NCBI GenBank assembly: GCA_943736015.1
Contig: OX031058.1
Coordinates: 15,091,001 to 15,155,000 of the forward strand
Length of the DNA: 64,000 nt
Direction of reading: 5' to 3'
Source: Tridacna crocea
Taxonomy: Eukaryota; Mollusca; Bivalvia; Cardiida; Cardiidae
The first letter of the stretch is position 1; each line of letters opens with the position of its first letter. Below are positions 1 to 64,000 of the stretch, piece after piece. Both the position numbers and the translations under genes were made by a program. The notes below the pieces were generated by a model. It worked only from the letters and a program-made list of their open reading frames with translations, was not told where the DNA came from and did no database searches.

Positions 1-145
1 TTCCCCTACATAAAAAGAATGTGGACGGGTGCTATTAAAGTCCGAATAGCAGCCAAAGTAGAGATTGCATGGGTTTGGATGCATTTTAAAGTACGGTATA
101 ACCATTCTGAAGATGACAATCTTTAAATGAGCGCTCGATAAAAGT

Positions 146-260
146 ATTGGTCGCTGGCAGAAAAATGAATTTTAAAAGAAGGTCAACAGTTGCCAGACCT
201 CACAATCTGTTGTTTACTTTAACTGGTTTCAAAGCTATTTTTCTGCTAGCGACTAACATT
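146..260. repeat. Small inverted repeat
   Basis: GGTCGCTGGCAGAAAAAT near 148 is complemented by ATTTTTCTGCTAGCGACTAA near 240. Function unknown. Confidence 0.6.
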
Positions 261-319
261 TGACCAACTGTGCAGTAACAGATTGTCATTCTAATTCCCA
301 TACTAGTGAAAGGTGTGAT

Positions 320-434
320 TTAACTTTTTACCAAACGGCGATATTTTAGGCTTGTCCAAATCGAAAGCATTTGCACGCAACAAAATGATAAAATATTTTG
401 TTTTGTGAAGGGTAGGAAACATTGTGGGAAAGGT
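320..434. mobile_element. Family-A MITE, left part only
   Basis: TTAACTTTTTACCAAACGG to GGGTAGGAAACATTGTGGG, then broken off inside the hairpin. Confidence 0.8.
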
Positions 435-439
435 AGACT

Positions 440-1185
440 GGTCCGTGCACGCACAGAATATTGATCAAAAGCAAAATGCTTCGATCCAGGTCAGCCTGCG
501 CCCATTCTGGGCCGAGACATTTTCAAAGAGCAATACACTGTTAAAAAACAAAATTCCCGCTCCATCAAATGTTTGTCCATAGTGTTGAGTCAACGTCCTT
601 CACTTGAAACTGGTTCAACTGGAACAATAACTGGGCTATCAGTTCAGACTGACATTTCTTGGGCTGTCCTACTGCGTTGTGTTACAGATCATGGCGGCCC
701 TGTTACAGAAACAGCTATATTTGGACAACATGCTGGTATTATCTAACAGCTTACCTACGGTACGGAAGGGTGTGTGGTCGATCTCCCGGTCGAGCCTCCA
801 GTTTGTCAGCGGTGACGCACAGCGGTACTAAATCAAGGAATGTCAGTTTGACCTAAAGCTCGGCAAAAAATAAAGAATGTGGTCGCTTTTCTGCACTTCT
901 GGTTCATTCCTTCCCTTTACACACCTTATTACATAATGTCTTTTTTTATCGACCATGAGGTACGAGGGTTTCGAACACGCTCTTGGAAAAGTAGAAAGTG
1001 CTGGCAACCATTACTCTTGCCCGACAAAAAAAGTGTTGTTTGGTAACTTTGCTATTTTAAAAGTTAAATATGGACTTATGGTTAAACTAGTTTAGTCAAA
1101 ATACATTAATTTTGCATTTATTGAGAAACAAGTTCTCTCAATTTTTCCTCCGGGAAAGTGCACCAGTACTCGCGCCGAATGTGTG
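440..1185. other. Non-coding stretch
   Basis: Apart from a short family-D fragment near 470-515 (CGATCCAGGTCAGCCTGCG), I see no recognisable gene or repeat. Confidence 0.5.
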
Positions 1186-1189
1186 AGCT

Positions 1190-1290
1190 AGTACGCGGTC
1201 CTAAAAGTTCACAATCGCTCCTGGGATTTGAACTCTGGACCTCATGGTTGCGAGGCCGACGCTCTACCCTCCAATCACAACCACCTCATG
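1190..1290 (-). repeat. tRNA-like SINE head
   Basis: On the minus strand GGAGGGTAGAGCGTCGGC resembles an A box, and GGTCCAGAGTTCAAATCCC a B box, at tRNA-like spacing. No clear acceptor stem, so a SINE head rather than a functional tRNA. Confidence 0.5.
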
Positions 1291-1404
1291 ACTGAATTCT
1301 TTATGATCAAGCACCAACCATTCTTAATTACTTGCTTAGTCGGACATGCATTTTTTTTCTTAATTTCAGAGAAACACGATTTCTAATAGGTTAAGCTAAA
1401 GCTC

Positions 1405-1608
1405 ATATTCACCAACCATTCTTAAGAATATTCTCAGATGTAACCTCCAAGATTTTCTAATTTTGAAAGTAACATAACTTCTGATTGGCTAAACCAACTG
1501 GTTTGGCCAATCAGGAGTTGTGTTACTTTTATGCTTAGATAATTGTAGAGATTAAGACAAAGAGTGTTCTTAAGAAAATTTGGTGAATACGTGCCCAAAT
1601 GGTATAGT
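1405..1608. mobile_element. Family-E palindromic MITE
   Basis: CACCAACCATTCTTAAGAATA at the left and TTCTTAAGAAAATTTGGTGAA at the right, with a TTCTGATTGGCTAAACCA / TGGTTTGGCCAATCAGGAG centre. Confidence 0.85.
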
Positions 1609-1907
1609 TGATAGGGTTTAGCAAACAATTTCATGTTTTAGAGAAGGAATATAGGAATACACTAGGAATATAACCCAGCATCATTCGTTGATAGGATCCA
1701 TTGGCATTTGAATTTATCCTTTTTGTATCTGTTGAATGCTCTCTTGCTACAAATGATTTCGACATAATTTATGCATGTTTCAAGACACCCAACGGACAAA
1801 AGGTGTGGTGTAGTGCGTAGGGTTTTCCATTATTTCAGACCAATCACTGCGACCAGTGCACCTAGTGCGTATTGCGATTCTAGCATACTAGTTAGACTAC
1901 AATTTTT

Positions 1908-2165
1908 GCCCGCCAGGGTGGCTCAGTGGTGAGCGTGTTGGACTCATGACCTGGTGGTTGTGAGTTCGATACCCGTTTGAGGCTAACTTTCTTTCTGGCG
2001 TATTTTCGCCTCTTTCCTCTGCTGAAGCATATGAGAAAAGTAGTCGGTGGCTTTTGAAAGAAAGTTATGTCAATGCTGGTGTGAGAAGCCAGGAAACATA
2101 ATTATGTGCGTCACTGACCGCCATGACATGACCTCAGCTGTTAGAGTGGCTTTAAACCCCAATAC
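1908..2165 (+). mobile_element. tRNA-derived SINE
   Basis: The head has an A box (GGTGGCTCAGTGGTGAGCG) and a B box (GGTTGTGAGTTCGATACCC) at tRNA spacing. A body of about 180 bp ends CTCAGCTGTTAGAGTGGC...AATACAACCAAAAT. A 5'-truncated relative of the body occurs at 27813-27912. Confidence 0.75.
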
Positions 2166-2169
2166 AACC

Positions 2170-3930
2170 AAAATAGACTAAAAGTAATTACTATACTTAA
2201 ACATAGCTAAAAATAAGCTAGGATTGCTCAGTCGGTTCAGCTGCGTTAAGTCTGTCGACCACTGCGGGAGCCATATTTGGGTCATCTTGCTTTGGTTACG
2301 CTTGTAATTGGGGATCACACTTTTCTACGATGGTACACGCACTTCATTGATGTGGTACACCTACATCATTGGTGTTTCAGTTCCAGCTTAGGGCAGCGGT
2401 CTTTCAAAGAACGTATAGTCACGAATAAAGCTTTGACAACAGAAACTCGATTTGTTTTAGAACTGAAAGATTTCTTTTGGGCGGTAAAGGTTTCGTCACG
2501 CTTCGTAACAGTTAATTAAACGCTAATGAACTTGTTCACTAGGAAGGTAACAATATGAAACGTTGGGGTGGTTGGTATATAAAAAAAACTCCTTTGATAC
2601 AGTGAACATCTGCTTGCATCATAAACGGCCATAATGTAGGACAATTCCATTGTTCTTTTATCTATACAAGTCCTTTTGAAGAGTGGGACGTTTAACTCAT
2701 GACACTGTGTATGTAATATGATAAACTCGACATTTTTTCGACTACTGAAATAAGACAATCCACTGAAATCCAGAAATAGTTTTATATTTCATAAGTGTTT
2801 TACAAAACAAGCCTACCTGTACAGATTACTATCAAACTGTAAGTACTATTCAGTCTGAAGTCGATCTTTGCAGTCCGCAAAAGCCAACATCTTCGCCCCC
2901 TGGTGCAGAAAAGATCAAAGCCCCCATATATTTATTTTTACTGTTGGTATCTTAAGCAACAGTGGGTGCTCTGAATGCAGACCTTGTATGATGAAATCAC
3001 ATTGCGCAGAACGTGCATTCTAGGGTAAATCGGTAATAAAAATGTAAAAAAAATATAGTACTACTAATCTAGAGGTCGGATTTTTGACTGGATTTTTCAG
3101 AGACACTGCCTTTGTGTTCCCACTCAACAAGGGGTAGCCTGCATTACAATTTGGTTATTGCTTTCTTTTATAATTGAGCCATGCTCTGACAAAAGGGAGT
3201 TTAACGCATCTTCAAAGTGCATGATACTATGCAAGTATTACATTATTATTGATGCATAGAGTCCATTTTGTAAAATCTTCTTCTCCCAAACCATAAGGGC
3301 TAGAGCTTTCTTATTTGGTATGTAGCATTATCTTGTGGCCCTCTACCAAAGTACTTCAAATTATGGTCCTGGTGTGAAAGTTAGCCCTATGTTGTTGGTC
3401 TCAGATTTCACATAGAGATAAAGAGGGAAATCTTTAAAAGTCTTCTTGTGAGCACTCTTGAGACCACATTTCTTGCTAAGCTGAATTGAAAATTGGTTAG
3501 AATGTCTGTCACAATAAAATCTCACATGAGTCTGCATTGAATGCTTGTTCGGAATATAACTTTGTTATCTCAAGTCGGAACGACTTCAAAATTGATATGC
3601 ATGTTTGTTGTGATATTACCGAGAACTCGGTTCAAGAACAATAACTCTACCTAGCATGGATTTTGAGTAATTCCACTTTGATCTTTATTTTAATAGTATT
3701 GTCTGCTTGTCCAGAGTGGAATTTTGAAGTCTCAAGTCAAATTGTTTGTTGCATTGCCAGCCCTTTGCAACTATTATAGGCCTACCTCCTTTACAACTGG
3801 TGGTGGGATTGCATATCTTGCGACAATTTGCTGCTCTTGTTTCATCATCATTAGCCCTTGAACCTCAATATTTGGTAATTATAATCTTTGTTGTAGACCT
3901 TTGCTGCTTAGTACTCAGGTGAGCGATATA
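2170..3930. other. Non-coding stretch
   Basis: No gene supported. Only a weak tRNA-like tract near 2220-2275 (TTGCTCAGTCGGTTCAGC). Confidence 0.5.
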
Positions 3931-3934
3931 GGAC

Positions 3935-4082
3935 CATCATTGTCCTCTTGTTTCTAAATACATCTGATTGGCTAAACCAAATGGTTTAGCCAGAAAGATG
4001 TTGTGTTACTTTCCAATGCAGAAAACATTCTGGAGAATAAGACAAAGAATGTTCTTGAGAATGGTTGGTGAATACGGGCCCT
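3935..4082. mobile_element. Family-E MITE, left arm truncated
   Basis: The centre GATTGGCTAAACCAAATGG and the right arm ending GAATGGTTGGTGAATACGGG are present. Most of the left arm is missing. Confidence 0.8.
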
Positions 4083-4765
4083 GCACGTCAGAAACCCAGA
4101 GGTAGCTTTGCCCAAGTGTACACTATATACGGGCCAAATCAAAGAACCAAAGATGTGTATTAGAAGAATAGTACTTTGTTGTATCCGAATCTATCACCCG
4201 CAACTCTGACTTACGGTCCATACCAACTGTACCTAGAGCCCATAAGGGCTTTAATCCTACAAATTCATCTGAATGTGCAATCTAATACATGTATTCATTC
4301 ACTCTTCTCATTTCAGCTGCCTTTTGATCTACTTCTTGGGGATTATATATATGTATCCAATCGAATAAACAGGAATTTTCCAAGGAAAAAAAACTGTGGC
4401 CATGTTTATTCCACGGTCTCCAGCAGGCTTATTTTAGAGGCAAATCAATGATAGCAGTATGCAAGTGTTGGTACCGCTTATATTTTTCACACGTTACCGT
4501 ATAACCCATTTCTTCGGATCTCTTTTTTGTAGAAGCAAACGCTCCTTTTCATAGGATAGTTTGCATTGACATGTAAGCTTGAAAATGCACCTAATTGAAA
4601 AGTTCCCTTTTCAACAAGTTGTTGTAAAGAAAGGGGAAAGAAGCAATTGCTTGTTGGATCTTTTTTTTTTTCATTACTTCTCGTCTTATCGAATAAGAAA
4701 TGATTTTATTATATTTATATTTCATAAGCTCTTGCGGCGTATATCTTTTGTTTTAAAAGTGATAA

Positions 4766-5032
4766 ATGGCTTCCAACACGCGACAAGGGTCATTTGGACA
4801 TTTGCATAGTTCGTTACAAATCGGCTTGCGCAATTCGCGCAGGCTAACCCGAGACGGAACTTTACAACTACATTAGAACTTCTACTACAGTAGACTTTTG
4901 AAACACAGAAGATATTACATAAAAACATAAAATGTCGTTTCGGGTAGGCCTGCACGGGTTGCGCAGGCTGATCCAACGAGACAATTTACGCACATTTCCG
5001 AATACACCTTTTCGCGTGTTGCAGGCCACAGG
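4766..5032. mobile_element. Family-C double-hairpin MITE
   Basis: CCAACACGCGACAAGG to CTTTTCGCGTGTTGCAGG. Two GC-rich hairpins (GCGCAATTCGCGCAGGC and CCTGCACGGGTTGCGCAGG) flank an AT-rich core. Confidence 0.8.
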
Positions 5033-5035
5033 AAA

Positions 5036-5273
5036 TTAATTATTACCAAACGACAAAGTTTTAGGTTTGTCCAAATCGAAAGCATTTGCAGACGACAAAA
5101 TCAAAATAAAATTGTCGGAATATTTGACATTATTTTACTTTGTGAAGGGTAGAAAACATGGTGGGAAAAGGAGAAAATGCTGGTTACCAGCATTTTCTCC
5201 TTTTCCCAACATGTTTTCTAAAGGCTTCTTTCTCAGGGTCGTCAAAAGTAGGAATTGTTTGGTAATGGGTTAA
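5036..5273. mobile_element. Family-A MITE, near full length
   Basis: TTAA at both ends; left end TTACCAAACGACAAAG; hairpin GGAGAAAATGCTGGTTACCAG; right end GGTAATGGGTTAA. Confidence 0.9.
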
Positions 5274-5279
5274 ACACCT

Positions 5280-6120
5280 TCAGCTTTGAAAGGTAAAACT
5301 CCATTTAGCACTTCAAAGTGTCTGTGACCTAAAAAACGTTGTATTACGAATAAAATGTAATGCAAGAATGACAGAAAAATAACACCAATTTTCCATATCA
5401 AGTAACAAAGCATTTTATGAATCAAATTTCTGTTTTTATTAATTCGTAACCAGCCATCTCGTGTGTGATAAAAAAACAACAACAACAGAATTGAACCAAA
5501 AACACGTGTATTGGAACCCTCAATTCTGTACCAAAAACAAAATATTGGAGTCGTAAAATTCATTTAGCATATGGAGTCGACAGTTTGAATATAGCTTGAA
5601 AACGAGTTCTGGTTGGCTTTTGCCAACATGCAACAACATGTCTTTAGTATGAATTGTAACATTCAGTATTCATTTTCTTTGCAAATTTGTTTTATAATAC
5701 TTATTAATCAACAAATGTTTGAAGCTGACTTTTATTCTAACATGTCACCTTAGTATTTTTGTGATGAGATACTGTATGTACAAGTCGTAATAAAGGTACG
5801 TCTTTGTGAACGAACAGAAAACATTATTGTTGGAAAGGGAGAATAGCACAAAACACAACTGGTTGAGATGCGGTTTTTCGAGGGGTGGGAGTTGGGGGGG
5901 TCTAGTGTGGGCAACATGACTTATTTTTGATAGAAACAAATAGCAAAGCCCGTGGCTTGCCTACGAAAGTACAGCAGGGGTTCAAACATGGTGATTTTCT
6001 CTCTATTTTCAAAATAGTGGTGTGACACCTGAGTGGATCAACATCTGCTTGTCTATCCATGTGGTCTGTTCTGGCCTGAACTTGGCTGTACTAACTCTTT
6101 CAGGGCCAAGTATACATGTA
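5280..6120. other. Non-coding stretch
   Basis: AT-rich sequence without a recognisable gene or repeat. Confidence 0.45.
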
Positions 6121-6123
6121 TAA

Positions 6124-6378
6124 TGGCTTGCAACACGCGCAAAGGTTCATTTGCGTAAAGTGTCGTCTCGGATCAGCGTGTGCAGTCCGCACAGGCTAAT
6201 CCGGAACCACACTTTCCGAATTTATGCGATTTTCTGTTTTACGCAACTCTACTGTAGCACAAAATCTAATGTAGTCGTAAAGTGCCGTCTCGGATTAGCC
6301 TGCGCGGACTGCGCAGGCTCATCCGGGACGACACTTTACGCAAATGTCCGAATGCACCTTTTCGCGTGTTGCACTCCA
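6124..6378. mobile_element. Family-C double-hairpin MITE, full length
   Basis: TTGCAACACGCGCAAAGG to CCTTTTCGCGTGTTGCA. Near-perfect GTAAAGTGCCGTCTCGGATT / CATCCGGGACGACACTTTAC stem at 6275-6345. Confidence 0.85.
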
Positions 6379-6584
6379 TATAGACTCGACTTTTATCGAC
6401 GGCGAAAAATATAATCCCCGAAAACCAAGACAGATTTTAGTTTTACATTTCAGGCATATCTTAACAAGCGGAAACTATAGATCCGACTTCAGACTGCACA
6501 GTTTCGTTCACTTTTATCCGTCAGCAATAGCCACGTGTTTTCGGGGATGGTACTGAGACAGGTGTGTTCCCCAGAAAAAAATAA

Positions 6585-6694
6585 GTATAAGTTATTGATC
6601 ATATATTCCATTTGTATGGAATTAAATCGGAGGGAGGCGAAGCCGACCGACGATTTAGTTTCATACAAATGAAATATATGATCAATAACTAACT
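6585..6694. repeat. Palindrome of about 107 bp
   Basis: AGTTATTGATCATATATTCC at the left is complemented by ATATATGATCAATAACT at the right around a GAAGCC centre. Confidence 0.8.
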
Positions 6695-8485
6695 TACAGT
6701 TTGCCCTACTTTCTAACTGACTGACAGTTAAGAACTGGTGGAAAGAGCCATACAAGAACGACAGAAAGCTGAGTTCGACACGCCTCTTTTGATTGACGGT
6801 TGTACGTACGTGCGTTTTCAGTCGTACGGCGTTAAAACTGTTACTCAGGTTGTCCTTGAACTAGTTTCAGGACAATTGTCTGCAGTCAGACTCATTTGGC
6901 ATATCACGGGTGATGGTAGCCATCATATCCCTCGCCTGTATCTACACGGCGGGGAATCACGTGAGACAACAACAACAACAATGACCGTTATTTGAAAAAA
7001 TTCCCCGACTTCAGGTAAGAAAATCTTCAATAATTCCGTTAATACATGACCGATTGGAATTTGGTTTGAAGCAGAGAAGGCGGAAGGACTCCAGGGATTT
7101 GCTTGATATGTTAGAATTTTTAAACAACACCTGATAAAAAAAGTTATTGACGAGCAAACAAATTTTTTACCCTGGATAATTTGTTTGCTCGTCAATAACT
7201 TTTTTATCAGGTGTTGTTTAAAAAATCTAACACATCAAGCAAATCCCCGGAGTCCTTCCGCCTTCTCTGCTTCAAACCAAATTCCAATCGGTCACGAATT
7301 AACGGAATTATTGAAGATTTTCTTACCTGAAGTTGGGGAATTTTTTCAAATAACGGTCATTGTTGTTGTTATTGTGTCACGTGATTCCCCGCCGTGATCT
7401 AGTGGATTGATATGCAGCAGATCGGTACACTCGGAAATACGCCGGTATACCGTTCTGAAAATTGTCAGGCTCCTCTTCCAAAAGAAAACTTGGGTTTTAA
7501 TTTTTTATCGAAATCTTTCGAACCATATTTCGACAAACAATTCGTAGATCTACATTAATTTTTTTTATCAATTTCGATTGAAGTTTTAACCGACAGATAC
7601 ACAGATGTGAATAACTTCATTGAGGTCGTTAAGTCGTTGCTAAACGAATCACATTGGCCCGCCATTGTATAAGATCATGTGACTCGCAGTTCAAATGTAA
7701 ACGGCCGTTTTACGGGCGAGATTAGATGTAGGTACGGAAACTGCCGAATTTCATGCTCTTTGAAGCGATAGATTCAGCAATGGATGCATGCTTTGAGCCG
7801 GTTGAAGACGAGGAATTTTATAAAGAATTTATTTTCCCCGACAAAGGCGACGTGTTGCTAACACAAGTGTGTACAATAAACACCCATGTCCCTCTAAAGT
7901 GGCTCATTGTCCAGGATCTGCTTCATACCAGATAAGCCCTCTTTTTTACTGCCCTGAGGCAGAAGGCGCGTGAAAACATTGCGGGTAGAGGAGAAATTGC
8001 TTGTAAGGAGCATTTTCTCCTTTCCTGCTATGTCTATTTTTTTCTTTCCACAGACAAATCCTTTAATTTGAGCAAGTACCAAGTTGTTGTCTGCAAACGG
8101 TTTCAAATTGGACCCAAGCCAAATTTCCCAGCCTGGTAGTCAAAACCAAAGGTTATTTGGTAAAGGGTTAAATACCAGGTGGCCAAGTACGAGTTATTTA
8201 GTCCCGATATTCACGTGGAAATTACGTCACTTTTTTGGCGATGATGCAATTACTTGGAATAATCCCCGCCCCTTTTACTACAGTGTATGCATTAGATTGG
8301 TATTTACTCTACAAGGACCAGCTAAAATACTGTGGGCGGAGCTTCTCGTTAACCGGGATACAACTGTATATAGGTCAACCATTTAATAACATATTGCAAC
8401 ATATTGAGTCTGTATGGAATTAAATCCAGCAGTTTTGAACGAAATCCGGCGTTTTCATTGGTTTAGAAAGTAGGGCAAACTGTAA
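6694..8485. mobile_element. 1.8-kb unit with 23-bp perfect inverted termini
   Basis: TTACAGTTTGCCCTACTTTC at 6694 and its exact complement ending at 8485 match over 23 bp. The interior holds a 451-bp palindrome, two short coding-like frames (6735-6846 and 7753-7860, both low confidence) and a degenerate family-A copy (about 7930-8171). Looks like a decayed DNA transposon; no transposase motif was seen. Confidence 0.6.
6945..7395. repeat. 451-bp long palindrome
   Basis: CACGGCGGGGAATCACGTGA at the left is complemented by TCACGTGATTCCCCGCCGTG at the right. The arms of about 225 bp match almost throughout (AACAACACCTGATAAAAAA / TTTTTTATCAGGTGTTGTT) and meet near 7170. Confidence 0.92.
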
Positions 8486-8699
8486 GATCTTTTTTTGGCC
8501 AACATTTGTGTTGACATTATCAATTATTGGTAGTAGAAAAGGGTAGAGCTAGTTTATTTGCCTTTCTACTTAACTTTTTGACGCAAGAAATTACGGATGA
8601 GATATCGGAATGGAGATGTAGGTATAAAGATAGAAAAGTCTTGTTTATAAAAATGAGGGAAAAATATAAAGTTGACAGGTGATCATGAGGATTGTCCAT

Positions 8700-10500
8700 C
8701 GCCCAGGTGTTTCAGTTGACATATTTGATTGACAGATTATCACATGTTTATTACATCTTTCGTCTTTCAACTGTTTATTACACGGAGCATTTTTCTCACC
8801 GAGAGCGTTCAACTCGTCTAAGTAGCGCTTGTATTCACAGTAGTAAGATTTCGCCTAATATAATTTACATGTATAACGACCTGTAGACGACTTTTATGCT
8901 TCCTACAGGCCTTCCTGTAAACCTGTGGACAAATATCAGATGATCAGTTGATTAAGCCCCTCAACGGTAATTACACTGTGATACTCACCTTCTCCTAACA
9001 TTTGTTTACAAGTAAACTGATTTACTACTCATATAATAAGACTATTGTAATAATGATAAAGAGATAGATGAGTCACAGTATTCAGTCAAAATCATTCTAA
9101 ATACATTTCCGTTCATAAACAGTTTAAACGCGATTTATCAATTTCGCCAGTGGCTACGGAATGCAAGTAAGTTTTCTGTAACGTTAGTTTTTATTGTAGT
9201 TGATTGAAAGATTTTCAAGAGCACAACCACGTTTTAAATCATACATGTATGACAAAACGTAGTTGCGAAGAAAATAGACTTGATCAATATGGGAAAGGTT
9301 AGATGTATTTCGGAAATGGCTAAGTTGTAATTAGTCTCGTACTATGTATATGTACTACTTTTGAAAACTTTTTGACCTAAAGATAAATCATTTTCCTTAT
9401 TTTTTCATAAATGTTTTAGAAGGCGATGACAGAACGGGTCTGGCCTTCTTATTTCAACCGTCTAACTAAAATCCTGTATTGATGAATTACTCATTTTAAA
9501 AAAGAAATAGGTCGTCATAGATAAATTAACAGACGCGTCTCTTTCAATGTACATATGAAAATAACACGCAGATCAAAAAACTGTAAGCCAATTACAAAAA
9601 GAAAGAACTTCAGACTTAAATGTCATATATCATTAGCTCAAAATTTGAAATTGGGATCGTTTTGCAGCTTTGAAATTGTCTGGTTTATAAAATCTACATC
9701 GCGGAAGAATAAGTAAACGAAGAACATCAACACAACCAAATCACTCAAAAAGTACCCCAAGCGACTGTCATTACATCAAACCACTTTCTTATTCGATCTC
9801 AAATCACTAAAGATAAAAGAATTTATGGAAAAATGCGATAAAATAATGCCAACAATCATAGACGAAAGTGCTGTCAACTCTTAGATCAACGAGTGTTTAA
9901 TCATATAATCCATTATTATAGTTTATTTGTTAGCAAATTTTTATCATCACCTTCTATTAGTTCTTTCAGTGCTTTGATTTCACGTATCGTTTGTTATAAA
10001 TGAATTACACGATAATTTTAATGTGTGCCTGCTACAAATGTTTGCAACTAAAATAGGTTAAACTTTTTCACAAATGATAAAATCCTAGATTCCTCTTGAT
10101 TGAGATTATTTGAAAATTCGTTTGTATTTAGTGTCGTTTTCAACATAATTTCGTTATAGCTTGGTGGATAGTCATCCATCCATGCTTCCATGTGGTGTTT
10201 TTTACCAGTGCTCCGCGCGACATTCCCCCAAGCCACCGGCACTCTTTAAAAACCTCACATCATCATTGCCGAAAATGTTATTAAATGTGATAGAAGAATG
10301 AATGCTATCTCAATGAATAGGTACCACCCATTCAAGGAAAGAAATTTGCGGAGCTGGAAATTGGAAGCAGCGATCCCCACCCAGATATCAAGTCTAGTTC
10401 ATCACATAATTATAATCAAATCCACTCAGTCTGAAAATTCATTGAATCTGGAGGAAAAATGATCCTTTGGCATGTAGAAAATTTACACTAGCAAAATAAT
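8700..10500. other. Non-coding stretch
   Basis: AT-rich. No gene, palindrome or recognised repeat family seen. Confidence 0.5.
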
Positions 10501-10555
10501 TCGGTCCGTGACAGCCTGCGCGGACTGCCATGAGTCGATACTTCATGCAAATGCA

Positions 10556-10814
10556 TTAACCCATTACCACACAATCCCTACTTTTGACGCCCCCGAGAAA
10601 GAAGGCTTTAGAACACATTGTGGGAAAAGGAGAAAATGCTGGTAACCAGCATTTTCTCCTTTTCCCACAGTGGTTACCAGCATTTTCTCCTTTTCCCACA
10701 GTGTTTTCTACCTTCACAAAACAAATTTCAAATCTTCAGTCACCTATATTTTGTCGTCTGCAAATGCTTTAAATTTGAACAAACCTAAATTTTTGTCGTT
10801 CGGTAATGAGTTAA
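10556..10814. mobile_element. Family-A MITE with a duplicated hairpin arm
   Basis: TTAACCCATTACCACACAATCC to GTAATGAGTTAA. The right arm GTTACCAGCATTTTCTCC is present twice in tandem (about 10647-10700), lengthening this copy to 259 bp. Confidence 0.9.
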
Positions 10815-11051
10815 GTCCCCATTTCACAGGGCAGGGTTGAAACGTATATTCGGTCGATCTAGTCACATACTCAGGTCAGCTAGTATGGAATGTTTCAAAT
10901 GCGGTTTGTGGCAGCATGGGTAGCAAAGCGTTTATGAATGAATTTATCCTACCGTAGAGTATAATGACGTCATACTTATTGAAATTTTAACCGGATGGAA
11001 TGTGAGCTGATCAATAAATAATGCGAATTTTATTGATACGTCTGTATGTAA

Positions 11052-11290
11052 TTAACTCTTTACCAGACGACAATTTTTTTTTTTAATCCATCCATATCAA
11101 TAACATTTGCAGACGACAAATGAAATGCGAGTCAAATGCTGGAATTTATAACTGTAAAATTAGAAAACGTTGTGGAAAAAATAAGAGAAAATCTTGCCAC
11201 TTGCATGCTTTCCTCATCTCAACATATTTTTTAAAATGCCCTTTTTCCCCCTGGTGTTTGAAACTCGAGACTTTTAGAAAGGGCTTATAT
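11052..11290. mobile_element. Family-A MITE, degenerate
   Basis: TTAACTCTTTACCAGACGAC then CATTTGCAGACGACAAATG. Hairpin decayed. Confidence 0.65.
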
Positions 11291-11967
11291 TGCATTTAAA
11301 CTGATGCGCAGAACACGATGTTTTATTTTTTTGTTTTCGGGCAGTATGGATCAAGATAAGAATGTAAAGATAGTGCAGCCTGCTCCTAGATCTATACTGA
11401 TCAATACCATTCAAGATGATTAGGCCCAAAAGGCTGTAATCAAAATCAAGTTCTTTGGCTCTTTATATTTTGACTAATATTTTCTGCTAATATATTAAAC
11501 AACTTTAAGAGTTAACGTTGTATGCACACGTAGTTTAACTGTTCATGAAACGAAACAATTTTAATTCAAAGCACTGACAGGCAACAAACTGTCTGTCGTT
11601 CAAATTTGTCCTTGAAAGTGTATTTAAAAAATGTGTGAAAAGCAGAAAATCCTGTTTTTCGTTTTCACACGACGAGTTTTCACAAGTCTTCATCCAGGTG
11701 GATGAAAGAAGAGATTGTGTTATGCAAACTGAAAACATATCCTTTTTCTTGCAATGCTAAATATTTTTCCTGACAAAACTATATTAAATAGTAGTATACA
11801 GGTGCTTCACATTCGAAAAGTCTAAAATTTGTTCTTTATGGTCAGTGTTAAAGGTCAAATGATACAAAAAGCCGACTGACTTCAATGGCATTAAAAGAAG
11901 TATTTAATGTTCTAAAAGTATAAGAAAGACACTGTTAACGGCAGTTCAAAATGGTAACATATATTTG

Positions 11968-12236
11968 GGCCACTCTCTGTGAAAAAAAAAGGGGGGGCTG
12001 ATGCATCTGCGAAAAGTATAGACCAGGGTCAGCCTGCGCAGTCCGCGCAGGCTGACCTGGGTCTATACTTTTTGCGATCGATCAATTTTCTGATTGTCCA
12101 TGACCTTGTCTACCTTATGATTAAGATAGTTGTTAAAATAAAATGGCTATAAGGGATCCATAATCACATGACGGCTTGCTTTGTATAATGCATCGCGGAG
12201 AATCATTAAGCCCCCCCTTTTGTAAGAGCATGGCTC
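11968..12236. mobile_element. Family-D MITE
   Basis: CTGATGCATCTGCGAAAAGT, then a perfect central stem GGTCAGCCTGCGC / GCGCAGGCTGACC, ending AAGCCCCCCCTTTTGTAAGAGCATGGC. Confidence 0.8.
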
Positions 12237-12904
12237 ATTTTTTGGACACAGTTATACCTTTGCGAGAGTGTTACAAGAAACTCTCTCCTGTCCAATAGTC
12301 TGAAATCGATTATAAAACAACTGGAAAAGGTGGATATTTTTTATTGTTCTTGGTTTGTCAGACTCTCTTCCCATTTAATGGCTACAGGTTATTACTAATG
12401 ACGGCCGACCGCAATAAACACGACGACATATTAATAGGGCAACGCCTTTTCATTTAATTATGAATTGTATTACCTTGAAATTCGTGTTAGACGGTCACGT
12501 GAATGTAGCGGACACAATGAAGGCTGTATACTTCCAAGTCCTATACCCGTCAAATAACCTTGTCCCAAAAAAGAAACGTTAATGATAAGAATGTCGCGTT
12601 GTCACCTGTGAACTTACAAAAATATGTCGGGACGAGATGATGTTTTAGCCGTTACCGACACTGTCCGATATTTTTACGACCCCGAGCAAGACAAACTTAG
12701 AAGAGGAGAAAATGCTGATGCTAAGCATCTTCTTTTCCACGAGGTTAGAGCCGTTATAAGACATAATTATCGTTTGAGCCAGGCGTTTGAGCCAGATTCG
12801 ATTTGCCGTCTGGCGTCTGCTGTAGTATAGATCATCTAGATTGGCATCGTCTGTTTAAGATTTAAATCTTACTTGAGTTGTGTTTGTCCGACACTAGTGG
12901 CAAC

Positions 12905-13065
12905 TTTGAGTTTTCGCCCTTATCCTGTGCTATAAATGACCCATCACGCAAAAAGGGATCTTCTGGGACCTCGGAAAGTGTCAATCCTGGTAAGTACTGC
13001 GCGAATTGCGCAGGCTGACCAGGATTGACACTTTTCGCTTTAATTCCATTTTCTGTATGAAAAGT
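12905..13065. mobile_element. Family-D-related hairpin fragment
   Basis: AAAGTGTCAATCCTGG / CCAGGATTGACACTTTTCG stem around TGCGCGAATTGCGCA. Confidence 0.65.
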
Positions 13066-13296
13066 GGTCATTGTAACTTGTTATGCAATCATTTTAGAAA
13101 TATCAACTTAAACTGACCTACATTATCGCTGATCTGTTTTCATCTTATTGATGTACAGAATTCCCAGATGGTCCCTTTTTGCGTGATGGGTTACATTTTC
13201 TTGTTTGGATGCGTTCAAAAGGTGGTATAGATATACAGCTTATGCAGACGGGAAAAAAAAACATGCTTAAAATCGAGTCGCTGGCTGATAATGACC

Positions 13297-13524
13297 TTAA
13301 CTCTTTACCAGACGACAAAATTTTAGACTGGTTCGAATTGAAAGCATTTGCAGACGACAAAATAAAGGTGACTGAAAAATTGAAATTTGTTCTGGGAAGG
13401 GTAGAAAACACTGTGGGAAAAGGAGAAAATGCTGGTTACCAGCATTTTCTTCTTTTCCTACAGTTTTTTTAAAGGGTTCTTATTCAGGGGCGTCAAAAGT
13501 AGGGATTGTGAGGTAATGGGTTAA
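13297..13524. mobile_element. Family-A MITE, full length
   Basis: TTAACTCTTTACCAGACGAC to GTGAGGTAATGGGTTAA, with central hairpin. Confidence 0.9.
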
Positions 13525-13724
13525 ATGTACCCAAGCCTAAGGTCTTCCCTGTGATTGCCAATATATTTGTAAGCCCCTTGAGTAATCAATGAATAGAATT
13601 GACATTTGTATTCAGCCTGTATTTCAACTCTTGTGAACAGAAAAGTACGCAGAACATGGGAAAGTGAAGTCAAAGATCTAACTGAACAGTCAGGATATTA
13701 TTACCTTTTATTTCATGCTTTCAG

Positions 13725-14165
13725 GTAGGATATCGAGAAATAGCAGTGAAAATATTTTTCGATCTTACACCGGTACCATCAGTGAAAAAACCGATTTTCA
13801 CGTTCTTGTTGCCTAGGTAAATTGCGCGGGCCTAACAACCAGATGGGAAATATGACGTCATTTACCTTACATTTCTCGCGGTTGACGTAATATTGTAATG
13901 CGTTGCCTTGCGGGAGGGGTGCGCCACGGGGAATAACGAAAAAGTACTGTACCGGATTTTGATAAAGCTCCTCACAGAAAGGTTCAACAGCATGAAATAA
14001 ATAGAATATTTGTTTTTTCGCTGAAAGATCGAAATTTATTTCATCTCGTGAACACCATCGGCAATATTTTCACTCGTGGCTCCGTCACTCGTGAAAATAT
14101 TACCGATGGTGTTCACTCGATTGAATAAATTTCGATCTTTCACCGAAAAAAACAAATATCCTCTA
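13725..14165 (-). mobile_element. Family-F MITE
   Basis: Contains the stem GAAAGATCGAAATTTATTTC / ATAAATTTCGATCTTTC around an ACTCGTGAAAATATTACCG palindrome. The other half includes GATGGGAAATATGACGTCAT and GCGCCACGGGGAATAACG. Inverted relative to 44500-44960 and 47832-48160. Confidence 0.75.
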
Positions 14166-14689
14166 TGAATCTACATTGTCTGTAATTACAAATACAATAC
14201 AACACAATATTCTTTCTGTACCTCCATAAGGATTGTCATGTAAAGAAACTGTCAACAGTGGATTGTTATGTTACTATTAATAGGTTGAACGATTGATATT
14301 TTTATCAAATAAAATCTATAAATCTTATTTATCTTTTAAAATCTTGGCGTTATGTTACAGCCCCTTGGAACCCTTTCCACCTTTAGATAACAATATTCAG
14401 GGACTTACACAGTGTGTTCCCGCATTCTGACTAGGGAAGGGGCTTTTGAGTTCTCGTCTTTTTATTGCAAGTCTTTTTCGGGTCGAAGTTTGGCCGTACA
14501 TTGATTCTCTTTCTGACATATACTTCATATTTTTTATATCTTTCTTCATTCTTATTGTTTCCTTCATCCTTATTAATTTCTTTGTATTATTAATAATGTT
14601 ATATAATGCTTCCCATCTTGGCCAAAAAAAGAAAAACGTGATAATAATAGCATGATCTTTTTAATTCAATAACTCTACCACATAGTCCT

Positions 14690-14900
14690 CAGTTTTTACC
14701 GTTTTTGGAGAAACAGCCTTTCGAAAACCCTGTTGGAAAAGGAGCATTTTCGACTTTTCCCACAAAGTTTTCTACATTTTCACATATAATAACCATCAAT
14801 TCAATTACATTTGTAGCAATTTGTGGACAAATGTGCAAAGGTGTGCAAATATTTCAATTTCAATCAGTCATACATTTTTATTGTTTGGTAATATGGTAAC
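14690..14900. mobile_element. Family-A MITE, degenerate
   Basis: GAAAACCCTGTTGGAAAAGG / CTTTTCCCACAAAGTTTTC and a terminal TTTGGTAATATGGTAA. Confidence 0.6.
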
Positions 14901-15145
14901 TCAAAAAATTCAGTTCAATGTATGAAAGGAAGAATCCGTAAGTGACAGTTTACATTTTCGTGATATTAATAAGCGGTTACGTGTTTAAGGTGATTTGTGG
15001 TTATGGTCTTCTATATCAGAAATATCCTATATAATAGATAAGTACTTTACTCATAATGGATTTGTTCGGTATATTGAACGTCTAATCATAAAATGAAGTC
15101 ATCTAAGTTTCTTTTTATCTCCTGCTGTTTTCATTTAAGATAAAG

Positions 15146-15184
15146 ATAGATAAATAAATAAATAAACAAATAAATAAATAAATT
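15146..15184 (+). repeat. (AAAT)n microsatellite
   Basis: Tandem AAAT with one AAAC variant. Confidence 0.9.
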
Positions 15185-15319
15185 AAACGCAGCAGTTCAA
15201 GATCAGATGAAGGGGAACGATAGCCTTCTCCATACAATGTCCTAAAAATACTTTTGTGAGATTTTCTGAAAAGAAAGAAAAAGGAATTTTTGACAGTCGA
15301 GGGTCGAGGGATATATACA

Positions 15320-15436
15320 TTTATTATTATTATTATCATTTTCTTCTTCTTCCCCTTCTTCTTTTTCTTCTTCTCCTTCTTCATTTTCTTCATTTTCTTC
15401 TTCTTCTTCTTCTTCTTTTTCTTCTTCTTCTTCTTT
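15320..15436 (+). repeat. (TTC)n microsatellite
   Basis: ATT units followed by about 100 bp of TTC-rich repeat. Creates artificial open frames on both strands. Confidence 0.92.
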
Positions 15437-15517
15437 GCCATCAAACGTGAAGTTGTGTTTGTCTATACTATTGATCCATGTCTATTGTGTCAGACTGTAT
15501 TTCTCTAAAATATTGAT

Positions 15518-15630
15518 ATGGTTCAAATTGAAAGTATTTGCAGACGTGAAATCAGCTTCGGCTGAAACGAAGGGAAATAATCTTGTAGGAAACATTCACG
15601 TAGGAAAAGGCAAAAAAGCTCAATAAAAGC
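15518..15630. mobile_element. Family-A MITE, left-part fragment
   Basis: TGGTTCAAATTGAAAGTATTT and GCAGACGTGAAA match the family-A left half. Confidence 0.5.
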
Positions 15631-15790
15631 ACTCAAGACCATATATTATATGGTCATGATTTATTTGGTAAACAGGACATTTGTACATATTTTCTAGGTA
15701 AAATATAAACTTATATATCTAACGATAACTATCGTTGACATATTGTACACTTTGTATATGTGTATAATGGGCCTATGGCCTGAATATACT

Positions 15791-15818
15791 AATCTATCTA
15801 TCTATCTATCTATCTACA
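15791..15818 (+). repeat. (ATCT)n microsatellite
   Basis: Tandem ATCT units. Confidence 0.9.
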
Positions 15819-15899
15819 AGACTTCAATGGTGGTAGATCCACGAAATCAACTTTGTCGAACAGCGACTAAATCATGAAGTAGGATGAACCGAGACATGC

Positions 15900-16010
15900 A
15901 GGAAAGTTATAGCAAATAGTTTCGATCCATGTCAGTCTGTGCGGACTGCAGAGTGACACCGATCGATAGTTTTTGCAGATGCATTAAGCTCCCTTTTCAC
16001 AGAACGCTGT
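15900..16010. mobile_element. Family-D MITE, partial
   Basis: TTTCGATCCATGTCAG...GCGGACTGCAGAG and CAGATGCATTAAGCTCCC. Confidence 0.6.
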
Positions 16011-16759
16011 TCGTTTGCGTTAGAGTTACCTGATTCTCTGTGTGAATCTACTCTGGGTTGTATTAATTTGATTTTTGTGGTATTTTTCGAAGACAATACC
16101 ACTATGAGTTCAAGATTGAATTTTGATAACCATGTATCTTATTTTGTGCAAAGCCGAAGGAAATAAAATCAGTTAAACTCATTCTTTCTCAGGCAAATGA
16201 GTTTTTTGGTGGGACACAGATATGTAATTTGAAATGGCATTTTAAAATACATTGGGCGAGGCCATCGATCGTTGAGGTACTTATTTTTGGTTGAAAATAG
16301 CTTCTCTCGCTCATAGCCTTTTATTTGCGCAATGATACAAATTTGCCTACTGGGCTTTTTCGTTCCAAAACCAATTCGTTGCATGGTTTGTTCGTCCTAT
16401 GATAGCGCGCCACTCCATTTGATTGCTTATGAAAATTTATAGATCGAAGTAATTGATTGTAATGTTGGAAATTAAATGTAAAAGGCTAAAGATATTTCAA
16501 AATTATAGTTTTAAGGTACATGAGTACTCTCCTTTCTACCGAAAAGGTATTCATTTGCTTTTAAGCCAATATTTGAACAATATGTCTCTTTTTCTTTCAA
16601 AGTATTGATTCGACGCAGTGGGTTTTCTTGACAAATACCACTTCGGCGTTCTAAAGGCTTTGATTTTTTATTGTTGTATTGTGGTATACTTATGGCATCA
16701 AGCAGGAACAAAAAGTCATTGACAAGCCGCTAAGTGAATGAAACTAAAAATTCCACTCA

Positions 16760-16905
16760 ATAGTACAAAAAAACTGGTTTCATCGGAAAAATTCCGTTTC
16801 GGACGATGAAGATTAAGATCAGACTGCACGTTTTGTGCAGTCTGATCTTGATCAGCATTGTCCGTGGAAGCGCACCGAAAGGCACAAAGCACACAGGCGT
16901 TCGTG
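16760..16905. mobile_element. Family-G hairpin
   Basis: AAGATCAGACTGCACGTTTT and GTGCAGTCTGATCTTGATC form a perfect inner stem. Confidence 0.75.
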
Positions 16906-17189
16906 TTACGGCGATCTTCGCCACCTAATGTTGAATATATATAACACATTATATAGGGACAGTTCTTCATAACACGAAAGCCTATGGCCCAGCAGCCTTT
17001 GACTTAACGCCGTTTTCAATTTTAATTCAGCCGTATTACGGAGTTAAATGCACCTAACTATTTTTCGGAGTTACTACCAGCATTGCTTCGCATAGTATTG
17101 TTCCCAAACCTCATGCTACTTTTCAATATTACCATCGTCGAAGAAACACAAAACGGTGAGACAGGAATGAATATTGCCTCAATGATTTA

Positions 17190-17310
17190 CATCAATTCCT
17201 GTCAAGAATTCGGGTGTGCCAAGACTCGAGCTGGCGACTTCTCAGCTTCAAGTCGTGTACGTTACCTGTACAGCCACCCTGCTCGGCGTGCACGATCGAG
17301 CTCCTTTTGG
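17190..17310 (-). repeat. tRNA-like SINE head
   Basis: On the minus strand AGGGTGGCTGTACAGGTAAC resembles an A box, and GCCAGCTCGAGTCTTGG a B box. Confidence 0.4.
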
Positions 17311-17451
17311 CTGGGCTAATGGGATTCTGAATAAATAATTTGAAAAATGCGAGCTATTCATTCTAGTTTAATTTTGCGTAATAAACATCACAAATTCTTA
17401 TTTCATGTTAGCCCTTTTTTATGTATTTCAAAAGTCGGTGAACCGTCATTT

Positions 17452-17670
17452 TACCCTTTACCTGCCGTAAAAAAACAGACATGTCTAAATAGAAAGCAAA
17501 TGCAGACGACAAATCAAGCGTGTCTCAAATGTTGCAATTTATATGCACTATAGTCGAAAACATTGTGTGAAAACGGAGAAAATGCTGCTTACCAACATTT
17601 TCTCCTTTTCCACACATTGTTTTCTAATGCCTTCTTCTGCAGTATCGGTATGATATAGGCTGTTTAGTAA
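17452..17670. mobile_element. Family-A MITE, degenerate
   Basis: TTTACCTGCCGTAAAAAAAC, AAATGCAGACGACAAAT, and a GGAGAAAATGCTGCTTACC hairpin. Confidence 0.75.
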
Positions 17671-18204
17671 AAGTTTACTTTAGAAAGCCAATTGAAGAAA
17701 CAGTGCTTCCAGTCAGAGAGAAACCTATCATGATTTATATTTCAAGGTTTTTTTTTCTTCATTGGAATATTGATCTATTCAAAATAGCGGATATTCCGCA
17801 TTCTTTGCGGACCGATCTTGACCGACACTCACTGCAAATGATTGAATTTTTACTCTCTTCGGATAGTTGTTAAGTTTATGATTTCAGTTTCTCAAAAGTG
17901 CAAGATTTTGGCAACTGTACAAGTATTCGATTTACCTATTTATTTTTGCATGTAGTTTATCGTTAAAAATGAAATTCCAAACAAATTTCCAATGATTACA
18001 ATACAAATATGCAAAAGAGCTGTTGCATTACACAGTTCTTCGTCGCCAAATACCATTACATAATGAGCCAAGCTATTTGAAAAGCGGGTTAATGAGATCT
18101 GCAAGACTATATATCCAACCAGTCCGCGCAGGCTGACCTATTCCGAAACATTCAGCTTTTAGTCAATTTTCTGCATGTCCTTGATTGATTGGTGATACAT
18201 AGTG

Positions 18205-18328
18205 AGTAACGCCGTTTTCAACCATTTAGGTTTAGCCGATCAGAAGTTCTGTTACTTTCATAATGATGAAATTCTGAAGAATAAGACTAAGAATGTTCTT
18301 AAGATTGCTTGGTGAATACGGACCCAGA
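18205..18328. mobile_element. Family-E MITE, right half
   Basis: GCCGATCAGAAGTTCTGTTA to GCTTGGTGAATACGGACCC. Confidence 0.75.
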
Positions 18329-18329
18329 A

Positions 18330-19405
18330 AGAGTCTAGACCGAATAGATTGTGACCAAGGTGTACGCGCACACGATGCTTGTTTAGGTTCAACAATTCTT
18401 TATTTACCCAGTCGCCGTCAGTGAGATAAGTCGCCACCTTGGGTGTGAATTTTATGTATTTCTTAATGACCTTTTGATTGTGTATGTTTTATTCAAAGTT
18501 TATTTTTGAAACCACAAAGTCGGTCTCGACCTTTGATGTGGATTTTTATTCTAAAATGATCTTATAAAAAGAAGTTATATTCAAATGAAGAATATAAACC
18601 CTGAAATAATCATTGATTGGAACGAGATAATCTTTCGTAATTTATGTGAATAAAAGTAAACACACAGGCCGACCTTAACATGAAATATGGAAGCATCAAA
18701 GAGCCTAATATTCTGAAGAGAGTTTCCTAAAAGTACCGAGGATTTGGAAGGAAAAGAAAAGGATCTTTGAAGCCAGTCGAACTTTTTATGTTTTCTTACC
18801 AAACTCTGAAATATAAATTACAATACTGGACGAATCTGATACCTCAATTAAAGTTAGTTATCGGCTGGATAAAAAAGTGCTGAAAATAGCACTAGGCAGT
18901 CGGATTTGTTCAATACCTCACCATAGTTAAAAGAGAAAGTGAAAACTGAACAGCCGTTGCTGTCAAAAACCTAGGAATTTTTGTATTTTATCTTATATGT
19001 GTCTATTTCGATCAAAGTGAAAGGTGATATGGCATTATCTGTAGAGGAGAGATTGGACAACAATGATCACGACTCAATATAGTACTGCTAGTTATGGCGA
19101 GAACAGGAATCCGTATTTTCTTTAGTCACTTCAAAGGGAAACACATTTCATTCTCAAAAAAATATGTTCATAATATTTTGTGGCCCGTCTTTTTAGACAG
19201 TATTTTGATGTGTGTGTTTATATGGGCGTTTGACGATAAAATGATTGGACGATTAGCCTTTTACGACACTTTCTTACAGGTTTCAAATCTGAGAAGGTGA
19301 CCTATAAATCTAGTTTTCTGACCTATATTTTTCTACAATGGCATTACTTACTTTTTTATGGCATACGTATTGTTCTGCATTCTAAAATACGTACGTTTAG
19401 ACAGG
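18330..19405. other. Non-coding stretch
   Basis: No supported gene or repeat family. Confidence 0.45.
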
Positions 19406-19410
19406 TGCAT

Positions 19411-19562
19411 TTAACTCATTACCAAACGACAATATTTTAGGCTTGTCCAAATCGAAACCATTTGCAGAAAACAAAATGAAAGTGGCTGGTAATTTGAAAT
19501 TTGTTTTGTGAATGGAAGAAAACATTGTGGGAAAAGGAAAAAATGCTGGTTACCAGCTGAGG
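19411..19562. mobile_element. Family-A MITE, truncated in the hairpin
   Basis: TTAACTCATTACCAAACGAC to ATGCTGGTTACCAGC. The sequence then leaves the family. Confidence 0.85.
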
Positions 19563-19716
19563 AAAAGGGTAAAGAAAGCCTGAAAGAAGGTTGTCTTGTT
19601 ACAAAGAAGACTAAATTCGTCTTAACAAGAATTCAAGGTTACAAATATGTATCTCTTCTTACAGAATGCACTTCGGGCCACTCCCAAATCTTACATGAAC
19701 ACAACGGCTGTCTATA

Positions 19717-19770
19717 ATAATAATAATAATAATAATAATAATTTATTTATTTATTTATTATTTATTTAGT
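19717..19770 (+). repeat. (AAT)n/(TTTA)n microsatellite
   Basis: AAT units followed by TTTAT units. Confidence 0.9.
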
Positions 19771-20180
19771 GAAGGTTAAAACATTAAGACATATTTCAAA
19801 GTCTTTTTTACAATGTTGCCTTCATGTTGCCTTGATGTGTGGAACAACGATAGTAACGATAATTAATAATTAGGAGGATAATTTTTGAGGTGTTATAAGC
19901 ATGTATTAACGGGTAAAAACCAGGCGTAAACGGGAAAACTTATTTGCACTTCTATGGAAATATTTTTGCTATTGTTGCAAATCATTGATAAAAGACTTTT
20001 CCTTTATGAAATAATAGCATTAATTCACCTTATTTTTTTCTACAGTTGTAAACTTTCGCAGGGGCTCTCAAAATACTTTTACACCCGCGTTCTTCGCACT
20101 CGGACGTCAAACCATTTTTGAGTCATCTGAGAATTTTAACGAAAAAAAAGTGACTAAACCCTATATTGTATAATGACAGG

Positions 20181-20416
20181 TCCGCAACATGCAAAAGGGG
20201 GCTTTCGGACATCTGCATAAGCACAGGCTGATCCGAGACGGCACTTCACGTCAATATGAGCTTTTGTCCTACAGTAGACTTGCGTGAAACAAAAAAAAGA
20301 ATTACACAAATTCGGAAAGTATGGTCTCGGATCAGCCTGCGCGAACCGTGCAGGCAGATCCGGGACAACTCTTTACTCTAAAACCCGATTGTCCCTTTCC
20401 GCGTTTTGCACACCGT
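20181..20416. mobile_element. Family-C MITE
   Basis: GCAACATGCAAAAGG to CCTTTCCGCGTTTTGCAC. One hairpin half lost. Confidence 0.75.
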
Positions 20417-20807
20417 ATATAAGATGTATGTGATCCTTCTGAGGTTTTCTAAGGCCTGGTTTGTGCCCTCTAGGAAACTGAAATATTTTCGCTGTATGCC
20501 AAGTGGTTTTTGAACACGAATATGTAGTTCATTTTCGGTATAAAACCACTTAAAGCCAACAGGGTCAATCTTGACCCAGAGCTACAATAAGTCATATATT
20601 GGAAGGTTTCCTCTATATGAGATATATAGAGACTAAAAGTATAGTTTGGGTATAATTAGTTTCGAAAGAGATTTTTTAAAGTTTTCGCCATATTACTCTA
20701 AGTTACAATAATCATTTCGTCGTCGTGTATTTGAAAACATGACATTAAAGGTGGCCATAATAAACTTCCATAATCTCTATTTTTTCATGACAGATTCATT
20801 GCCGAGC

Positions 20808-21035
20808 AAATCCTTTACCAGACAGTTACGCGTGTTCACGTACCGCAAGGTAGATAGCTTTTGAAAACATTGTGTGAAAATGAGAAAATGCTGGTAAACA
20901 GCATTTTCTCATTTTCCCCACAATGTTTTCTACCCTGTTAGAAACTACCCCAATAATTTGAGTTACATTCATATTTCCGTCTGTAAATGCTTTCAATTTG
21001 GACCAGTCTGCAAGTTTGTAGTCTGGTTAAAGGAG
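20808..21035. mobile_element. Family-A MITE
   Basis: ATCCTTTACCAGACAG, GAGAAAATGCTGGTAAACAG hairpin, and CTGGTTAAAGGAGTAAG. Confidence 0.8.
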
Positions 21036-21469
21036 TAAGAAGATGCATAGACAACTTTTGGCCAAAACCTGTATAACATTTCCGTCGTTTCATGTCGTCG
21101 TAAAATAATGCATCTACGGCTATTTTGAGCGTGCAAAACCCTTCATTTCAAATGCGGTTTTTGATGAGACTCATTTGAGAGATAATGTAGTACTACCAAA
21201 TGAAAAATGATGAATTCAGGGGAACAAGGTCTGGACAGAGAGACCGTCAAGTCACCCGAAGAAAAACGGATCATAAATGGTGGTATGTTTTTTGCAAAGC
21301 GTATGAAGCTCGTCAGTGCACATGTAAATTGCTACAATATGTTTTGAATTAGTGAACAAAGTCTTTACTGCGTTACGTTTTTCGTGATGGAATTCAAGAG
21401 CCATTCCAGCGTTTCGTAACAGTTTCTGTACAATTTAAAATCCTATGTTTTTTTTTAATTTCTTTGGAT

Positions 21470-21575
21470 GCTGAGCGCGACTCATTGACCTTTAGCAGAC
21501 GGTGTAGATCAAGATCAGACTGCACAAAACGTGCAGTCTGATCTTGGACCTACACAGTCGGAAAAAGAGAAAATT
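21470..21575. mobile_element. Family-G hairpin
   Basis: GTGTAGATCAAGATCAGACT and its complement around CACAAAACGTG. Confidence 0.8.
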
Positions 21576-21659
21576 TTCTAATAAAATACATTTGAAATAT
21601 CGCTACCAATAATTATAAGGGTTTTTAGTAACTTTTTACCATCGGCTTGAAAAATTTAT

Positions 21660-21833
21660 TTAACCCTTTACCAAACAATCCCTCATTTTAACGACCAGCA
21701 TTTTCTCCTTTTCCCACAATGCTTTCTTCCCTATCAAAGACAAGTCCAAACATTTACTTAAAATTTAATTTGTGGTCTCCAAATGCTTTCAATTTGGTCG
21801 AGACAATAAATTCGCCGTTTAGTAAGGAGTTAA
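21660..21833. mobile_element. Family-A MITE with internal deletion
   Basis: TTAACCCTTTACCAAACAATCC to TTTAGTAAGGAGTTAA. The left hairpin arm is lost. Confidence 0.85.
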
Positions 21834-21999
21834 CTTATTTAGCAAGTAAACGGTTTAAATCCTTTCTTCTTTTCTTGAGCTCGTTTCACAAATTCTTCAC
21901 ACAGCCTTCTTCTAAATGGCTTTCCTTCCGAATAAATATTATCAAAATTATGTTTAGTGGTCGAGAATAATGAATCATCCGAAATTATACGTATGTGCT

Positions 22000-22170
22000 T
22001 GCAACGTGCGGAAAGTGGCATTCCGTCATTTGCCTAAAGTTTCGTAAGTGAATATAGTCCATACAGGCTAATCCGAAACAACATTTTCCTTTTTTATTTA
22101 ATTTTCTGTTTTGCGCAAGTCTACTGAAGAATAAAATCTAATGTGATCGTAATGTGCCGTCTCCGTTGTC
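22000..22170. mobile_element. Family-C MITE, degenerate
   Basis: GCAACGTGCGGAAAGTGGC, GTCTACTGAAGAATAAAATC and GTAATGTGCCGTCTCCG. Confidence 0.6.
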
Positions 22171-23044
22171 TGCGCATGTCATATTGTCATATTCTTCGAA
22201 GATTCGACTGTCTTATATGACGCATCACTAGCCCCGAAAGCGGGCAGACTGTAATATTACACTCTATAAAGTAGCAATGTAGAAAATAGCTTTTATCAAT
22301 ACTTTTGAGAAATGAGACCTGCTTTAGCTCCAGATTTCTCTAAACTGATCATAGCTGAGTGAATTACACGAGGTAGCGTTTTATTGAGTAAACATTTATT
22401 TTAGTTTGAAATTCAAAGTAACTGTTGTCGCGTAGGAAAGTGGTTCGGTTCTGTACCCAGGATGCCCAAATCAGATAAATGAGTATTTATAGAATGCCAT
22501 CTAACGGGAGATAATGGTGCCGTCTCGGATTAGCCTGTGCGGACTATATTCACTTACTCTCAACTAGATGACAAAAGCTATAAACTTCACCAAATTGAAA
22601 GCGCATTGCAGACAATTTAGTCCGTATGGTAAATAACATGTAACATCGAGGTATTCGTATATAGGCTATTCGGCTAATCTCGGCGGCTTTTTCTTTTTTA
22701 GGGTTAGGGGCTCAAGACTCACAAACTCTTCAGTAAATATCATGTAACATTGACGTTTTAGTAAAGATTATTCTCGGCAGCTTTCGTCTTTTTATATGAG
22801 AGTTAGAGGCCGTAGCCCTTGAGAACATGAACAGGGATACAGCGATGGAAGAGAAGAAATGCTGTTTTTCTTCTTTTCTCACAATGTTTTCAAAATTCTT
22901 CGGTTACTAATACGCGGGACTGTTTGATAAAATGTTAACTCTTTCACTACTACATAAATAAACTGCATTTTCTCGAAGGCTAAAAATACATTTTCTGTGC
23001 AAGATCACGATAAGTTCGATCATAATTTAGAATTTAGTAATGGA

Positions 23045-23108
23045 CAGGGTAGATCAGAGATCAGACTGCACGTTCTGTGCAGTCTGATCTTGATCTACCC
23101 TGTCCACA
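23045..23108. mobile_element. Family-G hairpin
   Basis: GGACAGGGTAGATCAGAGAT and ATCTTGATCTACCCTGTCC around an inner ACTGCACGTTCTGTGCAGT stem. Confidence 0.8.
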
Positions 23109-23597
23109 AATGTTTCTAGTGACGTCTATAGCAGGAAAGTGTTATTAGATGTATTATAATGCCCAATGTTCACGCTGACAGATGTAGGTCTGTAGGGCAC
23201 TGTGTCTGTCTTATTCAATTGACTTTTATTGCTGTTTGAAATTCCTGTATTATTACTGAACCAGTCTGCTAGTTGCTATGTACAGCCTGTACACAATGAC
23301 AATATTTTAGACTCGTCCATTTTACAAGGATTTGCAGGCAACAGGCGATGTGGCTCGGATGATTGTATTGTTTTTAATAGGAAGGAAAACGTTGTAGTAA
23401 AAGGAGGAAATACTGGTCATCACAATAATCTTTCTTTATACGGGATCGTTGAAAGAGGAGAGATTCATACCATGAGAAGTTAAGTCGTCAAAGAAGTGCT
23501 TTGGAAAAAATATATGAACGAATTATGCTCTGGCAAAGGGGAGGTTTAATGCATTTCTGTAATGCATTTTACCAAGCAAGACATCACATATTTGGCC

Positions 23598-23856
23598 TGC
23601 AACAGGCAAAAAGGGGCGTTCGGAAATTTGCGTAAAGTGTCGTCTCGAATCAGCCTGCGCAGTCCGCGCAGGCTAATCCGAAATGACACTTTCCGTTTTT
23701 ATTATGATTTTCTGTTTTGCGCAAGTCTACCGTACCAGAAAAATCTAATATAATCGTAAAATGCTGTCTCGGATTAGCCTGCGCGGACTGCGCAGGCTGA
23801 TCCGAGACGACACTTTACGCAAATGTCCGAATGCCCCTTTTCGCATGTTGCAAGCC
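23598..23856. mobile_element. Family-C MITE, full length
   Basis: GCAACAGGCAAAAAGG to CCCCTTTTCGCATGTTGC. Both GCGCAGTCCGCGC hairpins are intact. Confidence 0.85.
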
Positions 23857-24580
23857 ATTTATGGATCCGTAATGTTCTTCTAACAAATAACACAATCTGA
23901 GTATGAATGAAAATTTTTGCAAATAGCAAAAAGTAACAACTCGTGTCAGCATGCCCTGTTGATACTTTTGTATAACCATTAAGCTTCCTTTTCACAGACA
24001 TTACTGAAACATTTTTTCCACGTCGACCTCCTCTTGATCATCGTCGTGCTAAAAGCAATTAAAGCTCCTTTTTTCACGATTAACACAAAAACTGTCCAGC
24101 ACCGGATTTTTAAAAATCTTAGTTTGTTTGGCAAAGAATCAAGTTTCGTTATCGAATGATTTATAGTATTTCGAAATAGAATGTATATAACGTGACTGCC
24201 TAATAATGAGCGATTCAAAGTGTAGAATACGTAGAATTAGTAGCTTCATTCAGCATTTTGAATACGATGAATAACTAAAATCACCAACCGTGATAAATAA
24301 CTATCATAACCTTACCTCTTATAATTTCACGAAGTCTGAAAATGAATTGATTTGTTCGTCTAACATATCGTTCATAGTGTATGATGAAATGGGTCTGTTG
24401 ATGAAGGTAAAGAACATGCCGCCTGATCTTGAATCTGCACTTCCCTCTTGTTTAGTTTAGTTCACAAGATGCACTTGACATAAGTTGGAATTTTGAGATA
24501 AAAAGGTTTACTAAACAAGTCGAGGAAAAAAGTTATAGGAAAACCCCTAGCGACTATAATGACATTGTTTGACGACGAGT

Positions 24581-24807
24581 TTAACCCATTACCACACAAT
24601 CCCTTCTTTTGACGACCTTGAGAAAGAACTTTTATAAAACATTGTGGGAAAAGGAGAAAATGGTGGTTACCAGCATTTTCTCCTTTTCCCACAATGTTTT
24701 CTACCCTTCACAAAACAAATTTCAAATTTTCAGTCACTTTTATTTTTTCGTCTGCAAATGCTTTCGATTTGGACAAGCCTAAAATACTGTCGTTAGGTAA
24801 TGAGTAA
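24581..24807. mobile_element. Family-A MITE, full length
   Basis: TTAACCCATTACCACACAATCC to TTAGGTAATGAGTAA; near-perfect hairpin. Confidence 0.88.
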
Positions 24808-25477
24808 TTTTCTGCCTCAGAGGCCAAACGATGTCAGATTCTTTCTTGTCACAATATATAGCTGTGCCTCAAAGATTAAACGTCACAATGTATGAAAATA
24901 TAACATTATACTTGTACCTGCAACCTATTTGCCTCATTGACAGGTGTGTACACAACTGACGAAAAATGATTTCAAAAAGAAACTTGCATAATTTATAAAA
25001 AATTTTATTTGAATCTGAAATAGACACAATGGGCAACATTGTCACAATTATCAATTTTGGCATATGGTTATAGAGTTTTGACCAAATTTTGCGATACTTG
25101 TTTGTCTTAAATGTGTGTAGTTATGTGAAAATACTCTTACTTAGTTTCTCAGAAGCGCGCCACAATGGATTGTACTTTCATCTATCGAAAGAGGTCCAAC
25201 TTTTGTATATGTTGCTGAAAAGGTTAGGCAGTTTCAAAAGGCTAAGTCGAAGCCAATGTGTATCTTGATAATCGCACCGATCTTTCTGTCCATACTCGTA
25301 TATGGAATCATTTATAAGATATCAGTGATAAATTGGGTCATCCTTTCTTCTATTTCATGATAAAACTGACCATGTATTTTGAAAATATATATAAATGTGA
25401 ACAGATCGTAATTGGTAGGCACCGAGGATTGATTTGGATTTACTTTATCAATGTTTAATTTGACCCTTGGATCCATG

Positions 25478-25665
25478 TTCACCAATCATTCTTAAGAATA
25501 TTCGTTGTCCTATTTCCCAAAATTTTCAATAAGTTTGAACGTAACACAAATTCTGATTCGTTCAACCAAATGGTTTAGCCAGTCAGCAATTACACTTTGT
25601 TACTTTCAAATTTAGAAAATCTCAGAGAAAAAGCATGAGAATGTTCTCCAGAAAGGTTGGTGAAC
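25478..25665. mobile_element. Family-E palindromic MITE
   Basis: CACCAATCATTCTTAAGAAT to AAAGGTTGGTGAA around AAATGGTTTAGCCAGTCAG. Confidence 0.8.
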
Positions 25666-25749
25666 TAGTAGCATGGTGGAAATGCACAGTGTTACTACAC
25701 TAAAGCTTGCATGAGGCAAGCACAGAATGGACTCTTAGGACGTGCTTGC

Positions 25750-25889
25750 TTAGCTTTTTACCAAACGACGAAATGTCCAGATTGAAAGCAATCGCAGACA
25801 ACAAAATATGGAAGAATGCACAAATGACAAAGTTTGACCTTGGTTGGGTAGAAAATGCTGATAACCAGCATTGTTTGGTAAACGGTTAG
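25750..25889. mobile_element. Family-A MITE, deleted internally
   Basis: TTTTTACCAAACGACGAAA to TTGTTTGGTAAACGGTTAG. Confidence 0.75.
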
Positions 25890-26459
25890 GACAATTGCTT
25901 TCTCAGTACACGTACATTTCAGCATATTCGTTTGCTCTGAGAACTAGAGCTATGTATGTTTTAGATTATACAGATTGCTTTCATACTAAAGTTGCTTACT
26001 AAATCAGACTAGAAATCATTGTGAGAAAAGAGGAAACTGCTGTTACCAACATTTCTACGTCTACTGTATTTTTTTTTTCAAAAGTTTAATTAGTCAGTGT
26101 CATGTTGGTTTGTTAAGTAAAGGGTACTGGTGATCATCAAGGACATTAGTTCTTTTTAGAATTCTTATGTGTTCGTACGTTGCAAAACAACACTATCTTT
26201 AATTATTGGTGTATATTAGCTACAGTGTTCTTCCACTTAATTTTAGTTCAAGGTAAAGGACACCCGTTTATATTTATCAATGATCGTATATCTATACCGT
26301 CAATGAGTAAATAGTTACCCGCTATATAAGGTAGTTGTCCATATATAGTAACTATCATTTAAACTGTAGACATTTAAACAGTATGGGAGTCCCAGATACT
26401 GCTCAGCTATTCAACCCTCTGCCCAAACAGTCTCGTCATAGAACGATACATTCAACAGG

Positions 26460-26630
26460 TATGAGTTTGAAAACATTATGGGAAAAGGATAAAATGCTGG
26501 TAGCCAGCATTTTAACATTTTCCCATAGTGTTTTCTATCCTTTAAAAAGACAAAATTCTCCTTTTTTAAAAACAATATCTCATGTCTGCGAATGCTTCTG
26601 CTCTTGACAAGCTTGGTAAAGAAATTCAGG
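26460..26630. mobile_element. Family-A MITE, partial
   Basis: AAAACATTATGGGAAAAGG hairpin with TCTGCGAATGCTTCTG. Confidence 0.75.
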
Positions 26631-26728
26631 TTATTTCAAAATTCATATAAAGCGATTTGACATACAATATTCGTCATTATTTATATTATGTTCATATAAG
26701 GAAATTCTCTTCCGTGTCATGATTGCAT

Positions 26729-26957
26729 TTAACTCATTACCACGACAATATTTTAGGCTTGTCTAAATCGAAAGGATTTGAAGACGACAAAATAAAAGTG
26801 ACTTAAAGTTTGAAATTCGTTTTGTGTAGGGTAGAAAACATTGTGGGAAAAGGAGAAAATGCTGGTTACCAGCATTTTCAACTTTTCCCACAATGTTTTT
26901 TCTAAAGGCTTCTTTCTCAAGGTCGTCAAAAGTAGGGATTGTGTGGAAATGGGTTAA
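26729..26957. mobile_element. Family-A MITE, full length
   Basis: TTAACTCATTACCACGAC to GTGTGGAAATGGGTTAA. Confidence 0.9.
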
Positions 26958-27149
26958 TGCATGTTTAATTGTATATATATGTATATCTTTCAGGTTGCTC
27001 ATTTTTTTATTCTTCAGTCAATGGTTTCCCAAAGCTAATGATTGCGTTCCCACATATACGTTATCAATACAATACCATTAGAACAATGATCAGGATAAGA
27101 GAAGAATCTTTACTCTCACAATCACTTTTATCAATACTGGGAAAGAAAT

Positions 27150-27230
27150 AGGTCGAGCTGGATAATCGAACCATAGACCCTTTGGTTTCAAGCTCGGTAT
27201 GTTACCGGATGAGCTATCGGGCTCGGGTTC
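27150..27230 (-). repeat. tRNA-like SINE head
   Basis: On the minus strand GATAGCTCATCCGGTAAC resembles an A box, and GGTTCGATTATCC a B box. Acceptor-stem pairing is poor. Confidence 0.5.
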
Positions 27231-27407
27231 TTATACCTCCCGTGAAAACTTACATCTTGTCTAAACTGAGAGCATATGAGACTACAAAATAACTCCGGGA
27301 AAGCATGGATAGATGCACTTGCTGCAGTAATTTTACTACATTAAAGTTGAAAATGACGTTAAATGCAATACAGTCTAATCTGGTAAAGACATAACTCTTT
27401 CAGCCCC

Positions 27408-27670
27408 GAGTATATGACCCATTCTCTGTCCAAAGGGGGCTAAATGCACCTGCTTAAAGTATCGACTCAGGTCAGCCTGCGCTGTCTCTCCAGGCAGCCT
27501 GACCCGGGTCGAAACGTTTTGCCACCGGTCAATTTTCTGCATGTAAGAAGACCAGTCTATTTCATGATTTAGACAGTTGTTATACAAAATGGATTGTTTG
27601 GATCCATACATGTCTACTTATTTACTTGCTATCATGGGTCACAGAGATGCTTTACACTCCCTTTTATCAT
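27408..27670. mobile_element. Family-D MITE
   Basis: CTCTGTCCAAAGGGGGCTAA, GACTCAGGTCAGCCTGCGC, then CAGCCTGACCCGGGTCG. Confidence 0.65.
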
Positions 27671-27747
27671 ATAAATGTGACCCATCGCGCAAAAAAGGAC
27701 CTTCTGGGAACTGCAAAAAATGCTTGCGAATTGCGCATGCTAAACAG

Positions 27748-28010
27748 GGTCCATATTCACCAACCATTCTTAAGAATATTCTTAGTTTTATTATTCAGAG
27801 AAATTTGTGTTAGTACTGGTGTGAGAAAGCCAGGAAACACATGTGCGTCACCGACCACCACCATAATGACCTCAGCTGTTAAAGTGGCGTTAAACCCTAA
27901 TACAACTAACCAACCAACTTTTTATTTAGAACTTTGTCAGTGTGAAAGTAACATAATTTCTGATTGGCTAAAGCATTTGGTTTAGCCAATTAGGAGTTTT
28001 GTTACTTTCA
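27748..28010. mobile_element. Family-E MITE split by a 5'-truncated SINE
   Basis: The left arm runs ACCAACCATTCTTAAGAATA to about 27812. A SINE body fragment (27813-27912, GTGTGAGAAAGCCAGGAAAC to AATACAACTAAC) interrupts it. The family-E centre and right arm then follow (GATTGGCTAAAGCATTTGG). Confidence 0.75.
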
Positions 28011-28734
28011 CAGCTCGAAAGTAAACTTGACTAAACAAGTCGTCAGTATAGATACAAGATCAGACTAGAACGTTCTGTGAAACCTGGTCTTGATCTTCAA
28101 CGTTTGCGAAAATCTCTGTTTCCACTTGATATAGCGCTGAAAGTGCTCGGTTGTGTTTTTGTCATAGGCGCCCATTGATAAAAAAATCCGTGTATTTCTT
28201 CTATGAACGACTTTTTTGACAAATGGATTTTTGAGTACCGTGTAATTAAAACACAGACCAGGTCTTTCAATCCTGAAGTGGTTCAAACGTCTTGTGAACG
28301 TAACCCTTTTACAGATTTACTGCTCCCTCTCGATTAGGCCTTAAATTGCTTAAAAAAATTATAAGCTATAGTCTATTGTAAACAAAAGAAAAACTACTAT
28401 AATTTCGAATTAATTTGAAGGGAAAACACCTTATCGGACAATGTAGATCTGATCTTGATCTACATTGTCCGCAAAAGTGCCTTTTGACTCGCGCTTAGAA
28501 ACCTACGGGTTTGTCTGAAATCTTTATTTCTTATTCTTCTTTCTTAAATAAACAATCTGGTTCGGTGCCGGTCTTTGGCAAAAACAACTATATAAGCCTG
28601 TCCTTGCCGTTGAATACGCTTAGGGGGTGTTCTCAAATGTTCTTTGCTTATTAGGCGTTATATATTAAGTATATTGCATTTACGAGTTATCCCAGCTTGG
28701 TATAGGCGCCAGCCGCGCCAAACAAGAAGCCCTG

Positions 28735-28940
28735 TCCATATTCACTAACCATCTCTTTTTTTTTTTTAAATTTCATTCCAAGTCTAAATCTACATTCAAA
28801 AAGTAATACAAGTTCAGATTGGCATAACAATTTTGATCCTACTAATTAGAGGTTGCGTTACGTTTAAATGAAGAAAACTCTTAAACTCTTAAAAATTAGA
28901 CCAAGAATGTTTTGAGAATGGTTGTTGATTACAGACCCTG
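28735..28940. mobile_element. Family-E MITE, diverged
   Basis: CCATATTCACTAACCATCTC to TTTGAGAATGGTTGTTGATTA. Confidence 0.75.
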
Positions 28941-28947
28941 CGTCTGT

Positions 28948-29142
28948 ATTCACCAACCATTCTTAAGAACTTTCTTTGTCTTATTCTTCAAGATTTTCTG
29001 ACAGTGAAAGTAACAGAACTTCTGATTGTCTAGACCATATGGTTTAGCCAATCAGAAGTCTGTTACTTTCACATTGAGAAATTTTTGAAGAATTAGACCA
29101 AAAATATTCTTAGAATGGTTGGTGAATATGGACCCTGATACC
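28948..29142. mobile_element. Family-E MITE, near-perfect palindrome
   Basis: GTATTCACCAACCATTCTTA to GAATGGTTGGTGAATATGG. Sits almost directly after another copy. Confidence 0.88.
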
Positions 29143-29717
29143 ATGATAACCAAGGTCTTTGGTAGAAACTAAAGAGAAACCTTTCATCACCACGCCCCTT
29201 GCTCGTTTGGAGATCCTAAATCGGATTTTCCCCTTTCATGGCTACAGGTGAAAACATCGATTTTTGAGGTCGATGTAGATCACAGAACGTGCAGCCTGAT
29301 CTTTTAACACCGAAACTCATTCATTGAACATAACTAAGGAGGATTGAATTTTCGTGTTGGTAGGCCTACCTACTAGTGTTCTTTTACTTTCTGACATCAA
29401 ATCATTATTTATATTGCACAGTTAGATCTACTTACCTTGAAATTGTTTAGATCCATTTTTGAAAATAAAAACATGATAAATTTCTATAGCAGTGACATCA
29501 TCAAGTTAAGCCACAAAACTACAAGTTTTACCAAGGCTTCAGTGATGTCAGTTCTCAGTGACGTCAGTTTTCAGTGGATTACAAGGGGCACTTAACAGGG
29601 AAATTCTATGGCATCAGCGTGCTTATTTGTGAACTACTACCTTACGTAAAAGGGGGAATCGCGCTAAATACACATTAGAATATTAAAACTTTGCAGTGAA
29701 ATAAATTCGTTGTACGG

Positions 29718-29846
29718 TTAGGTGGCAGGTGACTTGGAAACCTGTTCACAGCTGTGGTGAATCATGCCGCACCTCGCTTTCGGCTCCGGGTGACATGATT
29801 TACCACAGCTGTAAACAAGTTTCCAAGTCCCCGGCCACCTGACCGT
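29718..29846. repeat. 129-bp palindrome
   Basis: AGGTGGCAGGTGACTTGGAA is complemented by TTCCAAGTCCCCGGCCACCT around a GAATCATG / CATGATTTA inner stem. Confidence 0.85.
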
Positions 29847-29859
29847 ATCACTAATAATT

Positions 29860-30070
29860 TCAGCCTGCACAGTCTTTGCAAACTTATACGGGTAAAAACT
29901 TTTTGCTCTTTATAAATTTCATGCATGTCCAAGGACCAGTCTACCTCCAGATAAAGTCAATTGTTACTCTAAAAAGTTTTTATGGATCTCCAATTATGCG
30001 ATGACTTGATTGGTATAATGCATCACAGAGATGCATCAAACATCCTTTTGCCAGAGCGCCGCCTATGTTC
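29860..30070. mobile_element. Family-D MITE, half
   Basis: TCAGCCTGCACAGTC, GATGCATCAAACATCC, CTTTTGCCAGAGC. Confidence 0.55.
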
Positions 30071-30390
30071 TTTGTCGTTGAAAGAGTTTTAGAATATGTC
30101 AAGACTCAAGACTTACTCTAAGTATGTCATTATGCAGGTAAACACAATGGTTTCTAGGGGTGGAAGAAGTGTGATAGCAACTTTTGACGCAGTCTTAAGT
30201 GTGAACAAAGTACTCGCCTTTACCAAACCTGTACCACTTCATGTTGGAATAATGCATTTAACCTTTATTCCCCCATGAAAATGACATTTGAAGCAGTTTG
30301 AAGCGGACGACTTTGAAGGTATACAATCTTGTTAATTATGAATACAATAAACGAATCTGCGTTTACCTCTTTCAGTGCCAAATATAATCG

Positions 30391-30678
30391 AACTATGTTC
30401 TGGCAAAGGATGGGGGGGGGGGGGGGGGCGGGGGGCTTCGTGGGTCCCCGTGATGCATCATACCAGGTAAGTTATCACCTAATTTTGGATCACTAAAATT
30501 CAATTTTGCTAACAATCGACTAAATCTCTAGGTAAAATGGTCCTTTGACAAGCAGAAAAATGACTAACGCCAAAAATTATCGACCCTTGTCAGCCTGCGC
30601 GGACTGCGCAGGCTGACAAGGGTCGATACTTTTTTGCAGATGTATTAAGCCTTCCCCTTTCTACACAGCTCGGCTCAT
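30391..30678. mobile_element. Family-D MITE with G-run
   Basis: ACTATGTTCTGGCAAAGG to ACACAGCTCGG. Includes a G-rich run at 30411-30437 and a perfect CGACCCTTGTCAGCCTGCGC hairpin. Confidence 0.8.
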
Positions 30679-30950
30679 ATGAATTCGATCCTTTTCGGTG
30701 GCTATAAATGTGATCCATGCGCACGCAGTGATCTTTTTGTCATAGGCTTGACTGAGCAAACGCACGGTTTAGATCTAAGATCATACTGTACGCTCAGTGA
30801 CTGCACGTTCAGTGTAGTCTGATCTCGACCCATGTCGTCCCCAGAAGCATTTTTTCTTTTCTTCTAAAGCAGTGCAAGAGTTGACGCAAGGGTGCGTATC
30901 GGAGCGGTCATTAAAAATAAAGATCCCTTTTTTTTTCCTCCTATATGGAG

Positions 30951-31211
30951 TGCAACACGCGAAAAGGTGCATTCGGACATTTGCGTAAAGTGTCGTCCCG
31001 GATTAGCCTGCGCAGTCCGCGCAGGCTAATCCGAGACGGCACTTTACGACTACATTAGATTTTGTGCTACAATAGACTTGCGTAACACAGAAAATCACAT
31101 AAAATGGAAAGTATCGTTTCGGATTAGCCTTTGCGGACTGCACGCGCTGATCAGAGACAACACTTTACGCAAATGTCCGAATGACCCTTTTCGCGTGTTG
31201 CACTCCATTTT
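30951..31211. mobile_element. Family-C MITE, full length
   Basis: ATGGAGTGCAACACGCGAAA and its complement at the right end give inverted ends of about 50 bp. Followed at once by a family-D copy. Confidence 0.88.
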
Positions 31212-31217
31212 ATGTGA

Positions 31218-31476
31218 GTCATACTCTGGCAAAAGGGGGCCTAATGCATCTGAGTAATACTTGACACGAAGCAAGTCGTCACATTGTTATAGATCAGTAA
31301 CAACAATTGTTTTAACAACCGACTTAAAGGTAGACAAGGTTATTGGAGATACAAAAAAAAAGATGAATGATAGCGGAAAGTTTCAGCCCAGGTCAGCCTG
31401 AGCAGATTGCGCATAATGGCCTGGGTTGATACTTGGTGCAGATGCATTAAGTCTTCTTTTTACCGAGTACAGTTCA
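31218..31476. mobile_element. Family-D MITE
   Basis: CATACTCTGGCAAAAGGGGG to CAGATGCATTAAGTC...GAGTACAG. Confidence 0.75.
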
Positions 31477-31785
31477 TTTTTTTCGACATTCGATCTGCTG
31501 CATGACGTAAAAATGAACTCCGCAATCGGCATTCAATAAATTAACAACCATTATTATAAAGATAAAAATGTTTTTAAACTGTGTGACAAAAGGAAAAAGT
31601 GCTTCACACGTGCAAATTTCCTTTTTTTTTTTTAGCAATATTCTATTCTTGTCTGTAAGTACATTTACTTTCAAATTGGACAGTCTATTTTTTGTTTGTT
31701 TTCTGGATAAAAAGGGTTACGACGCTGTCTAGACAAACTAAATGCTTGCAGAAACTGAAAGTAGGACAAACTTTTTAAACCATTA

Positions 31786-32012
31786 TTAACCCTTTACCAC
31801 ACAATCCCGACTTTTAACACCCCTGTGAAAGAGGACTTTTGAAAACATTGTGGGAAAAGGAGAAAATGCTGGTAACCAGCATTTTCTCCTTTTCCCACGA
31901 TTTTTTCTTCCCTTCCTAGAACAAATTTCAATTCTTTACTCACTTTTATTTTGTCGTCTGCAAATGCTTTCAATATGGACTAGTCCGAAGTTTTGTCGTT
32001 TTGTAAAAAAGG
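31786..32012. mobile_element. Family-A MITE
   Basis: TTAACCCTTTACCACACAATCC, intact hairpin, end GTCGTTTTGTAAAAAAGG. Confidence 0.88.
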
Positions 32013-32477
32013 AAACACTCCAATATTCAAACGACCCTTGAACATGTCATTTTCAAAATTGATTTATAAGTGTTATGTAATAAGGGGATTTTATCTGCGT
32101 TTTCTACAGTGTGTATGTACGTGTTAGATTTATTGTCACTTGTCCCATGTCTCATTGAAATTGGTTTTGACGCATGCGCAGCCGGCAGTATTTTGAATGG
32201 CAATGATCTATGTAATGTTTGAGTCGGTTATGATAATTTTTTGTTCAATTTTTGGAGCTGACTTGCTTTATACTTTCAAAAAAATGTTTATACCGTTACC
32301 AGAGATTACCAGCATTTGTGTCTGTCTGATACTGGATATGCTTGCATCCAGCATCAAAATTTCAGGTGGTTTACTTTAAGACTCATATTTTAGCATCACA
32401 CTGGCCGAGACCTTAACCCATAATGCCCTGGGACCGATTTCAGTTGTTTTTACGCACAGTGTATATCAAAATCAGGG

Positions 32478-32678
32478 CCCGTATTTACCAACCATTCTTG
32501 AGAATATTCTTAGTCTTTATTCTCCAGAGTTTTCTACATTTGTAAGTAAAACAACTTCTGATTGGCTAAACCATGTGGTTTAGCCAATCAGAAGTTGTGT
32601 TACTTACAAATGTAGAAAATTCTGGAGAACAAGACAAAGAACGTTCTCAAGAATGGTTGGTGAATACCGGTCCTAAAA
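32478..32678. mobile_element. Family-E MITE, near-perfect palindrome
   Basis: CAACCATTCTTGAGAATATT to CTCAAGAATGGTTGGTGAA; the arms match almost without gaps. Confidence 0.9.
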
Positions 32679-32826
32679 TTTGCATATTCTCTGCAGTCTT
32701 ATGTTAGATCTACATTGTCCGAGACTTAAGCACATAGTATTGCAATTACAACAGAGAGATGACAATATTTTAGATGTTTTTCCCCTAACTGACATACCCT
32801 GTTAATTTATTCAGCTCTTTTACGAG

Positions 32827-33054
32827 TTAACCCATTACCACACAATCCCTACTTTTGACGCCCCTGAAAAAAGAAGCCTTTCGAAAACATTGTGGGAAAA
32901 GAAGAAAATGCTGGTAACCGGCATTTTCTCCTTTTCCCACAAAGTTTTCTAATCTTCCCAACACAAATTTCAAATTTTCGGTCACTTATTTTGTCGTCTG
33001 CAAATGCTTTTGATTTGGACAAGCTTAAAATTTTGCCGTTTGGTAATGAGTTAA
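32827..33054. mobile_element. Family-A MITE, full length
   Basis: TTAACCCATTACCACACAATCC to GTTTGGTAATGAGTTAA. Confidence 0.9.
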
Positions 33055-33106
33055 TCTAAATATTAACAAAGACATGATTTGACAAAATCGCCATCTCGAT
33101 GAACGA

Positions 33107-33317
33107 TTCAACCCTTAGGCTGCTAAGTGTCACTCACTGACTTTTGGCAGACAGTGTAGATTAAGATCAGACTGCACAGAATGCGTAGTCTGATCTTGAT
33201 CTGCACTGTCCGATAAGGAGATATCTTTCTCACAAAAATGCATTTGAAACAGCAAAATCTGGGTTTCTGCTGTCGCCTTGAAAGTTTCATATTCGTTATC
33301 TAGCAGGATAAAGGTTA
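33107..33317. mobile_element. Family-G MITE
   Basis: CAACCCTTAGGCTGCTAAG to AGCAGGATAAAGGTTAA, with hairpin AAGATCAGACTGCACAG. Confidence 0.85.
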
Positions 33318-33329
33318 ATCCAAAATTTG

Positions 33330-35780
33330 TCTGTTTGTGTCGCAGGGTTTTTTTTGTAGACCTTTCGTCTGTCTAGCTAATTTGGTGACTTTTTTTTACA
33401 AATTTCCTGTTGAATTAAGACAGGAAATTACTCATGCATTTCTTTCCTAGGCTGTAGTATGACTTTCTTGTGCCTTTAAAGTGCGACCAGTCTCGGGTCC
33501 GTGTGCTTGGATCCAGCCATGTTTTTCTACTTGCAGAGTATGATTCACAAAGCCAGAGTATATCCCTTAAAATGCCTTCTAAGTAGATATTTTGGTCTGA
33601 TAATGAGGTCTTTATATCTCATTTAAAATCATAAACGTAACTGCGTAATAAATTGTCATAATTTCGACAAAATAAAGCTAGCAGTGGGTCAGCTGACAAA
33701 TTAACAGTCAAACGTTCGGAAGAATAAAGTGGTTCATAATAAATCATTTTGTGTCTTGAAATAGAGTTTTCCTTGCATGTTCGCTCTATTTTAAGTCCCC
33801 CTTTCCCATCAGCAGCTCCTTATCCTCTAGCAAACGATTTTTCTTGTACATAGCAGGCTACCGTCCAAATCATTGTGCTGAAAAGAAAAAAAATCCATTC
33901 AACAAACAACCATAGAATGATTATTCTGTTCTTTTCTAAGTTGGTAGAACTTTTTGGTCCAACCCCATTTCATATATTGAATAAAATATACATGTTTAAA
34001 CTACTAACAAACAACCAGAAGATTTCTTCTTCCAGCACAATCCTGTCATAACAAATCAATTAAATCTAAATTTACATTAGCAATTCCTGTTTCTCACGGA
34101 TGCTTTAAAATTCGCTCTGTTAGTTTGAGGAAGTAATAAATTATACGATGTACGATTTGTTCAGTTTACATCAGCCTCCCCCCCCCCCCAACCCCCTAAA
34201 AAAATAAGTTTAAGTGTTAATGGGGACTGGGAGGATTTCATCTTTGCATTGTTCGCTTTGATAATGCATGCAAAAATAAAATAATCTCTCCTCTAATCTT
34301 AACTTTACGCGATTCAAATATTTCCCTTGGCAAACAAAGGCACTACATGTATTTTACAACAGTATTTTGTGAATTGATTAGTGTTAAGTTTTTAGGGACA
34401 AAGCCGACACAGGCTTCGTTAGTATTATGCAGAATGTGAAACATACTTGACATCATTTTGTGATAACTATTTACCCTTCTTACAAAGATTAGCATGCTAG
34501 TTTTATCGCTTCTTGTAGAATCATACGTTTGGCTCAAATTTTGTAACAAAACAGAGGCAAACCGTTTCTGAAAGGGTGACAATGATAGTTTTAAAATGAG
34601 TACAGCAGTAAAGTATTACTCTTTTGCATAAGTCAACTGTCTCAAAAGCTCTAAAATAAGACAATAGAAATGGAGAAAGTATGAAATGCTGGTAATTTGC
34701 ATTTTTATCCCTTTCACTTACCGTTTAAACCCACGCGAAGACAATTCCCATCATTTCAGACAATTACCTGGTCATGAACATTATGATCTCATGTGACTCT
34801 GAAAAGGTAGCAAATATTTTGATAAAAAGAAGAATGTACCTATAACCAGTATTATCTCCTTTTACTACAATGTGTCAGAAAGCTTTTTTATCAGGACCAT
34901 AGAGCATTTAGTTGAGGCTTAATACATCTATAAATAAATGCATCATTCTTTATAAGGATGAACAATCATTTACGTATAAGTAAAAAAATGTTTCATGAAA
35001 GAGCAGAAAATCGTACAGTGCTGTCAGTTCTTTCATTCCAGTATAGAGCAGCGAATTTTAAATATTCTTTTTTTAAAATTATTTTTCTTAAACTTTAAAG
35101 CTAGGAAAAACATATTATGAATCGTAATAAATCGCAAATAATACAACATTCTTTAAAATTCCGTCCTTTTATTAAAAGCATGGCTTGATAGACGGGATTG
35201 CCGATATCATAGATTCCAGTGAAGTACAAACCACTCAAAATAGACTTCGCGTCTGTTTGGAAAAGAGATAATTAACAGATACGAAGGAAAGACAATATTT
35301 TTACATAATATTATAGGTCTACATTGTGGGGAAATGGATGATTACCAGTAACAAGCGATAACGTTTTTCCTACAGTGTTTTCCAAATATTTCCAGTGCAA
35401 AACGCTCCAATCTATTTGGCGTTGATAGCTACAAATGAAAAGGGTTTAAGGTATCACGATGATTGTTGAATTGGTAATCGAAAAGAAAGTATCAGGGGAA
35501 AAAGAATCAACTTTTGCTAGGAAAGAAAGTACATGTATCTAGAAAAAAAAAAGAATCGGTTTCTGTCAAAGTTGTGATTCTTTATCAACATTTATATTAA
35601 ATCATGTATTTATGATTTTGATACTTTTTGTAATTAATGTATGACATTTTCGCACACTCAAAATGCTACTTAGAAACAGTTTCTCTTTTACCAACAATGT
35701 TTTCACATGGTTTTAAATGTCTCTTGGGTACTGTAACCAAAATGAAAATTAAAGATCAATCAGAAATGAAATTAGGTAGG
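33330..35780. other. Non-coding stretch
   Basis: AT-rich with a C run near 34178-34190 and faint family-A relics near 34670-34720 and 34840-34900. No gene seen. Confidence 0.45.
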
Positions 35781-35789
35781 AAACCCGTT

Positions 35790-36884
35790 ATCTCGTGTGT
35801 AAGGTACCACGTTGCCTATTGTGTGAGGTACCAAATTACCTATAACGTAAGGTGTGACATTACCCGTAGTGTTAGGTATCAGATTTTCTTTGTGTACAGT
35901 GTCGCATTGTCAATTGTGTTAACGTATCACATAGTCAATCGTGTAAGGTATCATATTACTTGTTGTATAATGTATTACATTTTCGACTGTGTCAAGTATC
36001 ATATTATCTATTGTCTAAGGTATCACATTGTCTGTCGTGTAAGGTATCACATTGTCAGTCAGTGTGTAAGGTATCATTAAGCCTGTTGTTAAGGTTTCAC
36101 AGTATCAATTGTGGAGGGTATAGCATATCCTCTTGTATAAAATATCACATTTCTAGCTATGTAAGGTATCAAATTTTATATCGTGTTACGTATCACACTG
36201 TCAAATGTGTATGGTATCAGCATTACCTTTCGTGTAAGGTATCAAATTACCAGTGTTGTAACATATCACATTGTCAGCTGTGTACGGTATCACATGGCCT
36301 GTTGTATAACGTATGAAAGTGTCAATTTTTTCTAGGTATCTGATTACCTGTTGTGTAAGGTATCAGACTACATATTGTTTAACCCTTTCCCAAACGAGAA
36401 ACTTTTGGACTAGACCAAATTGAAAGCATTTGTAGACGACAATTCAACTCTTGCCGAAAAGAAGATTTCTGTCTATGATAGGGTAGAAAACATTGTGGGA
36501 AAAGGAGAAAATGCTGGTTACCAGCATTTTCTCCTTTTCCCACAATGTTTTCAGAAGGCTACCATTCAAGACCCGTAAGAACCAGGGATTGTTTGGGAAA
36601 GGGTTAAAGTATCACATTACCTTGTGTGTATGGTATCACATTATCAACCGTGTAAGGTACCACATTACAAGTTGTGTTAGATCAATGTTTCGCAATATTT
36701 GTTGTGCTATGTATCGTGTTACTTGCTGTGTAAGGTATAAGATTATCAGTTGCGTAAATTGTCATGTTATCAGTTGTATAAAGCATCACATTTCCTTCTG
36801 AATTAGGTATCCGAGTACCATTTGTGAAAGGTATCACGTTACCTGTTCTATATTGCTTCTTGTGTATGTTATCACATCTTCTTA
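35790..36884 (+). repeat. Minisatellite of about 24 bp period
   Basis: Diverged tandem units on the pattern GTGTAAGGTATCACATTACC. Interrupted by a family-A MITE at 36379-36607. Long open frames here are by-products of the repeat. Confidence 0.92.
36379..36607. mobile_element. Family-A MITE inside the minisatellite
   Basis: TTAACCCTTTCCCAAACGAG to TTTGGGAAAGGGTTAA. The minisatellite unit resumes directly after the right TTAA. Confidence 0.93.
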
Positions 36885-36904
36885 TGGCCAATCTAATTTG
36901 TTTT

Positions 36905-37380
36905 TTTTTTTTGCAGGCTTTTGGAAACATTGTCTGTTGAAAATACTTGCAGACGACAAATTCATTGTTTGAAGTTATGTAGATATATAATTTGTGGACA
37001 AAGAGGAAATGCTGGTCACCAGCACTTCCTCCTGTTCTAATGATATATTCAAAAGTCTTTTCTGTCAGGCTAATAAAACTCTGTGGTAAAGGATAACGAC
37101 TTTACATAAATTATTCATTTCTTCCAACCGCGTTTTAAAAGTCTTCTGCTTCAAATACAAGAAAGAAAAAGACTAGTTACCACACGACAAATCTTGGACG
37201 CGTCAAAATTTAAAGCATAAGCAGACGACGAAATCTTTATCATCCAAGATTTGTTTTGGTAAGGGTAGGATATGTCGTGAAATGGAGAAAATACAAAAAC
37301 CCACAATGTTTTCATAGGCCTTCTTTTCTGAAGATCATAAAAAAAACTTGAATTTTTCGAAAGAGGTTTATAAAAGTTGA
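36905..37380. repeat. Two degenerate family-A copies
   Basis: About 36930-37095 (CTTGCAGACGACAAATTC, GAGGAAATGCTGGTCACCAG) and 37170-37345 (GTTACCACACGACAAATC, TAAGCAGACGACGAAAT). Confidence 0.6.
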
Positions 37381-37585
37381 AATTTGTAATAAATTAAGTT
37401 ATCGCGTTGATTTATTTTGCCTTTTGTTTATAAAAGCATATCAAACATTTATGAAAAACATTAATTCTCCTATTCTCAAGAGGTGCTCAAACACTTGCCT
37501 ATTCTTACAAGAATTGTTTGGAGTAAAGCTCGAACCAACAGCATCTTTATTGTTTTTTCTTTCATTCTATTCTTAAAGTCGAAGT

Positions 37586-37793
37586 TTAACCCTTGGGCTA
37601 CTAAGCGCGACTTACTGACCTATTGCGGACAATGTAGATCAAGATCAGACTGCACAGAACATGCAGTCTGATCTTGGATCTACACTGTCCGATAAGGGGA
37701 TATTTCCCTTAACATAACTTTGAAATTGCAATAGTTCAGCTTTTACTATCGAATCGAAAAATTCATTGCAGTTATTAAGCAGGAAAGGGTTAA
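37586..37793. mobile_element. Family-G MITE, full length
   Basis: TTAACCCTTGGGCTACTAAG to AAGCAGGAAAGGGTTAA, with a stem of over 30 bp around CACAGAACATG. Confidence 0.9.
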
Positions 37794-37821
37794 TAAAAGC
37801 CATTTCTGTCAAGAAAAGATG

Positions 37822-37903
37822 TAGAAGAATTAGAAGAAGAAGAAAGAGAAGCAGAAGAAGAAGAAGAAGAAGAAACACAACGAAAGAAGAAGAAAAAGAT
37901 GAC
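37822..37903 (+). repeat. (AAG)n microsatellite
   Basis: AGAAGA-rich tract followed by GAT-rich units to about 37925. Confidence 0.9.
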
Positions 37904-38527
37904 GATGATGAAGATGATGATGCATTGGAGGAGGAATCTTTCTGTTTGCTGAACATGTCCATATATTCGGCACTATATGGGTATAAATATCATTACTCAA
38001 TATCTTAATCTTACTTATCTCAGAGTGAAAGTTTCGGGAGCACCTGGGTTAAAAGGGTTTGCTTTACATTTAACTTCTTTTTTCCATTAATCTTAATTAT
38101 ACAGTTAAAATGTTTGCCAAAGTGTCGACCTCTACACAAGATTTTTAGTGTGTGTGTTTTTTTTTTTCGTGCAATGAACTTAAATAAAACCGTGAGAAAC
38201 TTTATTAAACCGCTTCTAGAACTCTACATGTTATTTCTCTTACTAACCCAAAACCTTATTCAAGCCCCCACCCCCCCTCCCCCCCTCAAAAAAAAAAAAG
38301 AAAAAAATACCCACCCCGATACTCATTCGGGAACGGGAACAGTTTCGAAAATCATTTCCGGGGACAGTCGTTACGATTCTCCTTTCTCTTTAGAAAACCA
38401 TTAAACATAACTATAAACATATCGGTAACTCTCAAGACTTAAAGCTAATGGTGAGAGTTCGAACCCCGGATTCGTAAAGCGTTTTTTCTTTTAGGAGTAT
38501 TAAAAGACATTACAATGGAATTATCTG

Positions 38528-38699
38528 GGCCCGTATTCACCATCTATTCTTAAGAATATTCTAAATGTAAATCTCCGACATTTTCAAAATTTGAAATTTT
38601 GGTTTAGCCAATCGGAAGTTGCGTTACTATCAAATTTAGAAAATTAGCGAGACTGAGACCAAGAACGTTCTCAAGGAAGGATGGTGAATACGGGCCCTA
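38528..38699. mobile_element. Family-E MITE
   Basis: GCCCGTATTCACCATCTATT to GAAGGATGGTGAATACGGGC. Confidence 0.85.
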
Positions 38700-38704
38700 T
38701 CTGT

Positions 38705-39550
38705 CGCAGCTCAATATTTTTGGACCCTAAGTATGTAGGGTAGCAACCAGGACATAGACCAAGTATTTAGGGAATAGGCCTACCTGATATCTAAAAAGAT
38801 AGAACCCATAAATAGAAGAACTGGCTTCCATACCGATACGGACATACTTCTGAATACTATGGACACGTTCAAATTAAATCCAAAGAAATGCACTCTTGAG
38901 TAAGTATTTTGTGAACCCAAATGTACGCTAGGTCTTCTGTTGCTTGTGAAATGACTTTAAGGTTTAGATTGTTCTCATTGTCCCCTGAAATCATGTATTG
39001 ATTGAATCTAAAAATGAAGAAAGGAAGCTGTAAATGATCTATCCACGTTTCGAGGTCGAAAAAGGCAAATGATTCATGTTTATTGACCAAAAAAGCCTCA
39101 GGAAGTTGGGTCCTCAAACCTGTTGTCTAAATCGTTTATGTAATTTATTATGTAGGTGAGTCAGTCTACCTCTGTATCCTTTGTACAGTAACTAAAACTT
39201 AGGCTTAGTAAAACACAACTCTTATTTTTCCCAGTGTAGATCTAAGATCCGATGGCTCAGAAAAAGCAGACTGGACTTAGATCCTCATCGTCCAATTCTT
39301 TGAGAACCATTCTAATTAAAATGCACTCTGAGATATAGATTCCAAAGTCCTTTTAAACAGGTTAATAAATATGTTCTTCATTTTTTTTTGTGTGTAAATA
39401 ATAATATTCACGTTTTCGTGCTGAGAGGGTTCGGCCAATTCCAGATCTTCTCAGTGTCTTTTTTCGGTGCAGATGAATGATCGTTTCGCCTTTGATTTAT
39501 AATCTGTAACAAATGTTTACCGTTTGAAAAAAAAACTGTCTGCCCATATG
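38705..39550. other. Non-coding stretch
   Basis: No recognisable feature. Confidence 0.45.
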
Positions 39551-39564
39551 TTCCGTTGTTATTG

Positions 39565-40000
39565 TATCCTTCATTACCAGATGGCAAAATTTTAATCTTG
39601 TTAAAGTTGAAAGAATTCGTAGATCATGCATTATTTGTGGCTAATATGATAAAATTTATCTTTTTGATGGTAGAAAACATTATCAGAAAAGGAGGAAATG
39701 CTAATTAACTTATTACTAGACGACAGTATTTTAGACTTGTCGAAAGCATTTACACACGACAAAATGAAAGTGACTGAAAATTTGAATTTCGTTTTGTGAA
39801 GGGTTGAAAACATTGTGAGAAAAGGAGAAAATGCTGTTTACCAGCATTTTCTCCTTTTCCCACAATGTTTTCCAAAGGCTTCTTTCTCAGGGTCGTCAAA
39901 AGTAGGGATTGTGTGATAATGGGTTAACATCATTTTCTTTTTTCTCCACCTTTTTTTTAAAGGACTCTTTCTCAGGGTCATTAAAACTCTGGATTATTAT
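39565..40000. mobile_element. Family-A MITE nested inside another family-A MITE
   Basis: The outer copy runs about 39565-39703 and resumes 39928-40000. The inner copy is 39704-39927 with TTAA at both ends. The insertion point is the loop of the outer hairpin. Confidence 0.8.
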
Positions 40001-40239
40001 AAAACTCTGGATTATGCATCTCTGATGCAACAATGTCTATGCGGTGAAGCCGCCGCTGACTTCGAAAAGATGATGTACGAAGTACTGGTGAAGGAAAGGT
40101 CTTGGTACGCTTGGGTATGTGCAGTAAGAGCCGCAACATGATTTGAAGCATATACGAAAAAATACACATAAGCTCAATGCAGTTCAGTGATGCAAGTTGC
40201 ATTATACCAAACAAGACATCACAATCATGGATCCAGAAA

Positions 40240-40330
40240 TTTACAAAGCGCAAAGGTTTTGATTCATACCCTGCCCGGACTGCGCTGGCTGATATGAATC
40301 GATACTTCTTTACAGATGCATAGAACACAG
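40240..40330. mobile_element. Family-D MITE fragment
   Basis: GATTCATACCCTGCCCGGACT / TGATATGAATCG stem and CAGATGCAT. Confidence 0.65.
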
Positions 40331-40769
40331 CACATGCCTCACATGAATATTTTCAAAGTCTTGCTGCCGCGAATATGTTTTGGGAGGCAATGTGAGTCAG
40401 TAAGAAAGGTGATATAAGAGGTGGTGACACATCCACAATGTGGCTTTAAAGTTGATGTCTGCACACAATGTAATTTATAACCGTCTAACCCTTAGGATCA
40501 GCAAGGCTAATCACAAGCACACCAACGAGCAGTCTGATCTTCCTTTTACACTGTCTTATTTGCTGTGTATAATCATAAGTATCTTCGAAAACACAAAAAA
40601 TAAAAAAGAGCTCTATTTGGCTATTTTTTATTTGTCATCAATTATTTAAGGAATATGTTCATCGCATCTAAAGAGTTTTACACTGGGGATTAAAATGCAA
40701 ACCTCTTCTCTATGTGTCTGTCCATAATTTATAACAGCAATGATGCACTGAGTCAGCCCTAAAACGCTT

Positions 40770-40990
40770 TACAACATGTTTTGACAACTTTGTGGATGAA
40801 GGCTTTTGAAAACATTGGAGAAAAATGAGAACATTCTGGTTACCAACATTTTCTCTTTTTTTTACCCCAAATGTTTACCAGCCTTTCAAAGAAACTCAAA
40901 TTATTTGAACTGCAAATAATGTGTGGCCTGCATGGGCTTTCAATATATGGAAGAGTCAAAAAATCTTGTCACCTGGTAAAGGGTCAAACC
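40770..40990. mobile_element. Family-A MITE, degenerate
   Basis: GAAAACATTGGAGAAAAATG, CTGGTTACCAACATTTTCTC, CCTGGTAAAGGGTCAA. Confidence 0.65.
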
Positions 40991-41344
40991 CTTTCGCTGC
41001 CAACCAAATAAGATTTACTTTGTACGAGCACTGAATGTAGTTTTTACAAGGCTATTAAGTGTGACTTAAGTTATATTTCAGTGCCAGCTATCGGAAGGTG
41101 TTGATCCAGAATCAGACAGTCTGACTGCACGTTTTGTGATCTTGATCTTCGCCGTCTGTAAAATCTACTGTAGTCACCGTTGGCAGTGAGTCAGCCCATA
41201 ATCCGTGTTTACAGAGGATGTTTAGGACAGGGGGATTTTAATCCGATAAAATACAATACGTTATTTAATGTTGACATAAGAGTTTTGATCCCTGTCAATA
41301 GTATGAATTGATGCACATTGATGGATTGATCAGTAGCCCAGTAG

Positions 41345-41490
41345 ATGGATGGATGGATGGATGGGTACATAGGAAGGTGTATGGATAAGTAGGTTGATGG
41401 ATGGATCGATGGGTCGATCGTGGCGCCTTGTAAGCCATGGATTAATGGGTTTCAGGACAAATTGATTGATGAATAGATTGATTGATTGAT
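41345..41490 (+). repeat. (GATG)n and (GATT)n simple repeats
   Basis: GATGGATG units to 41410 and GATTGATT units near 41462-41490. Confidence 0.8.
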
Positions 41491-41924
41491 ATTCGGTGGA
41501 CGGACCACTCTGTAGGCTTATTTGATGGTTACTCTGCTGGTTTCTCGGGTGGCTTGTCAGTGTACAGGCTATACATCTTGTCTTGTATTGTAAAGAATTT
41601 TCATCTGCGAGGTATGTAAATAAGCTCTTTTTAAAGCAAACAATATGCGTGCTTTCAAAGACGATCTTAAGCTTTCAACTTAAGTTTCTCATTTGAGAGA
41701 GAACATGTTTTTTTTTTTTCTAACAAAAGTGTAATATATGACTCACAAGTGTTGCGAAACTGACTAAATTTTCCCTCATCAATAACAAAAAATAGCTTGG
41801 TTTATTTACACTGTGAGCTCACGTGATTTCTGTCCCATTCATAAAAGTTTGGGAAAATTTAAACTTCTGTAAACAAAGTTTTCAACCGGGATGTCAAAGG
41901 GGTATAAATGAACTCTCTGGTAAC

Positions 41925-42115
41925 CCTTATCCTGCTCAATAGTAAGCCAATAGTAAAAACCTTAATATTGTTGTTTGAAAGGTATTTTTGGATGACAGTT
42001 TCCTCTTTAAAGGAATGTGTAGATTCAAGATCAGACTGCACGTTCTGTTCCGTCTGGTCTTAATTTGCGATGTTTGCAAGAGGTCAGTGAGTTTCGCTTG
42101 GCAGCATAAGGGTTA
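41925..42115. mobile_element. Family-G MITE, partial
   Basis: ATCCTGCTCAATAGTAAGCC, AGATCAGACTGCACGTTCTG, GCATAAGGGTTA. Confidence 0.65.
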
Positions 42116-42129
42116 CACTAAATGAAAGG

Positions 42130-42290
42130 ACTAACTCTTAACCAAACGACCACTGTTATCCATTTAGACTCGTCCAAATTGAAAGCATTTACAAATGACC
42201 AAAAAAACTTACGCAAGGATTTAAATTTGTTTTTGGAATGGTAGAAAACACCGTGAAAGAAAGGAGAAACACCAGCCTTGTTGAGCCAGC
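42130..42290. mobile_element. Family-A MITE, left half
   Basis: TAACTCTTAACCAAACGACC to GGTAGAAAACACCGTGAAAG. Confidence 0.7.
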
Positions 42291-42552
42291 TCAACATTCC
42301 AGCTCATGTGCTAACTCAATAGTAAAAATATTTATACATATGTTTCGATCAATGTCCGTTGAGCCAGCACGACATCCCAGCTCAACCACCAGCTCAACAG
42401 CAAAGTCGTACCTCGTAGAAACGTAGAAAACATTGCAGGCGAAGAAAAACATGGTTATAGTTTCAAATATATGATATTAGTGATTATAATCTTGATAAAG
42501 GGCAATCTCCATCTCCCAACAAAACCTTTGAATAGACACGTGATCAATACAG

Positions 42553-42768
42553 TTAACCCTTTATCAAACAATCCCTGGTTTTTACGACCCTGAAATGAAA
42601 GCCTTTTGAAAACATTGTGCGAAAAAGAGAAAATGCTTGTAACCAGCATTTCCTCCTTATCACACAATGTTTTCTACCATTTCCATTTGTGAATTACGTT
42701 TATTTTGTCATCTACAAGTGCTTTCAATATGAACCAGTCTCGAAATTTATTGTTTGGCAAAGGGTTAA
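42553..42768. mobile_element. Family-A MITE
   Basis: TTAACCCTTTATCAAACAATCC to TGTTTGGCAAAGGGTTAA. Confidence 0.88.
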
Positions 42769-43219
42769 GCCATCGTCACCTAAGAGTATTCGGTTCACAA
42801 GAGGATTTGCGGTTGGAGAGGCGGGGCATGTGACTAATGTCGTATTCAGTGTTACATACGTAAAAATAACAAAAGAACCCTGATTTATCATGAATTAATG
42901 CCTTGTGGTCAATTTGAACATGTGCAATCTCTTAAAGATACCAGTGGTCAGATACCATAGGTCACCAAAATACTGACCGCAAATTAAACTGTTTCAATAC
43001 GGCCATCGTGCGTAAGAGTTCATATGTAGGTAAATTTGTCAGAAATTCCTTAATTGGTTAAGTCCTATATACAGCAAATAAAGTTATTATCTTCAGCCAA
43101 TCTTTACTCTTTCACTGCTATTACTGAGTTAAATACTTTTTAAGACGGAGTAAATCAAGATCGGACTGCACAATAGGTGCGGTCCAGTCTTTGATATACA
43201 CTATCAGCTATCAATAAGT

Positions 43220-43475
43220 CATGCTCTGGCAAAAAGGGGGCTTAATGCAACACCGTGATAAATGATACCTGGCCAAGTCATCACATAATGATGGATTCAG
43301 AAGAGCCACATTATCAAACAACCGACGTGATCACGAGGTAAACTGGTCCTTTGACATACAGAAAATCGACCAATAGCGAAAAGTTTCGACCCAGGTCAGC
43401 CTGCGCAGACTGCGCAGGCTGATCTGGGTCAATACTTTTCGCAGATGTACTAAGCTCCCTATTTCACAGAGCATG
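43220..43475. mobile_element. Family-D MITE, full length
   Basis: ATGCTCTGGCAAAAAGGGGG to TTCACAGAGCAT; central stem CCCAGGTCAGCCTGCGCAG. Confidence 0.88.
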
Positions 43476-44499
43476 GTTAATATTCATTTGCGATGGAAAT
43501 CTACTTATAATCTTTCGTAAAATGTTCAGGCACATTGTCATTACATGAACTAGTGTTTGAAGCACCGTAAATGAAACAAAGTCCGATCACAGAGAATAGA
43601 AGAAAAAAAAAAGTGAGATAGAGAGAGAAAGAAAAAAAAAAGGAAAATCAAATCAATCACAATATATCAACGATTTTAGGTATTAAATAGTCTAACACAA
43701 GACGGCTTGACTCACACAGCAACCCATTTATCATTCATTTTGATAGATTTTGGTTTTTATCTGGACGACAGTTATTTCATTGAGAAATCTGGGGGTTTTG
43801 CGTGGCTCCATGTTTGGTCATGTAAAAACAAGAGTTTAAACTGGGACATTACAAATCGATGACACGATCTGTCCTCAAAATTACGTTTTTATTATATAAC
43901 TACAGTACACATGTTCTAGTTCAAATCTACAGGCCTAAGATGTGCTATGTGAAATGTGTGTTCAGTGTATTTGCAAAAGGTATCAGTTCAGGTCAGCCTC
44001 CGCAGTCCACACAGGCTGAACTGTAGATACTTGTTGCTATTGGTTAACATGGCGTGAAACACCATAACATTAAAGAAACTCTATTTGCAACTGACCTCTG
44101 GACCAAAGGAATGTAAGACAGCTCAAACGATAAAATTAACAGACAAGATGGAGAAAGTATAAAACAGATGAAAAGGCGGAGAAATAGAAACAAATGGATA
44201 AATGAATAGGGAAGCCACGAAAAAAAGAAAGAAAACTTGTAAGGCGATGTGTCAATACGCCACGGCGTCACAAACCGCTTTTTTACTCAAATACTAGGCA
44301 GTTTAATCCAGTAGATATTGAAAAACTAACATTAACTATAATGGTTTTCCAATTTATCTATGAGGCGTATTCGAAAGTAAACATGTTATATTGTACCCGT
44401 AAAACCCTCAATGAATAGATCTTTAAATCGAGATGAGACGAGCGGCCTGAGAAATTCAGCCAGTCTGGGATCAAAAAACCACAGACACTTAACAGTAAA

Positions 44500-44960
44500 C
44501 AAATGCATAGAGGATATTTGGTTGTTTTTTTCGGTGAAAGATCGAAATTTATTTCATCGGGTGAACATCATCTGTAACATTTTCACGGGTGGCTGTGCTT
44601 ACCGATGGTGTTCACGAGATGAAATAAATTACGATCTTCCACCGATAAAAAAACAACAAATATTCTATCTATTTCATGCGTTTAACCCTTTCTGGAACCA
44701 ACTTTATCAAAATCCAGCACTATTCTTTTCAGTTCTTCCCCGTGGCGTACCCCCTCCGCATAGCACCGCAATTACGTCAAGCGCGAGAAATGTATAAGGT
44801 AAATGACGTCATATTTCCATCTGGTTGTGAGTCACGCCCATTTTACCTAGGTAACTAGAATACAAAAAATCGGTATTTTCACTGGTTTTACCCGTGGAAT
44901 ATCGAAAAATATTTTCACTGCTATTTCTTAATATCGTACCAGAAAGCGTGAAATACAATT
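44500..44960 (+). mobile_element. Family-F MITE
   Basis: GGTGAAAGATCGAAATTTAT stem, then CCGTGGCGTACCCCCTCCGC, TGACGTCATATTTCCATCTG and GAAAAATATTTTCACTGC. Confidence 0.75.
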
Positions 44961-44977
44961 TGTCTATCCAGTCTATG

Positions 44978-45195
44978 TTAACCCTCGTCCTGCTTTTTAA
45001 TAAGGTAAGTGAAACTTTTAAGTCTGTTGTGAAAACCAAATATTGCCATTTCAAACTTTATTTTTGGTAGAAAAAATATTTCCTGATCGGACATTGTTGA
45101 TAAAAGATCAGATTGCACGAACTTTGCAATCTGATCTTGATCTACATTGTCCGTTAAAGGTCAGTGAGTCGTCGCACTCAGCCGCCTAAGGGTTG
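44978..45195. mobile_element. Family-G MITE
   Basis: TTAACCCTCGTCCTGCTTTT to TCAGCCGCCTAAGGGTTGA, hairpin AGATCAGATTGCACGAAC. Confidence 0.85.
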
Positions 45196-45309
45196 ATGTC
45201 TGACAGAATCTCAGTAACTTAAACAAAGGTGCGGCTGATCCACGTTAGCTTTTAGCACATATTTGGCGTTGTAAGAAAAACCAGTAATCAACATAATTTT
45301 TCAACATAA

Positions 45310-45540
45310 TTCAACATAATACCGTGGACCATGTGATACAAGCTACCGACCATGACTTATGTGACACAAGCTTTTGGTCATGACACATGTGATACAGGCT
45401 ACTGGACGTAAGCCCGGTTGTGAGCCATGTGATACAAGCTATCGGCCGTAAGCAATAGAGTTCAGGGTTTCTGCCGTGAGACATGTGATACAACCAATCG
45501 CCTATGGCACATGTGATACAAGCTATCGACCGTAAGCTTC
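45310..45540 (+). repeat. Minisatellite of about 30 bp period
   Basis: Diverged units built on CATGTGATACAAGCTATCGG and CCGTAAGC; some units are longer. Confidence 0.8.
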
Positions 45541-45904
45541 ATGGGGTTAAGGTTTTGTTAAACACATAAGTTTCCCATGCGTCGTGTTTATATCTCAAAC
45601 AAATCCAGAAAAGGAAACTTGCTTGGGTTACATTTTTAACGTTAACGACGCATATTTCAACGTTACCTTTATTCCTTTCCGCGCCATTGGCGAAGCCACT
45701 GGCTTTTGCGGATGGTATTGGGACTGTTGCACCTGAGTCAAACAAGTCCCAAGTTTCTTAGACCTTTCATAAGGCTTTGACATATGCGTGAGTTGCTCAT
45801 GCCAGGTGATGAACTCTTTATAAAACAATTCAGAGTTTTTAGACCTATAGAATGATATTTTTTTCTAAAAAACATATCTGTATTGTGAGAAGTAAAAAAA
45901 GAAA

Positions 45905-46480
45905 CCTCTATCGACCACCATTTTCTCCATCTTGCTCAATATTTTCTACCGTTTCAGAGACAAATCCCAAAATTTGAGCCACGTCTTTATATGTTTTTTT
46001 TTTGAAATTCTAATAATTTGGACAAATCCTAATTTATGTCGTTTGGTAAAGACTTAACCCATTACCACACAATCCCTACTTTTGACGCCCCTGATAGAGA
46101 AGCCCTTAGAAAGCATTGTGGGAAAAGAAGAAAATGCTTGTAACCAGCATTTTCTCCTTTTCCCACAATGTTTTCTTCCCAATCTTAAACAAATTTAAAT
46201 TTTTAGTCACCTTAATTTTATCTTCTGCAAATGCTTCCAATTTGGACTAGTCCAAAATTCCGTTGTTTGGTAAAAAGTTAACACAACCCCAAGTTTTAAC
46301 GACCATAATGATGAAGGGTTTTGAAAACAATTTTGAAAAAAGGAGAAAGTGCTGGTAGCAATGTTTTCTACCCTTTCAGAAAAAGAAGATTCAGCTTTAG
46401 ACTCACACTTATTTTGTAGTTTACACCTGATTTAAAGTTGGACATTCTAAAGCTATGTCGCCTGGTATAGAGGTTAGCCC
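45905..46480. repeat. Three adjacent family-A MITEs sharing TTAA borders
   Basis: About 45905-46057 (partial), 46054-46281 (full) and 46278-46480 (degenerate). The neighbours use the same TTAA. Confidence 0.75.
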
Positions 46481-46484
46481 GTAA

Positions 46485-47825
46485 AGCACCTTATACCATT
46501 ACATGAAAACGTACATGCATAATTATTTCAGACATAATTACCGAAAAGTTTAGTACTTTACTATAATTACTTATAAAACTTCATGATGCTTAAACCACTC
46601 TCAAAAGTAAGTTAGTTGTTCAAGAACATAAGCTGCTGGCTTATTCATGTCTTTCTGACGTTTCATTTGTAGCAGGCGGGCAGTGTCTTGTCAAAAGACA
46701 TCCTCACGTGGCAGTTACCTCCATCCAGGATCTTACCAGGTTTTCTCGGGTTTGGCCGAAGTAAGTGGTAATTTTTATAAATTTCACTGATTAAAGGGTT
46801 AAAAGTGATTGCAAACAAACAAAACTTGGACAGAAAAGAAAAACAGTCTACGTTGTAATTTTGTGAACCAGGACGCCCGCCCACTCAATTTCTTATAATT
46901 CAATATTTGGATGTTTAAATATCGTTTAGAGGTCAGCTTACCTTAATGTAAACACCACAAATCTTTCGTTCATGAATACAAACGTAACCCCTTATACCTC
47001 ATGGGGACGACTGCAGGAGCATATTCCATTTACCTGTTCTAGCAAGATGTTTTATGATCTGGAATGTTCTTCTGGAATGTGAGAAATGAATATTTCAGAA
47101 CACATACACTGTTCTGGAATTCTGTTCGAAATGGAGCATTTTCGGGACATGATTCTAGTCAATAACGAAATGAATGTATATGGCCATGATGGATGGTGCC
47201 AGAGCTACTGTCTTAGCTGAGCCAATGGGTGATATGATTAGCTGCGGAAATGGAGAAGAGATTGACACCGACGAGTCTACAATGCTCCTATTTATGGAGT
47301 TCATATCGTAATCAAGACATTTGCAAGTTTTGCCACAAGGAATTGTCCGTCTTACAGGCATCTTGTATCACCTGTAGCAACCGTTCAGCAGGAGCACCTC
47401 ACTGATTAATTAGAACAGTCAGAACATGTTATAAAGAACATTGCACAGTTTTCCAAAATACACCATTCACCTTAACACGTTCCGAGTGTCTTGGAACAGC
47501 GAAAGAAATGCGCCCCAGGTCACTATTAAAAATATTGTAGCAAATAGGGAAGTTCAAATGCCGGGGTCGGTGGTCTTTGTAATATCGTTCGTGTTTATAA
47601 CATACTTATGAAAATAATTTTCGAATAGATCTAAATCGTGTTTATGTGTTCATTCATATATCTATCAAATTTTCAAAACAATTTTTAATGATCTTCGACC
47701 AAACGTAAATTGATGAATTACGTTAATAAACCAATGACATATTTTCAATTATCATATATCTTATTGTGAATAAGACAGAGTCTCAAGTTGAGCAACATAA
47801 GTATTTCGTAGAATGAAAACAACTA
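46485..47825. other. Non-coding stretch
   Basis: No recognised gene. A 68-residue minus-strand frame at 47155-47361 has no motif. Confidence 0.4.
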
Positions 47826-47831
47826 TAGAGG

Positions 47832-48160
47832 GTGTTTGGAGTTTTTTTACGGTGAAAGATCGAAATTTATTTCATCTCGTGAACATTATCGGTAATATTT
47901 TCACGGGTGGCGCTGCCATTCGTGAAAATATTACCGATGATGTTCACGAGATGAAATAAATCTTTATCTCTCACCGAAAATAAACAAATATTCTTTTTTT
48001 TTTCATGCTTTTACCCCTTTGGGTGGAACTTAATCAAAATCAGTACAGTTCTTTTCGGTTATACCCCGTGGCGTACCCCCTTCCGCATAGCAACGCATAC
48101 AATATTACGTCATTCGCGAGAAGTGCAAGGTAAATGAGGTCATATTTCCATCTGCCTTAA
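47832..48160 (+). mobile_element. Family-F MITE, partial
   Basis: GGTGAAAGATCGAAATTTAT / ATAAATCTTTATCTCTCACC stem and GTGGCGTACCCCCTTCCGCA. Confidence 0.75.
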
Positions 48161-49017
48161 GGTTAAATTCATTTCTACTAAACGCAATAGGGGATTTGGT
48201 CTTCCCAGATATTGTGTGTGCAATGAGATCATTTACATAAGCAGTATTGTATTTTTAGAAACATAATTCCCAAATCTAATTGACAGATGAGAGAAACAGT
48301 TGAAGAGAGGGAAACAAGATTGTTTGGAAAAATAAGACCAATAGGAATGTTGATATCAGCATTTTGTCCTTTCTGCAAAATGATGCCTATTTTTTCCCAA
48401 AATGATAATCCAGTCATGTCAGCCACTTTCAATACTCTGTAAAATTCTTTCAAGATGGGGAACTCTTCAAAATAATGTGGTCTGTTAACGAGTTCATTTG
48501 AGGTTATTCATAACCAAGCAGATTGATGAATTGCTATAATATCAATACTGCACCAACAAAAATAGATTTTGATTTATACAACAAGATTGTTTCCCCGTCT
48601 CAAGTTCAACGGGGAATACCCTTTCGTTGCCAGCTAAATTTATTTGACTTTGACTTTTCGACGTTGGAAAGAAGACTTCCCCTACCATGAAATATGATTT
48701 AGGTTCTGGTTAAGCATCAGGTACAAACAGTGAAGATCCAAGGTCAGACTGCGGGTTTTATGCAGTATGATTTTGTCCTACGCCGACTATAAAACTGTTT
48801 ACGTCGCCATTGTAAAGGAAAAGAGTTAATTGTAATTAGCATCAAGTTATCATCAATCAAACGATTCGCCTTATTGATAAATCACTGAATTAGGCGACGA
48901 ACTTGATGTGGCGAATCATTAACTTGTAGGATGCTAGGTAAATGAAAAGCACTTTTGGAAAGCAGAAGGTAGAAAGCAATGCCTAAAGAAAAGAAATGTT
49001 TAAACTTAATGTATTCT

Positions 49018-49263
49018 TTAACGCTTTACTAAACAATCCCTGTTTTTTACGACCTTGAGAGAGAAGCCTTTTGAAAACATGGTGGGAAGAGGAGAAAATG
49101 CTGGTAACCAGCATTTTTCCTCTTCCCACCATGTTTTCTACCCTGCTCGAAACAAATGTCAAGTTTTGATCTGTGTTTATTTTGTCGTCTGCAAGTGCTC
49201 TCAATTTGTACCAGTCTACAATATTATCGTTTGGTATGGAGTTAACGTTTGGTATGGAGTTAA
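49018..49263. mobile_element. Family-A MITE with duplicated right end
   Basis: TTAACGCTTTACTAAACAATCC, hairpin GGTGGGAAGAGGAGAAAATG, then GTTTGGTATGGAGTTAAC twice in tandem. Confidence 0.85.
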
Positions 49264-49629
49264 TACATAAACTGCAAAAAACAACCTGTGTTGACAATCC
49301 TGCGGAAGAAGTATTCCAGTATGAAAACATTGTGTGGAAACGAAAAAGCTGGAAATCAGTATTTTCGCCTTTCCCAAGTTCAATTGTGCATACCGTACTT
49401 GCCGTCTGTAATTATTTTCTATTTGGACAAGTCTTAAAATTTGACCTTTGACAAAGAGTTTCATAAAATCATTAAATGATAGTTGGTGTAAATCAAAGGT
49501 ATACGTTTGTATTATTGGTATGGTGTTTAAAACCGTTTTCAACCATATCTCAATACCATCACGGATATCACTGTATCTGTCCACGCTTTCTCGATGTTTC
49601 TTTTACCAGTACCTACCACAAGAGTCTTC

Positions 49630-49859
49630 TTAACCCTTAACCCCATAAAACATTATCTATGGTATCTCTAATTGACCCTTAAACACAACAAGGGTGAAGC
49701 CTTTTCTTATGTGTATATGACACATTTTGACAGCATGGAAAACATCGAGACAAAAAGTGAAATTGCTCGTGACGAGCAATTTCACCTTTTACCACAATGT
49801 CTTCAAGAGGCACCTACAAGCAACGCATAGAAATGAGTATGTATGGAGTAAACGGTTAA
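49630..49859. mobile_element. Family-B MITE
   Basis: Bounded by TTAA. Same internal sequence as the copy in the transposase intron (ATCTCTAATTGACCC, TTATGTGTATATG and the AAATTGCTCGTGACGAGCAATTT hairpin region). Confidence 0.85.
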
Positions 49860-49925
49860 GCAACTGACTGCTATGTTAGCATAGACAGAAAAAGGCAATA
49901 TTCTACCCTAATATCTGAGAAGGAA

Positions 49926-50020
49926 TGAATGAAGGAAGGAAGGAAGGAAGGACGGACGGACGGACGGAAGGAAGGAAGGGAGGAAGGAAAAACGAACGAA
50001 CGAAGATACGAACGAATAAA
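49926..50020 (+). repeat. (GAAG/GACG/GAAC)n microsatellite
   Basis: GGAAGGAAGG, then GGACGGACGG, then CGAACGAACG. Confidence 0.92.
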
Positions 50021-50647
50021 CGAATAAATGCATGGATGGATGAGTTAGTCAGTTTGTTGTTGTCGTTAATGTGAAAATGTTACATAAACTGAACGATTTA
50101 ACGTTTGTATATATACGAGTATGTGTCTGGTTTTGGCGTGCTTTCTATTCCCATAGTTTGCAGAGATGTCCAAGGAAAGGGAAAAAAATATGTAAGTTTC
50201 GTCAATTTCTTATGGAGTTCGACTTTCAATAGAAAGGTATCAGGCAGGTGTTTGTCTAAATATAACAATATTCGAGAATACCTGCCAAGAAAAACTAATG
50301 AACCGAAACACTACACGAAGAATAACTGTCGAATACAAGTCGAAAAAAAGGGGGAAACAGATTTTTTTATTGTGAAACAAAGAGTTTTTATTTCTTTCAC
50401 TCTCGTTTGAAATATTATGAAGCAGGCATATGGTATCAGCGATTATACATGCCGTGAATTCCGTACACCGAAATGTTAACTCAATAAAGCTGAGAAAAAT
50501 GCAGCAGTGTGAGAAAATTGTACCCAAAAGAACTTTCTAAAACTAGGTTTCCCATATTTTGTGCGAGCGTAATGGGGAGGAAGTTCATAATTTGTATTAA
50601 GTAATCTTAAGGTATGACTTCTTACTTTTAGTCTGGGAAAGAGTGGG

Positions 50648-50838
50648 TTGGTATTCACCAACCATTCTGAAGAACATTCTTGGTCTCATTCTTCAGAATT
50701 TTGTCAGTGTGAAAGTAACAGAGCTTCTGATTGGCTAAACCGTCTGGTTTAGCCAATCAGAAGTTCTGTTGCTTTCAGTCAAGAAATTTTGAAGAAAAAG
50801 ACCAAGAACGTTCTTAAAAATGATTGGTGAATACAGAG
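50648..50838. mobile_element. Family-E MITE
   Basis: TTGGTATTCACCAACCATTC to AATGATTGGTGAATAC; centre GCTAAACCGTCTGGTTTAGC. Confidence 0.88.
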
Positions 50839-51123
50839 TAAGTCGCGCTTAGTAGCCAAAAATGGTTAACATCAATTGGAGAAGTACCCAAATTGAACGG
50901 AAAGGTTATGCCACAACACAATGTAGCATAGCACGTGAAACTTACATTTTTCTCTCGTTTCTTTCTCTTAATTAACACCTGGCTTTTTTATTGTTCGTGT
51001 TTAATGTGAAATGAGAAAGAAAAAAAATGAAATATATTGTCGGAAATTTAATTCAGTTAATGAAGCGTACCACCCACCGCGGTATGTGAAAGTTTTCGCA
51101 CGAAATCTGATACATTTCAAATA

Positions 51124-51129
51124 GGTAAC
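51124..51129. repeat. Left target-site duplication GGTAAC
   Basis: GGTAAC precedes the left terminus and recurs directly after the right terminus. Because the ends also carry TA, the same data can be read as an 8-bp duplication TAGGTAAC (51122-51129 and 62879-62886), with the element ending CCACCG on the right. Confidence 0.75.
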
Positions 51130-51205
51130 TACGGTGGCACAAAAGTGACATGGAAGATATATTTTATACTACGTGCGCACGCAGTAGCTAATACGTGCGC
51201 ACGTA
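51130..51205 (+). repeat. Left terminal inverted repeat (76 bp)
   Basis: Matches the complement of 62805-62880 without a mismatch and diverges at the next base. It includes the unique part TACGGTGGCACAAAAG...TTTTATAC and the first two palindromic array units. Confidence 0.9.
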
Positions 51206-51514
51206 ATAACTAATACGTGCGCACGTAATACTATTGCGTGCGCACGTATTAGCTAATACGTGCGCACGTATTAACTAATACGTGCGCACGCAGTAGCTAG
51301 TACGTGAGCACGCAGTAGCTAATACGTGCGCACGTAATAACTAATACGTGCGCACGTAATACTATTGCGTGCGCACGTATTAGCTAATACGTGCGCACGT
51401 ATTAACTAATACGTGCGCACGCAGTAGCTAGTACGTGCGCACGCAGTAGCTAATACGTGCGCACGTATTAACTAATACGTGCGCACGTAATAACTTTTAC
51501 GTGCGCACGTATTA
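51170..51514. repeat. Left subterminal array of ACGTGCGCACGT palindromes (16 units)
   Basis: Sixteen copies of a self-complementary core, ACGTGCGCACGT or GCGTGCGCACG variants, are spaced about 21-22 bp apart by short AT spacers such as AATAACTAAT and GCAGTAGCTA. One unit is altered to GTGAGCAC. A block of about six units is itself repeated, so the array grew by higher-order duplication. These are plausible binding sites for the THAP finger or transposase (inference). The array also abuts the promoter of the transposase gene. Confidence 0.92.
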
Positions 51515-51519
51515 ATCGA

Positions 51520-51528
51520 CCAATCAGA
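51520..51528 (+). promoter_or_regulatory. CCAAT box upstream of the transposase gene
   Basis: CCAATCAGA lies just inside the last left array unit and about 58 bp before the ATG at 51587. The same word, with nearly the same preceding bases, occurs inverted at the other end of the element. CCAAT boxes bind NF-Y in animals; function here is inferred from position. Confidence 0.45.
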
Positions 51529-51586
51529 CCTCTACCCCTATGATGTCACTCTGGTAAACAAATATCAGTCGCGCTGCATTTTCACT

Positions 51587-51988
51587 ATGCCTCGAGTAAA
51601 TTATTGTGTTCCTTTGTGTACTGCCGAATCTAAAGGTAACCTACCTTTTTATCGGCTTCCCAAGAAAGGAACGCGTGAAAGACAGACTTGGATAAGGCTG
51701 ATTCGGAACGAAAACTTGCGAACGGAGTCTCAATGGACCAGCGTGTGCAGTCTCCACTTTGTTAATGGACGCAAGACATATGATGACTCTTGTCCTACAA
51801 TCTTTCCAAGGTCGCAAGATTGGGAGAAAGTAATTTACACGTATAACAACAGATCTGACCCTGCAAGACCGAAATTCAGATCACTCAAAATGGTTCAGCC
51901 TCAGTCTTACAGGAAAAGACAGAAAACTGGTGAAGACGGAAGTACAGCAAGAGAAAAGAGGATGAGAAAAAGACTTTTTGATACACAG
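51587..51988 (+). CDS. Exon 1: THAP domain
   Basis: Encodes 134 residues from ATG to a CAG/GTATAC donor. Reading past the donor gives a stop at 52013-52015. The C-X3-C ... C-X2-H pattern and the invariant Trp/PTIF positions identify a THAP zinc finger, a sequence-specific DNA-binding domain found in P-element, Kolobok and ISL2EU-type transposases and in host THAP proteins. The C-terminal third is basic (KRQKT, REKRMRKR), suggesting a nuclear localisation signal. Confidence 0.88.
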
Positions 51989-54900
51989 GTATACCATATT
52001 CTTTTAAATCAATAGATGCAAATGGATGCATATTTTGGACAATAACCAACCAATCATTTTTTTTTTACCAAACGAGCCCGACTTTAAAACGACCATGTGA
52101 AAGAAACATTTTGAAAAGATTATAGTAACCAACAATTTTTCCTTAACCCACAATGTTTTCATACCTGCCAGTGACAAATATGTCATCGGCAAAGTTGGAT
52201 GTGTCAAATATTGTCTGTTGTTTGGTCAAGGGTTAAAATCACAACCCGTAACTTACTAAGATTAAAGTTCAATCAAACAAACTAACAGCAAATCAGCTTA
52301 GTTCTTTACCAAACAACAAAGTTTTTAAATGGACCACATTCGAAGCATTTGCAGACAACACATCATACCAAATGATGATTTATGTTGCCACTCCTATAGA
52401 AAACATTGTGAGAAAAGGAGAAAATGCTGTTTAACAGCATTTCTCCTTTTCCCATCTGGTTTTCAAAATGCTTCTTCCATATGGTTGTTAAAAGCTGGTA
52501 TTGGCTTAACTCTTTACCACACAATCCTACCTTGTAACGACCCAACGAAGGCATGGGCGGCTCCAGAGGGGGGGACTGGGGGTCCAGACACCCCTGGAAT
52601 TTTGGCAAAAATGCGGTTGCCGGATTCGTGAAATGGTACTGGTTTGATATTGCACAGCATTTATGTAAAATACAGCCATAACTTTAAAAAAGAAAGGTTC
52701 TAAATGTGGAGACTTCCTCATGGTTAGAACTGGAAACGTTGACTTTTCTTGTAAACGGCTTACATCCACTGAAATCTGGAAACCAAAGTATCATATAATA
52801 AGACAAGTGTGTTTTTGGTGGGACCCCCCCTGAGAAAGATATCTGGATCCGCGCTTGGAAGGGGTGTTGTTGAAAGATTTTGAATGCTGGTTACCGGCAT
52901 ATTCTCCTTTTCCCAAAAGGTTTTCCACCTTTCCCAAAACAATTTCGATTTTTTAGTCACCTTTAATTTGTCATCTGCAAGTGCTTTGAATTAGGACTAG
53001 TTTAAAGAGGGTAGTCCACTGGCCTAACATTGAAAGGATTCAGTCTGTCTCTTGCTATTTCACAATATTTTGTCTAAAATATTACCCTTGATCTTGATGG
53101 TGTAGTTTACTTGATTGAAGGATTGTTTAACTGGTATCACATATTCATGTATTTCCTGGGTTTCTGTAGTACAAGGCTGGTGCCCTGAAGTGTCTTGCCC
53201 AGGACACTCCAATAAAAAACATAGTGTATCCAGTGACGCTTTAACTCGGAGCCTCCACTATCTTTTGGTCCACATGAAGGTGTAATTTTTTCTTTTCATA
53301 CTGTATTGCCTATTTCAGGCAAATATCAGTACCTTAAATGTGGAGAGAACATCATATACAGTAAGCTTGGATGAATCTACAATCGCAGATGAAAATCATT
53401 TGTTGTTAGAGACAGTCGGACAGCCAAATGCTCAGGTTATAATATTGTCTTTTTCTTAACTCTTTACCAGGCAAGAAATTTTTATGAAAGAGTCTGTAAA
53501 TAACAGTTAAAATGTTACACAAAATATGCATCTTGTAGGGTTGAAAACTTTGTGGTTACTGGTACAAGTATTTTTGTCTTTTCCCAAAGTTAACTTTAAA
53601 TTGTCAATGTTTTAAGATTTAGAATAAATTTTGTAACATTTATAACCCATGATGTTATCTTGCATTGTGGTTGAGAAAAACTGGCAAGACTGTAGCATAG
53701 CATTTCAGAGCCCTAGCATCGTACAAAGTTTTAGTTTTGGTTGCAGATTACAAATCTTATCAAAAGTATGAAGTTTGTTTCTCCTACAGGAGAAAGAAGT
53801 ATGGAAAAAGGAGGAAATACAGAACACAAGCATTTTCTCCCTTTTTCACTCCTCAGTTTTTGATAGGTTCATAAAAGACCTGCATTCTTTGCTTTGGCAA
53901 GATGAACAAATACCTAAAAAAACAGCTGGTTAACCCTTTACCCCATAAGGCATTTCTGTGGTATCTCTAATTGACCCTAAATAACAACAAGGATGAAGCC
54001 GTTTCTTATGTGTATATGTTACCTTTTGACAGCATAGAAAACATTGTGACAAAAGGTGAAATTGCTTGTCACGAGCAATTTCACCTTTTGCCACAATGTT
54101 TTCCATAGGCTCCTGCAAGCAATGAGTAGAAATGAGTATCTATGGAGTAAAGGGTTAAGGAACAAAATCAAGTCAAAAAGACTTGTGCCTTTATGACTAT
54201 TATATTCCAAATCATAATTTTGTATTTCAGGAAAAAGCCTGCAAAAACCAAAAGGGTAGTACGGTAATAGTAAAAGACAAACTTCAACAGCTGCTCCAAA
54301 ATATTCTAAACAAATTATCCTCCCAAGATTCTGACCCTGATCCAAACAGTATAAGGGAATTACAAGCTCTGCTGATTGTTGTGACCAAATTGCTTATGAA
54401 TGTGAAAGAGCAGTTGGACTGTGTGGTTGAGTTAAGACATTATGACAGATTTTTCCTAAAAAGGTTTGAGGGAAGTGATTCGGACATTAGGTTTTTGGAC
54501 AGGATTTTACTCCTACCAGGCTTTGATGACATTCTATCATAATATGCTGGAGCAGGAGGCAAAATGTTTACAGTACTGGGGCGCAAATAACTCAACCACT
54601 AAAGATGGAGACAGTTTGAAATGTGGCAGAAAGAGAACACTTATTCCAATGGATGAAATGTTCATGACCCTAGTGAAACTAAGGCAAGGCTCTGCCAACT
54701 TGGATCTGGCAGAGAGGTTTGGTATTAGTGAAATCCATGTGTCACGCATATTTATTACATGGGTGAACTTTATGCACAGTGTCTTGTGTAGTTTAGACAT
54801 TTGGATGTCAAGGGGAAAAATAAGGCGTAACAGTCCAAATATATTCAAGGAAATTTACCAGGATGTACAGATTATAATTGACTGTACAGAAATATCACTG

Positions 54901-55392
54901 GAAAGACCATCTGACTTTGAGGTACAGGCAGCAACTTACTCCACGTACAAGAGTTGCAACACGTTGAAAGACCTCATTGGTATAAGTCCAAATGGAATTC
55001 CGACATTCGTTTCAGATCTTTTCGAAGGGATTATTTCTGACAATCAGATAATTTTTGATAGTGGATTGGTTGAAAAACTTCAGGAGGGAGATGCCATCAT
55101 GGCAGACCGTGGATTTACAGGACGGGAGTCTCTTGCAAAACATAAAATTAGACTTGTAACGCCACATTTCTTGAGCGATAAAGACCAAATGCAAATACAG
55201 AATCTTGTTGAATCTGTTTCTATTGCTCGTGTCAGAATTCATGTTGAAAGGCTCATGGGGCACTTGAAGCAGTGGGTCATTTTGTCTTCTAAAGTGCCTA
55301 TCACTTTTTGGAAGCACATTAATCACATCTTCCAGTTGTGTGTAATGTTGGTTTTATTTTGGCCCCCATTAGTAGATAAGGACTCTGAGTAA
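51587..55392 (+). CDS. THAP zinc-finger / DDE_Tnp_4 transposase, three exons, one frameshift
   Basis: Predicted exons are 51587-51988, 53319-53435 and 54231-55392. Introns start GT (CAG/GTATAC, CAG/GTTATA) and end TTTCAG; both are phase 0. Exon 1 encodes an N-terminal THAP domain (C2CH: Cys7, Cys11, Cys54, His57, with Trp35 and the terminal PTIFP motif at 70-74) that would bind element DNA. Exon 2 is 39 codons of linker. Exon 3 encodes a helical region, a helix-turn-helix and the catalytic RNase H-like DDE domain. The first frame of exon 3 stops at 54542, while the catalytic frame overlaps it. One extra T in the T5 run at 54492-54496 would explain the switch. Without it the product would be roughly 560 residues, normal for such transposases. 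Introns contain MITEs. Confidence 0.85.
51989..53318 (+). other. Intron 1 of the transposase gene, filled with MITEs
   Basis: Contains degenerate family-A copies at about 52055-52233 and 52298-52511, and a third copy (about 52507-53020) split by another element. No coding sequence is seen. Confidence 0.7.
52553..52857. mobile_element. Short GGCGG(A/C)TCCAG-ended element inserted in a family-A MITE
   Basis: The unit begins GGGCGGCTCCAGAGGGGGGG and ends CCCCCCCTGAGAAAG...CTGGATCCGCGC, i.e. inverted ends rich in G on one strand. The family-A sequence resumes after it (GAATGCTGGTTACCGGCAT). This end pattern is common among invertebrate MITEs, as I recall. Confidence 0.6.
53319..53435 (+). CDS. 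Exon 2: linker
   Basis: A 117-bp in-phase exon bounded by TATTTCAG before it and GTTATA after it. It begins ANISTLNVE and contains no known motif. It is supported mainly by correct splice borders, an open frame, and phase fit with the exons on either side. Confidence 0.6.
53930..54158. mobile_element. Family-B MITE in transposase intron 2
   Basis: TTAACCCTTTACC...GGAGTAAAGGGTTAA, with a central hairpin GTGACAAAAGGTGAAATTGC / GAGCAATTTCACCTTTTG. Close match to 49630-49859. It ends 72 bp before the exon-3 acceptor. Confidence 0.85.
54231..55392 (+). CDS. Exon 3: DDE_Tnp_4 catalytic exon (frameshifted)
   Basis: The catalytic frame (54466-55392, 308 residues) has a helix-turn-helix at about residues 61-103, then the catalytic triad: Asp139 in IIDCTE, Asp214 in MADRGF and Glu261 in HVERLMG. 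The ERPS motif after the first Asp and the IHVER motif around Glu are typical of THAP-linked DDE_Tnp_4 transposases. All three acidic residues are present. The N-terminal 87 codons lie in another frame, ending at 54542. The two frames meet near T5 at 54492-54496. Confidence 0.9.
54492..54496 (+). other. Probable 1-nt insertion in a T5 run (frameshift)
   Basis: Before this run the exon-3 frame reads SDSDIR. After it the catalytic frame reads FWTGFYSYQALM. Removing one T joins the two. A homopolymer indel can be a real mutation or an assembly error; the sequence alone cannot decide. Confidence 0.7.
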
Positions 55393-55411
55393 ATTGATGA
55401 GTGAGTGCAGA

Positions 55412-55460
55412 ACCATTCTAAGTGCCTATACATGTACATTGTATAGGCACTTAGAATGGT
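55412..55460. repeat. Perfect 20-bp stem hairpin 20 bp after the transposase stop
   Basis: ACCATTCTAAGTGCCTATAC and its exact complement are separated by nine bases. No mismatch is present. It could be a 3'-end RNA structure or a tiny palindromic insertion. Confidence 0.85.
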
Positions 55461-55680
55461 ATTGAACTCATCCAACAAAATGGTGATGATACATGTACTT
55501 TTCAACAGAATTATGAATGCAGAGCAGTCATTATTTAACAAAGTGAACTTGTCATCTGCAGATACAATTTTGACAAAGGTCTGAAATTTTGTCGTCTGGT
55601 AAAGATTTGAACCTTTATCCTGCAATGCCAACTGTCAACTCCTCTTGGAATTAATGGATTTGAAAACTTTTAAGTTTTAA

Positions 55681-55848
55681 TTAACCCTTTCCCAAACAAG
55701 CTCTGGTTTTTACTTGTCTGCCATACAAATCTTTTGAAAATACTGTGGGAAAGGAGAAATTGCTTGTAATGAGTGAAACTTAAAATTATCGTCTGCAAGC
55801 CCTTTCAATTGAGAAGAGTCTAAAATTTGTCGTTTGGGACAGGGTTAA
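55681..55848. mobile_element. Family-A MITE, internally deleted
   Basis: TTAACCCTTTCCCAAACAAG to GGGACAGGGTTAA. The right arm of the central hairpin is missing. Confidence 0.8.
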
Positions 55849-56119
55849 CAATTAATCTTTCTGTGCAAATGTGTTCCATTTTTACCCACCTATTACTTGT
55901 CAGTAAAACAAATGTTAGCTATTAAAGGTTTCTCTGGAAAAGGGAAAAGCATCGACTTTCATAAATCTGACTGCAGGCTAACCAGAGTCTAAATTTTTCA
56001 CTTACATTTTATTTCCATTTTCATCAGGACAAATGTTTTGAAGAAGTAACAATTACTAAATTTCAAAATTTTTTATTAAAATGGCACATTTTATAAACAT
56101 GGTGAGTAAGTGTTGTGAA

Positions 56120-56945
56120 TTTCAATCTATTACCACACAGTCCTGAATTAAGCATTTCACTATAAGAAACTTTTGAAAACACTGTGGAAAGATAGAAAAA
56201 GTGCTGGTAACCAGCATTTTCTCCCTTTCCAAGTTTCCTTTCTTTAGATGAGAGACAAATTTCATATTTCATTGACATTTTATTTGTGATCTGCTAATGC
56301 TTTCAAAGTGAGTAAGTCTACAATTCTGTCATCTAGTAAAATAAATTATGTGTCAACTTTCCTTAGTCTTTTTTACATAATATATATTATGTTTATCAGT
56401 GAAAGTCTTAAATGGAAGAAAAAATGCATAATTGTAGACATTGTGGACATCTTAAATTAACACATTACCAAACAACCTTGAGTTTTGATTATCATAAGAA
56501 AGAAAGCTCTATAAAACTTTGTGAGAAAAGGAGGAATTCATTTAAATGCTGGTTACCAGTAGTTTCTATTTTCTCACAAGTGCTCTAGGTTTTACCTAAT
56601 GACAAATTTTTAGATTTGTCCAAATTCAGCAGACGACAATATAAACGTGATTCAAAAACTGAAACTTAACTTTAGATGTGTAGAAAAAATTTTGGGAAAA
56701 GGAGAAAATGCTGGTTACCAGCATTTTCTCCTTTTCCTGCGATGTTTTCAGAAGGCTGCTTCCTCTGGGTCGTAAAAACCAGGGATTGTTTGGTAGAGGG
56801 TTAAATGCAAATTCTTTGTTCTAACACATAGCATACAATCCCATCTTTTAACACTCCTTAGAAAGAAGGCTTTTCGAACAAATTGTAGGAAAAGGAAAAA
56901 GTAATGGAAACATTTTCTCCTTTTCCCACAATGTTTTCTACCATT
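56120..56945. repeat. Cluster of degenerate family-A MITEs after the nuclease stop
   Basis: At least four partial copies, roughly 56120-56345, 56456-56610, 56600-56804 and 56820-56945. They are recognised by GAAAATGCTGGTTACCAGCATTTTC-type hairpins and TGGTAGAGGGTTAA ends. The last one overlaps the stop codon of the nuclease gene. Confidence 0.75.
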
Positions 56946-57669
56946 CAAGACCTATTTTTATCCTTTTTTTATAAAACCCCTGAGCTACCAAAGTAGGTAC
57001 AATGTTCATTGTGTGGAAGTCCAACAACTTTTCTTTCACTTTTTCCCAAAAACTTGGATCAAAGTTCACACGAAGTATAAAAAATTCCTCATCTTCTTTA
57101 GTGAAAAGAACAAAGTCACACCATCTTCGTTTCGTCACTCCCATTTGCATTTGAATTTGATAGTAATGAGAGTGGCTTTCTTTCATAATGATTGTTTCTC
57201 CAAATGCTTTAAGTGAAAACTGGCTAGAAGACCTTTTTCTTTCAATGGCTTCTTTAGGAGAAATATCTCTACAAGAATAAATACACTTAATTTCAACCAA
57301 TCCATGTGGATCTTTCTCTGAAGGATCTGTAATCAGGCCATCAGGACTAGCAGCAAGCTGCCCAAATTCCAAATCAACAAACAAACCACACCCACAGACT
57401 GTTATATTTACACCTTGTGCTGCTTTCTGCTGCTTGTATTTAACGACAACAACTTCATTATCTATCCCATATTTGACAGCTGGAATGGATGTCAATTTTG
57501 GTTTTCTTATCTGAATAATATCTTTAACTAGGGTTCCAATATTTCCCTTTCCGACAAACTTTTTCGCCTTGCTTGCTGTAATCCTGCCTTTCTTGTGCCT
57601 GAACCACAATGAGTTATTTGCTTGTCCACGAGTTTGCTTTTCGATTTCTTTCTGTCGTGCCTCTGTGAC
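56938..57669 (-). CDS. Exon 5: YqaJ-type nuclease domain
   Basis: An acceptor (CTTTATAG) precedes VTEARQKEIEKQTRGQAN, and the frame runs open to a TAG at 56938-56940. Motifs, numbered from the TTG (Leu) codon at 57609-57607, are RITASKA (9-15), the glutamate of YGIDNE (52), SPDG (88-91), EIKC (106-109) and a YYQIQMQMG segment about 50 residues later. The SPDG aspartate and the E-x-K pair are the metal-binding core of the YqaJ / lambda-exonuclease family (PD-(D/E)XK fold), and all are present. The frame is intact over 243 codons, unlike the upstream exons. Confidence 0.88.
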   Translation of the reverse strand, partial: VTEARQKEIEKQTRGQANNSLWFRHKKGRITASKAKKFVGKGNIGTLVKDIIQIRKPKLTSIPAVKYGIDNEVVVVKYKQQKAAQGVNITVCGCGLFVDLEFGQLAASPDGLITDPSEKDPHGLVEIKCIYSCRDISPKEAIERKRSSSQFSLKAFGETIIMKESHSHYYQIQMQMGVTKRRWCDFVLFTKEDEEFFILRVNFDPSFWEKVKEKLLDFHTMNIVPTLVAQGFYKKRIKIGLEW

Positions 57670-57717
57670 CTATAAAGGCAATAAATTAGCTGTTATCATT
57701 TATCGACTGCTTTCAAG

Positions 57718-57900
57718 TTAACTCTTTATCACACAATCCTGACTTTTAATGACCCTGAGAAAAAAACCTTTTAGAAAACCCTATGGGAAAAGGAGAAAAT
57801 GCTGGTAACCAGCATTTCATCCTTTTCACACATTGTTTTTGACCCTGCTGGAAAAAAAATCAACCTTTTTCTTTCTTTACTAAACCTAATGTAAAATATT
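57718..57900. mobile_element. Family-A MITE in nuclease intron 4
   Basis: TTAACTCTTTATCACACAATCC followed by the central hairpin; the right end is degraded. It lies close to the exon-5 acceptor. Confidence 0.75.
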
Positions 57901-57939
57901 GCAGATGAAAAATGTTGCTTGCTTAAAGATTTGATGTCT

Positions 57940-58147
57940 TTAACCCCTTACCAAACAATCCCTGGTTTTCAGGACTCCAGAGACAGAAGTTGTTTGAAAA
58001 CATGGTAACCAGCATTTTCTCCTTTTCCCACAATGTTTTCTACCCTTCACAAATTAAATTTCATTTTTTGTGTCACATTAATTTTGTCGTCTGCAAAAGC
58101 TTTCAATTTGGACAAGTCTAAAACTTTGTTGTTCCGTAAGGAGTTAA
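57940..58147. mobile_element. Family-A MITE in nuclease intron 4
   Basis: TTAACCCCTTACCAAACAATCC to CCGTAAGGAGTTAA. The left hairpin arm is partly deleted. Confidence 0.8.
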
Positions 58148-58181
58148 CAGAACTTTATGTTAACTTTCTTACTGAGTTCAT

Positions 58182-58410
58182 TTAATCCATTACCACACTA
58201 TCCCTACTTTCGACGATCCTGAGAAAGAAGCCTTTAGAAAACATTGTGGGAAAAGGAGAAAATGCTGGTTACCAGCATTTTCTCCTTTTCCCACAATGTT
58301 TTCTACCCTTCACAACACATATTTCAAATTTTCAGTCATTTTTATTTTGTTGTCTGCAATTGCTATCGATTTGGACCAGCCTAAAATATTGTCCTTTTGT
58401 GATGAGTTAA
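58182..58410. mobile_element. Family-A MITE in nuclease intron 4
   Basis: Near-full copy with an intact central hairpin; TTAA at both ends. Confidence 0.88.
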
Positions 58411-58460
58411 ACTGAGGTTGTTGATAAAAAATTATAAGATAAAGTCTTATATGTAAATAC

Positions 58461-58556
58461 CTTAAGTTTTTGACAAACTATTTCCTCTGGAAGTTGATGA
58501 GTATTAATCCTCTCTTCTTCACCTTCACTAGCAGTATCAGTGCTTGAGTTAAGAAT
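58461..58556 (-). CDS. Exon 4: acidic linker
   Basis: A 96-bp phase-0 exon between TTCTTCAG and AAG/GTATTT. It encodes 32 residues with an acidic run (SEGEEER) and the segment LPEEIVCQKLK. It joins exon 5 in frame. No known domain. Confidence 0.6.
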
Positions 58557-58634
58557 CTGAAGAAAATGAATTAAATAGTTTTTCATGTATGTTGGGTTAT
58601 TTTTTATCCTTTTTATCCTTTGCTTTTCATTCTA

Positions 58635-58750
58635 ACCTTCACAATGCTAAAATCAAGTAAACTTGCTTTTACCATCAGTGCAGATCAAGATCAGACTACA
58701 CAGAGCATGCAGACTAATCTTTGATCTATATTGTCCAATACCTTACTACA
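58635..58750. mobile_element. Family-G hairpin fragment in nuclease intron 3
   Basis: CAGATCAAGATCAGACTACACAG / GCAGACTAATCTTTGATCTA hairpin; ends not complete. Confidence 0.6.
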
Positions 58751-58994
58751 GGTTATGGTTGAAACAACCTTGCACAATGTTTGAAAAAAGTTCATCATGT
58801 TTACTCAGCATTGTAAATGTTGACAAAAGTCAACGTAAATGTTAAAGAATACATTTGTCAACCACCTGAAAGATTGGCACAGTGCTGTCCCTGTGATTAT
58901 TTTCAACAATGAAAAAGACACTGCATGTAAATGTTACTTATTTCAAAGAAGCTCCAAGAATGGTTTTCATCAATGTTGAAATTTTAGTGCTTAC

Positions 58995-59158
58995 CATCAG
59001 CAAGCCTGTTTCATGAAGTAATTGCTTCAAGTCTTCTTTTAAGGCAGTGGTATCTAAGATGGCCTTTTTCATTCATACACTGTACCCATCATAGTTTTCA
59101 AGAGGTCTTTTTCGTCATACAGAGCGTCCAAATACATGTTTTTGGACAACACGAACAC
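58995..59158 (-). pseudogene. Exon 3 of the nuclease gene, frameshifted
   Basis: Starts after CCATTTCAG and ends ATG/GTAAGC. The first half reads SKNMYLDALYDEKDLLKTMM up to a TGA at 59071-59069. The second half, one frame over, reads KKAILDTTALKEDLKQLLHE and joins exon 4 in phase. A single lost base just before the stop would explain the break. Confidence 0.55.
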
Positions 59159-59284
59159 CTGAAATGGGAGAATCAGATTTTTTGTAAAAATGTTAAAAGA
59201 ACACAGTTTGATTAGCATGGATCTTTTGTTCACCAAACATTTTGGTTTCCATTCTTAGTCCAAGTTTATTTCCAAATGCATAAC

Positions 59285-59390
59285 AGGGTTGGTGAGGCTC
59301 AGTGGTTAAAGCTTGTAATCTCAGACCTGTGAGGTATTGTGGTCACACTGATTGTGGTTCAAAGTTTCAAGTCCCAACAACAGACCTTCT
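59285..59390 (+). repeat. tRNA-like SINE head (nuclease intron 2)
   Basis: GAGGCTCAGTGGTTAAAGC resembles a Pol III A box, and GTGGTTCAAAGTTTC a degenerate B box, about 45 bp apart. Likely a decayed tRNA-derived SINE. Confidence 0.35.
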
Positions 59391-59574
59391 GGTCACATGA
59401 GAAATATAAAATGAAAAAAAAAATTGTCGAAAGCGGTAGCAAACATTATAAATACACTTCGAAAGCGATGCAAAGCGTCACACAAATGTCACAAATTTTC
59501 AGAACAAATGGGGAAAGCTTCTGATGTTTGTTGTAGTACTGTACATTGTATAATGAAAATGCACAAGACCTCTA

Positions 59575-59720
59575 TTTTAACTCTACCACACAATCCTGAC
59601 TTTAAACAACCCAAACAAAGAAGCATTTTGAAAACATTGTGGGAAAAGGAGAAAATGCTGATAACCAGCATTTTCTCCATTTCCCGCATTGTTTTCTACC
59701 CTATCAAAGACATTTTATAG
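59575..59720. mobile_element. Family-A MITE fragment in nuclease intron 2
   Basis: Central hairpin with CTACCACACAATCC at its left; truncated on the right, close to the exon-2 donor. Confidence 0.75.
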
Positions 59721-59758
59721 ATTTTTTATCACAACTGGACAATGTAAAAAAAAAATAC

Positions 59759-60400
59759 CTGTTTTTATGGGTTTGGTTAGCTTCTTTGCTTTTCTTGAAG
59801 GCAGGTGCTATTTCTGTTCTTTGGAAGTGCAGCTTTCTGGTGCATCATTTAAATATTCTTGAAAGTCCAATAGGCCAAAAAGTACAATGGCTATATGATT
59901 GCACTTTCCTCCAAGTCCTGCTGCACATAAATCTGCACTTTCCTTTCATAACTTCACCAGTGCTGTTTTTTAAAACTAAATCTGTTTGAAATGTCTTGCT
60001 CTTGTATGATGACAACACCATTCCACTGACATGCGTGTAGTCTTCCAGTTTATTAAATTTTACATCACTTACATGACCAGATTTAAAAAAGTTAAAACCT
60101 TTCCTCAGTGGTTTCTGGGCAACAGGCAAATCTATGATTGTAACAGAGTCTTCAATGTCAGAGTCTGCAGCATGAACTATCATTAATTTTCTTTTAACTA
60201 GATAGTCAACTATGCAAGCATAGTTGAAACCTCTTGGAATAGAACCCATATTTGTTGTCCAGTTTCTCAGTAATGGAAGTGGAAAATTAATATCTTTATG
60301 GATTCCGCAGTCTGCCTCAGTTAACACATTCTGACTACATTCTGATCCATCCGGGTCAACAACAAACTTTGAAAGTCCATTCTCTTGAAGATCTTTCACC
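59759..60400 (-). pseudogene. Exon 2 of the nuclease gene: SWIM zinc finger, frameshifted
   Basis: An open frame runs from 60400 through NGLSKFVVDPDG and SGMVLSSYKSKTF to KGKCRF. It then shifts near 59926-59931 to a frame reading AAGLGGKCNHIAIVLFGLL before a TAG at 59810-59808. Together the two frames give the Cys...Cys...Cys-x-His pattern of a SWIM zinc finger, a DNA/protein-binding module known next to YqaJ domains in invertebrate transposon proteins (from memory). A second shift is needed to reach the donor at 59759. Confidence 0.65.
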
Positions 60401-61318
60401 CTGAAATATCAAACAATGCACAATATTTTAAAAGTTATTCTGTACATCAAGTGTAGAATGTTACTAGTCTTAGCTTCTATGTGATAGGCTTTTCAAGTTA
60501 TAAGTATGCTAGCCTATATTTAGATATATTTATAAATAAATAAATCATTAATAAATGCCGTTTACAGGTGTTAAATTTATTAATTACAGCTGAATGGGAA
60601 TCTAGTGCATATTGCTTAAGTTTGCATATGCTGAAGTCATCTTTTTCCACATTGGTTTAGACCAAATACAGAAAATATTCTTGTGGAAAATAACTAGAGG
60701 CGCTTGAGCGCCTGTATCGCTCCACAGGCCTGATTTTTCTGTAACGGTGAAGAGAAGTTTTTAACAATTACCATTCATTACTGCATTTTAAGAAAAAAGG
60801 CTATGAAAAACATTGTGAGAAAAGAAGAAAATAAAAGTAACCTGCATTTTCTTAGTTTTACACAATAATTTCTACCCTTTTTGATACAAGTTTTACTAAT
60901 TTGAAGATTTATGTTGTCTGCAACATCTTTCAATTATGGCCAGTTATAAAAATTTTGTCGTCTGGTTATAGTTAACTCATTACCAACCTACAACATTTTA
61001 GGATTGTCCAAATAGAAAGCATTTGTAGATGAAAAAATAAAAGTGACTGAAAATTTGAAAGTTGTTTTGTGAAGGGTAGATAACATTGTGGGAAAAGGTT
61101 ACCAGCATTTTCTCCTTTTCCCACAATCTTTTCTAAAGTCTTCTTTGTCAGGGATCAGTTTGATTGGATAACAAAATGCCTTATCACAACAGTAAAGCCC
61201 TGTCCCTCTTTGTACTAGGTCACCAGTAGGTCAACAAACCTTTACCAGAACTAATCAAAGTGCAGAGGTTCTCTTGTTTTATATGAAAAGGATTATAGAT
61301 TATGTAAAGCAACCATCT

Positions 61319-61546
61319 TTAACTCTTTACCAAACGACAATATTTGGGATGTGACCAAACTGAAAGCATTTGCAGACAACAAATTAAACATTGATGAAAT
61401 GATGATTTCTCTCTTTGATGGAGTAGAAAACACTGAGGGAAAAGGAGAAAATGCTGATTACCAGCATTTTCTCCTTTTCCAAGAGTGTTTTCCAAAGAGT
61501 TCTTCTTTAGGGTTATTAAAAGTCAGGAATGTATGGTAAAGACTTA
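61319..61546. mobile_element. Family-A MITE nested in the bivalve-type repeat
   Basis: TTAACTCTTTACCAAACGACAATATTTGG, central hairpin GGAGAAAATGCTG / CAGCATTTTCTCC, end TGTATGGTAAAGACTTA. Confidence 0.8.
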
Positions 61547-61935
61547 CCACCATAGGAACTAACCTGCAATACAACAATTAAATCAAAACAAACAGTTTGA
61601 GAGAAGAAATTTTTCAAAGATTTTACTTTATACCATAAAAGGAAAATGAGTCTCCCATAAAAGCCGTGTTTTTTGATGGATTTTTTTTTTAAGGAATTCT
61701 GTAGACCTCTATCTAAGGAACATTCCTGCAAAATAGTGATGCTATCCAATTAGTGGTTTGGGAGGAGAAGATTTTTAAAGGTTTTTTACTTTTGTTGCCA
61801 TGGAAACCAGAATTATTCATGGAACACAGTTATTTGAAGGAATTTGAAAGAGGACCACCTAAGGAACATTCCTGTGAAATTTGGTAAAAATCCAGGCAAT
61901 AGTTTCTGAGGAGAAGTTTTTTAAAGAAAAAGTTT

Positions 61936-61990
61936 ACGGACGCACGCACGGACGAACGAACGGACGGACGAACGGACGGACGCACGACCG
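61936..61990 (+). repeat. (GGAC/GAAC)n simple repeat
   Basis: Tandem ACGGACG, ACGAACG and ACGCACG units near the 3' end of the interspersed repeat. Confidence 0.85.
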
Positions 61991-62295
61991 ACACAACGCC
62001 ATGACAATAGCTCGCTGGCCTTCGGCAAGTGGAGCTAAAAACCGCCAGCACATAGAAGAAAATGGATCTTAGGGGAACCCCGAATCGTAGGCCAAAACAT
62101 CAAAGTTACAGACCCGTAACCATTGGAATTCCCTTTCAAAAGAATATCCACAACTTAGGCTTTGGATGCATGATAAACAGTTTAGTGTATAATCAGTCTG
62201 TATGGGCGATGTCTGAAAACATAAGGACGGCGATTCAAACTCGCTCAGAGTCACAGCTCGTCGCGCTAGTCGGCAAGATATTTCTCTTAATTTAC

Positions 62296-62456
62296 CTGTT
62301 AGTAAATCTCTTTTTTGAACAACTTGTGTTCGCCGCAAAGCCTCAACAATTCAGCCTTCTTGCGAGATCCTTTGCATCGTTGTCCTCAACAACTGGATCA
62401 GGTAGTACGGCGCCTTTTATATCTTCTTCTCATAGTTTCACTATTCTGTCCACCAT
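62296..62456 (-). pseudogene. Exon 1 of the nuclease gene: SAP-like segment with two TGA codons
   Basis: From ATG at 62456 one frame runs 53 codons plus two bases to AACAG/GTAAAT. TGA occurs at codons 9 and 38. The segment around codons 28-53 (AKDLARRLNC, then GFAANTSCSKKRF) followed by RVKDLQENGL from exon 2 resembles a SAP DNA-binding motif. Both TGAs could come from CGA by CpG deamination. The start codon is uncertain because codon 9 is a stop. Confidence 0.5.
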
Positions 62457-62589
62457 AATTATTGCAATCCAAGATTCCCCCCAAATAATCCCACAATGCA
62501 ACGCGATAAACAACGCGTGACGGTTTGAGGCCTATTCACAATCAATAAATGTCTACTTCCATCTTGAAACAATGGCTTCCGTTCATGAT

Positions 62590-62598
62590 TCTGATTGG
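62590..62598 (-). promoter_or_regulatory. CCAAT box upstream of the nuclease gene
   Basis: On the minus strand this reads CCAATCAGA, mirror-placed relative to the left end: array, then a short AT stretch, then the CCAAT box. It is about 130 bp upstream of the proposed ATG at 62456. Confidence 0.45.
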
Positions 62599-62606
62599 TG
62601 GATTAT

Positions 62607-62842
62607 TACGTGCGCACGTAATAACTAATACGTGCGCACGTATTAGCTACTGCGTGCGCACGCAGTAGCTATTACGTGCGCACGCAGTAGCTAATACGTG
62701 CGCACGTATTAGTTATTACGTGCGCACGTAATAGCTACTGCGTGCGCACGTATTAGTTAATACGTGGGCACGTATTAGCTACTGCGTGCGCACGTAATAA
62801 CTAATACGTGCGCACGTATTAGCTACTGCGTGCGCACGTAGT
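62607..62842. repeat. Right subterminal array of ACGTGCGCACGT palindromes (11 units)
   Basis: Eleven copies of the same CpG-rich palindrome at about 21-22 bp spacing. One unit is changed to CGTGGGCACG. The array is shorter than the left one, so copy number has changed independently at the two ends while the outer 76 bp stayed identical. Confidence 0.92.
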
Positions 62843-62880
62843 ATAAAATATATCTTCCATGTCACTTTTGTGCCACCGTA
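62805..62880 (-). repeat. Right terminal inverted repeat (76 bp)
   Basis: Exact inverted copy of 51130-51205. Complete identity of the two ends suggests recent mobility, or constraint by the transposase, despite damage in the coding parts. Confidence 0.9.
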
Positions 62881-62886
62881 GGTAAC
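62881..62886. repeat. Right target-site duplication GGTAAC
   Basis: Direct copy of the six bases found before the left end of the element. The bases beyond it (ACAATT) do not match the left flank, which marks the outer limit of the duplication. Confidence 0.75.
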
Positions 62887-64000
62887 ACAATTATAATGGC
62901 TTGTTTCTTTGCTTAGTAGAGTAAATATGGGGTACTTTTATCAACTGGCTGTAGTCGGAAACACCATCGCCGCAGATGACTCAATTAATAAGTCAGAGCT
63001 CCCGATAAGAATGATGGCATTCTAAATCAGTTATTTCTCTTCGAAACCCTATGTTATGGGTTCTCATTAGAATGAGTACCCATACCATAGGGTTTAGTGG
63101 AGAATAATCTACATTTTAAATTATGGAATCAAAATTATGCCCTCTATCTGGAGCTCCGACAAGTGTATTCAGTGTAAAAAAAGTACATGTATACGCCGGT
63201 AAATGTACGTGTAAAAGAATCGTAGCAAACGAGGAAAAAATGTTCTAGAAGAACCACTATTGCTTTTTGAGTCGATCCTTGTAGGGGTGTACAACAGCTA
63301 AACGGGGCCAAAAAAAAAAAAGAGTCCTCTGTTGAAAGGCGGGGCAAGGCTTTTTTTTTTTTGGCGGGGGCATCGATAAAAGTAGTCGTAAACCAGTCTT
63401 CGATCCGAAGATTCCATAAAGGTTCCCGCGCGATCCCGGGCTTTATGCTAAACAAGTTACCTATACTACGAGAGGGCATCAATAATTGCCCCGTGATGAC
63501 GTTAGAAAGGGATGAGAAGTTAAAATGATTGCAGTTGTACGGGGTTTGAAGTAAACCGACGATTTTCATTTTTTCCGACCTCCTTCAATCGTGAGAAGTA
63601 TTGGTGGTATATATAGTCGAGAGTTTGTCGTATGTTTTATCATGTGGTCGAGGCTTTAAGATTTGAAGGTTCGGTAAAAAATAAGTGGGGTAAATTCAAA
63701 CGTGAATTTTTTTGAAGAAAAAAATAAAAGGCTCATGTACAATTTTTAACCCGTTCACCAAAAATTATACAAGGGGTGCTCTAATTTGTACAAGATGTCA
63801 TCGTCAATTACCCCAACTTTAAGCAGCCATTTTCTCGGGCATAGTAATCGTGATTATTTGCCCAAGTTCGACCGGTATTTCTTTCAGACAGTTCATAAAA
63901 TGCATATCGGTACAGGATATATTTTCTGCTGTGCAACAACATGTAAACATTGCTTCACTATCTTTAGACTGAGAGAGAAGTATTACTGAAGCACCATTAA
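62887..64000. other. Non-coding stretch with one hairpin
   Basis: A 52-bp imperfect hairpin at 63044-63095 (AAACCCTATGTTATGGG / CCCATACCATAGGGTTT) and A- or T-runs near 63310 and 63350. The 141-residue minus-strand frame at 63144-63569 crosses these runs and has no recognised motif. Confidence 0.5.

Follow-up and report, generated by a model that had tools for sequence, protein, structure and literature searches.

An ISL2EU-type gene pair between IS3EU-like ends in a high-copy transposon family of Tridacna crocea

The classification of DNA transposons takes the transposase and the target site duplication (TSD) as linked, and the two disagree in 21 insertions of a single family in the bivalve Tridacna crocea. 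A member of this family occupies positions 51130–62880 (11,751 bp) of a 64,000-nt stretch of T. crocea DNA, the whole of which is referred to here as the window, and raises the question of which transposase has moved it. ISL2EU relatives in the same genome offer a comparison for the mismatch. If the ends are those of IS3EU elements, a gene set can become the cargo of another superfamily, and annotation that relies on coding content can be misled; if the duplications are instead the work of the transposase encoded between these ends, TSD length is more flexible among eukaryotic PHIS elements than published reports suggest.

Ends, target duplications and copies of the family

The inverted termini of the element are identical at 76/76 positions (51130–51205, plus strand, tip TACGG; 62805–62880, minus strand, tip CCGTA), and the 6-bp direct repeat GGTAAC flanks it on both sides (51124–51129 and 62881–62886), just as a preliminary description of this locus had reported. 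Missing from that description are two arrays of a near-palindromic 22-bp unit, which prolong the inverted repeat inwards: 16 units on the left (core ACGTGCGCACGT, 51166–51515) and 11 units of the same repeat on the right (62603–62844). At both inner edges, the inverted repeat and its arrays are bounded by CCAATCAGA (51520 on the plus strand, 62590 on the minus strand).

A 28-bp tip pattern was found at 375 places in the genome and at none in the control. The tip analysis covers 100 of the 375 tips, all on C1–C4, which form 41 facing pairs, with 18 tips unpaired; tips that follow one another in the list at a distance of up to 25 kb were taken as a pair, so some may be mispaired. Among the tips listed, both genes described below are matched in 29 of the 30 facing pairs longer than 5 kb (28 of 29 if one doubtful pair, C3:6044796–6063752, is omitted). 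The preliminary description had looked to several copies with the same ends and genes for support, and these exist among the tips listed; the YqaJ gene is present in them, and an origin of the two genes from different nested elements was rejected because both recur in nearly all of the long pairs listed. At least 65 full-length matches to the catalytic domain, 96–100% identical, were counted by eye among the best 128 of 331 candidates scored (a second list held the best 150 of 310). The element is one copy of a high-copy cut-and-paste DNA transposon family.

Both flanks were read for 22 tip pairs, and 21 of these have target duplications, which measure 6 bp (n = 18) or 7 bp (n = 3); part of them were scored by eye, and three elements not readable at both ends (C10:56455968, which has no right tip in the stretch, L047 and L051) stand outside the count. 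The duplicated sequences differ among the 21 insertions and all adjoin the same TAC/GTA letters, the tips being TACGG..CCGTA in every one. The lone tip pair with no matching duplication is the doubtful pair on C3, a compound locus at which the ATTGTT to the left of tip 6031725 recurs 8 bases beyond 6063752. In the 18 hexamers, the two central positions are AT-rich (34/36, P 1.6e-5) and the outer two GC-rich (25/36, P 7e-5), the positions having been picked post hoc in both cases. A chance origin of the 6-bp repeat was rejected on the basis of the 21 of 22 tip pairs. The same evidence bears on the reading that this is an ordinary ISL2EU transposon, in which the 6-bp repeats would be fortuitous and the true duplication a dinucleotide inside the tips: the gene pair and its convergent layout are indeed those of ISL2EU, but differing 6–7 bp repeats abutting TAC/GTA, with a compound locus as sole exception, refute this reading and leave it scarcely any probability.

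The transposase and nuclease genes and their frame breaks

Two convergent genes had been proposed, and profile matches bear them out, with THAP (PF05485, 9.3e-10), HTH_Tnp_4 (PF13613, 5.9e-13) and DDE_Tnp_4 (PF13359, 2.8e-38) on the plus strand and YqaJ (PF09588, 2.5e-9) and Viral_alk_exo (PF01771, 6.1e-12) on the minus strand. Of the families named in the preliminary description, THAP, DDE_Tnp_4 and YqaJ were thus recognized directly, whereas SAP and SWIM are attributed to the nuclease only through its relatives, as set out below.

Transposase exon 1, with the start and the THAP domain (51587–51988), exon 2 (53319–53435) and exon 3 (54231–54494) are delimited by consensus splice sites, all of phase 0, in agreement with the matching splice phases noted earlier. 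Exon 3 runs to a frame break near 54,490, and HTH_Tnp_4 and the DDE_Tnp_4 catalytic domain lie in a 310-aa open frame (54460–55392, plus strand), so that THAP and HTH/DDE fall on either side of the break. The stretch holding the break aligns without gaps in 8/8 copies, and sequencing error as its whole cause was rejected, as these copies lie at separate loci. The longest listed open frame is at most 334 aa in all 65 full-length DDE matches (among the best 128 of 331), versus 377–458 aa in 15 of 16 distant relatives. A comparison of the DDE part with solved structures gave nothing better than 0.9.

The nuclease gene, on the minus strand, is also broken, at several places. Its YqaJ/alkaline exonuclease exon (56938–57669) has D..EIK..QIQMQM motifs in common with the same-genome relative L032 and matches the structure of exonuclease 3syy over 49 residues (2e-05; second match 0.086). 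A putative short exon delimited by splice borders alone (58455–58556) aligns to L032 no better than expected by chance; another putative exon (58977–59161), gap-free in 8/8 copies, contains a frame break near 59,070. The middle exon (59811–60399), aligned to L032, ends in a SWIM motif and is broken near 59,940, and a probable remnant of an N-terminal SAP region with a broken frame (62302–62429; break within 62,300–62,430) was located by eye; relatives carry SAP. A Pfam scan of the nuclease gene fragments in the window for SAP and SWIM gave no match. SAP was detected in same-genome relatives at 2.9e-07 in one family and at 0.0012, below the cut-off, in another, and SWIM at 0.045, below the cut-off, in one relative; the SWIM piece of the window aligns to the latter relative (E 0.004). 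By comparison with these relatives, we infer that the window nuclease contained both domains. The transposon, earlier called complete, is thus complete in its span and ends, but neither gene is intact, a state of this copy not described in the published literature found.

The transposase break could be functional, with separate THAP and DDE proteins, a +1 frameshift or unrecognized splicing making the family autonomous as a split system. The recurrence of the break in all eight aligned copies fits this idea, as does the lack of a listed inner stop in 60 of the 65 full-length DDE matches (counted by eye, among the best 128 of 331), although frame retention says little in copies that are 96–100% identical in the domain. 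Against it, the eight copies show no clear selection, as their 73 non-synonymous to 33 synonymous changes do not differ clearly from the neutral ratio of 2.99:1 computed with the copies' own transition bias (P 0.094). L036, a fragment about 95% identical, is unbroken at this position (with one TAA elsewhere), the frame continues upstream of the DDE domain in 5/5 distant relatives, and the nuclease gene is broken too. We consider a split system improbable.

L036 also carries a trace of the past of this gene. Relative to the majority, its DDE part carries 13 synonymous and 13 non-synonymous changes, the latter fewer than expected under neutrality (P 0.005), so that selection acted on this transposase at a time before the spread of the broken lineage. 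The pooled 73:33 of the eight copies leans slightly in the same direction.

Comparison with known systems and origin of the ends

The preliminary description suggested an ISL2EU-class element and a layout deserving a family description of its own. The two-gene layout as such is not new, as a THAP-HTH-DDE transposase with a YqaJ exonuclease was described for ISL2EU in 2015, in the text available of that source (Han et al., PMC4482050). The class assignment holds for the genes: like ISL2EU, of the PHIS superfamily, the window element has THAP, HTH and DDE domains, in pieces around the frame break, and a second gene with YqaJ. It does not hold for the ends and target duplications. ISL2EU elements are reported, in the same partial text, to have AT TSDs, within A|AT|T, tips that are usually GG and an average length of about 4.8 kb (PMC4482050), whereas the 21 insertions have 6–7 bp TSDs and TACGG tips, and the window element reaches about 11.7 kb and has 22-bp palindrome arrays in its inverted repeats. 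A convergent YqaJ gene lies beside the transposase in 5/5 distant relatives fetched from the same genome, and two ISL2EU families there, L032/C12 and L033/C9, with a DDE domain 37% identical to that of the window, can be read as flanked by AT at either end in the three copies having both ends, as 2-bp matches with some freedom in tip placement; their tips begin with AGG or AGC rather than GG. An automatic end search gave no trusted ends for L031, L034 and L035.

The ends are better matched elsewhere. As far as the available portions of the sources go, IS3EU elements have TA..TA termini and usually 6-bp TSDs (PMC10045372), fungal members have 6-bp TSDs and TAYGG..CCRTA ends (PMC12730594), and IS3EU/GingerRoot elements have inverted repeats of more than 30 bp, with passenger genes in fungal members (PMC10045372, PMC12730594). 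The window family agrees in its TA..TA termini, in tips fitting the fungal pattern, in TSD length (6 bp in 18/21, 7 bp in 3/21) and in inverted repeats longer than 30 bp. Dada elements share the 6–7 bp TSD, but were rejected because, according to the text available, they lack terminal inverted repeats and target small RNA genes (PMC3706591), unlike this family with its 76-bp repeats and varied target sequences. Viral contigs gave five pattern matches, of which none was confirmed, and phages gave no match. In the published literature found, an ISL2EU gene pair with 6–7 bp duplications and TACGG..CCGTA tips is not described.

The best reading, to which we assign a probability of roughly 0.5, is that inverted repeats of IS3EU type captured an ISL2EU pair (THAP-DDE transposase and SAP-SWIM-YqaJ nuclease), that the family spread in trans and that the captured genes decayed. 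An IS3EU-type, IS3/IS481-like transposase would recognize the tips, possibly together with the palindromic arrays, and would make staggered cuts 6 bp apart in the target. The ISL2EU proteins would be passengers today. The tips and duplications fit IS3EU and not ISL2EU, and the AT duplications readable in two same-genome ISL2EU families set these apart from the window family. The shared break, the lack of long frames and the lack of clear selection among the eight copies are as movement in trans predicts.

The main rival, tentative and somewhat less probable, is that the ISL2EU-lineage (PHIS) THAP-DDE transposase itself cuts TACGG..CCGTA ends and makes the 6–7 bp duplications, an intact source being lost or unseen; the YqaJ nuclease would be its helper, and may process or repair ends as the preliminary description proposed; if true, this would be a eukaryotic IS5/PHIS-type transposase with evolved 6–7 bp TSDs. 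The 9-bp duplications of bacterial relatives of IS5, IS903 among them, count in its favour, as does the branch of the window DDE domain, the longest of six (0.80). The transposase gene adjoins the inverted repeat, its start lying only about 60 bp inside, behind a CCAAT box common to both edges; this looks like an old, native-type arrangement, and no relic of ISL2EU ends was seen at the inner edges inspected by eye. The past purifying selection recorded in L036 also counts for the rival and against capture, since a mere passenger would not need selection. The rival nevertheless requires an independent change to both the IS3EU tip motif and its duplication length, the 65 matches (best 128 of 331) include no full-length source copy free of breaks, and PHIS elements are reported, in the text available, with no TSD or with 1–4 bp only (PMC10045372).

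Weighing against capture between IS3EU-type ends, the integrase-type, IS3/IS481-like transposase that IS3EU elements have was not found in this element, of whose 46 listed open frames 16 were scanned; ten of these, one of them scanned twice, gave no family above its cut-off. Only ISL2EU genes were matched between these tips in the long pairs listed, which argues for the rival. Among these pairs, C4:1684012–1691919 (7.9 kb) is the only one with no listed ISL2EU gene match, and the only one that, sharing these tips, could be an autonomous partner.

Structure and coding capacity of the element

The transposon lies at positions 51130-62880 of the window (11,751 bp); the window itself is C3:15091001-15155000 of a genome of 1.05 Gb and 31 contigs. 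Its inverted ends are identical at 76/76 bases and GGTAAC is present at both flanks, bearing out the inverted ends and flanking direct repeats of the preliminary description. Inward of the tips are arrays of 16 (left) and 11 (right) near-palindromic 22-bp units with the core ACGTGCGCACGT, followed at both inner edges by CCAATCAGA (51520, plus strand; 62590, minus strand); the transposase start, at 51587, is about 60 bp inward of this edge. A short (ACGG)n microsatellite is also found inside the element, at 61936-61986.

The plus-strand gene matches THAP (9.3e-10), HTH_Tnp_4 (5.9e-13) and DDE_Tnp_4 (2.8e-38), and its splice borders (51988, 53319-53435 and 54231) are consensus, all in phase 0. 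The minus-strand gene matches YqaJ (2.5e-9) and a viral alkaline exonuclease model (6.1e-12). The THAP, DDE_Tnp_4 and YqaJ domains first proposed were thus recovered, but SAP and SWIM gave no scoring match in fragments of the window's nuclease gene, and scored only in relatives from the same genome. One family gives SAP at 2.9e-07 and a second gives it at 0.0012 (below cut-off); SWIM is matched at 0.045 (below cut-off), ahead of YqaJ (2.9e-17), in the 536-aa nuclease frame of the distant ISL2EU-like relative L032. The middle part, SWIM and YqaJ pieces of the window's nuclease gene align to the L032 protein with their order kept; its small putative exons gave no alignment to this protein.

The element had been called complete, but both of its genes have broken frames in the window copy. 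The transposase frame breaks near 54,490; the nuclease frame is interrupted within the SAP region, again at the SWIM motif and once more near 59,070. Alignments over these breaks used eight copies that have both ends, the window copy included, of 11.4-12.0 kb. The stretches containing the transposase break and the break near 59,070 have no gaps in 8/8 copies, and the SWIM break has the same length in seven of the eight, the copy on contig C8 differing. The SAP region aligns nearly whole in 7/8 copies (329-332 columns for 331 bases, at most one gap) and spans 186 columns in the C8 copy. L036, a fragment of about 95% identity, is unbroken at the transposase break; one TAA is listed in it.

Copies, gene content and target duplications

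The window's element belongs to a large family: a 28-bp tip pattern with up to three mismatches occurs at 188 and 187 places in the genome (control, 0). Among the matches listed, counted by eye, at least 65 are full-length DDE matches at 96-100% identity, the window copy included; 60 of these 65 have no listed inner stop, and none is listed with an open frame above 334 aa. Open frames of 377-458 aa are found in 15 of the 16 distant relatives (35-41%) among the matches listed.

Neighbouring facing tips were paired among the 100 places listed (C1 to C4) out of the 375, giving 41 pairs: 30 of more than 5 kb and 11 of 245-2,226 bp. Most of the long pairs (22/30) measure 11.4-12.05 kb, and 29 of the 30 contain both DDE and YqaJ matches, so that, in the part covered, the same ends enclose the same two genes in several copies, the outcome that the preliminary description had named as supporting it. 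None of the 11 short pairs has a DDE match among those listed. One 7.9-kb pair with the same tips (C4:1684012-1691919) is without DDE or YqaJ among the matches listed. Certain sets of copies have common shortened matches (DDE 1-235 or 1-214, YqaJ 1-168) at about 96-98% identity, among the matches listed, and are probably broken subfamilies that spread; C2:39164206-39175734, of the YqaJ 1-168 set, has the tips of the window's family and a 6-bp repeat.

Both flanks were read for 22 tip pairs and repeat in 21, the remaining one being C3:6044796-6063752, a long pair doubtful as a true pair. At the compound locus C3:6031725-6063760 a pair of left tips shares a single right tip, behind which CCACCGTA is repeated, and ATTGTT occurs outside its first left tip and past its right end. 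The 21 duplicated insertions (the window copy, 13 more long copies, one second-subfamily copy and six short derivatives) all start with TACGG and end with CCGTA, with repeats of 6 bp in 18 and 7 bp in three; the 18 target hexamers have AT-rich centres and GC-rich outer positions. A 231-bp derivative is likewise flanked by a 6-bp repeat, and a 356-bp derivative whose sequence was read is made of tips and array units; tips and arrays therefore seem to be enough in cis.

ISL2EU genes and IS3EU-type ends

According to PMC4482050, ISL2EU elements carry THAP-DDE and YqaJ genes, duplicate an AT target and usually have GG at their tips; a fish study (PMC9179366) gives the same gene layout. The two papers found in the open-licence PMC literature for ISL2EU together with YqaJ are both among those cited in this text. 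The window's family shares the gene pair, in keeping with the ISL2EU part of the initial ISL2EU/IS4EU-class suggestion, whereas its TACGG tips and 6-7 bp duplications conflict with it. Five distant relatives fetched from the same genome have DDE domains 36-40% identical to that of the window and a convergent YqaJ gene (5/5, by a partial match in L035). Ends were set for two of these five families, both ISL2EU-like, by comparing two copies each: L032 (2286-9108, with L042-L043) and L033 (with L041, and L039-L040), whose aligned limits lie 6.8 and 7.6 kb apart. In the 3/3 copies with both ends, an AT can be read next to each AGGCC or AGCG tip, a 2-bp match that is weak alone but agrees with the published target; ISL2EU elements of the usual kind thus seem to coexist in this genome with the window's family, which is the odd one.

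The ends and 6-bp duplications of the window's family fit IS3EU, for which the literature gives TA..TA termini and usually 6-bp duplications (PMC10045372), with TAYGG..CCRTA termini and 6-bp duplications in fungi (PMC12730594), and an IS3/IS481-like transposase. These are also the two papers of the open-licence PMC literature found to mention ISL2EU along with a 6-bp duplication, and their available parts assign 6-bp duplications to IS3EU/GingerRoot or bacterial IS481 elements. No IS3/IS481-like transposase was found in the 16 of the element's 46 open frames scanned, and no report of IS3EU together with YqaJ was found in the open-licence PMC literature. The reading we favour, at roughly even odds (about 0.5), is a hybrid in which IS3EU-type ends would enclose ISL2EU genes and the whole would be mobilised in trans; such movement would explain the spread of a family with broken genes.

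Selection among the eight copies is not clear: four coding stretches contain 73 non-synonymous and 33 synonymous changes, against an expected 2.99:1 derived from the transition bias of the copies themselves (P 0.094). Between L036 and the majority, the DDE part shows 13 non-synonymous and 13 synonymous changes (P 0.005), a sign that the window-family transposase was under selection before the broken lineage spread. This signal, and the fact that no gene besides the ISL2EU pair was seen between TACGG..CCGTA tips, keep alive a second explanation, to which we give tentative and lesser credence, namely that a PHIS transposase has come to leave duplications of 6-7 bp.

The window also contains a MITE of about 230 bp with ends TTAACCCATTACCACACAATCC..GGTAATGAGTTAA, which is flanked by TTAA at each end and has a long palindrome in its interior. 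It occurs at 32 places (e.g., 24580-24805 and 58181-58407), 11 of them in the element (0.94 per kb) and 21 outside (0.40 per kb).
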